In this document: one piece after another, positions 1 through 64,000 of the stretch
Position numbering within the stretch: the first letter of the stretch is position 1
How the letters are laid out: every line of letters begins with the position of its first letter
Assembly (NCBI RefSeq): GCF_041102575.1
Contig: NZ_JBGCUE010000006.1
Location: 62,001 to 126,000, forward strand
Direction: 5' to 3'
Source of the DNA: Tenuifilum sp. 4138str
Lineage (GTDB): Bacteria; Bacteroidota; Bacteroidia; Bacteroidales; Tenuifilaceae
DNA: 64,000 nucleotides
Program-made: the position numbers and the translations under genes
Notes under the pieces: generated by a model
Told to the model about the DNA's origin: nothing
What the model saw: the letters and a program-made list of their open reading frames with translations, nothing else
The model's database searches: none

Positions 1-1407
1 CTGTACCCTTTTGATATCCTGAATCATAAGGTCGTAGCGGAGGTAAGCAAAGTTCGATACCTTATTGAATACCCAGAATGCACAATCGTCGCAGTAGGTG
101 AGCATATCGCCCTTGCCCTCGGCGTAAGCCTCTGGCACAGAGGTAACGCTGCAATATACAGGGAAGTAAACGGTTGAGGCAGCATCGTCAACACTGAACC
201 AGAAAATACCGCCAACAGCATCGGGTAGCCAGCTGCGCATTTGTGCAACAAACGAGAATCCGGTTTGCTGGGTTGCAGTGGCGCGTTCGTTAAAGTACGA
301 TTTCCCTTCGTATTTCCAGGTTAGTGGACGCCAACGGTATGGGAGACCATGAGGACCTGCGCCTGGATCCTTACTCATGTCGAGTTCTGTTCCCTCAAGG
401 TGATCGCGCATAAAGTTCATCATATCCCTAACCGAGAGTTTACGCTCAGGCTTGATATATAAAGGCATGCGGTTTTTAAGGTCGTGCCCCTTGGCGTAGT
501 CAAAGTAGTTCCACATATCCTTGTTTACAGCCTTGAAAAACGACCAAACCCTAATCTCACAGAAACGAGCTGCACCAAAATCGAGTGGGGCATATACATC
601 GGAAAAGCTAAATTCCTCATCTTTACCGGTAAAGTAACCTTTTTGACGAGCAAAGCCGATTACATCATGAGCGTAAACAACCTCAACATCGGGTTCAAAA
701 ATTTTATCTAAATTTTTTGAGCTGATTGAGGTTTTCATGTTCTCAAGGGGGAAGGTGGTGATACGAGCATGATTAGCATGACCCGATACGTACCCATCGG
801 GAATACGAATGGCTACCCATACTGCTCCCCGATTTGCGTTGTAAGCCTTTTTAGTTTTCTTGTCCACCTTAATATCGGTTCCCTTTCCAATCATTTCAAA
901 AATCCAAACCTCGTTCTTGTCGGCAACCGAGAACGATTCCCCGGAACTGTAGTAGCCATACTTTTCAACCAGTTCAGCCATCACTTTAATGGCCTCACGT
1001 GCGCTCTTTGAGCGCTGTAGGGCGATATACATTAATGAACCGTAGTCAATTAACCCAGTACTATCCTGTAGCTCCTCACGTCCGCCATAGGTGGTTTCAC
1101 CAATTGCTACCTGATATTCGTTCATGTTGCCTACCACGCTATATGTCTGTAAGGCCTGGGGAATTTCGCCAAGGAATTTCCCTGTATCCCATTCGTAAAT
1201 CTTCATTAGCGTACCAGCCGGATAAACAGCAGCTGGTTTGAAATAAAGTTCGCCAAACAGGTAATGTGAGTCGGCGGCGTAGGTTATCATGGTTGAGCCG
1301 TCAACCGATGCACCTTTGGTTACAAGGTAATTGGTGCAAGCATTGCCGGTATTGGCATTAATCAGTAATGCAATAGCAGCAAAAATCTGGATTGTGAGTT
1401 TTCTCAT
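1..1407 (-). CDS. C69-family dipeptidase, 3' end cut off by window edge
   Basis: Secreted peptidase of the C69 (PepD-like, N-terminal nucleophile) family, expected to cleave dipeptides outside the cytoplasm. The open frame runs from the ATG at 1405-1407 to base 1 without a stop (469 codons seen; from memory the family is usually somewhat over 500 residues). Residues 1-23 form a signal peptide ending in Ala. Residue 24 is Cys in the context ACTNYLV, the position expected for the autocatalytically exposed nucleophile, followed by a GASVDGST segment typical of the family. A -7-like element lies at 1434-1441. The gene is followed upstream by anmK on the same strand across an 82-bp gap, so it may have its own promoter. 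Substrate specificity cannot be read from the sequence. Confidence 0.88.
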   Translation of the reverse strand, partial: MRKLTIQIFAAIALLINANTGNACTNYLVTKGASVDGSTMITYAADSHYLFGELYFKPAAVYPAGTLMKIYEWDTGKFLGEIPQALQTYSVVGNMNEYQVAIGETTYGGREELQDSTGLIDYGSLMYIALQRSKSAREAIKVMAELVEKYGYYSSGESFSVADKNEVWIFEMIGKGTDIKVDKKTKKAYNANRGAVWVAIRIPDGYVSGHANHARITTFPLENMKTSISSKNLDKIFEPDVEVVYAHDVIGFARQKGYFTGKDEEFSFSDVYAPLDFGAARFCEIRVWSFFKAVNKDMWNYFDYAKGHDLKNRMPLYIKPERKLSVRDMMNFMRDHLEGTELDMSKDPGAGPHGLPYRWRPLTWKYEGKSYFNERATATQQTGFSFVAQMRSWLPDAVGGIFWFSVDDAASTVYFPVYCSVTSVPEAYAEGKGDMLTYCDDCAFWVFNKVSNFAYLRYDLMIQDIKRVQ

Positions 1408-1433
1408 AATCGTTTTAGTTTAATTAAAGTTTA

Positions 1434-1441
1434 CAAACCTA
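1434..1441 (-). promoter_or_regulatory. Bacteroidota -7 element before dipeptidase gene
   Basis: On the minus strand this reads TAGGTTTG, a full match to the Bacteroidota -7 consensus TAnnTTTG, 27 bases ahead of the dipeptidase ATG. No clean TTTG is found 19-21 bases further upstream, so support comes from the -7 element and its position only. Confidence 0.4.
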
Positions 1442-1489
1442 ATATTTTTTTGATTATAAACCAGGTTGATGGTTTAATGGTTCAGGGTT

Positions 1490-2569
1490 TTAGCTGTATA
1501 GACACCCGGCTATGGAGTTGTTGTTTGCTCCTGTTACTGAGGCTATGGCGCCGGGTTCCTTTAGTAAGTAAAGCACCCCAAGGAATGCAAATATCAGGGC
1601 TTCCTTATAATCAATAGTTTTACTATCGGGAATTACAATTTTCAACTCGGTTTTCTGCTTGATTAGTTCCATTAAAAAAGCATTCTTGGCTCCTCCACCG
1701 GTTGCCAGCATGGTTGTTTTTTTCAAGCTGTTACAATCGTGGGCTATTCTACCTGAAATATGCTCGTATGCGGTTCTTAACTGACTGGTAAGCGGATATG
1801 CATTATACCTGTTGAGTATAGGCATTATATAGCTCTCGAACCACTCCCTACCCAACGATTTTGGCGGTGGCTGAATGTAGTATTCAATATTTTCAAGTTC
1901 CTGGAGCATTCCCGGAATAACCTGACCGGTTCTTCCAAGGTCACCATTAAAATCGTATTCATTACCTGTTAACCCTGCTAGGTGGTTAAGCATCATGTTG
2001 CAAACACAAATATCGTAAGCCACCCGGTTGCTAAAATTATCATCGTAGCTAATATTTGCTATGCCTCCCAAATTAAGGCAGATGTCAAACTCTTGAAAAA
2101 GCATTTTGTCTCCAATTGGAACTAGCGGTGCACCTTGCCCCCCCCGTGAAACATCGCCCGAACGAAAATCGGAAATGCAAGGAATTCCTGAATACGCAGC
2201 GATTGCTGCACCTTTGCCAATTTGTAGGGTGTATCCTTGAGTCGGATTATGAAAAACGGTGTGTCCATGCGATGCAATGTAATCGGCCTCAATTCCATGT
2301 TCCGATACAAACCGTTTAACCTGTTCACCTAAATACTTCCCGTAGCTAAAGTCTAAAGCGGTAATCTCCTCAGCAGTGTAATTATGGGCTTCCTTTAGCT
2401 GATTTATGAGATGTGTTGGATACTTAATGGTTTCGGCAGCTAAAATGTAGTATTGCCACTTGCTATTTATGTTCTGAAAAAAGCAGTAACAAATATCGAG
2501 CCCATCGAGCGATGTGCCCGACATTAAGCCTATCATCCTATAACTTGAAGACTTGTTTGGGGAATGCAT
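1490..2569 (-). CDS. anmK: anhydro-N-acetylmuramic acid kinase
   Basis: AnmK phosphorylates and opens 1,6-anhydro-MurNAc released during cell-wall turnover, giving MurNAc-6-phosphate in the cytoplasm. The 359-residue protein matches the usual family length. It has the N-terminal ATP-binding signature GLMSGTSLDG (residues 14-23), an LNLGGIANISY segment near residue 170, a FNGDLGRTG stretch, and ATGGGAKN near residue 290, all typical of the ASKHA-fold kinase. The start codon overlaps the stop of the upstream secreted-protein gene by one base (TAATG), implying translational coupling. An in-frame Met12 is an alternative start. Confidence 0.95.
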   Translation of the reverse strand: MHSPNKSSSYRMIGLMSGTSLDGLDICYCFFQNINSKWQYYILAAETIKYPTHLINQLKEAHNYTAEEITALDFSYGKYLGEQVKRFVSEHGIEADYIASHGHTVFHNPTQGYTLQIGKGAAIAAYSGIPCISDFRSGDVSRGGQGAPLVPIGDKMLFQEFDICLNLGGIANISYDDNFSNRVAYDICVCNMMLNHLAGLTGNEYDFNGDLGRTGQVIPGMLQELENIEYYIQPPPKSLGREWFESYIMPILNRYNAYPLTSQLRTAYEHISGRIAHDCNSLKKTTMLATGGGAKNAFLMELIKQKTELKIVIPDSKTIDYKEALIFAFLGVLYLLKEPGAIASVTGANNNSIAGCLYS

Positions 2570-3282
2570 TACTTACGCGAATACACGCTTATTACTAGTT
2601 CCTTCACAGCTTGGTTGACCAGTTTATAAAGGGTTTCGTTTGGTGAGTTTATGTTTGGGTTTACAAAACCGTCAAAATACTTATCGTTCAGCGTTATTAC
2701 TTTACTTTCAATAGCTTCACCTTTGGTGTTGGCTACTGGTATTATTCCTTTATCGTTATAGATGTTCATTTTAATGGTAATCTTTGGCTTTATCTCATTG
2801 GGAGCCAGTTGGATTACCTGTGGTGAGGTGTCGCTGGAGGTTTTGGTTACATATTTCGACATAAACTCAGGGCCAATTTCCACATCAATGCTGATATAAA
2901 ACTTTGAGTTCCCTTTCCGAAGAGCTCTGTTTATTGTCACATTTGGAAATCCATAGTGGTCGTATGAAAATTTATCGCCGTAGGCATTCAGGGGCAATAT
3001 AATCATACCAACATCGTTGGTAAGCTGTTGCTTAATAATATCCCAGATATCGGCAGTAAGGTGCCCAATAATTCTATCCTGCTGCGGTTTAACCGGTTCG
3101 CGGAAAAGGTGAGCATATTCGCTAAACTTTGCATGGTACCCGGGATCAATATTGACCTTGAAATAAATCAGCCCTACCTCTTTATTTCTGTATTTTTGGG
3201 CAAAAACCTGAGTGCTAAAGAAAAATAAAGTTATTGCCAGCAGAACTGAAGTGTATCTTTTCATGGCTTGAAATTTTTTCAA
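2569..3282 (-). CDS. secreted protein of unknown function
   Basis: I do not recognise this 237-residue protein. It begins with a signal peptide; the Met at residue 7 (base 3264) gives a more compact start, MKRYTSVLLAIT, with cleavage after VFAQ. The mature part is soluble-looking with no further membrane segment or Cys motif, and alternates beta-type stretches. Its stop overlaps the anmK start by one base, and the gene lies in a minus-strand run of envelope genes. A periplasmic role is an inference from the signal peptide and neighbours. Confidence 0.75.
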   Translation of the reverse strand: MKKFQAMKRYTSVLLAITLFFFSTQVFAQKYRNKEVGLIYFKVNIDPGYHAKFSEYAHLFREPVKPQQDRIIGHLTADIWDIIKQQLTNDVGMIILPLNAYGDKFSYDHYGFPNVTINRALRKGNSKFYISIDVEIGPEFMSKYVTKTSSDTSPQVIQLAPNEIKPKITIKMNIYNDKGIIPVANTKGEAIESKVITLNDKYFDGFVNPNINSPNETLYKLVNQAVKELVISVYSRK

Positions 3283-3314
3283 ATGTAATAAAACTTATCA
3301 AAAAGTGAACCAAA

Positions 3315-4205
3315 TTAGCTCAATTGTGCCTTTTGTGGTCTTTTCCTTTTCCATCGCCTATGCGTCCATAGCCAGTTTTCAGGGTTTTCTCTTATACTTT
3401 GTTCAAGCCTGTGCATGTAGGCAGCGGTTAGCTCACCGTCCTGCAGTTCGTTTGGCTTATCGCACAAAACGCTTAGTTCTACAGTATAGTAACCCCTCTT
3501 TACCCTTTTAATATCGATGTAAATAACAGGGTAGTTATACATTTTTGCATACTTTTCGGGACCATGAATGCAGGCGGTATCCTGGTTGAAAAAGTTTATC
3601 CAGTAGGCTTTTGATAGGTTAGAGGGGCTTTGGTCAGCAACCAGAATGTATATGCAAGGTTTGTGTTTATATTTCTGAAAGGTATCAAAGGTCTGATTGG
3701 TTGGAACCAATTCGGTTCCCCTAATCGATCGGTTCCACTTGATGAACCAATCGATTAGCTTGTTGCTTAGTGGTTTGTATATGGCAACCGGGTGATGTTT
3801 TAGCTGTATACCAGCCGATAGGGCTCCCCATTCCCAGTTGTTTAGGTGCCCTGCAACTCCAATAATACTCTGTTTCTGATTGTAGTAGTAATCGAGTAGT
3901 TCAGGGTTAAGAATTTTATGACGTTCTCTTATGGCTGAGTTGCGCATGGTGAACCCTTTAAGCGCCTCAACAGAAATATCGGCTAGGTTCTGGTACGATT
4001 GTTTCTCAATTACTGCTAATTCCGCATCGCTCTTTTCAGGGAATGCCAATCGTAAATTGCTTCGGGTAACCTTTACACGGTATTTTAAAACATTGTGCAG
4101 GAGTTTAGCCATAATATTACTATAGCCGTAGATTAAGCCCCATGGAATTATGGCTACAATAACTATTGAGATGAGAAATAGTATGAAGTAAAAAACGGTT
4201 ATCAA
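3315..4205 (-). CDS. lipid A biosynthesis acyltransferase (LpxL/HtrB family)
   Basis: Late acyltransferase that adds a secondary acyl chain to lipid A at the inner membrane. The 296-residue protein has an N-terminal membrane segment (about residues 3-27) and the catalytic HX4D/E-type motif HLNNWEWG at about residues 119-126. The RGTELVP region and a basic C-terminus (RRWKRKRP) fit the family. Length is close to the family norm. It lies 33 bp from the M23 peptidase gene on the same strand, and the group looks like an envelope-maintenance operon. Position specificity on lipid A cannot be told. Confidence 0.9.
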   Translation of the reverse strand: MITVFYFILFLISIVIVAIIPWGLIYGYSNIMAKLLHNVLKYRVKVTRSNLRLAFPEKSDAELAVIEKQSYQNLADISVEALKGFTMRNSAIRERHKILNPELLDYYYNQKQSIIGVAGHLNNWEWGALSAGIQLKHHPVAIYKPLSNKLIDWFIKWNRSIRGTELVPTNQTFDTFQKYKHKPCIYILVADQSPSNLSKAYWINFFNQDTACIHGPEKYAKMYNYPVIYIDIKRVKRGYYTVELSVLCDKPNELQDGELTAAYMHRLEQSIRENPENWLWTHRRWKRKRPQKAQLS

Positions 4206-4238
4206 AACTCAATCAGTTTACTATGTCAAAGTTAGCTA

Positions 4239-5930
4239 TTACCAGAAAAACTTGATAGCATATTCCGAATCATTGTTTAACATATCGGTAGCAACAATTT
4301 TAAGGCTATGCCATTGACCTTTTTTAATCCTTTGGGGATTAAGATTATGCGAAAGTATACGGGTTTTTGGATCCCACTCAAATAACACCCAGTTACCATC
4401 AATATAGCCATTATACTTTTTGATCCTCGTATTGTCAGTTAGCTTAAAGTTTATGTTGTTTTGACTGGTGATTTTTGCATTAGGCATTAAATTCTGGGAG
4501 ATAATTGACGGAGGAATTGTATCAACCAGAACGGTATATTTCCCAAAGCTATTACAGGTTGCCTTTAGGCTGCCATTAATAAGTTCGCTTCCAACGTATT
4601 CAAATCCTTTCCCGTTTATTTTTGCAATGTAGTGTTTACTCAAAATGTTTTCAGGTATTTTGCTGGCTTTGTATTCCAATGTGAACTTTTTGAAGAGCTT
4701 TGTTTTTGGATTATGAATAGTGACTGTTGGGTATGGCAGATTATCCGCTTGGTTCTCTTCCATTTGGAATAGTATATCGTGGAATAGGGCATTTTCGGGC
4801 AACTTAACCATGTAACTATCGGTTTTGTGTGTGTTTTCAGCATTCCATCTGAAAAGAGGAAGGGAAGGTACGCTTGTAGCGTTTACCTTATTTTCCACGC
4901 CTAATATCTTGAATATTAGTTTACTACTGTTTCCTGAATGATCCCAAACCGTAACATCAATAGTGTAAGAACTATCTTTAGCTATATCAATAATACCATG
5001 GTTGATAACATGATTGATGCCCGAAAACCTGTTGTTAGGATCGGTCCATAGCCGAATTGCTTTATAGCCATTCCATCCATTATCGGTTATACCATTAAAA
5101 CCATTTGCATACCGGGTTTCCAGAAAAGAGAATCGGTCAACATGGAAGGTAAATGTTTTATTACCATTTATTCTCACTTCGGCTTTCTTGATACCGGCTC
5201 TCAGGCTGTTTGAATTTACAATATCGTAGTAATCGAGTGCTAGGCCAACTTTACCCGATGCTTTAATAGGCAATGGAACAGTAAAATCGCGCCCCTTTTT
5301 TACGGCTTCATAGGCTTTATAGGTTAAGCTGTCGAGCAGGTATCTTAAGCTGTCAATTTCAAAAACAAGCAAACGGTTAATGGTTGGTGGATTGCTATCG
5401 GTTTGCCTCCATTCATTAAAAAACTCAAACGGATCTAAAATATGCTGCGAGGTGGTTTCACGAATCTCGAAGTGCAGGTGTGGCCCCCCGGAACTACCAC
5501 TGTTACCCGATAGTCCAATAATATCGCCCTTATTCACATTTAGTTCTCCTGGGTTAGGGAATAGCTCAATCTCGAACGACTGTTTTTGGTATTGGGCATT
5601 CTCAACATACTCTGCAATTTTACCCACAAACCTATCGAGGTGAGCATATACCGATGTTTTGCCATTGGGGTGGTCAACGTAAATTACTTTACCAAAACCA
5701 ACAGGGCTTACCTTGATTCGTGAAACAAAACCTTTTTCAATGGCAAAAACACTATAACCTACCTGTCCCATGGTACGAAGATCGACCCCTGAGTGGAAAT
5801 GATCCGATCGAACTTCACCAAATGTGCCCGAAAAGGCGGGTGGCATTTCGAGTGGTAACTTAAACGGTTGGGTTTGAGCAATTGTAACACTTGAAAGAAA
5901 AAGCAAACCTGCAAAGCGGAAAAGCCTCAT
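4239..5930 (-). CDS. M23-family (LytM) metallopeptidase, secreted
   Basis: Probable peptidoglycan endopeptidase or divisome/elongasome regulator of the M23 family. From the start at 5930 (MRLFRFAGLL) there is a clear signal peptide ending near VTIAQ. The zinc-site motifs are present: HFHSGVDL near residue 40, SVYAHLDR near 95 and GPHLHFEI near 148. All metal and catalytic histidines are intact, so it should be active. The remaining ~390 residues have no recognisable domain and look beta-rich. A longer frame begins at 5975, but a -7-like element sits inside that extension and the signal peptide fits 5930 better. Confidence 0.88.
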   Translation of the reverse strand: MRLFRFAGLLFLSSVTIAQTQPFKLPLEMPPAFSGTFGEVRSDHFHSGVDLRTMGQVGYSVFAIEKGFVSRIKVSPVGFGKVIYVDHPNGKTSVYAHLDRFVGKIAEYVENAQYQKQSFEIELFPNPGELNVNKGDIIGLSGNSGSSGGPHLHFEIRETTSQHILDPFEFFNEWRQTDSNPPTINRLLVFEIDSLRYLLDSLTYKAYEAVKKGRDFTVPLPIKASGKVGLALDYYDIVNSNSLRAGIKKAEVRINGNKTFTFHVDRFSFLETRYANGFNGITDNGWNGYKAIRLWTDPNNRFSGINHVINHGIIDIAKDSSYTIDVTVWDHSGNSSKLIFKILGVENKVNATSVPSLPLFRWNAENTHKTDSYMVKLPENALFHDILFQMEENQADNLPYPTVTIHNPKTKLFKKFTLEYKASKIPENILSKHYIAKINGKGFEYVGSELINGSLKATCNSFGKYTVLVDTIPPSIISQNLMPNAKITSQNNINFKLTDNTRIKKYNGYIDGNWVLFEWDPKTRILSHNLNPQRIKKGQWHSLKIVATDMLNNDSEYAIKFFW

Positions 5931-5950
5931 TGTTATTATCTTTTTATGCC

Positions 5951-5958
5951 CAAATATA
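5951..5958 (-). promoter_or_regulatory. -7 element before M23 peptidase gene
   Basis: The minus strand reads TATATTTG, a full TAnnTTTG match, about 20 bases ahead of the start chosen at 5930. A -33 TTTG is not evident. Its position inside the longer possible reading frame argues for the shorter start. Confidence 0.42.
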
Positions 5959-6088
5959 TAAAAGCCTACCTTCATTAGTGCTTAAAATTGAAATGATCTG
6001 ATAGAAATATTTTAGTTTTGAGCGTAAACATTTCATTATTAGATTTATGGAAAACCCCACTCTGCTGAGTTTAAAAATTGTTTAAAGA

Positions 6089-6120
6089 TTTGTTTTTTGA
6101 AGTAGGTTTAATTAACTTTG
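6089..6120 (+). promoter_or_regulatory. Bacteroidota promoter for the zapA-6S-rny unit
   Basis: TTTG at 6089-6092 and TAACTTTG at 6113-6120 are separated by exactly 20 bases, a full match to the Bacteroidota -33/-7 arrangement. Transcription would start near 6127, giving a leader of only about 12 bases before the ATG at 6139. Confidence 0.7.
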
Positions 6121-6138
6121 TAAAACTTTATCTGGGAT

Positions 6139-6432
6139 ATGAACGATTCTTCGAGCCATATAATCGACAACATTAAACAAAAGGTTCAAACTCTTGTTTT
6201 TATGTATGAAAGAGAAAAACAGGAGAACGAACGTTTAAAGGCTCAGGTTGCTCAGCTTGAAGCTAAACTGAAAGTTAAAGAGCAAGCTTGCGCCGAGCTT
6301 GAAGAACGATTTTCCCGGTTAAAGATAGCCAAGGCGCTAAAGGCAAGCGACGCCGATGTGCACGAGGCAAAGATTAAGGTGAACCGGATTGTGCGGGAAA
6401 TTGACAGGTGTATTGCTCTACTTAATAAATAG
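6139..6432 (+). CDS. small coiled-coil protein upstream of zapA
   Basis: A 97-residue, highly charged protein, almost entirely helical, with a heptad pattern from about residue 20 to 70 (repeated Glu/Lys/Leu with QLEAKL and ELEERF). It has no signal peptide or membrane segment. It ends 16 bp before zapA, so the two are very likely co-transcribed from the promoter at 6089-6120. Size, coiled coil and position suggest a ZapB-like divisome partner of ZapA, but that is inference from context; I see no diagnostic motif. Confidence 0.8.
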   Translation: MNDSSSHIIDNIKQKVQTLVFMYEREKQENERLKAQVAQLEAKLKVKEQACAELEERFSRLKIAKALKASDADVHEAKIKVNRIVREIDRCIALLNK

Positions 6433-6448
6433 AACCTAGCGCTGCCTA

Positions 6449-6757
6449 ATGGACGAAAAGTTATCAATTAACGTGAATGTGGCCGAACGGTTATATCCCC
6501 TCAAAATCGACAGAGACGATGAGGAAAAGATACGTAAGGCTGCTAAATTGATAAACGACAAGGTAATGCTGTACAAGCAAAGGTATAGCGACAAGGACGT
6601 ACAGGATTATTTGGCTATGGCAGCACTACAGTTCGTTATAAAGCTGATAGAGTGCGAGGATAAAACTGATACCTCGGAGTTTATGAGCGAGTTGAAAGAT
6701 CTGGACGAATGGCTGGGTTCTTTCATTGGTAAGCAAAACATGAGTTCTTTCAAATAG
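6449..6757 (+). CDS. zapA: cell division protein ZapA
   Basis: ZapA binds and cross-links FtsZ filaments at the division ring. The 102-residue protein has the family layout: an N-terminal beta segment (VNVAERLYPLKI), a DEEKIRKAAKLINDKV helix, then a YLAMAALQFV segment and a long C-terminal helix. Length matches the family. It sits between a coiled-coil gene and the 6S RNA gene; the zapA to ssrS neighbourhood is also seen in proteobacteria. Confidence 0.88.
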   Translation: MDEKLSINVNVAERLYPLKIDRDDEEKIRKAAKLINDKVMLYKQRYSDKDVQDYLAMAALQFVIKLIECEDKTDTSEFMSELKDLDEWLGSFIGKQNMSSFK

Positions 6758-6761
6758 CATT

Positions 6762-6961
6762 GCCCGCATTATCGCCTTAACGTTTTTGCGAAACTCAACA
6801 CTACAAAAATTGGAGAAGGACTTTCTCCGCACAAGACAGGCCTGTTTACCGCTTGTTCGGGATCTCCTCCGGGAGACGCTGGTAGTCTGAATCGGATGGC
6901 CTCTCCACCCATGTTTAGCTGGGGTTTCTACATAAAATTAAGGCATAATGCGGGTTTTTTA
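6762..6961 (+). ncRNA. ssrS: 6S RNA (SsrS), RNA polymerase regulator
   Basis: The 233 bp between zapA and rny hold no reading frame but a long imperfect hairpin. Bases 6763-6780 (CCCGCATTATCGCCTTAA) pair with 6938-6954 (TTAAGGCATAATGCGGG), and this closing stem is followed directly by a T-run at 6955-6960 that would act as a terminator. The interior contains GC-rich short stems (around 6808-6815/6818-6826 and 6866-6880) separated by loops, as in 6S RNA, where an open bubble mimics promoter DNA and traps the housekeeping holoenzyme. The zapA-adjacent position is the classic 6S location. The exact ends are estimated from the pairing. Confidence 0.75.
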
Positions 6962-6990
6962 TATATATAATTCTTAAAAATTCATTTAGT

Positions 6991-8526
6991 ATGGTGTTAA
7001 CAATAATAATTGCAGTTTCGGCTTTTTCCCTAGGGGGATTACTGTCGTACTTTACCTGGAATAAGCTTTTGGCCAGCAAGCGCAATAAGATTATTCAGGA
7101 GGCCGAAGCCGAGGCCGAAGTTATCCGTAAGGAGAAGATTTTGCAGGCAAAGGAAAAGTTCTTACAGCTTAAAACTGAACACGATAAGGTAATTTCGGAA
7201 AAAAACAACCGGATTGCTCAGGCTGAAACCAAAATCAAGCAGCGCGAGCTGCAGCTATCGCAAAAGTTTGAGGAGCTTCAGCGTAAGCAGAAGGAGGTTG
7301 ATGTTATTCGCGAAAACCTTTCGAGCCAAATGGAACTGGTTGAAAAGCGTGGCGAGGAACTTGAGCGTATGCATAAGGATCAAATTGAGCGCCTTGAATC
7401 AATTTCGGGTCTTTCGGCCGAGGAGGCTAAGGCTCAGCTTATTGAGTCGCTTAAAGCCGAGGCTCGCACCCAGGCCATGTCGTACATCAACGAGATTGTT
7501 GATGAGGCCAAAATGACTGCCACCAAGGAGGCAAAGCGTATTGTGGTACAAAGCATACAGCGCGTTGCAACAGAAACAGCCATTGAGAACTCAGTTACTG
7601 TGTTCAATATCGATTCCGATGAAATCAAGGGTCGCATCATTGGCCGCGAAGGCCGTAACATTAGAGCTCTGGAGGCTGCTACCGGTGTGGAAATCATTGT
7701 GGACGATACACCTGAAGCAATCATCCTTTCAGCTTTCGACCCTGTTCGTCGTGAAATTGCCCGACTTGCCCTTCATCAGCTGGTAACCGATGGCCGTATC
7801 CACCCTGCGCGTATCGAGGAGGTAGTGCAAAAGGTTCAAAAACAGGTTGAGGAGGAAATTATTGAGGTGGGCAAACGCACCGCTATTGATTTGGGTATCC
7901 ACGGCTTACATCCTGAGCTCATCCGCCTGGTTGGTAAAATGAAGTATCGCTCATCCTATGGGCAGAACCTGCTCCAGCACTCGCGTGAGGTTGCAAACCT
8001 TTGTGCAATTATGGCCTCAGAGCTTGGGCTTAACCCCAAGGTTGCCAAGCGTGCTGGCTTACTGCACGATATAGGCAAGGTGCCCGATGATGAACCCGAA
8101 CTACCACACGCTATTCTTGGTATGAAACTCGCCGAGAAGTACAAGGAGAAACCCGAGGTTTGTAATGCTATTGGCTCGCACCATGATGAGGTGGAGATGA
8201 CCACCCTCATTGCTCCTATTGTTCAGGTTTGCGACGCCATTTCAGGTGCACGTCCAGGTGCACGCCGCGAGGTTGTTGAATCGTATATTAAGCGACTTAA
8301 GGAGATGGAAGACCTTGCGCTTTCATATCCCGGAGTGCTTAAAACATATGCAATTCAGGCTGGTAGGGAGTTGCGTGTAATTGTTGGTAGCGAAAAGGTT
8401 TCGGACGAAGAAGCCAATAAGCTCTCGTTCGAGATTGCCAAAAAGATTCAGGACGAGATGACATATCCAGGTCAGGTTAAAATTACGGTGATTCGCGAAA
8501 CCCGAGCCATCAGCTACGCAAAGTAG
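6991..8526 (+). CDS. rny: ribonuclease Y
   Basis: Membrane-anchored endoribonuclease that starts bulk mRNA decay. The 511-residue protein has an N-terminal membrane helix (about residues 2-24), a long coiled coil (about 30-190), a KH domain with the [15 protein letters not shown] signature (about 213-227), and an HD domain with LLHDIGKV near residue 358. Length and domain order match the family exactly. It follows the 6S RNA terminator hairpin by about 35 bp. The stop codon runs straight into a heptanucleotide repeat array. Confidence 0.97.
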
Positions 8527-8724
8527 TGTTCAGTGTTTAGTGTATAGTGTATAGTGTATAGTGTATAGTGTATAGTGTATAGTGTTTAGTGTTTAGTGTT
8601 TAGTGTTTAGTGTGAACCTTAAACCTTGAACCTTGAACCTTAAACCTTAAACCTTAAACCTTAAACCTTGAACCTTGAACCTTAAACCATAAACCTTGAA
8701 CCTTGAACCTTAAACCTTGAATCT
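8527..8724 (+). repeat. two abutting heptanucleotide tandem arrays
   Basis: The whole rny-wbpE gap is 7-bp tandem repeat. Bases 8527-8610 are twelve uninterrupted units of TGTWTAG (first unit TGTTCAG). After a 4-base junction (TGTG), 8615-8724 is about sixteen units of AACCTTA/AACCTTG, running right up to the ATG at 8725. No promoter consensus or reading frame is visible in it. Confidence 0.95.
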
Positions 8725-9858
8725 ATGAACATCCAGATGTGCGACCTAAGGGGGCAGTACTTAAAGATAAAAAGTGAGATTGATGCTGCCATTCAGGAGG
8801 TAATTGACAGTACTGCTTTTATCAAGGGGAAGGAGGTAGGTCTGTTTCAGGAAGAACTTGCTTCCTATCTGGGCGTTAAGCATGTAATTGGCTGTGCCAA
8901 CGGAACCGATGCCCTTCAAATAGCACTTATGGCACTCGATTTAAAACCGGGCGATGAAGTTATCACGCCCGACTTTACTTTTATTGCCACGGTTGAGGTT
9001 GTAGCCCTTTTGGGGCTCACGCCAATACTTGTCGATGTTGATCCATCAACCTTTACTATCGATGCTAAAAGGTTAGAGGAAGCCATAACCCCAAAAACCA
9101 AAGCCATTATTCCTGTTCATCTTTTTGGCCAATGCGCCAACATGGATGAGATTATGCGTTTAGCTCAAAAGTATAACCTGTACGTTATTGAGGACACAGC
9201 ACAGGCATTGGGTGCCGATTATTTCCATTCCGATGGCCGAGTTTCAAAAGCAGGAACCATAGGAGCCGTTGGCACAACATCGTTTTTCCCTTCAAAAAAC
9301 TTAGGTTGCTATGGCGACGGAGGTGCTCTTTTTACCAATGATGATAGCTTGGCTAACGAGATACGTTCAATTGCCAACCATGGTATGAAGGTCAGGTATC
9401 ATCACGATAGGATTGGGGTGAACTCCCGTCTCGATACCATTCAGGCTGCCATTTTAAGGGTTAAGCTGAAGTACCTCGATTTTTATAATAAGGCTCGTAT
9501 TGAGGCTGCAAATGCCTACGATTCCGCGTTAAAACCTTGTAGCAAGATTATTACGCCGGCACGAGCTAAGTGGAGTAGCCATATCTTTCATCAGTACACA
9601 TTAAAGCTTAACAATGTTGATCGCGAAAGGCTACAAAAAGATTTGGCTGCCAAAGGTATTCCCACCATGGTTTACTACCCAATACCGTTGCATAAGCAAA
9701 AAGCTTTTGAACCCTACAGGGAGTTTAATTATGGGCGTTCGTTTCAGGTTTCCGATTTTCTATCAAGTTCTGTAATCTCGCTTCCCATGCATACCGAGCT
9801 ATCAGCCGATGTAATAAAATATATCACCGAAACTCTACTGGAGGCATTAAAAGATTAA
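8725..9858 (+). CDS. wbpE: WbpE/WlbC-type UDP-sugar 3-aminotransferase
   Basis: PLP-dependent DegT/DnrJ/EryC1-family transaminase expected to aminate UDP-2-acetamido-3-keto-glucuronate at C3. The 377-residue protein shows the fold-type I signatures: GTDALQIAL near residue 59, EDTAQALGAD for the PLP-ring contact, and the Schiff-base lysine K191 in FFPSKNLGCYGDGG. The function is assigned mainly from its neighbours: the next three genes are WbpD-, WbpB- and WbpA-like, the complete set that turns UDP-GlcNAc into UDP-GlcNAc(3NAc)A. The ATG immediately follows the heptad array. An alternative substrate is possible because DegT enzymes are hard to separate by sequence. Confidence 0.88.
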   Translation: MNIQMCDLRGQYLKIKSEIDAAIQEVIDSTAFIKGKEVGLFQEELASYLGVKHVIGCANGTDALQIALMALDLKPGDEVITPDFTFIATVEVVALLGLTPILVDVDPSTFTIDAKRLEEAITPKTKAIIPVHLFGQCANMDEIMRLAQKYNLYVIEDTAQALGADYFHSDGRVSKAGTIGAVGTTSFFPSKNLGCYGDGGALFTNDDSLANEIRSIANHGMKVRYHHDRIGVNSRLDTIQAAILRVKLKYLDFYNKARIEAANAYDSALKPCSKIITPARAKWSSHIFHQYTLKLNNVDRERLQKDLAAKGIPTMVYYPIPLHKQKAFEPYREFNYGRSFQVSDFLSSSVISLPMHTELSADVIKYITETLLEALKD

Positions 9859-9879
9859 TTTTGATAAATTTTTATTGTC

Positions 9880-10458
9880 ATGGAGAAAACCTACTTCGCC
9901 CACGAAACAGCAGTAATTGATGAAGGTTGCACAATAGGCAAGGGTACAAAAATATGGCACTTCAGCCATATAATGTCTGGCTGTGAGATAGGTGAAAGTT
10001 GCAATATTGGCCAAAACGTGGTTGTTTCCCCGGGAGTAAAATTAGGCCGAAATGTAAAGGTTCAGAACAATGTTTCCATTTATACGGGTGTAATTTGCGA
10101 GGATGATGTTTTTTTAGGCCCATCAATGGTGTTTACCAATGTAATAAACCCGCGTAGCGCCATTAACCGCAAGAGTGAGTATTTAACAACGCTGGTAAAG
10201 CGTAGCGCCACCATTGGAGCAAATGCAACCATAGTATGCGGCGTTACCCTTGGCGAGTTTTCCTTTGTTGGTGCCGGAGCAGTGGTGACTAAGGACGTAA
10301 AGCCTTACGCTCTGGTAGTTGGTAATCCAGCCCGACAAATAGGTTGGATGAGCGAGTATGGCCATCGTCTTGAGTTTAATAGCGATGGCGTTGCAGTTTG
10401 CCCTGAGAGTGGACAAAAGTATAAGCTTGAAAATAATCAGGTTTTTCGAATAGATTAG
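9880..10458 (+). CDS. wbpD: WbpD/WlbB-type N-acetyltransferase
   Basis: Left-handed beta-helix (hexapeptide repeat) acetyltransferase that would acetylate the 3-amino group of UDP-GlcNAc(3N)A using acetyl-CoA. The 192 residues show repeated [IV]GxxxxI hexads throughout ([24 protein letters not shown]), then the closing [18 protein letters not shown] motif. Length matches WbpD. It starts 21 bp after wbpE and ends 3 bp before wbpB. Confidence 0.9.
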
Positions 10459-10461
10459 GCA

Positions 10462-11409
10462 ATGAAGAATTTTGCACTTATTGGAGCAGCCGGATTTATT
10501 GCTCCTCGTCACCTTAAAGCAATTAAGGAAACCGGCAATAATTTGCTTGCAGCACTCGATAAGCACGACTGTGTAGGAATTATGGATAGCTACTTCCCTA
10601 AGGCTGACTTCTTTGTGGAATATGAACGATTCGATAGGCATATCGATAAGCTTAAGCGACAGGGCGTTAAGGTTGATTACGTTAGCATTTGCACTCCAAA
10701 CTACCTGCACGATTCGCATATCCGTTTTGCTTTACGACAGGGTGCTAACGCTATTTGCGAGAAACCAATCGTGCTGAATCCTTGGAATATTGAAGCCCTT
10801 GCTGAAATTGAAAAAGAAACCGGCAAACGCATTAGCACTATTCTTCAGCTCAGGCTGCATCCCACTATTATTGAGTTGAAGAAACAGATTGACAGTGCTC
10901 CAAAGGATAAGGTTTTTGATATCGATTTAACCTACATTACAAGCCGTGGACGTTGGTACTTTATTTCATGGAAGGGCGATACTCAGAAATCGGGTGGGGT
11001 TGCCACCAATATTGGTGTGCACTTTTTCGATATGCTTTCATGGATTTTTGGAAGTGTTAAGTCGAGCGTGGTGCATGTTTCCCGCCCCGACAAGGCTGCT
11101 GGATACATGGAACTCGAAAAGGCTCGCGTACGCTGGTTTTTAAGTGTTGACTATAACGATATTCCTGATAATATAAAGCAAAAAGGGCAGCGAACCTACC
11201 GTTCCATTCGCATTGCCGATAAGGAACTGGAGTTCAGCGAGGGGTTTACCGATTTGCATACTGCAAGCTACCGCGAAATTCTCGCAGGTAATAGCTTTGG
11301 CTTAAACGATGCCCGTTCTTCAATTGAAACTGTTTACACCATCCGTAATATGGTACCAGTAGGTTTAACCGGCGATTATCACCCATTTTGTAAAACATTA
11401 AACCTTTAA
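10462..11409 (+). CDS. wbpB: WbpB/WlbA-type UDP-GlcNAcA 3-dehydrogenase
   Basis: Gfo/Idh/MocA-family oxidoreductase of 315 residues that would oxidise UDP-N-acetylglucosaminuronate at C3 to the keto sugar used by WbpE. The N-terminus holds a Rossmann motif (GAAGFIAPRHLKAI); SICTPNYLHDSH and the catalytic-lysine motif CEKPIVLNP follow at about residues 75-115. The central part has the YITSRGRWYFISWKGD stretch I associate with WlbA. Spacing to wbpD and wbpA is 3 bp each, so it belongs to one operon. Confidence 0.9.
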   Translation: MKNFALIGAAGFIAPRHLKAIKETGNNLLAALDKHDCVGIMDSYFPKADFFVEYERFDRHIDKLKRQGVKVDYVSICTPNYLHDSHIRFALRQGANAICEKPIVLNPWNIEALAEIEKETGKRISTILQLRLHPTIIELKKQIDSAPKDKVFDIDLTYITSRGRWYFISWKGDTQKSGGVATNIGVHFFDMLSWIFGSVKSSVVHVSRPDKAAGYMELEKARVRWFLSVDYNDIPDNIKQKGQRTYRSIRIADKELEFSEGFTDLHTASYREILAGNSFGLNDARSSIETVYTIRNMVPVGLTGDYHPFCKTLNL

Positions 11410-11412
11410 AAA

Positions 11413-12705
11413 ATGTATAGCGAACTTGTTTCCAAAAAGGAAAAACTTGCAGTTATTGGTTTGGGTTACGTGGGGTTACCAATAGCACTGGAATTTGCCC
11501 GCAAACTCTCAGTTATTGGGTTCGATATTAAGCCCGATAGGGTTGAACTAATGAAGAAAGGCATCGACCCCAGTCGTGAGCTTGAACCTGAAGCATTTAA
11601 AGGTTGCGATATTGAGTTCACCTCAAATATCGACGATTTACGAAAGGCCAAGTTCTATGTGGTTGCAGTTCCAACCCCAATTGATGAGCACAACCTACCC
11701 GATTTAAAACCCCTTCTTGCAGCAACCCGATCAGTTGGACAAGTGCTTAAAAAAGGCGATTACGTAGTTTACGAGTCAACCGTTTACCCGGGCTGTACCG
11801 AGGAGGATTGCGTACCCTTGCTTGAAGAGCTATCGGGTTTAAAGTACATTCAGGATTTTAAGGTTGGCTTTTCGCCTGAGCGTATTAACCCCGGTGACAA
11901 GGAGCATACTTTGACAACCATTAAAAAGATAACTTCTGGTTGCGATGCCGAGTCGGCCGAGGAGATTGCTAAAACCTATGAGCTTATTATAAAGGCAGGT
12001 ATTCACCGTGCCAGTTCCATTAAGGTTGCTGAGGCCGCAAAGATTATTGAGAACACCCAACGCGATATCAATATTGCCTTTATGAATGAGCTTTCCATCA
12101 TTTTTAACCGTATGGGTATTAACACCTACGAAGTACTTGAAGCGGCCGGTACAAAATGGAATTTTCTAAAGTTTTTCCCGGGATTGGTGGGTGGTCATTG
12201 TATTGGTGTTGACCCCTACTATCTGGTTTACAAGGCTAAAGAGCTTGGCTATCACCCTCAAATTATTACTGCTGGCCGTTTCATTAACGACTCCATGGGT
12301 GGTTACGTGGCAAAGCAGACCGTAAAGAAAATTATAGCTGCCGATAAAAACCCAAAAGAGTCGCGCGTGCTCGTTTTGGGTGTTACATTCAAGGAAAATG
12401 TAAGCGATATCCGTAACTCAAAGGTGGTTGATATTTACAACGAGCTAAAATCGTTCGGTATTCAGAATATCGATGTGGTTGACCCCTATGCCGACAGCCA
12501 CGAGGTGAAGGAAGAATACGGTTTCGATATGGCTTCTGCCCCAAATGGTAAGTACGACGCCATAATTGTTGCCGTTAGCCATAACCAGTACATCAACCTT
12601 AACGAGGAATGGTTTAAAAACCTTGCAAACCCTGCATGTGTTTTTGTTGATGTTAAGGGCATTTACAGGGGGAAAATACATAATTTAACATACTGGAGCC
12701 TCTAA
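11413..12705 (+). CDS. wbpA: UDP-N-acetyl-D-glucosamine 6-dehydrogenase (WbpA-type)
   Basis: Oxidises UDP-GlcNAc to UDP-GlcNAc-uronate, the first step for the WbpB/E/D enzymes. The 430-residue protein has the NAD motif GLGYVGLPIALEFA (from residue 17), PTPIDEHNLPDL, and the catalytic cysteine C263 in GGHCIGVDPYYL. These features place it in the WbpA/TviB branch rather than with UDP-glucose dehydrogenases. It is last of the four-gene group and is followed by a weak terminator-like hairpin at 12732-12750. Confidence 0.93.
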   Translation: MYSELVSKKEKLAVIGLGYVGLPIALEFARKLSVIGFDIKPDRVELMKKGIDPSRELEPEAFKGCDIEFTSNIDDLRKAKFYVVAVPTPIDEHNLPDLKPLLAATRSVGQVLKKGDYVVYESTVYPGCTEEDCVPLLEELSGLKYIQDFKVGFSPERINPGDKEHTLTTIKKITSGCDAESAEEIAKTYELIIKAGIHRASSIKVAEAAKIIENTQRDINIAFMNELSIIFNRMGINTYEVLEAAGTKWNFLKFFPGLVGGHCIGVDPYYLVYKAKELGYHPQIITAGRFINDSMGGYVAKQTVKKIIAADKNPKESRVLVLGVTFKENVSDIRNSKVVDIYNELKSFGIQNIDVVDPYADSHEVKEEYGFDMASAPNGKYDAIIVAVSHNQYINLNEEWFKNLANPACVFVDVKGIYRGKIHNLTYWSL

Positions 12706-12731
12706 AACTTACTTTTGATTATCAAAAAATT

Positions 12732-12750
12732 AAGCCCCTAAATGGGGCTT
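12732..12750 (+). terminator. hairpin after wbpA
   Basis: AAGCCCC (12732-12738) and GGGGCTT (12744-12750) pair across a 5-base loop, 27 bases after the wbpA stop. The following TGTTT is a poor T-tract, so termination may be partial. Confidence 0.55.
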
Positions 12751-13056
12751 TGTTTATATTTAGTGACTTTTTTTATGATCTTGTTTCCCTTATTTATATT
12801 ATTTTCGTGGAATAATTCCTGGTAGGTCATCCCCCTTGGGTGTGACTGACTGGGCGAAGCTGTAAAGTCGTTAAACGTGAACCGTTAAAAGTTAAATGCT
12901 ATAATCCTTTACATCTCTTCACATCATTTTTTTATTCATAAATCATAAATCTTGAATCTTAAATCTTAAATCTTAAATCTTAAATCTTAAATCTTAAATC
13001 TTAAATTGTTATCCTTGAACCTTAAACCTTGAACCTTAAACCTTAAACCTTAAGCT
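12751..13056 (+). repeat. gene-free stretch ending in heptad arrays before ugd
   Basis: The wbpA-ugd gap (351 bp) has no reading frame. Bases 12751-12940 show no recognised feature apart from short GC-rich patches near 12820-12855. From about 12942 there is a 7-bp array of AATCTTA-type units (to about 13008), then AACCTTG/AACCTTA units (13014-13054) ending directly at the ugd ATG. This repeats the layout ahead of wbpE. Confidence 0.9.
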
Positions 13057-14442
13057 ATGGTAAAAAACATCTGCTGCATTGGCGCTGGTTATGTGGGCGG
13101 TCCCACAATGGCTGTTATAGCCCTGAAGAACCCCAATATTAAAGTTAATGTTGTTGATATCAATGCTGAACGCATAGCAGCATGGAATACCGATGAGTTG
13201 CCAGTTTATGAGCCCGGTTTGCTGGAGGTGGTTAAGCAGGCACGCGGTCGTAACCTATTCTTCGATACCGACATCGAGAAAGGCATCCGTGAGGCCGATA
13301 TGATATTCATTAGCGTTAATACTCCCACCAAAACCTTTGGGGTAGGTAAGGGCAGGGCAGCCGATTTACGATACGTTGAACTCTGCGCCCGCCAGATTGC
13401 CGAAGTTGCCACTACCGATAAGATTGTGGTTGAAAAGTCAACCCTTCCGGTTCGTACTGCTCAGGCCATAAAAACCATACTCTCCGAAACAGGGAATAAG
13501 GTTAAATTTCAGGTGCTTTCAAACCCTGAGTTTTTAGCAGAAGGGACAGCCATTAAGGATTTGCTTGAACCCGACAGGGTACTAATTGGCGGCGATCAAA
13601 CCCCAGAGGGGCTTGCAGCCATTGAGGAGTTAACGCAGGTGTACGCCAGTTGGGTGCCCCGTGAACGCATAATACAGACCCGTTTGTGGTCGTCGGAGCT
13701 TTCAAAGCTTACAGCTAACGCTTTCCTTGCTCAACGTATCTCATCAATAAACAGCATTTCTGCTCTATGCGAAGCAACAGGGGCCGATGTGGATGAGGTG
13801 GCCTACGCCATTGGAACCGATTCCCGTATTGGTCCCAAGTTCCTCAAAGCCTCGGTTGGGTTTGGTGGTTCTTGCTTCCAGAAGGATATTCTAAACCTGG
13901 TTTACCTTTGCGAATACTTTGGTTTGCCTGAGGTGGCGCGTTACTGGGAACAGGTTATTTTACTTAACGATTACCAAAAACTCCGCTTTGCGCAGAATAT
14001 CATTCACACCCTATTTAATACTGTTAGCGGCAAAAAGATTGCCATGCTTGGCTGGGCATTTAAGAAGGACACTAACGATACCCGCGAGAGCGCAGCTATT
14101 TATGTAGCTGATCATCTACTCAGCGACATGGCAAATATTTGGGTTTACGATCCCAAAGTGCCCGCAAAGAGCATGTATGCCGATTTGGATTACCTGGGAA
14201 CCCGGTCACCGGAGGAGAACCGCAAGCACCTAACGGTAGTTAGCGACCCCTACGAAGCCTGCAAGAATGCCCATGCCATTGCCATTATCACCGAGTGGGA
14301 CGAGTTCAAAACCTACGATTGGCAGCGCATATACGATAACATGATGAAACCCGCCTTTATCTTTGATGGCCGCAATATCCTCGATCATAAAAAGCTTATG
14401 GAAATAGGGTTTAAGGTAAAAGCGATAGGAAAGAGTTATTAG
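13057..14442 (+). CDS. ugd: UDP-glucose 6-dehydrogenase
   Basis: NAD-dependent oxidation of UDP-glucose to UDP-glucuronate, feeding the UDP-GlcA 4-epimerase encoded at 15029. The 461-residue protein resembles the eukaryote-type [18 protein letters not shown] near the N-terminus, [17 protein letters not shown], and the catalytic cysteine C273 in [11 protein letters not shown]. It is distinct from the WbpA-type enzyme upstream. It sits between two heptad arrays, which suggests a separate transcription unit. Confidence 0.95.
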
Positions 14443-14480
14443 TTCAAGGTTCAAAGTTTAAGGTTTTGAACTCACAGAAT
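14443..14480 (-). repeat. short inverted heptad array after ugd
   Basis: Bases 14443-14475 contain TTCAAGG, TTCAAAG and TTTAAGG units, the reverse complement of the CCTTGAA/CCTTAAA heptads found at 14883-15025. The 14495 gene therefore lies between inverted copies. Confidence 0.7.
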
Positions 14481-14494
14481 TATAATGATTAATA

Positions 14495-14905
14495 ATGATG
14501 ATTGAACAATTTGAAGATTTGGATATATGGAAGGAAGCAAGAGAATTATGCATACACATTAAAGAGATATGTGAGAATAGTAAATTTTCAAAAGATTATA
14601 CATTAAAAAATCAAATACTTTCATCAAGCGGATCAATAATGGACAACATAGCTGAAGGATTTGAACGAGGAGGAAATAAAGAATTTATTCAGTTCTTGTT
14701 TATTGCAAAAGGCTCTTGCGGTGAAACTCGTTCCCAGTTATATCGAGCTAAAGATTTTGGATATGTTTCTGTTGAAAAAAGTGAAGAATTGATAAAAACT
14801 ACTTCAATTTTAAGTAAAAAGATATCTGCATTAATTAACTACCTAAAAAGATCTAGTTTAAAGGGAGCTAAATTTAAAAATAATAACCTAAAACCCAAAC
14901 CTTGA
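14495..14905 (+). CDS. four-helix bundle protein (23S rRNA IVP family)
   Basis: A 136-residue protein of the S23/IVP four-helix bundle family, first found in intervening sequences of 23S rRNA genes; the function is unknown. Seen here are the family hallmarks FEDLDIWKEARELC at the start, then SSGSIMDNIAEGFERGGNKEF and KGSCGETRSQLYRAKDFGY. The last residues (NNLKPKP) are encoded by the start of the heptad array, so the C-terminus has been shaped by the repeat. It is not inside an rRNA gene. Flanking heptad arrays in opposite orientation and AT-rich codon use suggest it was inserted between ugd and the epimerase. Confidence 0.85.
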   Translation: MMIEQFEDLDIWKEARELCIHIKEICENSKFSKDYTLKNQILSSSGSIMDNIAEGFERGGNKEFIQFLFIAKGSCGETRSQLYRAKDFGYVSVEKSEELIKTTSILSKKISALINYLKRSSLKGAKFKNNNLKPKP

Positions 14906-15028
14906 ACCTTAAACCTTAAACCTTAAACCTTAAACCTTAAACCTTAAACCTTGAACCTTAAACCTTAAACCTTAAACCTTAAACCTTGAACCTTAAACCT
15001 TAAACCTTGAACTTTAAACCTTTGAATC
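14883..15028 (+). repeat. heptad array CCTTRAA before UDP-GlcA epimerase
   Basis: About nineteen units of AACCTTA/AACCTTG, first overlapping the 3' end of the four-helix bundle gene and ending at the ATG at 15029. The last few units are degenerate (GAACTTT, AAACCTTTG). Confidence 0.93.
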
Positions 15029-16078
15029 ATGAAACTCCTCCTCACTGGTACAGCTGGTTTTATTGGTTTTCACCTTGCCAAACGCTTGCTTGAGCGTGGC
15101 GACGAAGTGATAGGCCTCGATTGTATTAACGATTACTACGATATTAACCTGAAATACTCAAGGTTAGAAATTACGGGCATCGACCGTAGTAAAATTGAGT
15201 ATGGCAAATTTGTGCAAAGCACAAAATACCCAAATTACAGGTTTATCCAGCTAAAGCTTGAGGATAGGGAAGCCATACTTAACCTTTTTGCTCAGGAAAA
15301 GTTCGATAAGGTTTGCAACCTGGCTGCCCAGGCTGGCGTAAGATATAGCCTACAGAACCCTTTCACCTACATAGACAGTAATATTAACGGCTTTCTGAAT
15401 ATACTGGAGGGATGTCGCTATAATGGAGTAAAACATCTAGCCTATGCCAGTAGTTCAAGTGTTTATGGGCTGAATGAAACCATGCCCTTTTCCGTCCATC
15501 ACAATGTTGACCACCCCATAAGCCTGTACGCTGCAAGTAAGAAAAGCAACGAGCTTATGGCGCATACCTATAGCTACCTTTATGGCATTCCAACAACTGG
15601 TTTACGGTTCTTTACCGTTTACGGCCCATGGGGCCGGCCCGATATGGCGCTATTCCTATTTACCAAAGCCATACTTGAGGACAAGCCCATTGATGTTTAC
15701 AACAATGGCAACATGCAACGCGACTTTACCTATATCGACGATATAGTTGAGGGAATTGTACGTGTAATAGACAACCCACCCAGGGGTAATCCTGAATGGA
15801 CTGGCGCCAATCCCGATCCCGGAACCTCAATAGCACCATACAGGGTGTATAACATTGGCAACAGCAGTCCGGTAAGGCTTATGGACTTCATTGAGGCCAT
15901 TGAGGAGGCCTTAGGCCAGAAGGCTATCAAGAACTTCCTTCCCCTCCAGGCCGGTGATGTCCCAGCCACCTGGGCCGATGTTTCCGACCTAGAGAAAGAC
16001 CTGGGCTATAAACCCAATACCGATATTCGGTTTGGGGTTAAGAGGTTTGTGGAGTGGTATTTAACTTTTATGTATTAA
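15029..16078 (+). CDS. UDP-glucuronate 4-epimerase
   Basis: Extended SDR enzyme that interconverts UDP-GlcA and UDP-GalA. The 349-residue protein has [14 protein letters not shown] for NAD binding, the catalytic pair Y167/K171 in YAASKKSNE, and the substrate-loop features [12 protein letters not shown] and [18 protein letters not shown] that I associate with CapI/LpsL-type UDP-GlcA epimerases. Ugd upstream supplies its substrate. After this gene base composition falls sharply, marking the start of an AT-rich, strain-specific block. Confidence 0.92.
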
Positions 16079-16178
16079 ATTTTTTAAATATTCATAAGAG
16101 ATGGAAGATGCATGTATTTGCTTATCAAAATTAAGATGTGAATTTCGAAAAAATTAAAATTGACTAAATTTAAATAAC

Positions 16179-17447
16179 ATGAAATTTAATATTAGACTTT
16201 TCAAACTAGATACAAATTCAATATTTAAAAGTTTTTTTAGTGTATTTATATTTAATTTAATATCTGCATTTTTGGGTTTTATGTTAAATATTATACTTGC
16301 AAGATATTTCGATGTAGAAACATATGGTAATATTTCTTATTTTATTGCGTCTTTTCTTGTCTTATATACTATATTTGAGTTCGGTTTTGGAAATACTTTA
16401 GTGATTTTAAAAAGTAAATACGAAAATAATTTAAAAAATTATGTAAATGATACAATTAATACACATTTCCTAATATTTTCATTAATATTATTGATTTTCA
16501 CTGAATTGATAATTCAATTATTTGGGGAACAATTAAAATTACAAATTTATGAATCGAGAATACTAATAACATCTTCATTTATTTTTGCTTTATATAATTA
16601 TTTAATTTCTATTTATCAAGCTGATGGAAAATGGATGAGGTATAACTATTTTAATTTGTTAAGTAATTTTTTAAAATTTTTTATTTTCATAATAGTAATT
16701 TTTTTATATTCAAATATCTTTGATATTAATTTTACTTTCAAATTATTTACTAGAACATATTTAGTTTACACTTTAATATTATTTTTGGTTACACTTTATT
16801 TTATATATCCGCATATTCATTTTAAAGGAATAAAATTACATTTCCCATTATATAAAACGTTGATACCCCTTGGAATTACTAACTTAATTGTAATTTTAGC
16901 TATGAGAGTTGACAATTTTATTATACTTCATAAGTTAGACAATTATCAACTAGGAATTTATTCTGCAGCAAATTCATTTGCATTATTTTTTCCAATAATT
17001 ACAGGATCTCTAATGAAAGTTCTATTAAGAGAGTCTGCAAACCAAGGAATAAATTATTTAAAAAAAATAATTGATATCCAAAAAAAATATTTTATCCATT
17101 TAATAATATTTATTATTATTATAATTTTTACAAGCAAGTATTTAATTATATTTTTTTTTGGAAGTAAATATTTATATTCAATTCCAATTTTTCAAGTTTT
17201 AAGCATAGTTTATATTGGTGGTGTTTTTTTTACACCTCTAGAAAGTTATTTTTTTAGCAATCATCAAACATTAATAATGTTAATAAGAATATTACAATTA
17301 TTAATAATTATAATTTTTGGCTTCTTATTAATTGACTTGTTTGGATTAATTGGAATGGCAATAGCAATTGTTCTAAGCAGAATAATCGCATGGTTTTACT
17401 TTACAATAAAGTCAAAAAAAGTAATATTCAAATTATCAATTAAATGA
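16179..17447 (+). CDS. Wzx-type polysaccharide flippase (locus A)
   Basis: Polytopic inner-membrane protein (422 residues, about 12 predicted hydrophobic segments) of the MOP/PST flippase superfamily, which moves undecaprenyl-linked repeat units to the periplasmic side. The N-terminal layout (a first helix, then LARYFDVETYGNISYFI) and the late LIDLFGLIGMAIAIVLSRI segment are typical. Codon use is extremely AT-rich compared with the upstream sugar genes, suggesting recent acquisition together with the genes up to about 23.6 kb. Confidence 0.85.
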   Translation: MKFNIRLFKLDTNSIFKSFFSVFIFNLISAFLGFMLNIILARYFDVETYGNISYFIASFLVLYTIFEFGFGNTLVILKSKYENNLKNYVNDTINTHFLIFSLILLIFTELIIQLFGEQLKLQIYESRILITSSFIFALYNYLISIYQADGKWMRYNYFNLLSNFLKFFIFIIVIFLYSNIFDINFTFKLFTRTYLVYTLILFLVTLYFIYPHIHFKGIKLHFPLYKTLIPLGITNLIVILAMRVDNFIILHKLDNYQLGIYSAANSFALFFPIITGSLMKVLLRESANQGINYLKKIIDIQKKYFIHLIIFIIIIIFTSKYLIIFFFGSKYLYSIPIFQVLSIVYIGGVFFTPLESYFFSNHQTLIMLIRILQLLIIIIFGFLLIDLFGLIGMAIAIVLSRIIAWFYFTIKSKKVIFKLSIK

Positions 17448-17472
17448 ATTAATAATTGAATTCTTTAATTTG

Positions 17473-17505
17473 TTTTTGAAAGAATTGAAATAAATACTAA
17501 GTTTA
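17473..17505 (+). promoter_or_regulatory. possible promoter before the acetyltransferase
   Basis: TTTTTG ending at 17478 and TAAGTTTA at 17498-17505 are 19 bases apart; the -7 element differs from TAnnTTTG at one base. In such AT-rich DNA this can occur by chance. Confidence 0.3.
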
Positions 17506-17543
17506 GATATTAATATTTATAAACCAAATTAAATTATTTTAGA

Positions 17544-18056
17544 ATGAAAATATTACCAATTTTAAATAGTTATTTTGTAAGATATAAATTACAAAATAAT
17601 AATAAAGGTGTAGTAATTAAGCACGGATTTAATGCAGAGTTTATTGAAAATATAATTTTTAAAGGGACTTGTTATGTTGGACCAAATGCCTATTGGTCTG
17701 CTAAAGGAGGAATAGAAATAGGGAATAATGTAATTTTTGGACCTAGATCAATTATATGGACTTATAACCATAATTATATGTCTAGTGAATTTATACCATA
17801 CGGTGGAGAAGATATTTTAGGTAAAGTAATTATTGAAGACAATGTATGGATAGGTATAAATTCAATAATACTTCCAAATGTTACTGTTGGAGAGGGTGCA
17901 ATTATTGGTGCAAATACTGTTGTAACAAAAAACGTTCCTAAATTAGCAATTGTAGGTGGAAACCCTTTTCGAATTATAAAATATAGAGATAAAGATTTAT
18001 ACTATAAATTAAAATCAGAGAAAAAATTTTACCTTAATTATAAATATAATATTTAA
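17544..18056 (+). CDS. hexapeptide-repeat acetyltransferase
   Basis: 170-residue left-handed beta-helix acyltransferase of the WcaF/maltose-acetyltransferase type, likely O-acetylating a sugar of the locus-A polysaccharide. It shows IGNNVIFGPRSIIWTYNHN, with the His typical of the active site, then VIIEDNVWIGINSIILPNV, IIGANTVVTKNV and VGGNPFRII. The usual N-terminal extension of sugar O-acetyltransferases is short. A 504-bp gene-free gap follows it. Confidence 0.85.
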   Translation: MKILPILNSYFVRYKLQNNNKGVVIKHGFNAEFIENIIFKGTCYVGPNAYWSAKGGIEIGNNVIFGPRSIIWTYNHNYMSSEFIPYGGEDILGKVIIEDNVWIGINSIILPNVTVGEGAIIGANTVVTKNVPKLAIVGGNPFRIIKYRDKDLYYKLKSEKKFYLNYKYNI

Positions 18057-18560
18057 ATATAATAATATTATTTGAATATTATTGGATTTATGAAACGGAA
18101 AAATGAAATTTTACTTTAATATATTTAGGTTATAGTATTCTGTTTTACCATTTTACATAAGTTATTTATGAAATAGATATTATTAAACTATCATTTCTTT
18201 TATCATTAATAATCTACCTCCATGAATTGTTAACACCCACTTCCCAATTAACAAAAATTACAGTTGCATTACTCAATATTTAAAACCCTCAAACATCTTA
18301 AAAAGTACAACAATTATAAATGAACATTGATACTATTGGTTAACGCAAATATGATATTTGCATTCAATATTTCCATATAAAATAACGATTTTTTGACAAC
18401 CGAATGATATATATTAACATATATAAAAAATACTTATAGAAAAGTTTATTTACTTTTTTTTATTCTAAAAATTTACAAGAACAAAAATAATTTCAAATAA
18501 AATTAAATGGTTTTGCTAATTTTTATCATATTAATTACAACATTAAAATAAAAATAGGTT
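18057..18560. other. 504-bp AT-rich gap inside locus A
   Basis: No reading frame of note. The only structures I see are a perfect 7-bp inverted repeat GCAAATA/TATTTGC with a 3-base centre at 18345-18361 and scattered poly-A/T tracts. A short less AT-rich patch (about 18225-18300) resembles neither an IS end nor a known RNA. It may hold the promoter of the 18561 gene, but no TTTG/TAnnTTTG pair stands out. Confidence 0.5.
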
Positions 18561-19619
18561 ATGGAATTAATTTTATTAGGATATTATGGTTATAATAACT
18601 TCGGTGATGATTTGATGTTAAGTTGTTTAGTTAATGAATTAAAAGAAATATCAAATATTAATATACATGTTTTTGTTAGATTTAAAAAAAATTTTTTCTT
18701 GAATGAGAAAAATAACTGTAATGTAAATGTGCATTATTTTTATGAAAATTCAATGTTTAGAAATGTTATTAATTTTATAAAAATTTCATTTAAAAGTAAA
18801 TTTGTTATTTGGGGAGGAGGTACTTGTTTTTCTGACCAAGATGGTGTTGATATTAGATATTTTTTGCTTTCAAAATTTCTTTTATGTAAAATAGGGTATA
18901 TTGGTATTGGTGTTGGAAAAGTTACTGGTTTCAGAAAATTTAAAATGTTATTTATTCTTTCACTATCTTCATTAATAACAGTTAGAGATTCATTATCATA
19001 TAACACATTATATAAATTTAAGTTTCTTCGAAAAAAACTTATAAAAACAGCTGATATATCTTTCTTATATGATTATAATAAACTCAACCCTAAAAATGAA
19101 TATATTTTAATAAGTCTTCACAATTTATTGAGATACACTACCATTGAAAGAATATATTTAAGAAGATTAAGTTTAATTGATTTTATTTCAAATAACTACA
19201 ATAATGAAATTATATATATATTACCTTTAGCAGATGTAGACTATGAAGAAAACCTTACTTTCTATAATCATTTGCTTTCAAAGTTTAAAAATGTTTTTTT
19301 TCTTAATTTAAAAAATTATGAAGATAAAATTAAATATATTCAAAATGCAAAAATATATTATACAGAAAGACTCCATGGATATATTGTCTCTAAGTTATAT
19401 AACAATATTTTAACTATACCTTTAAATTATAGTAATAAATTTCAGCATTTTAGAAATGAGACTGGAATTAATTATGAAGGAATTGAATTAAATAATATTC
19501 AAAACTTAAGAAATTATGTTTTAAACAATAAAAATATTATTAATAATAATAAGATTAAGGAATTAAAAAATTTAGCTAAACAAAATATAATAGCACTAAA
19601 AAATGTCTTTAATAAATAA
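18561..19619 (+). CDS. polysaccharide pyruvyltransferase family protein
   Basis: 352-residue member of the PS_pyruv_trans family (CsaB/WcaK-like), whose members add pyruvate ketals to sugars or act as related transferases. Seen are the N-terminal GYYGYNNFGDDLML motif, FVIWGGGTCFSD near residue 80, IGIGVGKVTG, RDSLSYNTL, and the C-terminal YTERLHGYIVSKLY motif. The gene ends 17 bp inside the next frame (overlap 19603-19619), so the two are coupled. Actual pyruvylation is inferred from the family only. Confidence 0.82.
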   Translation: MELILLGYYGYNNFGDDLMLSCLVNELKEISNINIHVFVRFKKNFFLNEKNNCNVNVHYFYENSMFRNVINFIKISFKSKFVIWGGGTCFSDQDGVDIRYFLLSKFLLCKIGYIGIGVGKVTGFRKFKMLFILSLSSLITVRDSLSYNTLYKFKFLRKKLIKTADISFLYDYNKLNPKNEYILISLHNLLRYTTIERIYLRRLSLIDFISNNYNNEIIYILPLADVDYEENLTFYNHLLSKFKNVFFLNLKNYEDKIKYIQNAKIYYTERLHGYIVSKLYNNILTIPLNYSNKFQHFRNETGINYEGIELNNIQNLRNYVLNNKNIINNNKIKELKNLAKQNIIALKNVFNK

Positions 19620-20961
19620 ACAATATAAATACATAATTATTGTAATGATACAATTTTTATGTATGTTTTTTCAATTCAGCACTATTGGAATATTGCTTTT
19701 TCTATTAATTTGTTTATATGGCTTTTATGACATAATTGTTAAAAGGAATTTAAGTAATATTTTTTTATTTTTAATTTTAATTAGTTCATATCATTCAAAT
19801 TTTCCAAATATATATACAGTCAATTTTTTTAATATTTCAATTATATATTTTATGTTTATATTTTTTGCATTAACTACAATAAAAAATATTTTTTCAAGTA
19901 AATTTAATATTAATTATATACTACTAATATTACCCTTGTTATTATTATTACCATATCATCTAATTTATGGATTTATAAATAAATTTTCTAATTATGCTTA
20001 TATTACTGAATCTGTTTCTTTCCTTATATTCTATTTTTTTATCTTATATGCTCTCACTAATAATAAGGAAAAGAATAATGAAATTCTTGATTTAGTTAAG
20101 ACATACATAATAATTTATTATCCATTATTTGTAATCTTTTCAGGATTATTATTTCCCAGTAATTCTAATTTATTGTTTTATGACGAATTTTCAAAATTTC
20201 ATGCATTAGCATTTACTCCAATTATTATTTTCTCTAACTATAAATTAAATCATAAAGTTTTACTATTATTATTAAATATTTTATCTTTTTTTATAATTGC
20301 AATTACAGGGTATCTAAGTACATTAAATTTGATTTTAATTACAATAAGTTATTTTATAATTTTATTAAAACTAAATTTTAGAATTATAATATTTTCATTA
20401 GTTTTTTTTATTTTATTGTTTTTTTCTAGTTATAAACTACTTATTAAATATGGTAATGAAACTACAATTTGGAAAGTTAAACAAGTAGGACTTACAATTA
20501 CTAATTTTAATTTTCATAATATTAATCAAATTCCCCGTTCTCCAAAAGTAAGAATTTTAGAAATTATGAATTCTTACAATGAATTATCTGATAGTCCATT
20601 ATTAATTGTTATAGGAAAAGGTTTTGGTTCATATTTTACTGATACGAAATATTCTTTTAAAAACTATGGTGTAGATTTAAGTAAAGGAGATGTTTATTCA
20701 TTAGATCAAGTAAAACAATCAAAGTATTATATAGGTCATGGTTTTATATCGTATTCTCTTATTAAGTGGGGCTTTTCAGGAATTTTAATTATATCTTTAA
20801 TATCATTTTTAATATTTTTCATAAAAACTAAAGATTTTTTTTGGTTATCAATTTCTGTTCCACTATATGTATTAACTACTTTTGGTTATGGATTAAAAAA
20901 TTTCATTATGATTGGTTTTTTTATTGGAATATCATTAATATTAATAATTAAAAAATTATAA
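19603..20961 (+). CDS. Wzy-type O-antigen/capsule polymerase (locus A)
   Basis: 452-residue polytopic membrane protein with about 11-12 hydrophobic segments and one larger extracytoplasmic loop (about residues 285-375) containing KGFGSYF and GHGFISYSLIKWGFSG. The GHGF...G pattern matches the H-x-F...G signature that follows the big loop in Wzy polymerases. Sequence is otherwise unconserved, as usual for Wzy. It sits beside Wzx and glycosyltransferases, so it probably polymerises the locus-A repeat unit. Confidence 0.75.
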   Translation: MSLINKQYKYIIIVMIQFLCMFFQFSTIGILLFLLICLYGFYDIIVKRNLSNIFLFLILISSYHSNFPNIYTVNFFNISIIYFMFIFFALTTIKNIFSSKFNINYILLILPLLLLLPYHLIYGFINKFSNYAYITESVSFLIFYFFILYALTNNKEKNNEILDLVKTYIIIYYPLFVIFSGLLFPSNSNLLFYDEFSKFHALAFTPIIIFSNYKLNHKVLLLLLNILSFFIIAITGYLSTLNLILITISYFIILLKLNFRIIIFSLVFFILLFFSSYKLLIKYGNETTIWKVKQVGLTITNFNFHNINQIPRSPKVRILEIMNSYNELSDSPLLIVIGKGFGSYFTDTKYSFKNYGVDLSKGDVYSLDQVKQSKYYIGHGFISYSLIKWGFSGILIISLISFLIFFIKTKDFFWLSISVPLYVLTTFGYGLKNFIMIGFFIGISLILIIKKL

Positions 20962-20970
20962 ACTATTTTT

Positions 20971-21969
20971 ATGAAAATACTTGTTATAGATTTAATTACT
21001 CAAAAAGGACATATAAAATTTGTTCGAAATTATTTATCATTACTTAATTATTTAGGTGAGGTAAGATTTATTTCTTCTAAGGATTATATTAGTAAGATTG
21101 GATATAATAATTGTTATGTTATTTCTAATTGGTTTTTTAATTATAATAACAAATATGAATATGTAATCAAACAAGTATTATTAATTATATTATTATCTTT
21201 TAAAATTAATAAAAACTTTAAAAATTATAAAATTATCGTAACTGGTTTTGAAAATATTTCTTTTTTTATTGCATGGCGATTTATTTCTAATAAAACTTAT
21301 GTTGTAATACATAATAATCTTACACGAGGTATTTTGAGTATATACTCTTTTAAAAGAATTAAAAGTAATATAACTTTTATTGCACTTGAAAATTATATAA
21401 AAGAATTTATTGAGTCAAAATATAAAAAGAAAACTTATTTTATACCACACCCTATAGATATTATCAATATAAAAGAAAATCGAAATCTCTCAGATAATAT
21501 TATTTTTTGTCCAAGTGGAAGTTCAAACTTTGAAGAAATTGATAAATTTAAAAATACACTAAACAATAATTCTAAACTAATTTTAATTGCGAAATCAAAT
21601 ACTGAAATTATAAATAAAAATATTATTTTTAAGAAATATTTTGATGATTATGATACTATATTTGATAAATCAAAATTCATTTTTATACCATTTAAATATG
21701 ACTATAGAGTAAGTGGCGTTTTCTATGAGTCTATGAATTATAATAAAATTATTCTTACAACAAAAAATTCTGGACTCTTCATACATCAAATGAAAAAGTT
21801 ATACCCAAATTCTATTTTTTTTATCGAAAGTTTTGAAGATATTGAAGAAATAAATATTTCTAATGAATTAAAAGAAAAGGAATATAAAAAATTTATATCT
21901 TTGCATAATAATTTACAAATTTTTACTGAGTTCAAAAAAATGTTTTTAGAACAAAATGACAAAATTTAA
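20971..21969 (+). CDS. glycosyltransferase, GT-B fold (probable GT4-like)
   Basis: 332-residue cytoplasmic protein, no signal peptide. It has weak glycosyltransferase features: YVVIHNNLTRG in the N-terminal half, FIPHPIDI at the domain hinge, and FIPFKYDYRVSGVFYESM near residue 250, the place of the E-x7-E donor-binding region. It overlaps the next glycosyltransferase by 14 bases. Donor and acceptor cannot be predicted. Very AT-rich. Confidence 0.68.
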   Translation: MKILVIDLITQKGHIKFVRNYLSLLNYLGEVRFISSKDYISKIGYNNCYVISNWFFNYNNKYEYVIKQVLLIILLSFKINKNFKNYKIIVTGFENISFFIAWRFISNKTYVVIHNNLTRGILSIYSFKRIKSNITFIALENYIKEFIESKYKKKTYFIPHPIDIINIKENRNLSDNIIFCPSGSSNFEEIDKFKNTLNNNSKLILIAKSNTEIINKNIIFKKYFDDYDTIFDKSKFIFIPFKYDYRVSGVFYESMNYNKIILTTKNSGLFIHQMKKLYPNSIFFIESFEDIEEINISNELKEKEYKKFISLHNNLQIFTEFKKMFLEQNDKI

Positions 21970-23095
21970 GCTTATTTACATTGATCCTATGTCATATAAT
22001 AATTTAGGATTATATGATTTAAATTTGTTGCTTAACATTCAAGACCAATCTGAAATATATTTTATATGCTCAAATAAATTTGAATATAAAAACAAAATTT
22101 CTAAAGTACATATTATTGATCATTACAATTATCATAATAAACCTATTATAATTAAAGTTTTATCATATATTATTTCGTATTTTAAAACTCTAATAAAAGT
22201 TTTTTTAGTTCGACCTGATATTGTACATATTCAGTGGATTAAAATACCAAGTTTAGAAATTTTTGGATATAAATTAATTAAATTATTAAATAAAAAAATA
22301 TTTTTAATTTACACTGCTCATAATATTATTCCACATGACATAAAAAAAGTAAATATAAACTTATATAAAAAAATGTATTCAATTTTTGACTCTATAATTG
22401 TTCATTCGGAAACTACAAAATTAACTTTAAAAAATGAATTTTACATTTCTACAAATAAAATTAGTGTAATCAATCATGGTATTTTTGATCTTAGTCAAAC
22501 AATTACTGATATTTCAAAATTTAATTTTATATTTAATTCTTATAATATTAAATACAAATCTAATAATGAAATAATTTTTTCAATATTAGGTTCATTAAGT
22601 TATTATAAAGGTGTTGATTTAATTGTTGAAGCATGGAAAACCTCTAAATTACTATTCTTAAATAAGAATGTTAAATTAATAATAGCTGGAAAACCAACTT
22701 ATAAATTTGAAATATTAGATAATACAAATATATATTATGATTTAAATTTTTTATCTAATGAAGAATACTACGCATACTTAAAAATTACTGATATTCTTCT
22801 TTTACCATATAGGCAAATTTCTCAAAGCGGAGTACTTGCAGCAGCATTGTTTGAAAATGTACCTGTTATTGTTAGCAATTCAGGAGGCTTAAGAGATCCT
22901 TTTAAACTTGGTAATATAGGTTGGATAATTAATGATTTAAATGTTTCATCAGTAAGAGAAACTTTAGAAGAAGTTTTTTTAAATATAAATAAAGTCACTT
23001 TTGATTGGTCTAGAATAAATAAAGAATATTCTTGGGAAAAAATAGCTAAAGAAACTCTTAATGTATATAAAAACTTGAAGAATTTGCAAATATAA
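21956..23095 (+). CDS. glycosyltransferase family 4 protein
   Basis: 379-residue GT-B enzyme. VHIQWIKIPSLE and IYTAHNIIPHD lie in the N-terminal domain; ILGSLSYYKGVDLIVEAW begins the C-terminal GT4 domain; LLPYRQISQSGVLAAALFENVPVIVSNSGGLRD is the nucleotide-sugar-binding E-x7-E region in slightly variant form. Overlap with the previous gene and an 11-bp gap to the next place it in the locus-A operon. Confidence 0.85.
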   Translation: MTKFKLIYIDPMSYNNLGLYDLNLLLNIQDQSEIYFICSNKFEYKNKISKVHIIDHYNYHNKPIIIKVLSYIISYFKTLIKVFLVRPDIVHIQWIKIPSLEIFGYKLIKLLNKKIFLIYTAHNIIPHDIKKVNINLYKKMYSIFDSIIVHSETTKLTLKNEFYISTNKISVINHGIFDLSQTITDISKFNFIFNSYNIKYKSNNEIIFSILGSLSYYKGVDLIVEAWKTSKLLFLNKNVKLIIAGKPTYKFEILDNTNIYYDLNFLSNEEYYAYLKITDILLLPYRQISQSGVLAAALFENVPVIVSNSGGLRDPFKLGNIGWIINDLNVSSVRETLEEVFLNINKVTFDWSRINKEYSWEKIAKETLNVYKNLKNLQI

Positions 23096-23105
23096 ATTTT
23101 AAATT

Positions 23106-24155
23106 ATGAACCAACTTTCAAAATACGTTAGTTTAATTGTTCCTTGCAGAAATGAAGTTAATTATATTCCATTTATTATAAAAAATATATTAGAACAAAA
23201 TTATCCTAAAGAATTAATTGAGGTTTTTATAATAGATGGTTTAAGTGATGATGGAACTGTTGAATATATTCAAAAATTTGTTCATAAATACAATTTTATT
23301 AAATTTTTAAATAATCCATATAAAGTAGTCCCTTATGCTTTAAATATTGGTATTAAAAATGCAAAAGGTGATATTATTATTCGTTTAGATGCGCATGCTG
23401 AATACCCTAAAAATTATATTTCTACTTTAGTTAATTATTTAGAAAAACTTAATGCTGATAATGTTGGTGGTGTTTGGGAAACTGTCCCTTCTGTAAATAC
23501 TCATAAAGCTAAATCTATTGCTATTGCGCTATCTAGTCCCTTTGGTGTAGGTGATGCAACATATAGATTAGCTTCTTCTGATGTTGAATACATTGAAGTT
23601 GATACTGTTCCTTTTGGTTGTTACCGCAGGGATGTCTTTGATAGAATTGGACTATTCGATGAGCAATTAACCCGTAATCAGGATAATGAGTTTAATGAGC
23701 GGTTAAGGAAAGCTGGCGGTAAAATTTATCTGATACCATCACTAAAAATTAAGTACTACGCACGCGAAAACTATAGTAAGCTATATAAAATGTTTTTTCA
23801 GTATGGTTACTTCGGTCCTCTGGTTGACCTTAAACTAAAAAAGCCAACCCGGTTACGGCGCTACATCCCCACAGCATTCGTTCTATCGCTAATAATGCCT
23901 TTATTACTTTCACTATTATTTTATCCCTTTTTATATTTATGGGTATTCACTGTTTCCCTTTATCTTATTGCTTCTGTAACATTTGGGACTTACGAATGCA
24001 GAAAGAGAGATTCTGTTCAACTTGTTCCTTATGTTATGTGGGCTTACTTTGTTTCTCACGTTAGTTATGGTTTAGGTTACCTTAAAGGTGTATTTGATTT
24101 TATGATACTAAAAAAACATTTAAAGAGTAAACTTGACGTAGAATTGAGTAGATAG
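23106..24155 (+). CDS. glycosyltransferase family 2 protein, mosaic composition
   Basis: 349-residue GT-A enzyme similar in layout to ExoA-type transferases. It has VSLIVPCRNEVNYI, then IDGLSDDGTVEYI, the DXD-type motif RLDAHAEYP near residue 95, and a C-terminal membrane region (about residues 255-325). Base composition changes inside the gene: up to about 23600 it is as AT-rich as the preceding block, while from about 23610 on it uses GC-richer codons like the chromosome outside. The frame is intact, so it looks like a functional recombinant. Confidence 0.87.
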   Translation: MNQLSKYVSLIVPCRNEVNYIPFIIKNILEQNYPKELIEVFIIDGLSDDGTVEYIQKFVHKYNFIKFLNNPYKVVPYALNIGIKNAKGDIIIRLDAHAEYPKNYISTLVNYLEKLNADNVGGVWETVPSVNTHKAKSIAIALSSPFGVGDATYRLASSDVEYIEVDTVPFGCYRRDVFDRIGLFDEQLTRNQDNEFNERLRKAGGKIYLIPSLKIKYYARENYSKLYKMFFQYGYFGPLVDLKLKKPTRLRRYIPTAFVLSLIMPLLLSLLFYPFLYLWVFTVSLYLIASVTFGTYECRKRDSVQLVPYVMWAYFVSHVSYGLGYLKGVFDFMILKKHLKSKLDVELSR

Positions 24156-24170
24156 TTATAAATACTGAAA

Positions 24171-24815
24171 ATGAGCTATAGTAACGAAAAAGATTTAAAA
24201 AAGATCATAATAAAAAAAAGAATTTTTGATTTTATTATTTCAATAATTGGTTTTATTATACTATTCCCTTTATTTATAATTTTGTACCTGATAATATTTA
24301 TTTTTTCAGGATATCCTGTGATTTTTAAGCAAATCAGGTTTGGTCAGTATGGTAAAAAATTTACTATATTTAAATTCCGAACAATGGTAGTAAGTAACGA
24401 GAAAAATTTTATTTCTACATCAAATGATAGACGAATTACAAAAGTTGGTGGAATACTTAGGAAACTCAAATTAGATGAAATACCAGAAGTATTAAATATA
24501 GTAAAAGGCGAAATGAGTTTAGTTGGTCCTAGGCCTGATATGCCTGAATATATAGAAAAAATTAATGAAAATGACAGAATAATTCTTAACTTAAAACCTG
24601 GGCTTACTGGTCCAGCAAGTTTAAAGTATATAAATGAGGAGGAAATATTAGCAAATGTTCCTGATCCCAAATGGTATAACGATAACATAATTTTTCCTGA
24701 CAAGGTAAGAATAAACAAGTTGTATATAGAACAATGGTCGTTTTTTCTTGACATAAAGATTATACTTCATACTATAATTCGTAAACCTTATAAAGAAAGT
24801 AATTATTTCAAATGA
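24171..24815 (+). CDS. PglC/WcaJ-type phosphoglycosyl transferase (initiating)
   Basis: Monotopic sugar-phosphate transferase that starts repeat-unit synthesis by moving a sugar-1-phosphate to undecaprenyl phosphate. The 214-residue length is that of the small PglC/EpsL type. It has one N-terminal membrane helix (about residues 17-45), then IRFGQYGKKFTIFKFRTM, KLDEIPEVLNIVKGEM and the SLVGPRPD motif. It overlaps the next gene by 4 bases (ATGA). The EpsN-like aminotransferase after it suggests the sugar may be a diamino-trideoxy type. Confidence 0.93.
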   Translation: MSYSNEKDLKKIIIKKRIFDFIISIIGFIILFPLFIILYLIIFIFSGYPVIFKQIRFGQYGKKFTIFKFRTMVVSNEKNFISTSNDRRITKVGGILRKLKLDEIPEVLNIVKGEMSLVGPRPDMPEYIEKINENDRIILNLKPGLTGPASLKYINEEEILANVPDPKWYNDNIIFPDKVRINKLYIEQWSFFLDIKIILHTIIRKPYKESNYFK

Positions 24816-25942
24816 ACACAAGAATCTGGCTTTCCTCTCCACATATGAGTGGAGGTGAGATTAAATACGTTAACGATGCCTTTGAAACCAATTGGGTTGC
24901 TCCGCTTGGCCCTAATGTCAATGCTTTTGAAAAAGAGTTATCGCATTATCTTAGTGTAAAGTACTGTGCTGCATTGGTTTCAGGAACAGCTGCCATACAT
25001 TTAGCCTTAATAAATCTTGGAGTTGGTCCGGGCGATGAGGTTATTTGCCAATCGTTTACCTTTTCGGCTACTGCAAACCCTATTGTTTATCAGGGTGCCA
25101 CACCAGTATTTGTTGATAGCGAGGATGAAACCTGGAATATTAATCCTGAACTTCTGGAAAAAGCAATTAGAGATAGGATAAACAAAGGGAAAAGGCCAAA
25201 GGCAATAGTAGTTGTTCATCTGTATGGTATGCCTGCAAAGATGGATGAAATTCTATCAATTGCCTCTAAGTACGATATTCCCGTTATTGAAGATGCAGCC
25301 GAAGCATTGGGAAGTAGGTATAAGGATAAATGTTGCGGTACATTTGGAGCAATGGGAATCCTTTCGTTTAATGGGAATAAAATAATTACAACTTCTGGCG
25401 GGGGTGCCTTGATTTCTAACAACCACGATTTTATTCATAAAGCCCGTTTCCTTGCCACTCAAGCGCGCGATAATGCACCGCATTACCAGCATTCACAAAT
25501 AGGGTACAATTACAGAATGAGTAATGTTGTTGCTGGCATAGGTCGTGGACAGCTAGAGGTTCTTGATTTAAGGGTTAAACAACGAAGAGAAAATAATAAA
25601 TTTTATAGAGATTTATTGGGCGAAGTAAAAGGAATAGCATTTCATACCGAATCATCCGATTCCTACTCAAACTACTGGTTAACCTCAATAATAATTGACC
25701 CCAAAATAACAGGGGTAACAAGGGAGGATCTGCGAAAAGGCCTAGAGGAAGATAACATTGAATCGCGTCCGTTATGGAAGCCAATGCATCTTCAGCCTGT
25801 TTTTTCAGGAGCCCCGGCATATACTAATGGTTTTTCAGAGTACGCATTTGAAAATGGGTTATGCTTGCCGTCTGGTTCAAACATGACCGATGAAGATAGG
25901 GATAGGATTGCTAACCAATTAAAAAAGATTTTAAAGTTTTAA
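24812..25942 (+). CDS. EpsN/PglE-type UDP-4-keto-sugar aminotransferase
   Basis: PLP-dependent DegT-family enzyme of 376 residues, closely resembling EpsN from its start (SSPHMSGGEIKYV, then TNWVAPLGPNVNAFE). GTAAIHLAL, EDAAEALGS and the Schiff-base lysine K190 in FNGNKIITTSGGG are all present. EpsN/PglE aminate the 4-keto-6-deoxy derivative of UDP-GlcNAc on the route to bacillosamine-type sugars. The matching 4,6-dehydratase and N-acetyltransferase are not in this window, so they must be elsewhere or the substrate differs. It is the last gene of locus A before the hairpin arrays. Confidence 0.87.
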   Translation: MNTRIWLSSPHMSGGEIKYVNDAFETNWVAPLGPNVNAFEKELSHYLSVKYCAALVSGTAAIHLALINLGVGPGDEVICQSFTFSATANPIVYQGATPVFVDSEDETWNINPELLEKAIRDRINKGKRPKAIVVVHLYGMPAKMDEILSIASKYDIPVIEDAAEALGSRYKDKCCGTFGAMGILSFNGNKIITTSGGGALISNNHDFIHKARFLATQARDNAPHYQHSQIGYNYRMSNVVAGIGRGQLEVLDLRVKQRRENNKFYRDLLGEVKGIAFHTESSDSYSNYWLTSIIIDPKITGVTREDLRKGLEEDNIESRPLWKPMHLQPVFSGAPAYTNGFSEYAFENGLCLPSGSNMTDEDRDRIANQLKKILKF

Positions 25943-26662
25943 TCAAATTTGAAATATAAATCTTAAAGAACATAGAAGGTTTAATTCATTTAATTATAAA
26001 TTTAACCTGCCCTTTCAGGGCGAGGATTTGAAAGATTCTCTTTACATTGGGCGTTGCCCAATGTTAGAGTGATTTAGGCTTTCAGCCCGAGATATCGTTA
26101 CCGTAATTAACAAAAGCAACGTAATGTTCCGCCCCGCAGGGGCAAGTCAGTCTAACCCAACGCATCGCGTTGGGAAATAGGCAATACCAAAATAATAATG
26201 CGCCCTGTAAGGGCAGTTAAATCTAACCCCACGCAACGCGTTGGGTAATGAACACCAAAAAAATATTGACACGCCCCGAAGGGGCAGGTTAGTTTAACCC
26301 AACGCAACGCGTTGGGAAATACGCAATACCAAAATAATAATGCGCCCTGTAAGGGCAAGTCAATCAAACCAAACGCACGGTAAGGGATATAGAATAACAG
26401 AAAAATAAATCGCCCCGTAAGGGCAGGTTGAGTTAACCCAATGCACCGCGTTGGGTAATGAACAATACCAAAATAATAATGCGCCCTGAAAGGACAAGTC
26501 AATCAAACCAAACGCATCGCGTAGGGTATTGAATAACTCAAAAAGGATCACCCCGAAGGGGTAACTCAGTCTAACCCAACGCATCGCGTTGGGTAATAAA
26601 GAATAAAAGAAATTAACGCGCCCTGTAAGGGCAGGTAAAAAAGTAACTAAATAGTTGATACA
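25943..26662. repeat. first hairpin (REP-like) array
   Basis: After a 60-bp spacer, a head element at 26004-26095 carries three inverted repeats (GCCCTTTCAGGGC, ATTGGGCGTTGCCCAAT, GGGCTTTCAGCCC-like). It is followed by about eight units with a period near 70 bp. Each unit pairs two hairpins: CGCCCYGNAAGGGC and AACCCAACGC(A)NCGCGTTGGG. The last hairpin ends 19 bases before the ATG of the transposase gene. The reading frames found in this stretch are by-products of the repeats. Confidence 0.92.
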
Positions 26663-27118
26663 ATGTCTCAATCCCTCACTAAAATCTATGTTCACATCGT
26701 TTTTCATATAAAATCAACAACGGTTCCAATAAGTTCAAATGATAAACCCCATCTATATTCCTATATCCGAACGGTACTCGCCGATCGAGAATCTATTCCT
26801 ATTGAAATTAATGGAACATCTGACCATATTCACATACTATGTTTGCTTTCTAAAAATATTGCCATATCAAAGCTTGTTGAAGATATTAAACGTCATAGCA
26901 GTCGATGGATTAAAACATTAGATGATAAATATTCGAGGTTTGCTTGGCAAAGAGGGTATGCTGCCTTTTCAGTAAGCCAATCGGTACTTGAAAAAACAAT
27001 AAATTACATAAAAAATTAGGAGGAACATCACAGGAAACGAAGTTATAAGGAAGAGGTAATGCTTTTCCTGAAAGAGTATGGAATGGAATATAACGAGGAT
27101 TATTTCTTTTCCGATTAA
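26663..27118 (+). pseudogene. REP-associated tyrosine transposase (RAYT), in-frame TAG
   Basis: Y1/IS200-type HUH transposase that handles REP hairpins as single-stranded DNA. The HUH motif is D54-H55-I56-H57, WQRGYAAFSVS follows, and the presumed nucleophile is Y115 in NYIKN. A TAG at 27017-27019 ends the frame at 118 residues, but the same frame continues for 32 codons (EEHHRKRSYKEEV..., ending FFSD) to TAA at 27116. Related proteins have a Gln where the TAG lies, four residues after Tyr, which corresponds to the metal-binding Gln of IS608 TnpA. CAG to TAG is a single change, so the gene is probably inactivated unless the codon is suppressed. Confidence 0.88.
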
Positions 27119-27832
27119 CCTGCCCTTACAGGGCGAGGATTTAAGTGTTTCTCTTTCCATTGGGCGTAGCCCAATGTTAGATTGAGTTGGGCTTTCAGCC
27201 CGAAAATTTGTAATTGCAGTTAACAACCAATGAAATATTACGCCCCGTAGGGGCAAGTCTACCTAACCCAATGCAATGCGTTGGGTGGTTAATGGAACCG
27301 AAATAATAATGCGCCCTGTAAGGGCAAGTCAATCTAACCCAACGCACAGCGTTGGGAATTAAAAATATCTATATACAACATCTCGCCCTGTAAGGGCAGG
27401 TAAATATAACCCAACGCAACGCATATGGAATAGAATAACAGAAAAAATAAAACGCCCCGTAGGGGCAAGTCTACCTAACCCCACGCAACGCGTTGGGTAA
27501 TGAACACCAAAAAAATATTGACACGCCCCGAAAGGGCAGGTTAGTTTAACCCAACGCAACGCGTTGGGAAATACGCAATACCAAAATAATAATGCGCCCT
27601 GTAAGGGCAAGTCAATCAAACCAAACGCACGGTATTGGATATAGAATAACAGAAAAATAAATCGCCCCGTAAGGGCAGGTCTTTTTAACCCAGTGCACCA
27701 CGTTGGGTTTCGTATAGCGGAACAAAGTAATCGCCCCGCAGGGGCAAGTCAATCTAACCCAACGCACAGCGTTGGGAAGTAAATAACCAAATACAACTTC
27801 TCGCCCTGTATGGGCAGGTAAAAAACAAAACA
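27119..27832. repeat. second hairpin (REP-like) array
   Basis: Starts with a second copy of the head element (about 27115-27205), directly after the transposase frame, and continues with about nine ~70-bp two-hairpin units. Bases 27476-27680 repeat 26224-26428 with only three mismatches in 205 bp. The final hairpin (CGCCCTGTATGGGC) ends about 18 bases before the ATG of the 1125-residue polymerase gene, so it would lie in that mRNA's leader. Confidence 0.92.
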
Positions 27833-30800
27833 ATGTTAAGGAAAATCATCACACACACTTTCACTATAACACTCCTATTATTCCTTATTAGGCTTGCTTT
27901 ACCCCAATACCTAAAATATCTTCTATTCCCCACTGTTGCCATTTTAGGTATTCTTACCCTTACTGAGTTCATAGTTACTAAACGTTGGCAGCAAATCACC
28001 TTAAAGAGTTTCAGAGTATTTATACCATTAATTCTTTCAGTACTTGCCTATTTTATAGCATTTGCTTTAACACCAAATCGCCCCGAAACACTGTTTAAGG
28101 ACACCTTTAATCTATTGGTTTTATCTGCATTTATTGTTTCTGCAATACTATTTAACTTTAAAACCGAAGAATTACACTATTCCCTGAAGCGTTTTAATAT
28201 TCTAGCGGTAATCCTCAGTTCCCATTTTGCCCTTGCCGGTATTTTAAAGCTTTACTTTATGCTTAAGGGGAATAAATGGGAATTTTTATCGGTTGAGGGT
28301 TTGGGATTCCCCCAGGGCACGTCGCTAAGCGTTGACGATAATTTTTTTACACTAGTTTGTGTTGTTGGGATTCTTATTGCTACCTTTTACCTTTTCAAGG
28401 AATTAAAGCGTTGGCAAAGTGTTCTGCTTCAGCTTGCCCTTTGGGTTTTAATAGTAAACATAATGCTGGCAACCTCGCGTCGTGGTTTAATTATTGCATC
28501 GATTTATATAATAGTTTTCATATTAACGTGGTTAACCTCGTGGTTTATTAGGAGGAAACCTTTAAAAAATTTTAGAGAGAATTCAATAATTTTCTTGCTA
28601 AGTTTTAGTTTATCCACATCATTTCTTGGTTATGCATTATTTGGAGTTAGCACGCTTAAGCGAAATGAGTGGCTGGCAAATTCCTCTTTCGATAATTATC
28701 AAACCATTGCGTATGTGAATTGGCTTACTATGTCGGGTAGGTCAATATTTCGGGGAGATATTACTTATGATGATGCTCAAAGGGAAAACTGGAACACCAG
28801 TTTCGACTCTCGATATCCCTATACTGGATGGGCAAATAGTAACTATCAATTAGTTGATAACCTCAACGATTTAGGTTTAGCAGCTGTGCCAGCTGATGCT
28901 AAGGGCGCCAGGGTAGGGGATTGGGTTCAACCTAGAATTTGGAATGGTAATGCATATTACATTTCAAAACTTTTTGAGGGTAGGGTTGAGCCCGGCAAAC
29001 GTTACCTGGCATCGGTTTACTGTTACGTTTCGCCCGATTTTGATGGCTCGTGGGTTCGGATGAGCAACAGTGGTAACTTGAAAGGGATAAACCACTGGTA
29101 CTACAATCTGAGTAGGAAAGGGACCTGGCAAAAACTTCAAACTTCATTTTATGCCGATAGCGGCGATTATAAATCGTATTTATATCTCTGTAAGGAGAAT
29201 GATTCCACGTTGAATAGCTTGAATGGTTATGTAATTTTTGCCTACCCGTCGGTAGAGCAAACTGAGTTTGACTCTAAAGAACCTATAACATGGGCTAACA
29301 GGCCATTTGAATTGGTAAAGGAATTGCCTGGCAAAGGCAGTAACCAACTTCCTGAGGGTACCAAAGCATTCATGCCTGTAAAACCCGACATAAGTTTCAG
29401 GGAAAAGGATAGCTTATGGGTTTATGGTGCGGATTTGTTTAGGTATAGGTTTCAAGATTCACTGAGAAACATACCTTCGTTATATGTTTATGCTTCACCC
29501 GATTTCAATGGCGATGAGGTTTACTTAAGTACTGGAGGTAAAATTTATGGTTTTACAAAGAACAATTACAATTTGGCTAAAAAGGGTCGTTGGCAAAGGT
29601 TATACCTCTCTTTCAATATGTTTGAGGGTGATAGTTGGGTTTACTTTGGATTCAAGAAGAAGGTTAATTCACCAGCAGACTCAATCAAAGGTTATGTTCT
29701 TTTTGCCTACCCCGAAGAGCGATTTTTAAAGTTTAACTCCAATGAACCTTTGACTTGGACAGGCTCAAACTTCAAACGCGTATATCCTTTAACCGGTAAA
29801 AATGTTGAGATTGTACCAAGGAATAGTGTAGGATTAAGGGTTGACAAGGAAACGCAGCATAGGGAAAGTAAAGATTTGGTTTACAATGTAAATCCTATTG
29901 GGAAAGTAAAATTTAAAAACAACCTTTATAGAGTTAAAACATCAATTTATGTTTATGTTTCTAATGATTTTAATGGGGAAAAAGTAAGAGTAGAAGGGGG
30001 GGCTAAGAAATTGGGTGGATATAGGGCTTCCTACTATGATTTAGAACGCAAAGAGACATGGCAAAAACTAACCATAAATAACTGGGGTGAAGCGGGTGGG
30101 GAGTACTATTCAACAACCTTTTTAGTATTACCCAAGGCAAATGATTTCAAAAAATTAAAAGGATATGTGATTTATGCACATCCTGAGTTTAATACATTCG
30201 AACATGACCCAAAGAATCCTGAAACCTATACTTCATCAACATATAGTAAAGAGTTCCCATTGATTGGTAATAATGCTGATATTGTTCCCGAAGGGGTAAT
30301 TGGGGCAAGATACGATAGGGCTACCGAGGGAAAACAGTGGAGGGACTTACATCATTCCACCACATTATTTTGGGGTGTAGAGGCTGAACCTGGCGATTCG
30401 GTATTCGCATCGGTTTACTGCTACGTATCACCAGAATTTAATGGTCAGGAAGCCAGGTTAGAGATAAGGGGGAAGGTATCAGGGCCTACAAACCAAAAGT
30501 ATAACTTGAATGCTAAAGGCGAGTGGGTATTCCTGCAAGCAAAGGGTATTGTAACCGAAAAGGGCTGGGTATATGGAGCCTACTTTTTTAGCCAGAAAGG
30601 GGTAACCGATTTTAATACACTTACCGGGCATATCACCTTTGCCTATCCCCAACTTATTGTCAAATCCAATAAAACATCGTTTATTCAAAGTGAGTACAAG
30701 ATAAATAGGGCAGGAATTTTGTTTGGCGATGCTTTGGTTAGTATGACTGATAGTACTTCCCATAACTTTGAGTTATCAATGCAAAACAACCGTTTTGCAG

Positions 30801-31210
30801 GGCCCCGGATTGATCGTTGGCGGTATGCATTTTACCTTTACTTTAACGAATACACGATTACTCAAAAGCTTTTTGGAGCTGGTTTTAACTATACCAAAAA
30901 GTTCGCACGAAAATTCCACCCTGATGAAATCAATAGAGATTTTGATTACCCTCATAACCCCTTCCTATCGGTTTTGCTTTACTCAGGTTTACTGGGGTTA
31001 ATAGTTTATCTATGGTTTTTTACTAAAACTTTATACTTGTACTATATCTATCGAAAGGAATACTGGTTATTTGGGTTGGTTTTCTTGGTAGTATTTTTCT
31101 ATTCATTTTTTAGTTCAAATTCACCATTTGAGCCCGCTTTCTTTGGTGTTATGGCTTTTCTTCCTTATCTAATTCATTATACTAAAAAATATAGGGAGGA
31201 GGTCAAATAG
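27833..31210 (+). CDS. Wzy/O-antigen-ligase-like protein with four tandem loop modules
   Basis: 1125-residue membrane protein. Residues 1-275 contain about seven hydrophobic segments (with ATSRRGLIIASIYIIVFILT); residues 1035-1120 contain the last segments and the ligase/polymerase signature HNPFLSVLLYSGLLGL. Between them lies a ~760-residue extracytoplasmic loop. In it, S-[VLI]-Y-x-Y-[VA]-S-x-[DE]-F-[ND]-G recurs at residues 394, 549, 704 and 860 (spacing 155, 155, 156). Each time it is followed by YNL/YDL-x-x-K/E-x-x-W and KGYV-[IL]-[FY]-A-[YH]-P. The modules look like beta-sandwich, carbohydrate-binding-type domains (CBM4/9-like), which is inference. Ordinary Wzy/WaaL proteins are 400-500 residues. 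It may polymerise or ligate glycan while holding the chain. Confidence 0.8.
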   Translation: MLRKIITHTFTITLLLFLIRLALPQYLKYLLFPTVAILGILTLTEFIVTKRWQQITLKSFRVFIPLILSVLAYFIAFALTPNRPETLFKDTFNLLVLSAFIVSAILFNFKTEELHYSLKRFNILAVILSSHFALAGILKLYFMLKGNKWEFLSVEGLGFPQGTSLSVDDNFFTLVCVVGILIATFYLFKELKRWQSVLLQLALWVLIVNIMLATSRRGLIIASIYIIVFILTWLTSWFIRRKPLKNFRENSIIFLLSFSLSTSFLGYALFGVSTLKRNEWLANSSFDNYQTIAYVNWLTMSGRSIFRGDITYDDAQRENWNTSFDSRYPYTGWANSNYQLVDNLNDLGLAAVPADAKGARVGDWVQPRIWNGNAYYISKLFEGRVEPGKRYLASVYCYVSPDFDGSWVRMSNSGNLKGINHWYYNLSRKGTWQKLQTSFYADSGDYKSYLYLCKENDSTLNSLNGYVIFAYPSVEQTEFDSKEPITWANRPFELVKELPGKGSNQLPEGTKAFMPVKPDISFREKDSLWVYGADLFRYRFQDSLRNIPSLYVYASPDFNGDEVYLSTGGKIYGFTKNNYNLAKKGRWQRLYLSFNMFEGDSWVYFGFKKKVNSPADSIKGYVLFAYPEERFLKFNSNEPLTWTGSNFKRVYPLTGKNVEIVPRNSVGLRVDKETQHRESKDLVYNVNPIGKVKFKNNLYRVKTSIYVYVSNDFNGEKVRVEGGAKKLGGYRASYYDLERKETWQKLTINNWGEAGGEYYSTTFLVLPKANDFKKLKGYVIYAHPEFNTFEHDPKNPETYTSSTYSKEFPLIGNNADIVPEGVIGARYDRATEGKQWRDLHHSTTLFWGVEAEPGDSVFASVYCYVSPEFNGQEARLEIRGKVSGPTNQKYNLNAKGEWVFLQAKGIVTEKGWVYGAYFFSQKGVTDFNTLTGHITFAYPQLIVKSNKTSFIQSEYKINRAGILFGDALVSMTDSTSHNFELSMQNNRFAGPRIDRWRYAFYLYFNEYTITQKLFGAGFNYTKKFARKFHPDEINRDFDYPHNPFLSVLLYSGLLGLIVYLWFFTKTLYLYYIYRKEYWLFGLVFLVVFFYSFFSSNSPFEPAFFGVMAFLPYLIHYTKKYREEVK

Positions 31211-31523
31211 GTTCTTTGCTCATGAATTGTAATGGAACACAGATGACGCAGATGATTTTGTTGTTTGTTGTTCGTTGATAGTTGTTCGTGAATTGGAATG
31301 GCATGCTGATTATGCAGATTAGACTGATTTACACAGAGAAACACTGAGTAATCCCTGTGAAACTCTGTGCAAATCTGTGATACTTTTTAGTTGTTAGTTT
31401 TGGCAGTTGATGGTTGATAGTATTAAACTTTAAACCTTAAATCCCGCTAGCGCGGGACAGGCTCTTAAACCTTAAACCTTAAACCTTGAACCTTAAACTT
31501 TAAACTTTAAACCTCTAATTCTT
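31211..31523. repeat. gap with degenerate repeats and heptad array before gmd
   Basis: No reading frame. It contains GTTGTTCGT-type short repeats (31260-31300), a patch rich in CACAGAGAAAC/CTGTGAAACTCTGTG inverted motifs (31330-31382), TTGATAG-type heptads (about 31395-31420), and AACCTTA heptads at 31424-31515. A GC-rich palindrome CCCGCTAGCGCGGG (31443-31456) interrupts the heptad run. The array ends 8 bases before the gmd ATG. Confidence 0.85.
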
Positions 31524-32564
31524 ATGCCCAAAAAAGCTCTAATAACAGGAATAACCGGCCAGGATGGTTCCTACCTTGCAGAACTTTTACTCGAAAAAGG
31601 GTATGAGGTTCACGGCATTATACGCCGGGCATCAACATTTAATACCCACAGGATCGATCATCTGTACAAGGACAGGCATAATAAGGATGTTCGTATGTTC
31701 CTGCACTATGGCGATATGACCGATTCCAGCAACCTAAATCGTTTGCTCGAGAAGATTGAACCCGATGAGATTTATAATTTGGCTGCCCAAAGCCATGTAA
31801 AAGTTTCGTTTGAAGTTCCGGAATACACCGCTGAGGTTGACGCCATTGGAACCCTTCGTTTCCTCGACGCTATTAAGGATACAGGGTTAAAAACTAGATT
31901 CTATCAAGCTTCAACCAGCGAACTTTATGGTTTAGTACAGCAGGTGCCTCAAACCGAAAAAACACCCTTTTACCCTCGCAGCCCTTATGGTGTTGCAAAG
32001 CTTTACGCTTACTGGATAACCGTAAACTATCGCGAAGCGTACAATATTTTTGCCTGCAACGGAATTCTCTTTAACCATGAATCGCCACGGCGTGGAGAAA
32101 CCTTTGTTACCCGAAAAATTACTATGGCAGCGGCAAGAATTAAGGCAGGATTGCAGGAAAAACTTTTTCTAGGCAATCTGGATGCACGCCGCGACTGGGG
32201 GTACGCCCCTGAGTATGTGGAAGGAATGTGGCGAATGCTTCAGCATTCAAATCCTGAGGATTTTGTACTTGCAACCGGTAAAACGTATACTGTTCGGGAG
32301 TTTGCCACGCTTGCTTTTAATGAGTTAGGAATTGAACTTGAATGGAGCGGCAAAGGTGCTGATGAAAAAGGCATTGACAAAGCTACCGGCAAAGTTCTAG
32401 TTGAGATTGATCCTAACTATTTCCGTCCAACCGAGGTTGACCTATTGGTTGGCGATGCAACAAAAGCTAGGACTTTGCTGGGCTGGGAACCCCGGGTAGG
32501 AATTGAAGAGCTAGTTCGTATTATGGTTAGAGCTGATTGGGAAAGGGTTCAAACAATCTTATAA
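31524..32564 (+). CDS. gmd: GDP-mannose 4,6-dehydratase
   Basis: Converts GDP-mannose to GDP-4-keto-6-deoxymannose, the precursor of GDP-L-fucose and related sugars. The 346-residue protein has [21 protein letters not shown]-type NADP binding at the N-terminus (GxxGxxG), [15 protein letters not shown], the catalytic pair Y155/K159 in [12 protein letters not shown], and the [17 protein letters not shown] segment that is diagnostic for Gmd. It is followed by fcl with overlapping or very close coding sequence. Confidence 0.97.
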
Positions 32565-32593
32565 TCTCCAGAATTTTCAGTAGAAAAAGTAAT

Positions 32594-33697
32594 TTGAAAG
32601 TGGAAAGGAGTTCGAAAATTTATGTGGCGGGTCATACCGGTTTGGTTGGCACCGCCATTGTTCGTAAATTAAAGGAAAAGGGCTATTCAAATATTGTTAC
32701 ACGAACCCACGCCGAGTTGGAACTACTTGATTATAACGCGGTAATTAATTTTTTTAATTCCGAAAAACCCGATTATGTATTTCTTGCTGCTGCTCGGGTA
32801 GGTGGAATAATGGCTAATAATACCTATAGGGCGCAATTTATCTTTGAGAATCTCCAAATCCAGAATAATATTATCCATGCCTCGTATTTGAATGGAGTGA
32901 AGAAACTCCTATTTCTAGGGAGTTCCTGTATTTACCCACGCGAGGCCCCTCAGCCTATCAAGGAGGAATATCTCTTAACATCACCACTGGAATATACCAA
33001 TGAGCCCTATGCTATTGCCAAAATTGCTGGTATAAAAATGTGTGAATCGTATAACTTACAGTATGGCACCAACTTTATTTCGGTTATGCCAACAAACCTG
33101 TACGGGCCAAACGATAACTACGATTTAGCAAAAAGCCATGTGTTACCGGCTATTATCCGTAAAATGCATTTAGCTAAATGCCTTGAGCAAAATAATTGGA
33201 AAGCTATTCGTAACGATTTATCAGTGCTGCCCATTGATAGAGTGGGGGGTAATGCAAAAGAAGATGAGATACTAGAAGTGCTGGCCAAATATGGGATACA
33301 AAAATCAAGCGGTTGCGAGGGAAAGGTAATCGTAACGCTTTGGGGATCGGGCAAGCCCATGAGGGAGTTTCTTCACTCTAGCGATATGGCCGATGCCTGT
33401 GTTTTTATTATGGAAAAAGTAAATTTCTCCGATTTATCCCGCGGAATGAGTGAAGTACGAAATACTCATGTAAACATTGGAACTGGTAAAGATATATCGA
33501 TAGCCGAACTTGCCCAGCTAGTTAGGGGAATAGTAGGTTTTAATGGAGAAATTGTGTGGGATTCAACTAAGCCAGATGGAACTTACAGAAAATTACTGGA
33601 TGTAAATAAATTACATAATCTTGGTTGGACCCATAAAATTGATCTAAATCAAGGCATAAGAATGGTTTATCAGGGTTATATTAATGCTAGGCTATAG
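32594..33697 (+). CDS. fcl: GDP-L-fucose synthase
   Basis: Epimerase-reductase that turns the Gmd product into GDP-L-fucose. It has KIYVAGHTGLVGTAIVRKL at the N-terminus, the catalytic pair Y139/K143 in YAIAKIAG, and GSSCIYPREAPQPIKE, as in the Fcl/WcaG family. The start is uncertain: there is no ATG ahead of the conserved region. The in-frame TTG at 32594 gives a short, normal N-terminus; a TTG at 32537 would overlap gmd by 28 bases. At 367 residues it is longer than E. coli Fcl because of an insertion near residues 185-235, which I believe is common in Bacteroidota forms. Confidence 0.93.
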   Translation: MKVERSSKIYVAGHTGLVGTAIVRKLKEKGYSNIVTRTHAELELLDYNAVINFFNSEKPDYVFLAAARVGGIMANNTYRAQFIFENLQIQNNIIHASYLNGVKKLLFLGSSCIYPREAPQPIKEEYLLTSPLEYTNEPYAIAKIAGIKMCESYNLQYGTNFISVMPTNLYGPNDNYDLAKSHVLPAIIRKMHLAKCLEQNNWKAIRNDLSVLPIDRVGGNAKEDEILEVLAKYGIQKSSGCEGKVIVTLWGSGKPMREFLHSSDMADACVFIMEKVNFSDLSRGMSEVRNTHVNIGTGKDISIAELAQLVRGIVGFNGEIVWDSTKPDGTYRKLLDVNKLHNLGWTHKIDLNQGIRMVYQGYINARL

Positions 33698-34961
33698 TTG
33701 GGTGACATCTAGGTTAATAATTTTTTCGAGAAATCAAATAACAGGTTGGTTATTTTTTTTGACTCAATTTCTTGGAGTTGATTTTTCTTTATCCCAAACA
33801 ATTAATATTGAGCAATCTCGGCTGCTTTATAGCATTTCGCCTGTTTATGATTTTAAAAGAGGAATTGTTAGTATAACATTCGACGATGGCTACTCCTCAC
33901 AGTTTGGTTTGGGGCTTCGTGCTCTTAACCGATTTAATTTCCCTGCAACACTTTATTTAGTTTCTGATTTTATTGATAGCGCTAAAGCGATTGAATTGAA
34001 AAGAAACTTGCCATTTGAACATGAAATTGGTTCACATTCAAAACATCATTATCACCTAAAATCAATCGAAAATAATTGTTTGATAGAGGAAATATATGGG
34101 TCTAGCTATCAGCTGGAAAAACTTTTAGAACGTAGAGTTTTAACCTTTGCATACCCTTGGGGTGAGTTTAATCAAAATATTAAAAGCACAGTTGCCAAAT
34201 TTTATATAGCCTCACGTTCTGCAAATCTTGGATATTATTGGCTCGATAGGATTGATTATTATGGGTTAAAGGTACAAGCCTTTAATCAAGGTGTGGAAAG
34301 TCGTACTGCTGATAAGTGGGTAGATTTTGCTATAAAAAATAGGTGTTGGTTAGTTGAAATGATTCATGGGCTTGAAGGCAATGGCTATTTGCCTCTCGAT
34401 TCTGCTGACTTTGTTTCACACCTGGAGTACATAAATGAAAAAAAAGACGATTTATGGGTTGCAACAGTGTCGGACGTAATTAAGTATGTGAGTGAAGCCA
34501 GCAAAACCAAAGTTTCATGTATTAACTGTTCTGATTCCCTCTATTATTTAACAATCGTAGATGAACTTAACGATTCGATTTATAACCAGGAAATCTCGAT
34601 AGAGTTTCGTATTCCCGACGATTGGCAGCAGGTCAATGTACTTGGAGCAGAATTATTTAAAATTAAATACTCTGGGGGTAATAGCTTTGCTCTTATTAAC
34701 GTATTACCCTCTGAGAATCCAATTACTATTGAACCTAAATCATTTAAGGAGTTAGTAAGCCATAATAACATAAGGTGGGTATATCAAGGGCAAAATCCTT
34801 TCGTGGATAAGATTAGAGTGGCCATTTACCTTCCCAAAGTTGATGATATCAGCGTCAACCTTATTGCATTTAACGGTGCTGTTTTAGTTCAAGGCTATCA
34901 GAGTAATGTAGCTGGCGATGTGGAAATATTTCTGCCTACATCTTCGTTACCCGAGGGTTAA
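33684..34961 (+). CDS. polysaccharide deacetylase family protein, exported
   Basis: 425-residue NodB-fold protein. After an N-terminal hydrophobic export segment (about residues 17-38), residues 60-230 carry the deacetylase motifs: SITFDDGYSSQF (general-base Asp and metal Asp), HEIGSHSKHH (metal His) and FAYPWGEF. The C-terminal ~170 residues have no recognisable domain and look beta-rich. The start overlaps fcl by 14 bases. Likely N-deacetylates an amino sugar of the polysaccharide outside the cytoplasm; substrate unknown. Confidence 0.85.
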   Translation: MLGYSWVTSRLIIFSRNQITGWLFFLTQFLGVDFSLSQTINIEQSRLLYSISPVYDFKRGIVSITFDDGYSSQFGLGLRALNRFNFPATLYLVSDFIDSAKAIELKRNLPFEHEIGSHSKHHYHLKSIENNCLIEEIYGSSYQLEKLLERRVLTFAYPWGEFNQNIKSTVAKFYIASRSANLGYYWLDRIDYYGLKVQAFNQGVESRTADKWVDFAIKNRCWLVEMIHGLEGNGYLPLDSADFVSHLEYINEKKDDLWVATVSDVIKYVSEASKTKVSCINCSDSLYYLTIVDELNDSIYNQEISIEFRIPDDWQQVNVLGAELFKIKYSGGNSFALINVLPSENPITIEPKSFKELVSHNNIRWVYQGQNPFVDKIRVAIYLPKVDDISVNLIAFNGAVLVQGYQSNVAGDVEIFLPTSSLPEG

Positions 34962-35034
34962 TATATCCTCCATATTGATAGCCGAAACTCAGGAAAACTT
35001 ACAACTAAAATGGTTAAAAGTCATTTGTTTAGAA

Positions 35035-35916
35035 ATGAACCGTAAGATATTGATTATTGGAAAAAATAGTTTTATTGGTAAAGGCTACATAGAGTATAGC
35101 CGTTATTCTAGTATTGAAGAGGTGGATATTAAATCACTAGGTATTGAAGGGATAAATTTTGAGGGGGTTGATACTGTGCTTCATTTAGCGGCAATTGTGC
35201 ATCAAAGTGGTAGAATTAGCAAGCAAGAGTATATACGTATTAATTCGGATTTACCTGTTGAGGTTGCAATTAGGGCTCGCAAGGCAGGGGTTAAACAGTT
35301 TGTTTTCATTAGTACAACCAAGGTTTATGGCGATGAACAATTAATGAATATGGTATGTAGTGAACAAACAGAATGTAAGCCCAACGATTCATATGGATTA
35401 AGTAAGTTAATGGCCGAAGAGCGATTAATAGCTTTAGATACTCCTAGTTTTACCGTTAGCGTTATTCGTACACCTTTGGTTTATGGTAAAGGAGTAAAAG
35501 CAAATATGTTAAGTTTAATGAAACTGGTTAGGTACATACCATTTCTTCCTTTCAAGGGTGTAGATGCGAGCAGAAGTATCACATTTATTGGAAACTTAGC
35601 CGCATATATTGATAGAGTTATTGAAATACGGGCTAAGGGTATATTTCTAGCCCAGGATGAAAGGCCTGTCTCGGTGGAGGAGTTGGTTAACCTTATAGCA
35701 ATTGGTTTAAAACGTAAGGTTGTGATTTTTCCGCCAGGGAAATTTCTGATTTCTTTAATTAAAAAGTTTCTCCCTGCAATTTATTCGCGGTTATATGGGA
35801 GTTCAGAAGTTGATAATTCATTAACTATTAATGCATTAGGGCTAAATATTCCTTATTCCACAAGGGAAGGAATTGAAGTTATGACTAATTATTACAGATG
35901 TTTTGATGGAAAATAA
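35035..35916 (+). CDS. NAD-dependent epimerase/4-reductase-like SDR
   Basis: Extended SDR of about 293 residues with start at 35035 (MNRKILIIGKNSFIGKG); the open frame extends further upstream to 34918 but without conserved residues. The nucleotide motif is GKNSFIGKG, DTVLHLAAIVHQ is the adenine-side region, and Y120/K124 in YGLSKLMAE is the catalytic pair. Genes of this type directly before a WbpL-like transferase (the next gene) are typically 4-reductases giving UDP-QuiNAc or UDP-FucNAc (WbpV-like). The required 4,6-dehydratase is not present here. Confidence 0.8.
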   Translation: MNRKILIIGKNSFIGKGYIEYSRYSSIEEVDIKSLGIEGINFEGVDTVLHLAAIVHQSGRISKQEYIRINSDLPVEVAIRARKAGVKQFVFISTTKVYGDEQLMNMVCSEQTECKPNDSYGLSKLMAEERLIALDTPSFTVSVIRTPLVYGKGVKANMLSLMKLVRYIPFLPFKGVDASRSITFIGNLAAYIDRVIEIRAKGIFLAQDERPVSVEELVNLIAIGLKRKVVIFPPGKFLISLIKKFLPAIYSRLYGSSEVDNSLTINALGLNIPYSTREGIEVMTNYYRCFDGK

Positions 35917-36913
35917 GGCAATTGCATTTACTGCTTTGATAGCTATTTCAGGAATAGCGTCACTTTTGTTAACTGCATTTATTAAAAAATGGGCAGTAAG
36001 GTATAACGTGGTTAGCGAACCTTCAAACAGGGGGCTTCACTCCACTGTTACCCCTCGGGGAGGAGGTCTTGCCTTTGTAATAGTATGGTATCTAGGGATT
36101 TTTTCCCTACATCTTCTTGGTGCTCTGGATAGAAATTTATTCTTTGCTTTGGTTTCGGGTGTAATTCTTGGGCTTGTAAGTTTTCTCGACGATATTTTTG
36201 CAATCAAACCAATCTTAAGGTTACTGGTCCATTTTATAGTAGCAATAGCAGCATTTTACCTTTTAGGTGGCCTCAGAAAACCAATTTCATTGGGGATTGA
36301 CATGCTAAGTAGTCCTTACATTACTTATCCTTTGGCCGTAATTGGAATGGTGTGGTTTATCAATCTCTACAATTTCATGGATGGTGCCGATGGCTTTGCA
36401 TCGCTCGAGGCAATTATTGTGAGTGTTGTACTATTTATTTTTACTAATAGTTACGAGTTACTTTTATTAGTATCGGTTGTATTGGGGTTTCTATACTGGA
36501 ACTGGCCAAAGGCTAAAATCTTTATGGGCGATGTGGGTAGTACCCAGTTGGGGTTTATTCTTGTTGTTCTGGGAATACACTATCACAATTCCTTAGATTT
36601 CTCAATTTTTAACTGGTTAATGATAACGGCACCATTCTGGTTCGATGCAACTCTTACCCTTTACCGCCGTTGGCGTAATAAAGAAAAGTTGAGTCAGCCA
36701 CACCGTAAGCATGCCTACCAGCGATTTGTTAGGGCCGGATACTCACATCTAACCCTCGATATAGTTCTTGTGGGTATTAATTTAGTTATTTTTTTACTTA
36801 TTCTTCTTTATCGGGAATGGGATTTTCTTAAGCTTCCGGTATATATCACATCTTTGTTTTTTCTTTACTTTTTAACAAGAAAGGTTGACAGATTAACCCC
36901 TTTTAAGGAATAG
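35903..36913 (+). CDS. WecA/WbpL-type initiating phosphoglycosyl transferase (locus B)
   Basis: Polytopic (about 10-11 segments) MraY/WecA-family enzyme of 336 residues that moves an N-acetylhexosamine-type phosphate onto undecaprenyl phosphate. Motifs seen: SEPSNRGLHSTVTPRGGG, FLDDIFAIKP (metal-binding DD), NLYNFMDGADGFA and KIFMGDVGSTQLG, then a basic QPHRKHAYQR loop. It overlaps the SDR gene by 14 bases. It provides a second glycan-starting activity independent of the PglC/WcaJ type in locus A. Confidence 0.93.
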   Translation: MMENKAIAFTALIAISGIASLLLTAFIKKWAVRYNVVSEPSNRGLHSTVTPRGGGLAFVIVWYLGIFSLHLLGALDRNLFFALVSGVILGLVSFLDDIFAIKPILRLLVHFIVAIAAFYLLGGLRKPISLGIDMLSSPYITYPLAVIGMVWFINLYNFMDGADGFASLEAIIVSVVLFIFTNSYELLLLVSVVLGFLYWNWPKAKIFMGDVGSTQLGFILVVLGIHYHNSLDFSIFNWLMITAPFWFDATLTLYRRWRNKEKLSQPHRKHAYQRFVRAGYSHLTLDIVLVGINLVIFLLILLYREWDFLKLPVYITSLFFLYFLTRKVDRLTPFKE

Positions 36914-36916
36914 GAA

Positions 36917-38194
36917 TTGCTAAACAGGTTTATAAATTACTTCAAACGAACTGAGGTGGTTCAACACGCCTCAGTTTTAGTTGTCGGGACAATTATTGCC
37001 CAGGCAATTCCAATTCTATTGCAACCATTTCTGCGTAGGTTCTTTACTCCCGAATCGTTTGGGTTATACTCGGTATATAACAGTATTATAGGGATTTTGA
37101 TGGTTGTTGCTTGTTTTAGGTTCGAGCAGGCAATTGTCCTGCCCAAGCGCGATAGCGATGCTTCGGCCATAGCAATAGCCTCATTATCGTTTAGTTTGAT
37201 TTTTAGTGCAATATTGTTTCTTGCTATTTTGCTTTTAAGGTCTAAACTGCTTACTCTGATTAACCTGCCAGAGGAAAAGGGCTATATAATTTTTCTGGTT
37301 CCAGTAGGCACATTTCTGTTAAGTGCATTTCAGGTATTTAATTATTGGTTAATAAGGAAAAAGGGTTTTGTTCCAATAGCAGCAAATAAGTTTGCACGAC
37401 GGGTTGTTGAAGGTGTTACTCAATCAGCATTTGCATTGGTAGGATATTCTAAAGGTTTAATTTATGGTGATATTGCAGGGCAAGTAGCTAACTTCACAGT
37501 GTCGCTTTGGCAATCGGGTAAAAAAGGTTTCTCAGTTGAAAATATAAATTTTGTTAGGTTAAAGCATCTACTTCTAAAGTATAGTGATTTTCCAAAGTAT
37601 AATTTAATTCCAAGCCTTTTGAGTGCGGCTAGTTTCTTATTACCAGTTATTTTTATTAATAAGTATTTCACCGCTGAACAGGCAGGCTATTTCGATCTGA
37701 CAAAGCTAATTCTTTCAGTACCTCTAGCATTAATTGCCGGATCATTTTCAAGTGTTGTTTTAAACAGAGCTTCGGAGGGTTTTAAAGCTAATGAGTTATT
37801 CTCTTATGAACTGAAACCCTTACTTTTCATGGCATTAGCAATTGTTTTTTTTGAGATTGTTGTGATAAGCATTTGGGGCGAAACGCTTTTTATTTTTGTA
37901 TTCGGTAAGGATTGGGCTCAATCGGGGCAAATTGCCAAGATGTTGGTATGGCCTTTTGCATTAAACTTTATTACATCATCGTTTACATCGATATTTATTG
38001 CACTAAATAGAATTGTTTGGCAAAGCATTTGGCAAGTGTTCTATTTCATACTTATACTTTCTTTAACATTTTTTTCACATCTCAACTTTGAAAGTTTTAT
38101 TGCGCTTTACACATTATTTGAAGTGCTGGCTAATATATCGATGTTAATTTTGCTGGTGGTTGTTATAAAAAAATACGAAAAAAAACTTACTTGA
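36917..38194 (+). CDS. Wzx-type polysaccharide flippase (locus B)
   Basis: 425-residue MOP-family membrane protein, about 12 hydrophobic segments. QPFLRRFFTPESFGLYSVYNSI near the N-terminus and ANKFARRVVEGVTQSAFALVGY are typical of the oligosaccharide-flippase family. The most likely start is TTG at 36917, 3 bp after the previous stop. It is not a close duplicate of the locus-A flippase. Its stop overlaps the next start in TTGA. Confidence 0.87.
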   Translation: MLNRFINYFKRTEVVQHASVLVVGTIIAQAIPILLQPFLRRFFTPESFGLYSVYNSIIGILMVVACFRFEQAIVLPKRDSDASAIAIASLSFSLIFSAILFLAILLLRSKLLTLINLPEEKGYIIFLVPVGTFLLSAFQVFNYWLIRKKGFVPIAANKFARRVVEGVTQSAFALVGYSKGLIYGDIAGQVANFTVSLWQSGKKGFSVENINFVRLKHLLLKYSDFPKYNLIPSLLSAASFLLPVIFINKYFTAEQAGYFDLTKLILSVPLALIAGSFSSVVLNRASEGFKANELFSYELKPLLFMALAIVFFEIVVISIWGETLFIFVFGKDWAQSGQIAKMLVWPFALNFITSSFTSIFIALNRIVWQSIWQVFYFILILSLTFFSHLNFESFIALYTLFEVLANISMLILLVVVIKKYEKKLT

Positions 38195-39279
38195 AAAAAG
38201 TACTTTTCATAGAACCTGTTATTGCACATTACAGGAGAGATACTTTTAATTTGATTTTTTCAAATAAGGATTTTTCCTGTGCTATTTTAGCAGGTAACGA
38301 GTTTGAAGGGGTTAATCCCGTAAGTATTGAACATTCAATAATGTGTAACTATTTTTCTTTTACCCTATTTGGGCATCGGTTTTATTACCTTAAAAAAGCT
38401 CTAAGAGAGGTAAAATTTTATAGACCTGATGCTATTGTTTGTTCTGGGGTTGACTTTCATCACCTCCATACTATTCTAATTTTTTTATGGGCAAAGATAA
38501 ATGGAGTAAAATTTATATGGTGGTCGCATGCCACTGAGGGCAAGCAGGGAAGGTTTGGCTTATTGCTTCGTAAATTTTTTTATAAGTACTCCTCAGGAAT
38601 AATGGCTTATAGTTCAGCTGGTTTAGTAAGAATGCAAAAATTAGGTATCCCTACCAGCAAAGTTACTGTGGTGGGTAATTCAATGAATAATGAAGATTAT
38701 GGATTAAATATTAATCAAATACACAGCGATACTTTTACCTTACTTTTTTCTGGCAGAATTACACCTGAAAAGAAGTTGGATGTACTAGTTAGAGCGTTGT
38801 CTATTATTTCAAATAAAATTCAAGGTCTTAGATGTATTATAGTTGGAGGTGGCGATATTGAATCTTTAGTGAGTTTATCCAAGGAACTTGGTATTGAGAA
38901 ACATATTGAGTTTGTTGGTCCGGTATATGGTATCAATCTAAAACAATACTTTGCCCAATCAAGATTATTTGTCTACCCGGGTGGGATAGGACTGTCAATG
39001 GCACATGCATTATCATACGGTTTACCAGTAATCACCACAGACGCCATGAACGAGCATGGTCCTGAAGTTGAGTTGCTTAAACCTGGAATAAATGGAGCTT
39101 TCTTCCATGATGGAGATCCCCAAAACCTTGCCGAGGTTATTACTGAGTGGTATAATATTTTGAATCCCAATTCTAGTGTTATTAGTAAGGCTTGTAGGGA
39201 TACTCTTACAGAGTTTGGTTATTATCCTGAAATGGTAAGCAGCAAGGTAATTTCATTCCTCACTAATAAAATTAGGTAG
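38191..39279 (+). CDS. glycosyltransferase family 4 protein
   Basis: 362-residue GT-B transferase. LLFSGRITPEKKLDVLVRAL begins the C-terminal donor domain and YPGGIGLSMAHALSYGLPVITTD is the donor-binding region, with Gly replacing the usual first Glu of E-x7-E. The start is TTG at 38191 overlapping the previous TGA (TTGA); the protein begins KKVLFIEPVIAHYR after it, as expected for the first beta strand, so a non-ATG start is credible. Confidence 0.86.
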   Translation: MKKVLFIEPVIAHYRRDTFNLIFSNKDFSCAILAGNEFEGVNPVSIEHSIMCNYFSFTLFGHRFYYLKKALREVKFYRPDAIVCSGVDFHHLHTILIFLWAKINGVKFIWWSHATEGKQGRFGLLLRKFFYKYSSGIMAYSSAGLVRMQKLGIPTSKVTVVGNSMNNEDYGLNINQIHSDTFTLLFSGRITPEKKLDVLVRALSIISNKIQGLRCIIVGGGDIESLVSLSKELGIEKHIEFVGPVYGINLKQYFAQSRLFVYPGGIGLSMAHALSYGLPVITTDAMNEHGPEVELLKPGINGAFFHDGDPQNLAEVITEWYNILNPNSSVISKACRDTLTEFGYYPEMVSSKVISFLTNKIR

Positions 39280-39281
39280 CA

Positions 39282-40070
39282 ATGAATAAATTGGTATATA
39301 GATACCGATCAATTTTCAGAAGATATCTTCTTAATATCCTTTCTTCTGGGGCAAAGCCTCATGCCGGGATTCATATTCTGAACGGACATTTTTTAAGTGT
39401 TAATAACAGTGCTTCGCCTGAGATTTTTCAGAAGCTTTTGAAGAACCTAAATGAAAATGGCGTAAAGTTTATCAATTTTGAGGAAGCAGTTAATAGAATA
39501 ATAAAAAGTGAATTCCCTAAAAACGAATGCCTTGTGGCATTTACCTGGGACGATGGGTTTGAGGAGTGCTTCAGCAAAATAAAACCTGTACTGGACACTT
39601 GGAACCTGAAAGCTGCATTCTTTATTAATCCAAACTTTATTGATGGTGATAGTAATTACAGGGAGAACTTTAAAAAGAATATTGTTTTAACCGATAAGAA
39701 CCCCATGACCTGGCAAATGATTAAACAGATGTCAGTAGAGGGGCATACCATTGGTGCACATACACTCGATCACTTATCGCTTAAAACAGAGGACAAAGAT
39801 TTCCTCAAGCATCAGATTGAGGGAAGTAAGAAAATAATTGAGGAGCAACTGAATGTTGAGATAAAACATTTTGCCTTCCCTTTTGGGCAGCTAAAGCATA
39901 TTAGTAATGTTGGAGTTGAAATAGCCTGCAAAACGTTTCCGTATGTGTATAGCCAGGACAACTATCGCAATTACTTTTCATTCGGAGGAAGGGTTATTAA
40001 TCGCCGTCATTTTGAATGCGATTGGCCACTTAACCACGTGCTTTACTTTTTAAAATCAAAATCGCTTTGA
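39282..40070 (+). CDS. polysaccharide deacetylase family protein, probably cytoplasmic
   Basis: 262-residue NodB-fold protein without signal peptide. Motif 1 reads AFTWDDGFEE (Trp in place of the usual Phe), motif 2 is HTIGAHTLDHLSL, and FAFPFGQL is motif 3; the metal-binding Asp-His-His set is intact. It starts 2 bp after a glycosyltransferase and its stop overlaps the next start (TTGA), so it belongs to the locus-B operon. Together with the exported one at 33684 it suggests the locus-B glycan contains a free amine or that acetyl groups are remodelled. Confidence 0.85.
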   Translation: MNKLVYRYRSIFRRYLLNILSSGAKPHAGIHILNGHFLSVNNSASPEIFQKLLKNLNENGVKFINFEEAVNRIIKSEFPKNECLVAFTWDDGFEECFSKIKPVLDTWNLKAAFFINPNFIDGDSNYRENFKKNIVLTDKNPMTWQMIKQMSVEGHTIGAHTLDHLSLKTEDKDFLKHQIEGSKKIIEEQLNVEIKHFAFPFGQLKHISNVGVEIACKTFPYVYSQDNYRNYFSFGGRVINRRHFECDWPLNHVLYFLKSKSL

Positions 40071-41116
40071 AAAGGTATGATGTTTTAATTGTTGGCGATT
40101 TCCCTCCTGCTACCCATACCGGTATTAGTATGGTTAATGCACTCGTACGTGATATTCTAATTGAACAAGGTAGAGCTGTTCATATTATTGACGAGTCGGC
40201 ATGGGTTTACAAAGGGATAAAACGGGCCATACATTATCTTTTAGGTTCACACTTCTCCCTGCTCAAATTCTTACTGAGTTCCAGAACCAAGTATGTTTAC
40301 CTTAACATTCCATTGTCAGTTGCTGGCCAGCTTAGGCTTTTGATTTCCTGTATTATTGTAAAAGTCTTTTCGCCTAGTTCAAACCTTATTGGCCACATCC
40401 ATAGAGGTGATATTAGTGTTTTGGCTCAAAAGTCAATAAACAGGTGTGTTTTTAAATTAATTCTTGCATTCTTTAGCACAGTGGTTGTTCTTAGTAAAAA
40501 ATTTGAAGTTGATCTTAAATCTATTTCCCCACGAACAAACTCTTTGGTGATTCCTAATACATCGCTACTTGAAGGCCTAACCCGTAAACCTGATGTTGCA
40601 ACCCGAAATGACTTTGTATGTGTATCGAATATTATAGAAACTAAAGGATTGGCTGATTTAGTTGAGGCATTTTCTGATTATCGCCTGAAGGATTATAGGC
40701 TTAAAATAGTTGGAAATATCTATGACAAATTATTTTATGACAACCTAATAAGAAACAAAAGTTCAAATGTTGAGTTTATAACAGATTCGGATAGGGAAAA
40801 AGTAAATGCACTTATTTTAAGTTCACAATGTTTAATACTTCCGTCATGGAATGAGGGACAACCCCTTGTGATTCTTGAGGCCATGTCGGTAGGGCTACCA
40901 ATAATTGCAACAAATGTTGGTGATATTGAAAATATGCTAGGAACCGATTACCAATTTCTTTATGAGCCACACAATGTTAATATGCTTATTATTAAAGTAC
41001 TGGAATTTATAAGTTTTGAGGCCAAGGATGAAATATCTTTAAAAATTCGTGAAAATTACCTGAAAAATTATTCCAGAGCTATATTTACTAACAATATTCA
41101 TAAACTTTTCAAATGA
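40067..41116 (+). CDS. glycosyltransferase family 4 protein
   Basis: 349-residue GT-B enzyme. The N-terminus has GDFPPATHTGISMVN, then LIGHIHRGDIS. The C-terminal domain has FVCVSNIIETKGLADLVEAF and the donor site LPSWNEGQPLVILEAMSVGLPIIATNVGD, with an intact E-x7-E (NEGQPLVILE). Start codon is TTG at 40067, inside the previous gene's stop (TTGA). It overlaps the next gene by ATGA. Confidence 0.9.
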   Translation: MKRYDVLIVGDFPPATHTGISMVNALVRDILIEQGRAVHIIDESAWVYKGIKRAIHYLLGSHFSLLKFLLSSRTKYVYLNIPLSVAGQLRLLISCIIVKVFSPSSNLIGHIHRGDISVLAQKSINRCVFKLILAFFSTVVVLSKKFEVDLKSISPRTNSLVIPNTSLLEGLTRKPDVATRNDFVCVSNIIETKGLADLVEAFSDYRLKDYRLKIVGNIYDKLFYDNLIRNKSSNVEFITDSDREKVNALILSSQCLILPSWNEGQPLVILEAMSVGLPIIATNVGDIENMLGTDYQFLYEPHNVNMLIIKVLEFISFEAKDEISLKIRENYLKNYSRAIFTNNIHKLFK

Positions 41117-42330
41117 GGGAAAAAGAAATACTTCTGATTTCTCAAGTTTTCTATCCTGACCAGGTGGCAGTTTCAAACCTGTTTACTAAACTTTTTGAAC
41201 GTATAGCTGATTCAAATATCTTCACAATAAATGTTTGGTGTGCTCAACCTTCTTATTCCACAACTGAGCGGCAACCAAAAACTCGAGTTCATAACGGAAT
41301 AAGAATCCAGTATTTACCATCAACTAACTTTAAAAAGGATAGACTATTTGGTAGATTTTTAAATGTTACTACCTATTCCCTAAGCGTTCTGTTTAAGTTG
41401 ATATTTAAACGTTCAACAGGTTTGATAGTTGTACATACTACTCCTCCATTACTTGCAATACTGGTGGTTGGTATTGCAAAGCTTAAGAGGGAGAAAGTAG
41501 TATATATTTTAATGGATATTTTTCCTGATGGTTTAATCCGATTAGGCAAAGTTTCTCCTAAGAATCCGTTTATCAGGCTCTGGAAAAATTTACATCGTAA
41601 AGCATTGATTGGCAGCCATAGGGTAATAGCTATAGGTCGCGATATGGCCAATTGGGTTAGGGATGAGGCGCCAAATCTACCCAACGAAAGGTTAAAGGTT
41701 ATTCCTTTGTGGCAGGATGAGAGACTTATATCTCCAGTGGATTTTTTAAACAATCCCTTTGTGCTTAAGCACAACCTTTCAGATTATTTTGTGGTGCAGT
41801 TCTCAGGCAACATGGGACTATGGAACGATTTGGATACTGTAGGTCGGGCAGTGGCAAAAGGGGTCGATGGGGTCAAATTCGTTTTTATTGGCGATGGAAT
41901 AAGGAAAAAGGAGTTGGTAAACGCCATGGGCGAGAAAGTGAACGAATGTTTATTCCTCCCATTCCTGGAGAACGATGATTATGCCTATTCTGTAACTGCG
42001 TGCCATTGTGGGTTGGTTACTTTACGATCGGAGGCTGTGGGAATGGGAGTTCCAAGTAAAATATTTGGCATTATGGCAGCAGGAATGCCAGTACTGGCGG
42101 TTGCCCCAATGAGCTCAGAGTTGGCTTTAATTGTTAAAGAATCGGATTGTGGGCTAGTTGTGGAACCAGGCGACCACCTTGGTCTGTTACAAAGTATACT
42201 TTTCCTTAAAGAAAACGAAGAGATCAGGGTGAAAATGGGGCTTAACGCCCGATTGGCATTCGAAAAAAAATATACTATCAGTAAAGGGGTTGAAAATTAC
42301 ATTAATTTGTTTAACGAGTTACTTTCATGA
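41113..42330 (+). CDS. WbuB-like glycosyltransferase family 4 protein
   Basis: 405-residue GT4 enzyme resembling WbuB-type transferases, which add an amino sugar early in repeat-unit assembly. It begins LLISQVFYPDQVAVSNLF; VVHTTPPLLAIL and YILMDIFPDGLIRLGK follow in the N-terminal domain; FSGNMGLWNDLD opens the donor domain. The last region, VGMGVPSKIFGIMAAGMPVLAVAP, has the SK-x-F-x-x-M-A-A-G variant common to this subfamily. Overlaps both neighbours by 4 bases. Confidence 0.9.
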   Translation: MREKEILLISQVFYPDQVAVSNLFTKLFERIADSNIFTINVWCAQPSYSTTERQPKTRVHNGIRIQYLPSTNFKKDRLFGRFLNVTTYSLSVLFKLIFKRSTGLIVVHTTPPLLAILVVGIAKLKREKVVYILMDIFPDGLIRLGKVSPKNPFIRLWKNLHRKALIGSHRVIAIGRDMANWVRDEAPNLPNERLKVIPLWQDERLISPVDFLNNPFVLKHNLSDYFVVQFSGNMGLWNDLDTVGRAVAKGVDGVKFVFIGDGIRKKELVNAMGEKVNECLFLPFLENDDYAYSVTACHCGLVTLRSEAVGMGVPSKIFGIMAAGMPVLAVAPMSSELALIVKESDCGLVVEPGDHLGLLQSILFLKENEEIRVKMGLNARLAFEKKYTISKGVENYINLFNELLS

Positions 42331-43586
42331 AAAGCAAATTAGAGTCAATATTATATACTTTATATCCTTACATACTTGTATTACTTTCTTTTTCAATCCC
42401 TATAAGCTATAGGATTTCAATTTATGCACTTGGTTTTCTTACTTTAATAGGCATAATATTGATTATTTATAATCATAATTTTTATTATATTACAAGGAAT
42501 AAAGTTTCTATTGGATTGATAGTATTTTGGTTAATACATCTTTTAAGTTTTTTCTACACAGAAAATTTAAAATATGGCTTATCCGACATATCTCAAAAAA
42601 TATCGATTTTAGTTATTCCTTTAGTCCTTTTTTCAAGTTTGGTAGATGAAAAACTAATAATTAGAATAAAAAAAGCATTTGTTTTGAGTTTGTTAGCCTC
42701 GTCTATTTATTTTATTCTCAGGGCTTTAATTTCATCATTAGTAATAACACCTGTAGGTGTGTTTTTTAGGCCAAATCCGGTAGGCATTCCTTGGGAAAAC
42801 TATTTCTTCTACGATTTGTTTGTCAGGCCTCACCACCCAACATACTACTCAATGTATTTAGTGTTAGGTATTACGTTTCTACTAGGAGATGTTAGAAAAA
42901 AAACTGTTTTTAAAAACAAATGGCTGATCTACCTCATTACTCTGTATTTTATCGGAGTTGTTTTCTTAACTTCATCAAAAGCTGGAATAATTACTACATT
43001 TCTTGTTCTATTTACTATTTTATTTTGGTTACTTCGATCAAAAGGTAAATTAATACTATCAGTTGCACTAACCATTTTTTTAGTTTTAGGAATTTTATTT
43101 GTAGTTAAAAACAATAGATTCATTGATACGATTAAACACTTACATGAGCTATCGTTTAATGAAAAATTAGTTGAAAACGATTTAGCCCAAAAAGATCTGG
43201 TAAGGTTGGAAATATGGAGGTCGGTACCAAGCGCATTTTCTGGTTTGGATTTGATTTATGGTGTTGGAGTTGGTGATACTAAGACTTGTCTGAAAAATGC
43301 ATACAAATCCAAAAATGCAATATATGCATTTAATGAAGAACTAAATACTCATAACCAATACCTTCAAACACTTGTTGGAATAGGTATTATCGGATTACTT
43401 ATTTTGGTTTCTATAATAGGTTACTGTTTTTATCTGGCCTTTAAGAAAAGAGATCTTATTCTTTTTTCCTTTATACTAATTATTTCTATTAACTTCATAT
43501 TTGAAGCCGTTTTGGAAAGGGTATTTGGTGTTTTGTTTTTTACTTTTTTTCTAATACTGCTTACTAATAAAAGCAGTAAAGTGTAG
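42327..43586 (+). CDS. O-antigen ligase/Wzy family protein (locus B)
   Basis: 419-residue polytopic protein (about 10-12 segments) of the Wzy_C family. RPHHPTYYSMYLVLG and the larger loop (about residues 265-335) precede the signature LNTHNQYLQTLVGIGIIGLL. It can be a polymerase or a ligase; the sequence does not decide. It is the last gene of locus B, before a strong terminator. Confidence 0.83.
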   Translation: MKSKLESILYTLYPYILVLLSFSIPISYRISIYALGFLTLIGIILIIYNHNFYYITRNKVSIGLIVFWLIHLLSFFYTENLKYGLSDISQKISILVIPLVLFSSLVDEKLIIRIKKAFVLSLLASSIYFILRALISSLVITPVGVFFRPNPVGIPWENYFFYDLFVRPHHPTYYSMYLVLGITFLLGDVRKKTVFKNKWLIYLITLYFIGVVFLTSSKAGIITTFLVLFTILFWLLRSKGKLILSVALTIFLVLGILFVVKNNRFIDTIKHLHELSFNEKLVENDLAQKDLVRLEIWRSVPSAFSGLDLIYGVGVGDTKTCLKNAYKSKNAIYAFNEELNTHNQYLQTLVGIGIIGLLILVSIIGYCFYLAFKKRDLILFSFILIISINFIFEAVLERVFGVLFFTFFLILLTNKSSKV

Positions 43587-43616
43587 TTTAAAGAATTATA
43601 TTATTAATAAAAAAAG

Positions 43617-43644
43617 CCGGTTTAGTTAAAACCGGATTTTTTTT
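43617..43644. terminator. terminator between locus B and wzz (convergent)
   Basis: CCGGTTT (43617-43623) pairs with AAACCGG (43629-43635) across a 5-base loop, followed by an eight-T run on the plus strand and preceded by an A-run, so it can serve both the locus-B operon and the converging wzz gene. Confidence 0.85.
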
Positions 43645-43650
43645 ACACAT

Positions 43651-44631
43651 TTATTCTTTTATTAGTTTAAATATGGTTAATCGGTATTGCCAAAGTAATG
43701 ATGATATGAACCCTAAAATGGCAAAGAATAAACCAATCCTCACAGCATACCTTGAGTAGGGGTTTTCGGCCTTGGATAGCGGGGTAAAATCCTGAACTAC
43801 TGTAATTGGCTCGCTGTTGATATTAAGGTCTTTTTCTAGTTTAAGTTTTTCCCTTTCTAGGGCTAACTTCTGATCATGGTATAATTTTCTGTCCTTTTCA
43901 TTAAGTACAACCATTTGATTTGATGAAGCCCTCTGCATTTGTGGTAGTTCAAAATACTCAACTTTTTGCAGGCTATCCAATTTCCGAATTTCATTTTCAA
44001 TGGTTTCAATAAGTATTTTATTCTGCCTAATACGTTCGGTGTTGTTATCCACAACAAATTTATTCTTGTAAATGTAATTTTTAATACCATCGCGTATCTG
44101 TGCAAATACGCCTTCATCGTATACCTCTAGGCGGATTACAAAGTAGTTATCGAGCCTTTTCACTAGGGTATCTTTGGGGTTATATAGCCTTTTATAATCG
44201 GTATAATCAGGAATACCGTCTTTATTAATATCGATGGTGTAAAATGCTTCAACCGATTTAATTTGTTGGGCACGAGAAATATCGATGTTAAGGTAGCTAG
44301 CTGCAATTGAGTAATTCCTTTGCTTAAACAAATCGTTAAGCAAATTTATGGAGCTAACAACATAGGTGTTGTTGATAGAGTTCGATATGGCTGTCATTTC
44401 CGAAGAGTAGTAGCGGCGAGTGTTTGAATAAAGCACATATGCAACAATTAGCCCTATAACTATAAAGGCAAGAATCCAAACTGTTTTACTAAGAATTAGC
44501 TTCAGAAAGTCTAATACTAACCGATAAACCCAAAGTATTCCCTTTTTGATACCCTGTCCCATTCGGTTGAAAAGTTCAAGCAGGTCAATTTCATCGGTTG
44601 TTTGCTGTCGTGTAATTTGATCGTTGTTCAT
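43651..44631 (-). CDS. Wzz-type chain-length determinant protein
   Basis: 326-residue polysaccharide co-polymerase. An N-terminal cytoplasmic stretch leads to TM1 (about residues 53-72); a coiled-coil-rich periplasmic domain includes KLDSLQKVEYFELPQMQ and EREKLKLEKDLN; TM2 (about 298-317) follows ENPYSRYAVR, in the Pro-containing position typical of Wzz. There is no C-terminal kinase domain, so it is the O-antigen type. It converges on locus B and is the only Wzz in the window, so it may serve more than one polymerase. Confidence 0.88.
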   Translation of the reverse strand: MNNDQITRQQTTDEIDLLELFNRMGQGIKKGILWVYRLVLDFLKLILSKTVWILAFIVIGLIVAYVLYSNTRRYYSSEMTAISNSINNTYVVSSINLLNDLFKQRNYSIAASYLNIDISRAQQIKSVEAFYTIDINKDGIPDYTDYKRLYNPKDTLVKRLDNYFVIRLEVYDEGVFAQIRDGIKNYIYKNKFVVDNNTERIRQNKILIETIENEIRKLDSLQKVEYFELPQMQRASSNQMVVLNEKDRKLYHDQKLALEREKLKLEKDLNINSEPITVVQDFTPLSKAENPYSRYAVRIGLFFAILGFISSLLWQYRLTIFKLIKE

Positions 44632-44673
44632 ATTGTGATAATATTCGTTAGTGTTCGTTATATTTTCTACTTA

Positions 44674-44681
44674 CAAAAATA
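44674..44681 (-). promoter_or_regulatory. -7 element for wzz
   Basis: Minus strand reads TATTTTTG (TAnnTTTG match), 42 bases ahead of the wzz ATG. It lies back-to-back with the galE -7 element, so the two genes seem to share one divergent control region. No clear TTTG at -33. Confidence 0.38.
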
Positions 44682-44682
44682 T

Positions 44683-44690
44683 TACTTTTG
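44683..44690 (+). promoter_or_regulatory. -7 element for galE
   Basis: TACTTTTG matches TAnnTTTG and lies 17 bases ahead of the galE ATG at 44708. No convincing TTTG lies 19-21 bases upstream. Confidence 0.4.
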
Positions 44691-44707
44691 GGCAAATTTT
44701 TTAAGCA

Positions 44708-45730
44708 ATGTCGAAAATTTTAGTTACTGGTGGTGCTGGATATATTGGCTCCCACACTGTGGTTGAACTTATTAATGCCGGTTTTGAGGTAGTTGTAGTT
44801 GATAACTTTTCAAACTCTTCACCTAAGGCAATTGATGGAATTGAAAGGATAACAGGAATACGTCCTAGACTTGTTGAGGCCGACTGTTCGGACTTAGCTT
44901 CCATACGAAACCTCTTTTCTGCCGAAGGCAATATCGAAGGGATTATCCATTTTGCAGCGCTGAAAGCTGTGGGTGAGAGCGTGGAGAAACCCCTCGATTA
45001 CTACAGGAATAACCTGCTTTCAACCATCAATATGATGCAGATGTTAAAGGAATTTGGGGGCAAATATATGGTGTTTTCAAGTTCCTGTACAGTTTACGGG
45101 CAGCCCGATGTTTTACCGGTAACCGAGCATACCCCACGTAAACCAGCTATGTCGCCTTATGGAAATACCAAAAGGGTGGGCGAGGATATCATTCAGGATA
45201 CAGTAAACTCAACCAGTGGAGTTTTTGCCATTGCGTTAAGGTATTTCAACCCAATTGGTGCACATCCTTCAGCTGAGATTGGCGAGTTGCCTTTGGGGAA
45301 ACCCGATAACCTTGTTCCATTCATTACTCAAACTGCTGCCGGAATTCGAGAGAAACTTCAAATTTTTGGAGGTGATTACAATACACCCGATGGCACCGCT
45401 ATACGCGACTATTTTCATGTAGTGGATTTGGCCAAGGCTCATGTACTGGCCTTGCAGAGGATGATTGACGGAAGAAGTACCAGCCCTTACGAGGTGTTTA
45501 ATGTTGGTGCGGGTAGGGGTATTACTGTGCTTGAAATAGTTAAAGCTTTTGAGAATGTGACCGGTGTTAAGCTGAACTATGAGATTGTGGGGCGCAGGGC
45601 TGGTGATATTGAAAAGGTTTGGGCCGATACCACTTTGGCACAAAAAGAGCTTGGGTGGAAAACCGAAAGCACTCTTGAGTATGCCTTGCTTACTGCCTGG
45701 AACTGGGAAAAGAAGGTGAGGGGGATGTGA
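44708..45730 (+). CDS. galE: UDP-glucose 4-epimerase
   Basis: Interconverts UDP-glucose and UDP-galactose (possibly also the N-acetyl forms). The 340-residue protein has VTGGAGYIGSHTVVELI at the N-terminus, FAALKAVGESVEKPLDYY, SSCTVYG, the catalytic pair Y151/K155 in SPYGNTK, and LRYFNPIGAHPS, all classical GalE features. It diverges from wzz. Downstream lies 1.6 kb of repeats. Confidence 0.96.
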   Translation: MSKILVTGGAGYIGSHTVVELINAGFEVVVVDNFSNSSPKAIDGIERITGIRPRLVEADCSDLASIRNLFSAEGNIEGIIHFAALKAVGESVEKPLDYYRNNLLSTINMMQMLKEFGGKYMVFSSSCTVYGQPDVLPVTEHTPRKPAMSPYGNTKRVGEDIIQDTVNSTSGVFAIALRYFNPIGAHPSAEIGELPLGKPDNLVPFITQTAAGIREKLQIFGGDYNTPDGTAIRDYFHVVDLAKAHVLALQRMIDGRSTSPYEVFNVGAGRGITVLEIVKAFENVTGVKLNYEIVGRRAGDIEKVWADTTLAQKELGWKTESTLEYALLTAWNWEKKVRGM

Positions 45731-46012
45731 GGATAAAGGATAAAGGATTAGTTGATAGTTGATGGTTGATAGTTGATTGTTGATAGTGAAAAAAAAGCAT
45801 TTCACTAAACACTAAAAACCAAACACTACTCTCCATCTTCCCTGCAAACTGCACACTGTACACTGTAAACATTCAAAAGATCCTTCGCTACGCTCAGGAT
45901 GACAAATGAAGTTGTTCGTGTATAGTTGTTCGTGAAACTATTGTCATGCTGAGCTAGCCGAAGCATCGCTTTACCTTAAACCCTATTTATTCTTATTGTT
46001 TTTTTTGGAAAT

Positions 46013-46276
46013 CGCTCTTTGCAGTGCTTTTCTGTTGCGATGCAACGCTTCAGTTTTACTCTTTGGAAAAATTATTGCGTGCATCGCAAAATAATTTGAA
46101 CACCTCAATACCCTGGGTTAAAACCCAGGGCTAATGTGATTTGCTCTTTCAGGGCGATTTGTGTGCGTCTAAAGACGTGTGCTAGCTAGTGAGTTCTTAA
46201 ATCTTAAACCGAGATCCCTCGACTACGCTCGGGATGACAATGGAGTTGTAAATGTTACGCCCCTACGGGGCGGGAA
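46013..46276 (+). repeat. 264-bp direct repeat, copy 1
   Basis: Runs from CGCTCTTTGCAGTGC to CTACGGGGCGGGAA. Internally it has TGCGATGCA...TGCATCGCA and CCCTGGGTTAAAACCCAGGG inverted repeats, so it could fold extensively. Confidence 0.9.
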
Positions 46277-46681
46277 AGGTTGTTTGTTGTTCGTGGAATT
46301 GACCTCACCCCCGCCCCTCTCCTGACAGGAGAGGGGAAAAGCAATCAGGAAACCTTATTGCAGTGCTAAAGTCTCCCCTCTCAGGGGAGATTTAGAGGGG
46401 TCATCTAGGTTGAATGTGGGAAACAACCTCACCCCAGCCCTTATCCCTGAGAGGGAATGGAGCGGAAGAAGCAAGCAGAGGCATAAAAGCCTGACCCTGC
46501 AATGGGTCAGGGGTGGAACGTGGCGGTGGGCTTAGTAAGCGATACCACATGAGTCACGCCGTAGGCGTGGCGAATTGTATCGCGTGGCAGTTCCAACCGC
46601 GGGGCACCCATCGGGTCGGGCTTTTCAGCCTTGATTTTCTTTGGTTCTTTCTTGTATCAAGACAAGAAAGAACGTGTAAAC

Positions 46682-46945
46682 CGCTCTTTGTAATGCTTTT
46701 CTGTTGCGATGCAACGCTTTCCCCTTGCTCTTTGGAAAATGTAATGCGTGCATCGCAAAATAATTTGAACACCTCAATACCCTGGGTTAAAACCCAGGGC
46801 TAATGTGATTTGCCTTTTCAGGGCGATTTGTGTGCGTCTAAAGACGTGTGCTAGCTAGTGAGTTCTTAAATCTTAAATCGAGATCCCTCGACTACGCTCG
46901 GGATGACAATGGAGTTGTAAATGTTACGCCCCTACGGGGCGGGAA
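46682..46945 (+). repeat. 264-bp direct repeat, copy 2
   Basis: Same length as copy 1. Most differences lie in the first 70 bp; from the TGCATCGCA arm to the end only a few bases differ. Confidence 0.9.
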
Positions 46946-47273
46946 GCGTTGTTAGTTGTTCGTGTATAGTTGTTCGTGAAGCTATTGTCATGTTGAGCAA
47001 AGCGAAACGTCTCATGGGGGCGATTTGAGATCCTTCGCTCCCCGCTAGGGCGGGACAGGCCGCTCAGGATGACAGGCATGAATGTTTTTGTTAATTAAAC
47101 GACATTGATTCAACATTTAAGATTCTCAAGCCAACTATCAACCATTTACCAAATCACATCGTTTGCACGCGTCTCCTTACACGAGTGTTATTCCAATTCA
47201 CGAACACCTCTAGGATTATTATTTGCTTGTTGTTAAACATTTCCGTACGTCTATTAATGCTTTTTATAATATT

Positions 47274-47281
47274 TACCTTTG
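47274..47281 (+). promoter_or_regulatory. -7 element before TonB receptor
   Basis: TACCTTTG matches TAnnTTTG, 33 bases ahead of the first possible ATG (47315). A -33 TTTG is not visible at the right distance. No cobalamin riboswitch is recognisable upstream. Confidence 0.42.
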
Positions 47282-47314
47282 CAGGCGTTGTGTTTTAAAT
47301 GCTCAACGTAATTA

Positions 47315-49369
47315 ATGTTTAACTATTTAATCAATCAAACTATGCGTAAAAAAATGTTTTTCAGTAACATGGTAAAGCGATTTACCAAATGGTCGCACAA
47401 GGGTTACGGAGTATTTGAAAGTTTTAAAACGGTAGTAACCATCGGGGTATTGCCCTTTTCGTATTGTTTACTTGCCATGCCAATGGCAACGTTTGCACAG
47501 CCCGATAGTGTTGCGATAACAAAAAATGTCGATATTGAGGAGGTTGTAGTAAATGCCAGCAAGAAAGCGAGCACCTATTCGGAGCTTACTAGGGTAGTAA
47601 GGGTTGTTAACCGCGATGAGTTGGGGCAACTTAAGGCCACCGCGCTTGGCGAGTTGCTTGAGCAGGTGGCGGCAATTGATATCAGGCAGCGTGGAACAAA
47701 TGGTGTTCAGGCCGACATTAATTTCAGGGGCGGTTCGTTCGATCAGGTTATGGTTCTGCTAAACGGAATCAACATTACCGATCCACAAACTGGACATCAT
47801 AACCTGAACATCCCCATAAACATTGATGCGGTTGATAGGATAGAAATTCTACAAGGCCCCGGAGCACGTGAGTATGGTGCTGGAGCATTTGCCGGAGCTA
47901 TTAACATAATCACAAAACCCGATGGCAGCGGTAGAGGTGAACTTTCGTTCTTTGCAGGGGAGTATGGCTTAACCAAGGTTTCGGCTTCGCAAAATATAGG
48001 CAGCAAAAATCTTCGTTCGTTTATAGCAACCTCATATGACAGGAGCGACGGGTATATTGAAAATACCGATTTCAAAAACCTGAACGTCTACCTTCATACA
48101 TCCTATTCATTCAACAAATCAGAACTAAATTTCTTTGCGGGATACCAGGATAAAGGATTTGGCGCTAATAGCTTTTATACCCCAAAGTATCCCAATCAGT
48201 ATGAGGCAACCAGGGCTATTTTAGGCTCGCTTGGTTTTGATAGAACCTGGAACAATTTTACGGTCAAAGCAGCAGGTTATTACCGTAAACATACCGATAG
48301 GTTTGAACTTTTCCGAACCAATCCAGCCTCGTGGTATACCGGCCACAACTACCATGCAACCGATGTTTATGGTGGAAAGCTATCGGTAGGCCGGTTTTAT
48401 CAATGGGGGAAAACTGAAGCAGGATTTGAGCTGAGACGTGAAGAAATATTGAGCAACAAGTTTGGAAGCCCACTGACCGATTCCGTTATGGTTTGGGGAG
48501 AGAAGGTTTACTACAAAAAGGGCGATTCCCGCAATCATTTTTTGGCATACGCCACCCAGGGTTTCTTTTTTGAGCAGTTCTCATTCTCGCTTGGTGGGCA
48601 GTATAATCATTCAAATAAGTTTGGCGATATTTGGACTTGGGGTGCCGATTTATCGTACAATCTGTTTAAAAATATTAGACCATTTGCTTCGGTGAATCGT
48701 TCGTTTAGGCTCCCAACTTTTACCGATTTGTATTACCAAGGACCTACCAATATTGGCAACCCAAACCTGAAGGCTGAATATGCCACCACATATGAATCGG
48801 GTTTAAAATTGAATCAGAATATCCTAAGGGTTGAAATTGCTTTATTTTACAGGCAGGGTACCGACATTATCGACTGGGTAAAGCCAGCAAACGAAACGGT
48901 TTGGACAACAGTGAACTATACAAAGCTTAACTCGTGGGGTTCAAATATCAACCTGAGTGTGAATACTAAAAACCTTAATATTTTCACCGATAAGATTACA
49001 CTATCGTATGCATATACCGAAAGTGAAAAGGATAAAAGCGAACTCGATTCATACTATGTGCTCGATTACCTAAGGCATTGTGTAACATTGAATACACGGC
49101 ATGCCTTTAAAAACTTATACCTGAATTTGACCCTAAGGTATCAGGACAGAAATGGAGAGTATTTAAAATTTATCGATTCAAATACGTCAATCCCTACTTC
49201 ATATCCCGATGTTTTCCTAATGGATGTAAGGGCTGGATATGTTTTCAAAAAGGTAAATATCTATTTTGATGTTAATAATATCTTTGGTAATCAATATGTT
49301 GACATTGCCAATGTGATACAGCCAGGTCGATGGATTGGGCTTGGAGTTAGTTACAGATTTGATTTATAA
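47315..49369 (+). CDS. TonB-dependent outer-membrane receptor (BtuB-like)
   Basis: 684-residue energised outer-membrane transporter. A long N-terminus (KWSHKGYGVFESFKTVV) precedes the export segment and cleavage after ATFAQ near residue 62. I recall similar extended leaders in other Bacteroidota TonB receptors. Then come the TonB box/plug (IEEVVVNASKKAS, DINFRGGSFDQVMVLLNGI, EILQGPGAREYGAGAFAGAINI) and a ~500-residue beta-barrel ending in a terminal Phe-x motif (SYRFDL). It has no CarboxypepD_reg domain and no SusD partner. The general BtuB-like form suggests a small ligand such as cobalamin or a metal chelate; the Cys/His-rich lipoprotein gene downstream leans to metal. Met at 47342 is an alternative start. 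Confidence 0.87.
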   Translation: MFNYLINQTMRKKMFFSNMVKRFTKWSHKGYGVFESFKTVVTIGVLPFSYCLLAMPMATFAQPDSVAITKNVDIEEVVVNASKKASTYSELTRVVRVVNRDELGQLKATALGELLEQVAAIDIRQRGTNGVQADINFRGGSFDQVMVLLNGINITDPQTGHHNLNIPINIDAVDRIEILQGPGAREYGAGAFAGAINIITKPDGSGRGELSFFAGEYGLTKVSASQNIGSKNLRSFIATSYDRSDGYIENTDFKNLNVYLHTSYSFNKSELNFFAGYQDKGFGANSFYTPKYPNQYEATRAILGSLGFDRTWNNFTVKAAGYYRKHTDRFELFRTNPASWYTGHNYHATDVYGGKLSVGRFYQWGKTEAGFELRREEILSNKFGSPLTDSVMVWGEKVYYKKGDSRNHFLAYATQGFFFEQFSFSLGGQYNHSNKFGDIWTWGADLSYNLFKNIRPFASVNRSFRLPTFTDLYYQGPTNIGNPNLKAEYATTYESGLKLNQNILRVEIALFYRQGTDIIDWVKPANETVWTTVNYTKLNSWGSNINLSVNTKNLNIFTDKITLSYAYTESEKDKSELDSYYVLDYLRHCVTLNTRHAFKNLYLNLTLRYQDRNGEYLKFIDSNTSIPTSYPDVFLMDVRAGYVFKKVNIYFDVNNIFGNQYVDIANVIQPGRWIGLGVSYRFDL

Positions 49370-49381
49370 CATGTAAAAGAG

Positions 49382-49413
49382 TTTGCATTTTTACTCGTAA
49401 ATAGATTTATTTG
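49382..49413 (+). promoter_or_regulatory. promoter for the Cys/His-rich lipoprotein
   Basis: TTTG at 49382-49385 and TTTATTTG at 49406-49413 are exactly 20 bases apart; the -7 box has one mismatch to TAnnTTTG. Start of transcription would be about 20 bases ahead of the ATG at 49442. Confidence 0.5.
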
Positions 49414-49441
49414 CAGATTCAAACCAAAAACAGCTTCTAAA

Positions 49442-49699
49442 ATGAAGAAAATTGTATTGATTGCTTCATCGCTACTTATTGTCAGCAGTTTAGCTTTGAC
49501 ATCTTGCGGTTCCAAGGCGAGCGATGCCACTAACCAAGAAAAAACTGAATGCTGTGGTGGTCACAGCAAGGAAGAGGGAAAGAGTTGCTGCGACTCAACA
49601 AAGGTTAATGCACCAGCCGATAGCACCAAGAATGATGGTTGCTGCAGTGGTAAGGAGCATAAAGAGCCCTGCGATAAACCCTGTGAGCACAAGCACTAA
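49442..49699 (+). CDS. small Cys/His-rich lipoprotein, probable metal binder
   Basis: 85-residue precursor with a lipoprotein signal: hydrophobic residues 4-19 and lipobox LTSC (Cys22). The mature ~64 residues are hydrophilic and hold four Cys pairs or spaced Cys groups (ECCGGH, SCCDS, GCCSG, PCDKPC) plus a His-rich tail (KEHKEP, CEHKH). Such composition is typical of soft-metal (Cu, Zn, Cd) ligands. It has its own promoter, a perfect terminator behind it and a TonB receptor in front. A function in metal capture or protection is inferred; I know no named family for it. Confidence 0.85.
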   Translation: MKKIVLIASSLLIVSSLALTSCGSKASDATNQEKTECCGGHSKEEGKSCCDSTKVNAPADSTKNDGCCSGKEHKEPCDKPCEHKH

Positions 49700-49720
49700 T
49701 CGTATATAGGTTAAAAGCGA

Positions 49721-49757
49721 AAAGGCCGTTGATTATGATCAACGGCCTTTCTTTTTT
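49721..49757. terminator. bidirectional terminator
   Basis: Perfect 13-bp stem AAAGGCCGTTGAT (49721-49733)/ATCAACGGCCTTT (49738-49750) with a TATG loop and a T-run at 49752-49757. It separates the lipoprotein gene from the converging membrane-protein gene. Confidence 0.92.
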
Positions 49758-49767
49758 GTTGGTTAGG

Positions 49768-50598
49768 CTAAAACAGACATAATGAGTGAACAAAACCTGT
49801 AATCACTTTACCGCTTTCATAGTCCAGTTCCGATCCAAAAAGGCTGTGAGGGATTGAGAAAATAATAATGGTAACCACTGCTGCAAGTAAAACCATTGCA
49901 GGCCTGTTGTTTTTGCGATTAGTAATAAATGCAATTAGCCATGCTGCAAAAGCAATAAGGGTTTTATTATCGGTAAGGTCATAGCCAAAAGGGAAACCTG
50001 TCCAGTATGCCCCAAATGCATATTTCTGAACAATAGGGCCAAGGATTAAACCACCTAGAAATAGTAAAGCAAGGCTTACGGTGATATTCCGTTTGTACGA
50101 CGGGATGTTGAATGTAGCCTGTAAACCTGTTAGGTTCGAGAATAACATGGCTAAGAACATGAATAGTATATGTGGGATTAAGACCCAAGCAGGCACCGGG
50201 TCTTTATATCTTATGGTAATAGGATTTTCTTTGAACAAAAACTGGGTGTTAGCACCCTCAACTATTTCAATATAGTATTGGAGTTTTGCAGCAGCAGGCA
50301 TTTTAGGAAGGTATGCTTCCTGCCGGTTTTCATCAACCGCAAGAAATGGAATCGGTGAAAAATCCTCGTTAACCTTGAATCGCTTGTAATGGAGAGTAGC
50401 AATGGCATTTATTGGGAGGTGAAGGGTAATTTTAGTGTCCTTATCGCTTTCCCCGCTACGTATCAGTTTGGATTTATACTCTACACTATCAATTAAATAG
50501 CTAACTCGTTTAGGATGGGTAGGCCCCGTGAGGCGTTGATAAACAGCGGCTGCCAGGGTTATTGTGAGCGCCAGGGAAAAAATTAAATATTTTTTCAT
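49768..50598 (-). CDS. conserved membrane protein of unknown function
   Basis: 276-residue protein I do not recognise. Residues 4-22 are a signal or first membrane segment; residues ~30-130 are a polar extracytoplasmic domain, beta-rich (ITLHLPINAIATLHYKR, AAKLQYYIEIVEG); the C-terminal half has about five hydrophobic segments (for instance AWVLIPHILFMFLAML and VSLALLFLGGLILGPIV). It lies 21 bp downstream of the M28 peptidase gene and is likely co-transcribed with it. Confidence 0.75.
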   Translation of the reverse strand: MKKYLIFSLALTITLAAAVYQRLTGPTHPKRVSYLIDSVEYKSKLIRSGESDKDTKITLHLPINAIATLHYKRFKVNEDFSPIPFLAVDENRQEAYLPKMPAAAKLQYYIEIVEGANTQFLFKENPITIRYKDPVPAWVLIPHILFMFLAMLFSNLTGLQATFNIPSYKRNITVSLALLFLGGLILGPIVQKYAFGAYWTGFPFGYDLTDNKTLIAFAAWLIAFITNRKNNRPAMVLLAAVVTIIIFSIPHSLFGSELDYESGKVITGFVHSLCLF

Positions 50599-50619
50599 GG
50601 TTAATTGATATTTTTATGG

Positions 50620-52332
50620 TTAAAGTTCAACAGTTAATTCCATTTCTACTTTATCCCTTACAACCTTAACAGTTGCTTTAGTGCCCGGTTCAAGGGTTGA
50701 AAGGGCTTCGGTGTAATCGTAAATATTCTTAATACTTTTCTGATTTATGGCAATAATCAAGTCGCCTACTTTAATGCCAGCAATTTCGGCAGGCTTACCC
50801 TCGGTAACGCCAATAACCTTGAGTCCATCATCCGATGCACCACTCACATCGGGCATTATTCCCAGCTTAACTTTAATTTTTGGTGAACGCGATGATGAAA
50901 TGGAGCGGGTGCTTGATTTTGTAAAGGTGAGGGGTTTTTGCATGGTTGCCAGTTCTCGGGCCAAGCGGTATGTGTAATCGGAAACATTCTGCATACCATC
51001 AATGTTGAGTAGTGCTACATCATCGTTTGGGGTATGGTAATCTTTATGTAATCCGGTGTGAATAAAGAAAACAGGTATGTTTTTTGAGTAGAATGAGGCA
51101 TGGTCTGAGGGGCCAAAGCCATCGGGAACCAGTTTTAGGTTGAAAAGGCTATCGGAATTCAGGGCGTTCAGAATGGAATCGGCCTCAAGGGAGGTTTTTG
51201 ACCCGTGAACCTCAAGTTCACGGTTGCGTAATCGTCCCACCATATCGAGGTTAATCATAGCCTTTATGTTTTCAACTGGAATGAGAGCAGAGTCAACAAA
51301 CCGCTGCGAGCCAATAAGTCCTTTTTCTTCGGCTCCAAAAGCCACAAACACAATGCTACGCTTAATTTTTTTCTGTTCCGATGCTAACTTTTGAGCAATT
51401 TCAAGCATGGCCACAACACCTGAAGCGTTATCGTCGGCTCCATTATGAACGGCAAGCTGGCCGGGGTTTCTGCTACCCCCCATTTCACCCATTCCTAAAT
51501 GGTCGTAATGTGCACCAATTACAATGTATTCATTAGCGAGCTTGGGGTCGGTGCCACGGAGCATGGCAACCACATTCTGGGTTTCAATGGAGTTATAAAG
51601 TTTTGCTACCTTTCCACATACAGTTATTCCTAAGGGTAGCGAGAGAATCCTATTCTCAGCAATTCTCTGAGCAATAGCGGAGGGCTGGCCAATAGGCGCA
51701 ATAAGTTTTGCTGAAGCATCGGGCGAAAGAATGAAAATAGGGAGGTTCGGAAGGGAACGGAAATCAACATCAACATACTTTGATAATGTGTCGTTACTTA
51801 CAATAATAATCCCAGCAGCGCCTTGATTTTTAGCAATTTCTATTGGTTTAGTATTCAAGTAAACGTATTTTGAGTCACCTAATGGATAATAAATTACAGC
51901 CCATTTCCTTCGAACCTTGACATTTTCATAGCATGCTACACTATCGCCTTTGCCAACAAATATTGCTTCGGCGCAGAGTGAGTCCGACCCGTTTACAGTA
52001 GGTGCTGAAAAATCGCGACTGAACTCAAGCCTCTCATCATTTATCATTAAGCTGGTTTTCTTTTCGAATTCAGGGTTAAAATTCTTAAAGGAAAAGAATT
52101 GATACCCTTTTTTGCCTAAAAGGGTTAGGCCGTATTCACGAAACTCGTCGCGGATATACTTAGCTGCAATTTTGTCCTGAACAGTACCTGGTTGCCGCCC
52201 CTTTAAACTATCGGAAGCCAGAAAGCTTACGTGGTATAAAAGTTCGTTACTAGTGATATAAGCACTTCGTTTAATCTGGGCGAATAGGGTAGAAGAAACG
52301 AATAGCAAGACAACAAGTAAAATCCTTTGCAT
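50620..52332 (-). CDS. M28-family aminopeptidase with PDZ domain, exported
   Basis: Zinc aminopeptidase of about 570 residues. From the start at 52332 (MQRILLVVLLFVSS) there is a signal peptide. Next is a PA-like insert (residues ~120-230), then the M28 catalytic part: GAHYDHLG, ADDNASGVVAMLE, FGAEEKGLIGS (general-base Glu pair), NLDMVG and FFIHTGLHKDYHTPNDD, all zinc ligands intact. The last ~90 residues form a PDZ domain (KPAEIAGIKVGDLIIAINQK). The longer frame from 52359 is less likely since a -7 element lies just upstream of it. Confidence 0.92.
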   Translation of the reverse strand: MQRILLVVLLFVSSTLFAQIKRSAYITSNELLYHVSFLASDSLKGRQPGTVQDKIAAKYIRDEFREYGLTLLGKKGYQFFSFKNFNPEFEKKTSLMINDERLEFSRDFSAPTVNGSDSLCAEAIFVGKGDSVACYENVKVRRKWAVIYYPLGDSKYVYLNTKPIEIAKNQGAAGIIIVSNDTLSKYVDVDFRSLPNLPIFILSPDASAKLIAPIGQPSAIAQRIAENRILSLPLGITVCGKVAKLYNSIETQNVVAMLRGTDPKLANEYIVIGAHYDHLGMGEMGGSRNPGQLAVHNGADDNASGVVAMLEIAQKLASEQKKIKRSIVFVAFGAEEKGLIGSQRFVDSALIPVENIKAMINLDMVGRLRNRELEVHGSKTSLEADSILNALNSDSLFNLKLVPDGFGPSDHASFYSKNIPVFFIHTGLHKDYHTPNDDVALLNIDGMQNVSDYTYRLARELATMQKPLTFTKSSTRSISSSRSPKIKVKLGIMPDVSGASDDGLKVIGVTEGKPAEIAGIKVGDLIIAINQKSIKNIYDYTEALSTLEPGTKATVKVVRDKVEMELTVEL

Positions 52333-52366
52333 GATGGTAAAAATTTGTATTGTTAACAATAGAATT

Positions 52367-52374
52367 CAAATATA
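52367..52374 (-). promoter_or_regulatory. -7 element for the M28 peptidase
   Basis: Minus strand TATATTTG, a full TAnnTTTG match, 34 bases before the ATG at 52332. No good -33 element. Confidence 0.4.
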
Positions 52375-52436
52375 GCTTAAATCATCAACTAATTTTTTTA
52401 TTATTGCTGTCAATTTTGGTACCAATTTTTTAAGCA

Positions 52437-52778
52437 ATGGGAAAAATCAGAATATCAGAGCGGAAGCTAATTCTTTTTACTGTTGGTTTGCTTATAGTGG
52501 CAGGAATAGTTCGATTGGGATTTTACAAAGTGGGAGTATGGCTATTCTACTTGGCATTTGTACCAATTATTTTGCATAGATTGAGGTTTTATATTAGGAA
52601 TGTTAAAAATTTACATAAGGTTGACAGGTATAGGCGGTTCACCTTGGGGTTTATCATTGCTACTATTATCCTAAACCTTTTAGGATTTCAGGATGTTGAG
52701 TTTGTGTTGCTTTTTGTTCTGGCCATTGATTACTTGATTGTTATACAAAATCCAAGAGTCCCAGGTGAAAGGGAATAG
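52437..52778 (+). CDS. small membrane protein of unknown function
   Basis: 113 residues with about four hydrophobic segments (residues ~11-27, 30-46, 68-82, 86-103) and a basic loop RFYIRNVKNLHKVDRYRR between the pairs. No conserved motif recognised. It ends one base before the GTG proposed as the start of the NTPase fusion gene, so the two are probably coupled and may work together in the membrane. Confidence 0.72.
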   Translation: MGKIRISERKLILFTVGLLIVAGIVRLGFYKVGVWLFYLAFVPIILHRLRFYIRNVKNLHKVDRYRRFTLGFIIATIILNLLGFQDVEFVLLFVLAIDYLIVIQNPRVPGERE

Positions 52779-52779
52779 C

Positions 52780-54441
52780 GTGGCATACAAGCTTAGCCCA
52801 TTGTGGCAAAGGGCAATTATAGGTGGGAGTATTTGGGGTGCTCTGGAAATCACATTGGGTTCTGTACTTCACAACCTGATCGTTCCTATGGCTGCAGGAA
52901 CATTGCTTGCATCGCTTGGTGTATTAACCGTTTCTGCTATTTCGGCACCATCAATTCAGAGAGGATTCTTCTGGCGAGCAGCACTGATTTGTGCCTTACT
53001 TAAGTCAGTATCGCCTAGCGCGGTAATTCTACCTCCAATGGTGGGAATTGCACTTGAAGGGGTTCTTATGGAGTTAGGATTACTAATATTGGGCACAAAT
53101 GTACTTGGACTTTTACTGGGTGGAGGTTTGGCTCTGCTCTCAATTCCGCTTTTTAAAGCTATTAGACTATACATGATTTACGGACAAGGCATTGTTGAAT
53201 TTTTTAATAGCTTGTTAATCCAATTAACTGGAAGCAATAATGTGATTGTAACCAATCATTTGATTTATACCTTACTGATTATTTATTTGTCCCTTGGTAT
53301 CATATCGGCATTGATTGGATATAGCCTAGGGAAAAATAATTTGCCCATTGCCATTAATCCAATTGAAATTACAGTTTTTACAAGAGTTGGCAATAATCTA
53401 AATTTCAGAACTTATTTACTGTTGATAATCCATATAATTGCCCTTGTGTCATATCTTGCTTTTGCCTCAGCAATGCCTACTTGGTTTGCCATTTTGGGCG
53501 GTGGGTTATATTCAACTCTTGTTTTAGCCTTTTATGAAAGGCCCCGAAAAATGCTATTAAAGCCAATTTTTATATTGCCCGTTCTGGCATTTGCTTTTAT
53601 AATTCCATTAATCACAACCAAGTTAGTCCTGGTTCCAATGTATGGCTCATATATTTTTGTTAGAGCAATCTTTGTTGTTGTAACATTAGCTGCAATTGGA
53701 ACAGAGTTAGCCAAACCTGCCGTTAGTCAGCTTTTTAGTAGAGGATTTCTAAGTCCGGTTTACCATGCATCAAGCATGGCATTTAATGCCTTACCCATAT
53801 ACCTGGAAGCTTTTGAAAAATCGAAATTTACAGCTTCATCAATGCTTAAAAGTATTCAGGGCGTAATCAATAACTCGAGTTGGTGCGGTAATAGACCAAT
53901 ATTTATCGTTACAGGTGGTTTAGGTGAGGGAAAATCAACCTATTTAGAAAATCTGCTGGAAACTTTAGGGAAGGAAAAAGGCTTGAGTTTTAAGGGATTT
54001 ATTGCCAGGGGTATAGGTGCGCCACCGCTACGCGAGGGATATAATCTTAGGATAATACCCGAGGGAACCGACTTGATGTTGTGCCGTAGGATTGGAGCTT
54101 GTGGTTTGCCTAATAAGTCGTTTGAGTTTAACGATGGGGTTATAGTGAGGTTAACCACTGATTTGGCTGCTATTAATGCCGATGATATATTGGTTATTGA
54201 TGAGGTTGGCCGAATGGAGCTTTATGGTGAGGTGTGGGCAGGGCTAATAGAGCATCATCTTACAAAAACTAAGAATGTTTTGATACTAACAGTGAGGCGG
54301 GAAAACCTAATGCATGTTGTGGAAAGGTGGAACCTAACCGATGCCTACGTATTTGATATTAATAAGGTTGGTGTAACCGATGCTGCAAAGAGCATTAAAA
54401 ATTTAGTTCTCAGTTACCACGCGGCCAGTTCCCGAAAGTAA
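52780..54441 (+). CDS. membrane protein fused to THEP1-like NTPase
   Basis: 553 residues if started at GTG 52780, 2 bases after the previous stop; TTG at 52738 or GTG at 52765 are alternatives that overlap the previous gene. Residues 1-335 contain about ten hydrophobic segments, Gly/Ala/Leu-rich like an ECF-type S component or EcfT (for instance GVLMELGLLILGTNVLGLLL). Residues ~375-550 form a P-loop NTPase of the THEP1 (NTPase_1) family: Walker A GGLGEGKST near 380-388, ARGIGAPPLREGYNLRII, and Walker B ILVIDEVGRMELYG. THEP1 proteins hydrolyse NTPs slowly and their role is unclear. The fusion suggests NTP-dependent gating or energising of a membrane uptake step, which is inference. Confidence 0.78.
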   Translation: MAYKLSPLWQRAIIGGSIWGALEITLGSVLHNLIVPMAAGTLLASLGVLTVSAISAPSIQRGFFWRAALICALLKSVSPSAVILPPMVGIALEGVLMELGLLILGTNVLGLLLGGGLALLSIPLFKAIRLYMIYGQGIVEFFNSLLIQLTGSNNVIVTNHLIYTLLIIYLSLGIISALIGYSLGKNNLPIAINPIEITVFTRVGNNLNFRTYLLLIIHIIALVSYLAFASAMPTWFAILGGGLYSTLVLAFYERPRKMLLKPIFILPVLAFAFIIPLITTKLVLVPMYGSYIFVRAIFVVVTLAAIGTELAKPAVSQLFSRGFLSPVYHASSMAFNALPIYLEAFEKSKFTASSMLKSIQGVINNSSWCGNRPIFIVTGGLGEGKSTYLENLLETLGKEKGLSFKGFIARGIGAPPLREGYNLRIIPEGTDLMLCRRIGACGLPNKSFEFNDGVIVRLTTDLAAINADDILVIDEVGRMELYGEVWAGLIEHHLTKTKNVLILTVRRENLMHVVERWNLTDAYVFDINKVGVTDAAKSIKNLVLSYHAASSRK

Positions 54442-55202
54442 TGAACGTGAATCAATAATTGAGGGACCGTGGATGGCAGGATAAACAATTACTACATTTT
54501 TATCGGAGATTATTTGGATAATGAATGTCAGAGTGTTTTGGATATCGCTATTGTAAGCAATAGTTCCTTTGCGCGCCGATATTATAATTCCTAGAGCGTT
54601 ATTATCAATACCTTTCATGTGGTTAAAGCATTCTCTAAGGTGATGGGGAGCTTTTTAGTCCGATTGTTTACATGCCCAGCAAACTCAATTTGGTATTCAA
54701 TGTTTGCCGGATTTGCTCCCGGAATCAATACTTTTTCAGTATCGTATGGTTTAAAACTTACAGTCGGAAAGGCTATGGCATGGTTCCCTGCAGCCCTTTC
54801 GGTTACCATTGCACTCACAACACACGAGGCAAAAATCACTACTATAGTGGCGATCAACACATTAATATCCACAATGCCAATCTTGTAACCAGCCAGAATA
54901 ATTGCTATGCTAGCAGCAGCGTGAGCAGTGCTCAAACCAAAAATTAGTTGCCGATCGAGTGTTTTTAGCTTAAATATTTTTTGAGTGAGGTATGCCGCCA
55001 GCCATTTTGAGATTATGGCGAATGATATGAGAATTGCAGATAGTTCAAGCGATTCGTATCCGCTTACAAAAGCTTTCAGGTCAATTAGCATTCCAACGTA
55101 AAAAAGAAAGATAGGAATAAATAGGGCGTTTCCAATAAACTCGGTAATTCCAAATACTGTAATGGGCTCACTAATTGGGAGATGAAACCCAAAATTTTCC
55201 AT
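54403..55202 (-). pseudogene. remnant of CPA2-type cation/proton antiporter
   Basis: The 195-residue frame 54615-55202 begins in the middle of a Na+/H+ (Kef-like) exchanger domain: FGFHLPISEP, then GNALFIPIFLFYVGMLIDL, FGLSTAHAAASIAIILAGY, then the start of a polar C-terminal region. The usual ~230 N-terminal residues are absent; upstream is only an iorB terminator. At about 54615 the frame stops, and continuing sequence in another frame (54403-54618, with MKGIDNNALGIIISARKG and VVIVYPAIHGPSIIDSRS, USP-like) suggests a frameshift. Its 3' end overlaps the NTPase gene on the other strand by 39 bases. So it is truncated at the 5' end and broken near the 3' end. Confidence 0.72.
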
Positions 55203-55245
55203 TTGAAGTAGGATTAAGTTTTGCGTAAAATACTAAAGGTTAACT

Positions 55246-55274
55246 TAAAAAAAGCCACCCGGAGGGTGGCTTTT
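55246..55274 (-). terminator. terminator after iorB
   Basis: GCCACCC (55254-55260)/GGGTGGC (55264-55270), loop GGA, with a long A-run at 55246-55253 that reads as an eight-base U-tract for minus-strand transcription, 20-odd bases past the iorB stop. Confidence 0.9.
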
Positions 55275-55290
55275 AAATCAATCACTCAAA

Positions 55291-55872
55291 TTATTTGTTT
55301 TTTTCGCTGAACTCACGCCCTAACCGGAGTGCCTTAAGGTTTAACTGAACCACATCGTCGCCTTTTCTACCAAAAAGCTGGCGTATTCCTTCTTCGATTT
55401 TTTCGAAAGGAATATCGAGGAATAGCGAGGCAGCGCCAAGCATTACTATGTTTGAAGCTTTTGTTGAGCCTGCTTCCTTAGCAATGGCATCGGCATCAAT
55501 AGCAATGTGGTTCTTTACAGCTTTTATTTTAGATAGTATATCGTCGATGTTGGGGTAATCGGGAATGTTGTTAAAGGGGGTAACATTGGTTACCAACCAT
55601 CCTGTTTGGGCCAAAAAGGGTAAATACCTGAGGCCCTCCATGGGCTCAACAGAAATAATCATATCGGCTTTGCCAGCCGGAATGAGGTCGGAGGCAATTG
55701 GCTTATCGGATATTCGAAGGTGCGATTGCACGTCGCCGCCACGTTGGCTCATACCGTGCACCTCGGATTGTTTGATGTAGAGATTGCTGTTTACGGCGGC
55801 AAGTCCAATGGCTGCTGCAATGGAAAGTATTCCCTGTCCGCCTACGCCTGCAAGTATTATGTCGTTTTTCAT
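55291..55872 (-). CDS. iorB: indolepyruvate:ferredoxin oxidoreductase, beta subunit
   Basis: 193-residue gamma-type 2-oxoacid oxidoreductase subunit. Together with IorA it oxidatively decarboxylates aryl pyruvates from aromatic amino-acid transamination to aryl-CoA, reducing ferredoxin. Motifs: ILAGVGGQGILSIAAAIG at the N-terminus, SEVHGMSQRGGDVQSHLR, and SVEPMEGLRYLP. Length is normal for IorB. It lies 18 bp after iorA. Confidence 0.94.
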   Translation of the reverse strand: MKNDIILAGVGGQGILSIAAAIGLAAVNSNLYIKQSEVHGMSQRGGDVQSHLRISDKPIASDLIPAGKADMIISVEPMEGLRYLPFLAQTGWLVTNVTPFNNIPDYPNIDDILSKIKAVKNHIAIDADAIAKEAGSTKASNIVMLGAASLFLDIPFEKIEEGIRQLFGRKGDDVVQLNLKALRLGREFSEKNK

Positions 55873-55890
55873 GATTGAAGTCGTTTTATG

Positions 55891-57507
55891 TTACTCATTA
55901 GTCTCTTTCTTCTCAGCCTTTTTGCGTCGGGCAAAGGTCTGGATACATTCACGCTGAGGAATAATAACCGAAACGCCATTGTAAGCCAGCTCTTCCTTAA
56001 TGATTTTCACGTTCTCTTCGTGATTTTTCTTTAAGGGGGTTACAACCCTTATGTGGTCAGGGTGAACGCCAATTCCTTTACATATTTCAACAATTCGTCC
56101 GGTAGCCGAAGAGTGCTGGCCTCCGGTCATTCCGGTTGTTGAGTTGTCAGAAATAATAACTGTGATGGGCGAGTTCTCTACAACAGCGTCCAAAAGGCCA
56201 GTCATTCCGCTATGTGTAAATGTTGAATCGCCAATAACAGCAACCGCTGGAACAAGACCTGCATCGGCAGCACCTTTAGCCATGGTAATGGAGGCTCCCA
56301 TATCAACACAGGAGTTGATAGCATTATATGGAGGCAGCGCACCAAGGGTGTAGCAACCAATATCGGAGAAAACCCTTCCCGTTCCGTATTCCTTTAGTGC
56401 CTCATTCAAATCCTCGTAAACATCCCTATGCCCACAACCCTGACAGAGTGATGGGGGACGGTTTTTTACAACCTCGGGCACAGGCTCCCCCTCAGTAACC
56501 GTTAGCCCAAGGGCTTTGGCAACAATGTTGGGGTTAAGTTCGCCATCGCGGGGTAATGTTCCATCAAGTCGTCCGTGAATGGTTTTGCCAATGTTTAGGA
56601 AACCTTTTATCATTTCCTCAACAAGGGGGTATCCTTCCTCAAGTATCAAAAGCTTACTGCAGCTATTATAGAGTTCAGTAACCTGTTTGCGAGGTATTGG
56701 GTATTGGCAAATTTTAAGAACCGGATGTGGACATTTATGGTCAGGGAAATTCTCGATAAGGTAATTGTAAGCTATGCCAGTTGTTATTATACCTAAACTT
56801 TTATCGGTTCCCTCAATCATCTGGTTATAGGCCGATTTTTCAGACTCAAGTTCCATTGCAGTTTGGGAAACCAGCAGTTTTTTGTAGTTCTTGCGAGCAA
56901 TGGAGGGAAGCAAAACAAACTGGCGTGGATCCGATGGCAGTCGGAGTTCATTTTGGGGTCTCGACTCGCGACGCTGAACCCCGGCTCTTGAGTGAGCCAT
57001 GCGTGTAGTAATACGCATTAATACAGGAACGTTAAGCCTCTCGGATAGTTCAAATCCGAAATATGCCATATCGTAAGCCTCCTGTTGGTTCGATGGTTCC
57101 AGAATGGGAATCATTGAGAACTTACCGTAAAAGCGTGAATCCTGCTCATTCTGTGAGGAGTGCATCGATGGGTCATCGGCTGAAACCACAATTAGTCCAC
57201 CGTTAACCCCGGTAATGGAGGCATTAATAAAAGCATCGGCGGCTACGTTAAGCCCAACATGCTTAAAACAAACCATGGCCCTTTTACCGGCATACGACAT
57301 ACCGATGGCGGCCTCCATGGCAGTTTTCTCGTTAGCTGACCATTGCCTGTGAATATTCAATTCGGCTGCTTGCTTTGAGGCTTGCACGTATTCCATTATT
57401 TCGGTTGATGGGGTGCCAGGATAAGCGTATATCCCTGAAAGCCCTCCATCAATTGCGCCTTGCGCTATCGCTTCGTCGCCTAACAGTAGTAACTTGTTGT
57501 TATTCAT
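55891..57507 (-). CDS. iorA: indolepyruvate:ferredoxin oxidoreductase, alpha subunit
   Basis: 538-residue catalytic subunit with the pyrimidine-binding domain first (LLGDEAIAQGAIDGGLSG, YPGTPSTEIMEY, SANEKTAMEAAIG) and the TPP-binding domain later (LCQGCGHRDVYEDL near residue 350, DIGCYTLGALPPYN, GDSTFTHSGMTGLLDAV, ISDNSTTGMTGGQ). Most described IorA proteins end in a ferredoxin-like domain with two [4Fe-4S] clusters; here the protein stops after PQRECIQTFARRKKAEK, with only one cysteine. So electrons must leave by another route or partner. The enzyme is oxygen sensitive, which points to an anaerobic or microaerobic life. Confidence 0.93.
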   Translation of the reverse strand: MNNNKLLLLGDEAIAQGAIDGGLSGIYAYPGTPSTEIMEYVQASKQAAELNIHRQWSANEKTAMEAAIGMSYAGKRAMVCFKHVGLNVAADAFINASITGVNGGLIVVSADDPSMHSSQNEQDSRFYGKFSMIPILEPSNQQEAYDMAYFGFELSERLNVPVLMRITTRMAHSRAGVQRRESRPQNELRLPSDPRQFVLLPSIARKNYKKLLVSQTAMELESEKSAYNQMIEGTDKSLGIITTGIAYNYLIENFPDHKCPHPVLKICQYPIPRKQVTELYNSCSKLLILEEGYPLVEEMIKGFLNIGKTIHGRLDGTLPRDGELNPNIVAKALGLTVTEGEPVPEVVKNRPPSLCQGCGHRDVYEDLNEALKEYGTGRVFSDIGCYTLGALPPYNAINSCVDMGASITMAKGAADAGLVPAVAVIGDSTFTHSGMTGLLDAVVENSPITVIISDNSTTGMTGGQHSSATGRIVEICKGIGVHPDHIRVVTPLKKNHEENVKIIKEELAYNGVSVIIPQRECIQTFARRKKAEKKETNE

Positions 57508-57780
57508 ATAGTTAATGTGTTTCTTGTTATTTTGCTTGGTTTGAAAATAGAGTATTAAATCCTTAAGTGATAAATAATAAGTTTATAGACCGCCAAAACG
57601 CTTTAAAAAGCCAACATTCAATGCTACATTATGCAGGTAGTAAATAAAACTTACATCCATTAAACTTACAATTTGTAATTGATGCTGGTTAATCAATTTA
57701 ATGTTGTTAGCAAAAATACAAAAAACAATAATTGCAATAAAGTAAAATGCTGAAAAATATAAAATATTGTAATTGAGTGG

Positions 57781-58188
57781 TTATTCAATAATTGTTGCAA
57801 TAATTTTTCGACTCCCGCCGTGTTTTCGGAACTCACAAAGGTATATTCCTTGCCACGTTCCCAGGTTTAATCTTCCGTTAGTTATGGGTATAGATATCGA
57901 TGTTCCTACAACTGTGGTTTTAATGTGTGCTGGCATATCGTCATCGCCTTCCAGGTCGTGCTTAAAGTATGGCTCCATGGGGTAGTGCCTGTTAAAGAAA
58001 GCATTCAGGTCAGTTCTAACGCTGGGGTCTGCATTCTCATTGATGCTCAGCGCCGCTGATGTATGCTTAATGAATAGGTGAAGTAAACCTACCTGTGGTA
58101 GTTCAGGTAGTTGGTTTACTATTTCTGCAGTTACCAGATGAAAACCTTGGGGGTAAGGTCTAAGCACTATTTCTATCTGTTTTATCAT
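57781..58188 (-). CDS. YjbQ/UPF0047 family protein
   Basis: 135-residue member of the YjbQ family (secondary thiamine-phosphate synthase-like; true role unsettled). Family signatures are present: GLLHLFIKHTSAALSINENAD, the HYPMEPYFKHDLEGDDDMPAH segment with its conserved metal-binding His residues, and GTWQGIYLCEFR near the C-terminus. It begins one base after the end of the next gene (58190), indicating an operon. The upstream gap to iorA (57508-57780) holds nothing I recognise. Confidence 0.92.
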   Translation of the reverse strand: MIKQIEIVLRPYPQGFHLVTAEIVNQLPELPQVGLLHLFIKHTSAALSINENADPSVRTDLNAFFNRHYPMEPYFKHDLEGDDDMPAHIKTTVVGTSISIPITNGRLNLGTWQGIYLCEFRKHGGSRKIIATIIE

Positions 58189-58189
58189 A

Positions 58190-58615
58190 CTACATCAACC
58201 TTTTAATGTGTTGGTGAATGAAATCGAAAGCCCAGTTCTCAATGTCATCTCTTAGGGTATCGTAGGCTTTACGGGTAAGCGAATCGTCACTCTCAGTAGC
58301 TTTAGGGCTGTCGAAATGAAATACATATAGGTTTTTATATTGCAGATTACTGCTTGCAGTTTTTGCTACCTTGTTATCTAAAACCAGAACAATGTCGAAT
58401 TCCTTATCGGTAAGTGAGTTAAGGCTTTTGGGTTGATGCTTGGTTATATCAATTACTGCATCCATCATGCTTTGAGCTGCGTTAAGGTCAAGTTGTGTAG
58501 GTTCAATTCCTGCGCTGGTTACATTTGCAGCACCACGAGCATAGTATTTAAACCAACCTTCGGCCATGGCCGAACGGCAGGCGTTGTTTTGCGAAACTAT
58601 AAGTATTTCCTTCAT
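58190..58615 (-). CDS. low-molecular-weight phosphatase/ArsC-like protein, nucleophile missing
   Basis: 141-residue LMW-PTP-fold protein similar to thioredoxin-type arsenate reductases. The P-loop that should read C-x5-R (CTGNSCRS in ArsC) reads S8-QNNA-C13-R14-S: the first, catalytic cysteine is serine (codon TCG), while the second Cys, the Arg and the following MAEGW are kept. SAGIEP and a late FDSP (general-acid Asp region) are also kept. As written it should lack normal phosphatase or arsenate reductase activity. It may be a binding protein for phosphorylated ligands or a misassigned activity. Confidence 0.87.
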   Translation of the reverse strand: MKEILIVSQNNACRSAMAEGWFKYYARGAANVTSAGIEPTQLDLNAAQSMMDAVIDITKHQPKSLNSLTDKEFDIVLVLDNKVAKTASSNLQYKNLYVFHFDSPKATESDDSLTRKAYDTLRDDIENWAFDFIHQHIKRLM

Positions 58616-58683
58616 CCTTTTTCAGTTATGATTTTCCGAGCATAACAAAAAACACAATAAAGGTAAAGATTTTGAGTTTATGG

Positions 58684-58714
58684 TTTACGATGTTTGGTTC
58701 GATTACTACCTTTG
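58684..58714 (+). promoter_or_regulatory. promoter for second TonB receptor
   Basis: TTTA (58684-58687, one mismatch to TTTG), 19 bases, then TACCTTTG (58707-58714, full TAnnTTTG). The ATG follows 22 bases later at 58737. Confidence 0.5.
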
Positions 58715-58736
58715 GGGTTAAATTTCCAATGGCTAA

Positions 58737-61193
58737 ATGAGCGTAAAACCGCCATATTACATCTTTCTATGTGTTTTGGTGATATTTATCACCGGTTTTG
58801 CGTCGCTACATGCTCAGGAGCGAAGGGTGAAGATATCTGGCATTGTTAAGGATACGCTTAATATGCCTATACCCTCGGCAAGCGTTATTATTGTAGGAAG
58901 TTCTTTAGGTGTTTCAACCGACGATGAGGGGCGCTTCTCAATCACAGTAACCGATATTGATACAATTTCTATTAGGTTTTCGTGCCTGGGATACCAAACA
59001 CAGGAAATGAATGTTAAAGCTGAAAGGGGTAAGTTCCTTGAGGTAATTTTAAAACCATCGGAAGAGCATATTGAAGGGGTTTACGTTCGTTCGCAGCAAC
59101 GGAAGGTGGGAAACATTGAGCGCATTAGAATTGATGGATTAAAAACGTCCCCGAATGTGTCGGGCGGGTTGGAGTCACTGGTAAAGCTTTTGCCCGGGGT
59201 TTCATCGTCCAATGAGCTGAGCTCACAGTATAGTGTAAGAGGAGGGAATTTTGATGAAAATTTGGTTTACGTTAACGATGTTGAGGTTTACAGGCCTTTC
59301 CTGATTCGCTCAGCTCAGCAGGAGGGTTTAAGTTTCATAAACCCCGATATGGTTGGGGCGGTTGAGTTCTCATCGGGTGGGTTTACGGCTGAATTTGGCG
59401 ATAAGATGTCGTCGGTGCTTAATGTGCGTTACCGTGAGCCTAAAGCAAATGCGTTAAGGGTCAGTGCCGGTTTGCTGGGTGCCTCGGCAACCCTGGAAGG
59501 AGTTGCCATTGGCAACTCGCTTACCTACATGTCAGGGATGCGCTATAAGACATCGCGTTATATACTCAACTCGCTGGAAACCAAAGGCGATTACACCCCT
59601 TCGTTCTTCGATTGGCAAGGCATAGCAAACTATAAAATCTCCGAGAGGATTACCATTGGGCTGTTGGGCAATGTGGCCATAAACCGTTTCGACTTTCAGC
59701 CAAGGGTGCGTGAAACCCGTTTTGGTGTTTTTAACAACACCCTTCAGCTTAAAATTTACTACGATGGTCAAGAGAAAGACAGGTATTTATCGTCAATGGC
59801 TGCCTTAATTACTGCAATTAGGGTAACCTCCAATTTTAATGTCAAGGTAATTGGGTCATCATATTACTCAAACGAACGGGAAACATACGATTTGCTTGGG
59901 CAGTATTTCCTGAATGAGCTCGATAACTCCATGGGATCAAAAACCTATGGCGATAGCCTGATAAATGTTGGGATTGGAGGATTTCTGGATCATGCCCGTA
60001 ACCATATCAACCTTAAAGTTCAAAGCTTAAACCTGCTTGGCGATATGTGGTTCGGTAAAAGCCTAACTAAATTGGGGGTGCAGTTGCAGCGCGAAGCTTT
60101 AAGTGATGAGCTCCTGGAGTGGGGATTGGTTGATTCATCGGGATACGCTATACCCTACACAGGCTCACAGGTTGGGCTTGATAGATTTTTTGGGGCAGCA
60201 TCAACCATTGAGTCGTACCGCGCATTAGGGTTTGCTCAGGCCGATTTACACTTTAACGTTGGAAATTGGCAGTATAGAACTAATGTGGGATTCAGGGTAA
60301 GCCACTGGAGCTTTAACAAGGAAATTCTTTTTAGCCCCCGCTTAGCACTCAGCTTTAATCATTCAAACTATAGGAGTTTACAGTATCACCTTTCGTTTGG
60401 GTATTACTTTCAACCTCCCTTTTATAGGGAGATTCGTTTGGCTAGCGGTGAGCTAAATAGGAACATCAAAGCGCAACAATCCATTCATGCACTTGCAGGA
60501 GCCGAGTATTACTTTACAGCTTGGAGCCGACCATTCCGAATGAGCATAGAGTTCTATAATAAGTGGCTAAACCGTTTAATACCATACTCAGTTGATAACG
60601 TTCGTTTGCGTTACTCCGGCGAAAACATGGCAAGGGGATACGCACGAGGAGCCGACCTAAAGATAAATGGTGAGCTGGTTTCCGGAGCCGAATCGTGGCT
60701 CAGCCTTTCGATTCTCAAAACAAAGGAGGATAATCTTTACGACTCATATATCGATGAAGGTGGGAATACGGTTTACCCCGGATACTATTTCCGCCCTACC
60801 GATCAAACCTTTTCCGTTAGTTTATTTTTGCAGGATTACCTGCCTGGCGATAAAAGCTTTAGGGTTAACCTTACCGGGGTATACGGCAGTGGCTTGCCAA
60901 TGTTGGATAGCTCCGTTCCTGATCAGAAAAGCTTTAGGATGCCATCGTACAAGAGGATTGATGTTGGATTCACAAAATCCTTTATTGACAATGGGAAACG
61001 ACTGGTGGGTAATTTAAAAATTGCTAACCTCTCAGTAGGGGTCGATATTTTTAATCTTTTCAACTTTAACAATACGGTTTCCTATTTGTGGGTGCAAACT
61101 GTAGCCAACCAGGAGGGTAACTCGTATCGGTTTGCCGTGCCCAACTATCTAACTTCGCGCAGAGTTAATGTTAGGTTTCAAATGAATTTTTAG
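58737..61193 (+). CDS. TonB-dependent receptor with CarboxypepD_reg domain
   Basis: 818-residue outer-membrane receptor. Signal peptide to about residue 27 (ASLHAQ); then the Ig-like CarboxypepD_reg domain (residues ~32-110: KISGIVKDTLNMPIPSASV, GVSTDDEGRFSI), characteristic of Bacteroidota receptors; then the plug (SQYSVRGGNFDENLVYVNDV, NPDMVGAVEFSSGGFTAEFGDKMSSVLNV) and a long barrel ending RVNVRFQMNF with terminal Phe. No SusD-like gene accompanies it, so it is not a typical PUL pair. Ligand unknown. Confidence 0.92.
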   Translation: MSVKPPYYIFLCVLVIFITGFASLHAQERRVKISGIVKDTLNMPIPSASVIIVGSSLGVSTDDEGRFSITVTDIDTISIRFSCLGYQTQEMNVKAERGKFLEVILKPSEEHIEGVYVRSQQRKVGNIERIRIDGLKTSPNVSGGLESLVKLLPGVSSSNELSSQYSVRGGNFDENLVYVNDVEVYRPFLIRSAQQEGLSFINPDMVGAVEFSSGGFTAEFGDKMSSVLNVRYREPKANALRVSAGLLGASATLEGVAIGNSLTYMSGMRYKTSRYILNSLETKGDYTPSFFDWQGIANYKISERITIGLLGNVAINRFDFQPRVRETRFGVFNNTLQLKIYYDGQEKDRYLSSMAALITAIRVTSNFNVKVIGSSYYSNERETYDLLGQYFLNELDNSMGSKTYGDSLINVGIGGFLDHARNHINLKVQSLNLLGDMWFGKSLTKLGVQLQREALSDELLEWGLVDSSGYAIPYTGSQVGLDRFFGAASTIESYRALGFAQADLHFNVGNWQYRTNVGFRVSHWSFNKEILFSPRLALSFNHSNYRSLQYHLSFGYYFQPPFYREIRLASGELNRNIKAQQSIHALAGAEYYFTAWSRPFRMSIEFYNKWLNRLIPYSVDNVRLRYSGENMARGYARGADLKINGELVSGAESWLSLSILKTKEDNLYDSYIDEGGNTVYPGYYFRPTDQTFSVSLFLQDYLPGDKSFRVNLTGVYGSGLPMLDSSVPDQKSFRMPSYKRIDVGFTKSFIDNGKRLVGNLKIANLSVGVDIFNLFNFNNTVSYLWVQTVANQEGNSYRFAVPNYLTSRRVNVRFQMNF

Positions 61194-61201
61194 CATTACC
61201 T

Positions 61202-61405
61202 CTAGAATAAACGGGGGTAATCCTGATCGAATTTGTTTAAAATTTTTGAGATGATTGCCTCACGCAGGAACTTTGATTTGTTCCTTACCTTATACCGCTT
61301 GCAGTAGTGGTTAATGGCTTCTAACTCGCTGGTGTTAAACAGTATCTCTTTTCTATGAACCCGTTTTAGTTTTTCGGTATTGAACCCTCTACGTCGGCTA
61401 TTCAT
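61202..61405 (-). CDS. small ribbon-helix-helix-like protein
   Basis: 67 residues, very basic. The pattern KEILFNTSELEAINHYCKR then NKSKFLREAIISKIL fits a ribbon-helix-helix DNA-binding fold (beta strand, helix A, helix B with the [KR]-S-x-[FL]-[LIV]-R-E-A motif), as in CopG or MobC-like proteins of Bacteroidota. No toxin gene or mobilisation gene is adjacent. It ends 8 bp past the converging TonB receptor's stop. Confidence 0.72.
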   Translation of the reverse strand: MNSRRRGFNTEKLKRVHRKEILFNTSELEAINHYCKRYKVRNKSKFLREAIISKILNKFDQDYPRLF

Positions 61406-61643
61406 CGGTTAAATGACTTTTTTTGCAAATAAACCAACTTTTTTCCTCGGTTTTCATTATTGGTTCAAACAGTTATCAAAAAGTTTTTAACAACTGCTAT
61501 ATGTAAACCTCTTTAATACTTTAGCTTGTAGCAAATTAGTTCCTTTTTGCCATTTAACTCACATTGTTCTATTTTGATTATTTCCGAAAACGTTTTAAAT
61601 TTAGGATTTATTAACATAACCTTAGTCATTATAACCATACGTT
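61406..61643. other. divergent intergenic region
   Basis: 238 bp between the RHH-like gene (minus) and the histidine kinase (plus). TTTATTTG-like (minus strand, 61426-61433) and TAAATTTA-like boxes occur, but no complete promoter pair can be claimed. No RNA structure seen. Confidence 0.4.
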
Positions 61644-64000
61644 ATGCTGCAGAACCATAACAATAACCTTGGTTTAGGCTATCCTTTTAACATTAGGCAT
61701 TTTCTGTCGAACCTAAACCGATACTATAAGGCAGGATTTTGGTTTTGGGATTCAAACACCAATAGAATTCATTTGGGGAAAAAGTTTGTTAATGCTTTGG
61801 GCTTTAAGGAATCCGATAATGATAACATTCCCCTTGATGATTTTTTCAAATTAGTTCATAAAGATGATAAAAAGGCCCTGGAAAAATCGTTCCAGAGGTT
61901 AAGACATAGTTCTGCCTTACACCAGGAGTTGGATTTTAGATTAAAGATTCGTGAGGAGTGGCAGCATAAGAGGATTTTTGCATTTACCGTTAAGGATAAC
62001 CCCAATGCAAACAGTTACTACATTATTGGTCAGTTCAGAAATGTTGACCCGGGCAAGAGTGATATAAATACCCATGATGTGTCCATTACATTCGAACGTT
62101 TTGCCAACCTACTACAAAAGCATCAGCTTGCTTTGCTTGAGATTGATTTGAATGGCACCGTTGTGAACTGGAACAAAAGTACCACAAGGCTTTTTCAGTT
62201 CGATTCAGAGAACACACAATCAGTTTCGCTTAAGGAAGGCTTTGCCGATGATACCTGGAAAAAATTTCAGGAGTGGTTGCTGAGTGGTTCAGGGAAGCCT
62301 TTTACCTCAGTCTATAGAAATATCAGTGGAAACGAGTTTAATCTAAGCTGGTCAAAACTTGCCGATAATCCTCAAGATAAAAAAAGATTTATAGTAGCAG
62401 CACGCGATATTAGTCAGCTTGTTGAGTTTCAAAACCAAATTAAAAGACATGATTTTCAGAATGAGATAATATCATTGTTCTTCTCTCAGATTAAAGGGCA
62501 AACAACACCCGATGAGATTTTCCTACTGCTTGGACAAACCATTGAAAAGGCTTTCCCTAAATCAATATCCATCGTTTTTTCCTACAGTGCCGACGATAGC
62601 TTTGTTACGCTGGAATCAATTTTTGGGGTAAAGACCAAAGCGTGGGATACTTTTATTGATGAGCTGGGTTGGAACCCGGTTGGCCGTAGGCTTTTTATTG
62701 AAAAGGATAAACTTGCCACCTTAATTTCGGCCAACGTACAGGAGAACATTATTCCCTTCAATGAGCTGCTTGATGGCATAGTATCGGCAACAACCTTTAA
62801 AATATTTGAGCGAACCTTCAAGATAGGCAAGAGCTACATTTCCTGGATTGTTAAGGACGACAAACTGTTTGGTGGAATAATATTATTTCAAACACCCGAT
62901 TCTGAACCGATTGATACACAATTCTTGAATAGAATGTCGGTGGTAGCCTCAACGGTTATCGATATGAGTAAAGCGAATATGGATTCCTGCCAAATGGTTG
63001 ATGGGTTAAAAAAACAGCTTGCCGAGAAGTATGAGCTATTAACATACATCAATCACAGCATAAGAACCCCGCTTAACTCTATAATTGGGTTTAGCAGTAT
63101 GCTCGATTTTACTGAGCTAGACAAGTCGCTGCAAACCGAATACCTTAGAATTATTCAAAACCAAAGCAAATCGCTGTTGGACCTCACCAATGAATTACAG
63201 GATTTTGTCAGAATTAGTACTGGGGCGCTCACAGTTATTAAAACCAAGCAAAATGTAAATGACTTTTTTCATGAACTAAAAGCAAATATCGATTTTCGAT
63301 TGGGGTTGCTGGAACTATACAACATAAAGGTTAACTATACGATTCCTGAAAATACCGATTTTCTTGAACTCTACATTGATTCCGGGCGTTTAAATCAGGC
63401 ACTAAGCATCTATTTCATTCAATTCATAAAATTCATTCAAACCGGAAGCCTAAATATTGGATATTCAATTGAGGATGATAAGATTAAGATTTTTATTCAT
63501 GAAGGGGATTCATCAATTGATTCAAAAATACGAACATTATTTACTGATGACTTAAAAGCCTTACTAAACGGAACCTATAGCCATTCTTCCCATTTCAACA
63601 TATTGTTGGCCAACAGGCTATTAACCTTACTTGAGGGTGAAGTGGATATAATCAACGACGGCAAGTTAAAGTTTGAGGTGAAATTTGGTTTAATTGCTAA
63701 CGAGACCCAGCTCCAAGCCGATGAACTAAACGAAGAACAAGCCATAAAGAGAGTTGAATTCAAGAATAGTGTAGTTCTAATTGTTGAAGATGAAGAGGTT
63801 AACTATTTAATCCTAAACGAACTTCTGACGGCATGGGGGGTGTCAACCATTTGGGCTAAAAATGGTAGAGAAGCAGTGGATTTAGTAAGCTCGCTTAACC
63901 AAGGCATTAACCTCATCCTTATGGATATTAGGATGCCAGTTATGGATGGTTATGCAGCAACTATGGAAATAAAACAAGTTAATTCTGCTATTCCTGTTGT
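61644..64000 (+). CDS. hybrid sensor histidine kinase with degenerate ATP-binding domain, 3' end cut off
   Basis: Open from ATG 61644 to the window end (785 residues seen), no membrane segment. Domains: PAS-like regions (residues ~25-140 and ~155-265), a GAF-like region (~280-440), a HisKA box with H471 in NHSIRTPLNSIIGFSSML, a HATPase-like region (~575-680), and a receiver domain (from ~708) with E715-D716 and phospho-acceptor D761 in LILMDIRMPVMDGY. In the HATPase the N-box asparagines are replaced (I589 and Q593 in LNQALSIYFIQFIKF) and the DxGxG G1 box is absent (HEGDSSID instead), so ATP binding is doubtful. The H-box has Ser after His where Glu is usual. Confidence 0.87.
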   Translation, partial: MLQNHNNNLGLGYPFNIRHFLSNLNRYYKAGFWFWDSNTNRIHLGKKFVNALGFKESDNDNIPLDDFFKLVHKDDKKALEKSFQRLRHSSALHQELDFRLKIREEWQHKRIFAFTVKDNPNANSYYIIGQFRNVDPGKSDINTHDVSITFERFANLLQKHQLALLEIDLNGTVVNWNKSTTRLFQFDSENTQSVSLKEGFADDTWKKFQEWLLSGSGKPFTSVYRNISGNEFNLSWSKLADNPQDKKRFIVAARDISQLVEFQNQIKRHDFQNEIISLFFSQIKGQTTPDEIFLLLGQTIEKAFPKSISIVFSYSADDSFVTLESIFGVKTKAWDTFIDELGWNPVGRRLFIEKDKLATLISANVQENIIPFNELLDGIVSATTFKIFERTFKIGKSYISWIVKDDKLFGGIILFQTPDSEPIDTQFLNRMSVVASTVIDMSKANMDSCQMVDGLKKQLAEKYELLTYINHSIRTPLNSIIGFSSMLDFTELDKSLQTEYLRIIQNQSKSLLDLTNELQDFVRISTGALTVIKTKQNVNDFFHELKANIDFRLGLLELYNIKVNYTIPENTDFLELYIDSGRLNQALSIYFIQFIKFIQTGSLNIGYSIEDDKIKIFIHEGDSSIDSKIRTLFTDDLKALLNGTYSHSSHFNILLANRLLTLLEGEVDIINDGKLKFEVKFGLIANETQLQADELNEEQAIKRVEFKNSVVLIVEDEEVNYLILNELLTAWGVSTIWAKNGREAVDLVSSLNQGINLILMDIRMPVMDGYAATMEIKQVNSAIPV

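Follow-up and report, generated by a model that had tools for sequence, protein, structure and literature searches.

A putative Wzy_C-clan glycan transferase from Tenuifilum with four tandem modules in its extracytoplasmic loop, from a subfamily whose inserts are exchangeable

Introduction

How Wzy-type enzymes hold the growing chain and stop is debated, and co-polymerase models are prominent in the accessible part of PMC10030265. A gene of Tenuifilum sp. 4138str raises this question in an unusual form. An earlier note, made from the letters of a 64,000-nucleotide stretch of contig NZ_JBGCUE010000006.1 (the window), described a protein with Wzy_C-like ends and four repeated modules between them, and proposed that the modules are glycan-binding domains of a polymerase. 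Here we asked whether the ends belong to the Wzy_C clan, what the modules resemble, how the architecture is distributed among relatives and which function it most plausibly serves.

Results

Four conserved modules in a 773-residue loop

The open frame begins with an ATG at 27833, ends with a stop at 31210 and encodes a polytopic protein of 1125 residues, termed P0001 (Table 1). A hydropathy scan gave 11 helices, nine before the loop and two after it, and a twelfth was placed by hand at residues 1097-1115 for the topology count. With this helix counted, the last extracytoplasmic loop measures 773 residues, in line with the outsized loop of about 760 residues originally described. The charge pattern broadly fits an outside location of this loop, although some K/R also occurs in the short loops on that side.

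The anchor S-x-Y-x-Y-[VA]-S-x-[DE]-F-[ND]-G was recovered exactly at residues 394, 549, 704 and 860, and the reported KGYVIFAYP-like end of each copy was found as a G-[YH]-x-x-x-A-[YH]-P strand. BLAST confirmed the four tandem modules of about 155 residues (155-157 aa), with 29-37% pairwise identity and E-values of 6e-15 to 9e-27, far above chance. Each of three same-genus proteins (54-62% overall identity) keeps the four-module array, which speaks against an assembly artefact, and the positional orthology of the modules is maintained across the genus. Between orthologues the modules share 50-73% identity and the core 42-74%, compared with 29-38% for the adjoining spacer. Many of the best-conserved positions in the modules (P, G, W, F) look structural.

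Table 1. Layout of the P0001 gene in the window
Feature	Residues	Position	Strand	Basis
P0001, putative Wzy_C-clan membrane glycan transferase, four in-loop modules	1125 aa	27833..31210	+	frame, Pfam, anchors, topology
TM helices 1-9, SRRG included	1-275	27833..28657	+	hydropathy, motif positions
SRRG motif, within Wzy_C match	215-218	28475..28486	+	motif positions, Pfam match
Pre-insert element, stops before insertion point	276-321	28658..28795	+	flank alignment
Module 1, CBM-like jelly-roll (model, pLDDT 88.8)	322-476	28796..29260	+	repeat comparison, Pfam scan, model, fold search
Module 2	477-631	29261..29725	+	BLAST between modules
Module 3	632-788	29726..30196	+	BLAST between modules
Module 4	789-943	30197..30661	+	BLAST between modules
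Spacer, poorly conserved (29-38% identity to three orthologues)	944-985	30662..30787	+	identity comparison
Presumed catalytic-loop part (R992xxxW996, H1041) and last helices	986-1125	30788..31207	+	Pfam, alignments, topology

Relationship to Wzy_C

Pfam Wzy_C (PF04932) matched P0001 at both ends with 24.1 bits, below the cut-off of 31.7. Excision of the loop joined the two stretches into one, covering profile positions 1-149, and raised the score to 25.6 bits, still below the cut-off; the Wzy_C-like character of the ends was thus borne out in placement and collinearity, at a score short of the Pfam threshold. The insert-free subfamily member L109 passed the threshold (48.7 bits, profile 5-148). 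By profile comparison, both excised P0001 and L109 read as full-length collinear Wzy_C matches, although 5 of the 18 subfamily relatives scanned had no match (2 were over the cut-off and 11 below it).

Five aligned cores showed no variation at S215, R217 and G218 or at the positions matching R992, W996 and H1041, and the last three were also invariant in nine C-terminal subfamily segments. A wider alignment of 23 rows lacked the loop His in 2 and the SRR-like motif in 5. On alignment, the subfamily of P0001 appears to carry the conserved Arg and loop His, with the ligase residues compared through their published description. When the five-row core profile was searched against PDB chains at E<=10, no match was obtained; this search is powerless on ligase similarity, because the conventional Wzy_C protein of the window also retrieved no ligase. 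P0001 resembles Wzy_C enzymes (WaaL, GT121; Wzy-type polymerases) in its polytopic build, in the profile at both ends and in the SRRG, RxxxW and loop His of its close relatives, and differs from them in its score and in the size and content of its loop.

Fold of the modelled module and its resemblance to CBMs

Module 1 was the one module modelled, from an input of 11 sequences (pLDDT 88.8, pTM 0.85). Searching the model against the PDB gave 14 matches at E<=0.001, 10 of which were counted as carbohydrate-binding domains: five CBM16 chains, a CBM22, a porphyran CBM, a hyaluronan-binding module, a phloem lectin and the EclA sugar-binding domain. The other four were two MAM domains, one arabinanase and one Pgp3, and CBM4 and CBM61 followed at E 0.001-0.003. 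TM-scores were at most 0.55 for the 14 best matches, the best overall being 0.56-0.59 (CBM61). The model thus predicts module 1 to be an independent CBM-like beta-sandwich or jelly-roll of the CBM4/16/22/61 type. The beta-sandwich part of the original proposal holds for this module in the model and the PDB search, and glycan binding is what we infer. Given the MAM, arabinanase and Pgp3 matches and TM-scores of at most 0.55, the fold also fits other ligands.

None of the window modules reached the Pfam CBM_4_9 (PF02018) cut-off of 25.9 bits, the best being module 1 with 20.4 bits. At E<=1, CBM_4_9 matched 3 of 25 modules (best E 7e-4, below the cut-off), and the window's own genome gave no PF02018 match at E<=0.001. 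Profile comparison with 25 same-order CBM_4_9 domains (26 had been extracted, and the mis-extracted L139 was left out) gave three P-values: the window modules with their viral relatives reached 2.3e-5, the 25-module set 5e-4 and the four window modules by themselves 0.002; none of 60 column shuffles was as good for any of the three module sets. The CBM_4_9 profile against single sequences, built with the mis-extracted L139 included, placed no window-type module above the best letter shuffle, and hhalign found no alignment between window-type and CBM_4_9-type modules (probability 0.3). Among sequence queries against the PDB, neither P0001 nor the core profile nor the profile of viral plus window modules had a match; the 25-module profile retrieved one chain at E 0.12. 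The likeness to CBM_4_9, CBM16, CBM22 and CBM61 consists of the modelled fold, a weak sequence link and the occurrence of CBM_4_9 in the corresponding loop of two relatives.

Exchangeable inserts across the subfamily

Genome searches found the subfamily sporadically, in at least 18 of 393 genomes of the order; the counts are lower bounds, since part of the first-look candidates was scored per genome (G000: 23(9)) and the genomes were drawn from larger groups. Inserts were inspected in 20 of 21 matched frames (the 435-aa frame of G260 was left out): some frames have none, some have CBM_4_9-type domains (one or two), some have window-type modules (one or four), and some have other inserts; L104, L105 and L106 hold large inserts of other sequence. 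Three modules occur in two same-family relatives. In relatives L100 and L101, CBM_4_9 in the same loop scored 31.7 and 34.0 bits against the cut-off of 25.9. In insert-free L109, SRR and His are 168 aa apart. With module counts assigned by hand, each module added about 168 aa to the loop (r 0.99) in 15 of 17 proteins, a fit that omits L105 (866 aa) and L106 (895 aa), whose inserts are of unknown kind. The earlier note had proposed to survey homologues for variation in module number, and such variation was found. The four-module protein thus belongs to a subfamily whose members exchange inserts and carry from zero to four modules at a single site, a point absent from that note.

A single window-type module also occurs C-terminally on other Wzy_C proteins, and the module is present in proteins of viral contigs; Laminin_G_3 lies in the same protein in 4 of the 6 viral relatives scanned. 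P0001 as a query found nothing in the viral contigs, a second module scan of them added no contigs, the module array had no match in PHROGs, and searches of the phage and plasmid record collections were negative. Four candidate relatives were rejected. L064 (an outer-membrane-like frame with a partial match, E 8e-4) and L065 (a frame with three stops, E 6e-4) were judged to be chance matches on inspection, L118 reads as a phage-tail-like frame with nothing over a Pfam cut-off, and L119 is a canonical CBM_4_9 protein (45.9 bits); neither of the latter two is a transferase.

Genomic setting

In G001 and G002 the gene lies directly between orthologues of the DegT aminotransferase gene (24812) and the GDP-mannose dehydratase gene (31524), and this gene order indicates co-inheritance with the downstream locus. 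The gene had been described as standing alone between two complete Wzx/Wzy loci, which is right only in part. Judged by G002, where the corresponding gap is only 51 bp, the hairpin array in front of it is a local feature; the gap of G001 measures about 0.4 kb. We did not adopt a role of that array in the function of the gene, as the G002 gap is too short to contain it.

In the window, G001, G002, G006 and G009, the same contig encodes a conventional Wzy_C frame of about 420-450 aa within about 10-15 kb, and this frame may already serve as the polymerase. Wzy_C frames of 477-510 aa are present in 20 of 25 relatives. A protein judged from its sequence to be Wzz-like, with no Pfam match, is encoded at 43651-44631.

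Discussion

We regard P0001 as a locus-specific periplasmic glycan transferase, most likely a polymerase, whose modules would keep a growing chain or an acceptor chain close to the presumed catalytic His, a reading to which we give about an even chance; polymerase over ligase, and an effect on processivity or chain length, are likewise what we infer. A transferase of the Wzy_C (O-antigen ligase/polymerase) clan, acting in the Wzx/Wzy pathway at the periplasmic face, would have received four jelly-roll CBM-like modules in its catalytic loop, with TM9 before them and the conserved Arg/His segment after them. The array would probably bind polymer or acceptor in the periplasm and keep the chain beside the active site, leading either to higher retention or to a set limit on growth, and module number would tune this holding through avidity. 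A broader version is more tentative: a Bacteroidales polymerase subfamily would have one catalytic-loop "socket" for zero to four plugged-in glycan-binding modules of different families, with module number setting polymer size, and the array would partly do within the enzyme the work that falls to separate co-polymerases in other systems.

The strongest alternative, possible but less probable than our preferred reading, is a WaaL-like ligase or other acceptor-transferase in which the modules would serve to recognise, ahead of transfer, either the completed polymer or the acceptor glycan. Pfam itself names Wzy_C as an O-antigen ligase family, the pattern of Arg and loop His resembles the one described for the ligase in the available part of PMC10920833, and five genomes encode the separate conventional Wzy_C frame on the same contig. 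Against a housekeeping ligase stands the sporadic, locus-bound distribution of the subfamily, compared with the widespread 477-510-aa Wzy_C frames, which would be better-suited candidates for that task.

It is unlikely, though worth weighing, that the modules are structural or protein-docking beta-sandwiches, contacting a co-polymerase, an export protein or peptidoglycan, instead of glycan binders. The MAM and Pgp3 structures among the 14 best fold matches, the structural look of many top-conserved residues and the nearby Wzz-like protein would suit such a role; the predominance of carbohydrate-binding domains among the same matches, CBM_4_9 over its Pfam cut-off in the same loop of two relatives and Laminin_G_3 in viral relatives speak against it. 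A length-neutral passenger array without catalytic function, whose repeats spread through unequal crossing-over in a loop that tolerates them, is very improbable: number and type of modules do vary inside one subfamily and three members hold large inserts of other sequence, but the modules are conserved about as well as the core and better than the spacer, in positions kept across the genus.

The earlier note knew of no described counterpart. For Wzy/WaaL enzymes this agrees with the literature search listings, which contained no CBM on such an enzyme (queries by the names Wzy_C and CBM_4_9 were noisy), but other membrane GT-C enzymes with CBMs have been described. Among them are the mycobacterial arabinosyltransferases EmbC and AftD, whose CBMs are extracytoplasmic; they belong to a different enzyme family, and the EmbC CBM is C-terminal and not tandem in a catalytic loop. 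In the available portion of PMC3044687, changes at two binding sites of EmbC stopped lipoarabinomannan synthesis in a complementation test, and the excerpt of PMC11127046 reports less and shorter arabinan for CBM mutants. The same excerpt presents GT136 (ORF12, C. youngae O1) as an O-antigen-assembly GT-C enzyme with a polymer-binding CBM; unlike P0001, it adds side-chain sugars, and the CBM, which lies C-terminally, proved dispensable in the conditions used. WadA, a bimodular GT121-GT25 ligase of the O-antigen-ligase family, has an additional globular domain, which is a glycosyltransferase and not a repeated beta-sandwich (PMC10920833, in the part available).

Close relatives with zero, one, two, three and four binding-like modules at one site offer a direct test of chain length against module number. 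The modules are also candidate reagents for Bacteroidales surface glycans. If the proposed function is true, the CBM principle of mycobacterial GT-C enzymes would extend to Wzy/WaaL enzymes.

A module array in the loop of a Wzy_C-clan enzyme

The array of modules within the loop of the window's Wzy_C-clan membrane protein is genuine and conserved, and within one subfamily of a single order it is a general feature. All four positions (residues 394, 549, 704 and 860) at which the earlier note had placed the anchor motif S-x-Y-x-Y-[VA]-S-x-[DE]-F-[ND]-G were confirmed, and the four modules show pairwise identities of 29-37% (BLAST E 6e-15 to 9e-27). A hydropathy scan placed nine helices N-terminal and two C-terminal to the loop, which measures 773 aa once the twelfth helix is set by hand.

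Coordinates of the four-module gene, its modules and a nearby transposase gene
Feature	Position	Strand	Remark
Four-module Wzy_C-clan protein gene	27833-31210	+	single open frame, 1125 aa
Module 1	aa 322-476		BLAST comparison of copies
Module 2	aa 477-631		BLAST comparison of copies
Module 3	aa 632-788		BLAST comparison of copies
Module 4	aa 789-943		BLAST comparison of copies
Y1 transposase gene (PF01797)	26663-27019		within palindrome array

Scanned whole, the protein scored 24.1 bits against Pfam Wzy_C, in two separate stretches and short of the 31.7-bit cut-off. When the loop was excised, the predicted similarity appeared as one stretch spanning the whole profile, and its score, 25.6 bits, stayed under the cut-off. 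The insert-free subfamily member L109 (494 aa) matched at 48.7 bits in a single stretch, which is stronger evidence of Wzy_C kinship than the window protein's own score; among 18 subfamily relatives scanned, two (L104, L109) exceeded the cut-off, 11 fell below it and five had no match. Across five aligned cores no variation is seen at S215, R217 or G218, nor at the counterparts of R992, W996 and H1041, and the latter three are also constant across nine C-terminal segments; in a wider set of 23 rows, the loop His is missing in L110 and L111 and the SRR-like motif in five rows. The ligase residues were taken from a passage of PMC10920833. By sequence, the core profile matched no solved structure; the window's conventional Wzy_C protein likewise matched no ligase, so this negative result carries no weight.

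Distribution of the modules

Among 60 relatives (own genome counted), 12 gave a match at E<=0.001. Four modules occur in three same-genus proteins, three in each of the same-family genomes G022 and G006, and one in G020; G009 has one in a protein truncated by the contig start, in G004 a fragment lies at the edge of a contig, and no module protein is present in G005, which is 78% complete. Modules 2 and 3 of the three-module relatives cluster in the module tree with genus modules 3 and 4 (supports 68-98), and in G022 the first module is like module 1 over its N-terminal half and like module 2 over its C-terminal half, a pattern expected if a single unit was gained or lost.

Because first-look candidates were scored only in part, genome counts for the order and phylum are lower bounds. 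The module profile matched at least 10 of 393 order genomes (own counted), with all modules in Wzy_C-type proteins in eight and the other two matches judged chance, and at least 1 of 395 in the phylum sample, namely the own genome. A looser profile, to which viral relatives were added, matched at least 10 of 295 genomes, in two of which (G065, G264) other proteins carry the match. Five proteins (L032, L060, L061, L062, L063) bear a single C-terminal module after the last helix and match Wzy_C at 49-71 bits.

Module relatives are also present in proteins on seven viral contigs (L066-L072). Laminin_G_3 lies in the same protein in four of the six scanned; a PHROG of virion structural proteins is matched by three of five, mostly over sequence outside the module. 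The closest viral relative, L066, has no Pfam match.

A single insertion site in the subfamily

The C-terminal-segment profile matched at least 18 of 393 order genomes (own counted) and at least 1 of 345 phylum-sample genomes, and 20 of the 21 matched frames were inspected. Window-type modules number four in three frames and one in one; CBM_4_9-type domains number one in five frames and two in two, counts in which L108 lay outside the Pfam scan and Pfam-silent domains were assigned through alignment. L100 and L101 exceed the Pfam CBM_4_9 cut-off, L102 and L103 score below it, and L099 and L030 give no match. Three frames have no insert, and three have other large inserts (L104, L105:5228-7825, L106:3506-6190), of other sequence and with no CBM match. 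The remaining three (L105:944-2884, L106:841-2859, L107:507-2288) lack an insert but are fused C-terminally to an initiating phosphoglycosyltransferase (Bac_transf, 173-182 bits), with starting and joining enzymes on a single chain; L105 and L106 each have a long-loop paralogue near the fusion.

Module number varies among relatives from zero to four at one loop site. In 17 proteins with aligned flanks, this site falls after the pre-insert element and ahead of the Arg/His segment. The SRR-to-His distance is 135-168 aa with no insert, 323-333 aa with one CBM_4_9-type domain, 405-406 aa with one window-type module, and 508-537, 677-686 and 826 aa with two, three and four modules, respectively; fitted over 15 of the 17, the distance grows by 168 aa with each module (r 0.99). 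In the C-terminal-segment tree, L101, with two CBM_4_9-type domains, adjoins the one-window-module clade (support 93), and module type therefore seems to have switched while the insertion site stayed fixed.

Fold of the modules

Window-type modules are hard to place from sequence alone. CBM_4_9 matched just 3 of 25 modules at E<=1 (best E 7e-4), its profile did not separate single window-type modules from shuffles, and direct hhalign of window-type against CBM_4_9-type modules found nothing. When profiles were compared with each other, using 25 CBM_4_9 domains from the same order, P was 5e-4 with the 25-module set, 0.002 with the four window modules and 2.3e-5 with window modules plus viral relatives (column shuffles as good, 0/60 in each); the seven viral relatives by themselves gave 6e-4. 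The module-plus-viral profile also reached L119 (G264:C33), a canonical CBM_4_9 domain (Pfam 45.9 bits), at E 1.5e-4, a further link between window-type modules and CBM_4_9.

The module 1 model drew on 11 sequences, the four window modules and seven viral relatives, and is nearly all beta (pLDDT 88.8, pTM 0.85). Among the best 50 of 1464 Foldseek matches at E<=10 against the PDB, 14 had E<=0.001; by title, ten are carbohydrate-binding (five of them CBM16 chains), two MAM, one arabinanase and one Pgp3. CBM4 (1k42, 1gui, 3p6b, 3k4z) and CBM61 followed at E 0.001-0.003, the CBM61 matches with TM-scores of 0.56-0.59. The fold is therefore a CBM-type jelly-roll, in agreement with the glycan-binding-type beta-sandwich proposed earlier, and the modules are inferred to bind a ligand.

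Locus context and proposed working

In G001 and G002 the gene has on one side the orthologue of 24812 (DegT aminotransferase) and on the other those of 31524 and the genes after it, and the G006, G020 and G022 homologues adjoin an orthologue of 35903 (Glycos_transf_4, WecA-like). The window, G001, G002, G006 and G009 each carry a second, conventional Wzy_C frame (~420-450 aa) on the same contig as the gene or its homologue. The four-module gene is thus part of a conserved polysaccharide locus, in which another Wzy_C enzyme is available. GC content is 38% in this gene, 40% in 24812, 45% in 31524, 35% in 36917 and 28% in 42327. Upstream, three genes sampled from a Wzx/glycosyltransferase block (16179-23095) have 18-21% GC, and the block is possibly foreign in origin; its own Wzy may be encoded at 19603-20961, a frame of 452 aa for which hydropathy gives nine helices and Pfam no match at E<=0.001. 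Short GC-rich palindromes (TGCCC...GGGCG type) are arrayed at 25940-27830 around the Y1 transposase gene, in what looks like a REP/RAYT-type array; the genes on either side of it are just 51 bp apart in G002.

The second Wzy_C gene in the same locus would suit a ligase, a reading that the sporadic, locus-bound distribution makes less favoured; because of that distribution, we favour a polymerase as the probable role. The modules lie in the loop that bears the presumed catalytic His, facing the compartment in which lipid-linked units get joined, and a chain bound by them would be retained and raised in local concentration. In passages of PMC3044687, binding-site changes in EmbC, a GT-C enzyme with a CBM, abolished lipoarabinomannan synthesis in a complementation test; sections of PMC11127046 report less and shorter arabinan from CBM mutants, and a CBM in ORF12 (GT-C) that binds polymer yet is dispensable. 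By analogy, the window modules may be needed, as in EmbC, or dispensable, as in ORF12.

Among the matches listed, titles and abstract starts held no description of CBM modules in Wzy/WaaL enzymes, preprints and most subscription papers being outside this scope; term-based checks covered parts of PMC10920833, PMC12004945, PMC12419801 and PMC12220298. Enzyme clan and fold type are already known and their combination is new, and the subfamily supplies a natural module copy-number series.
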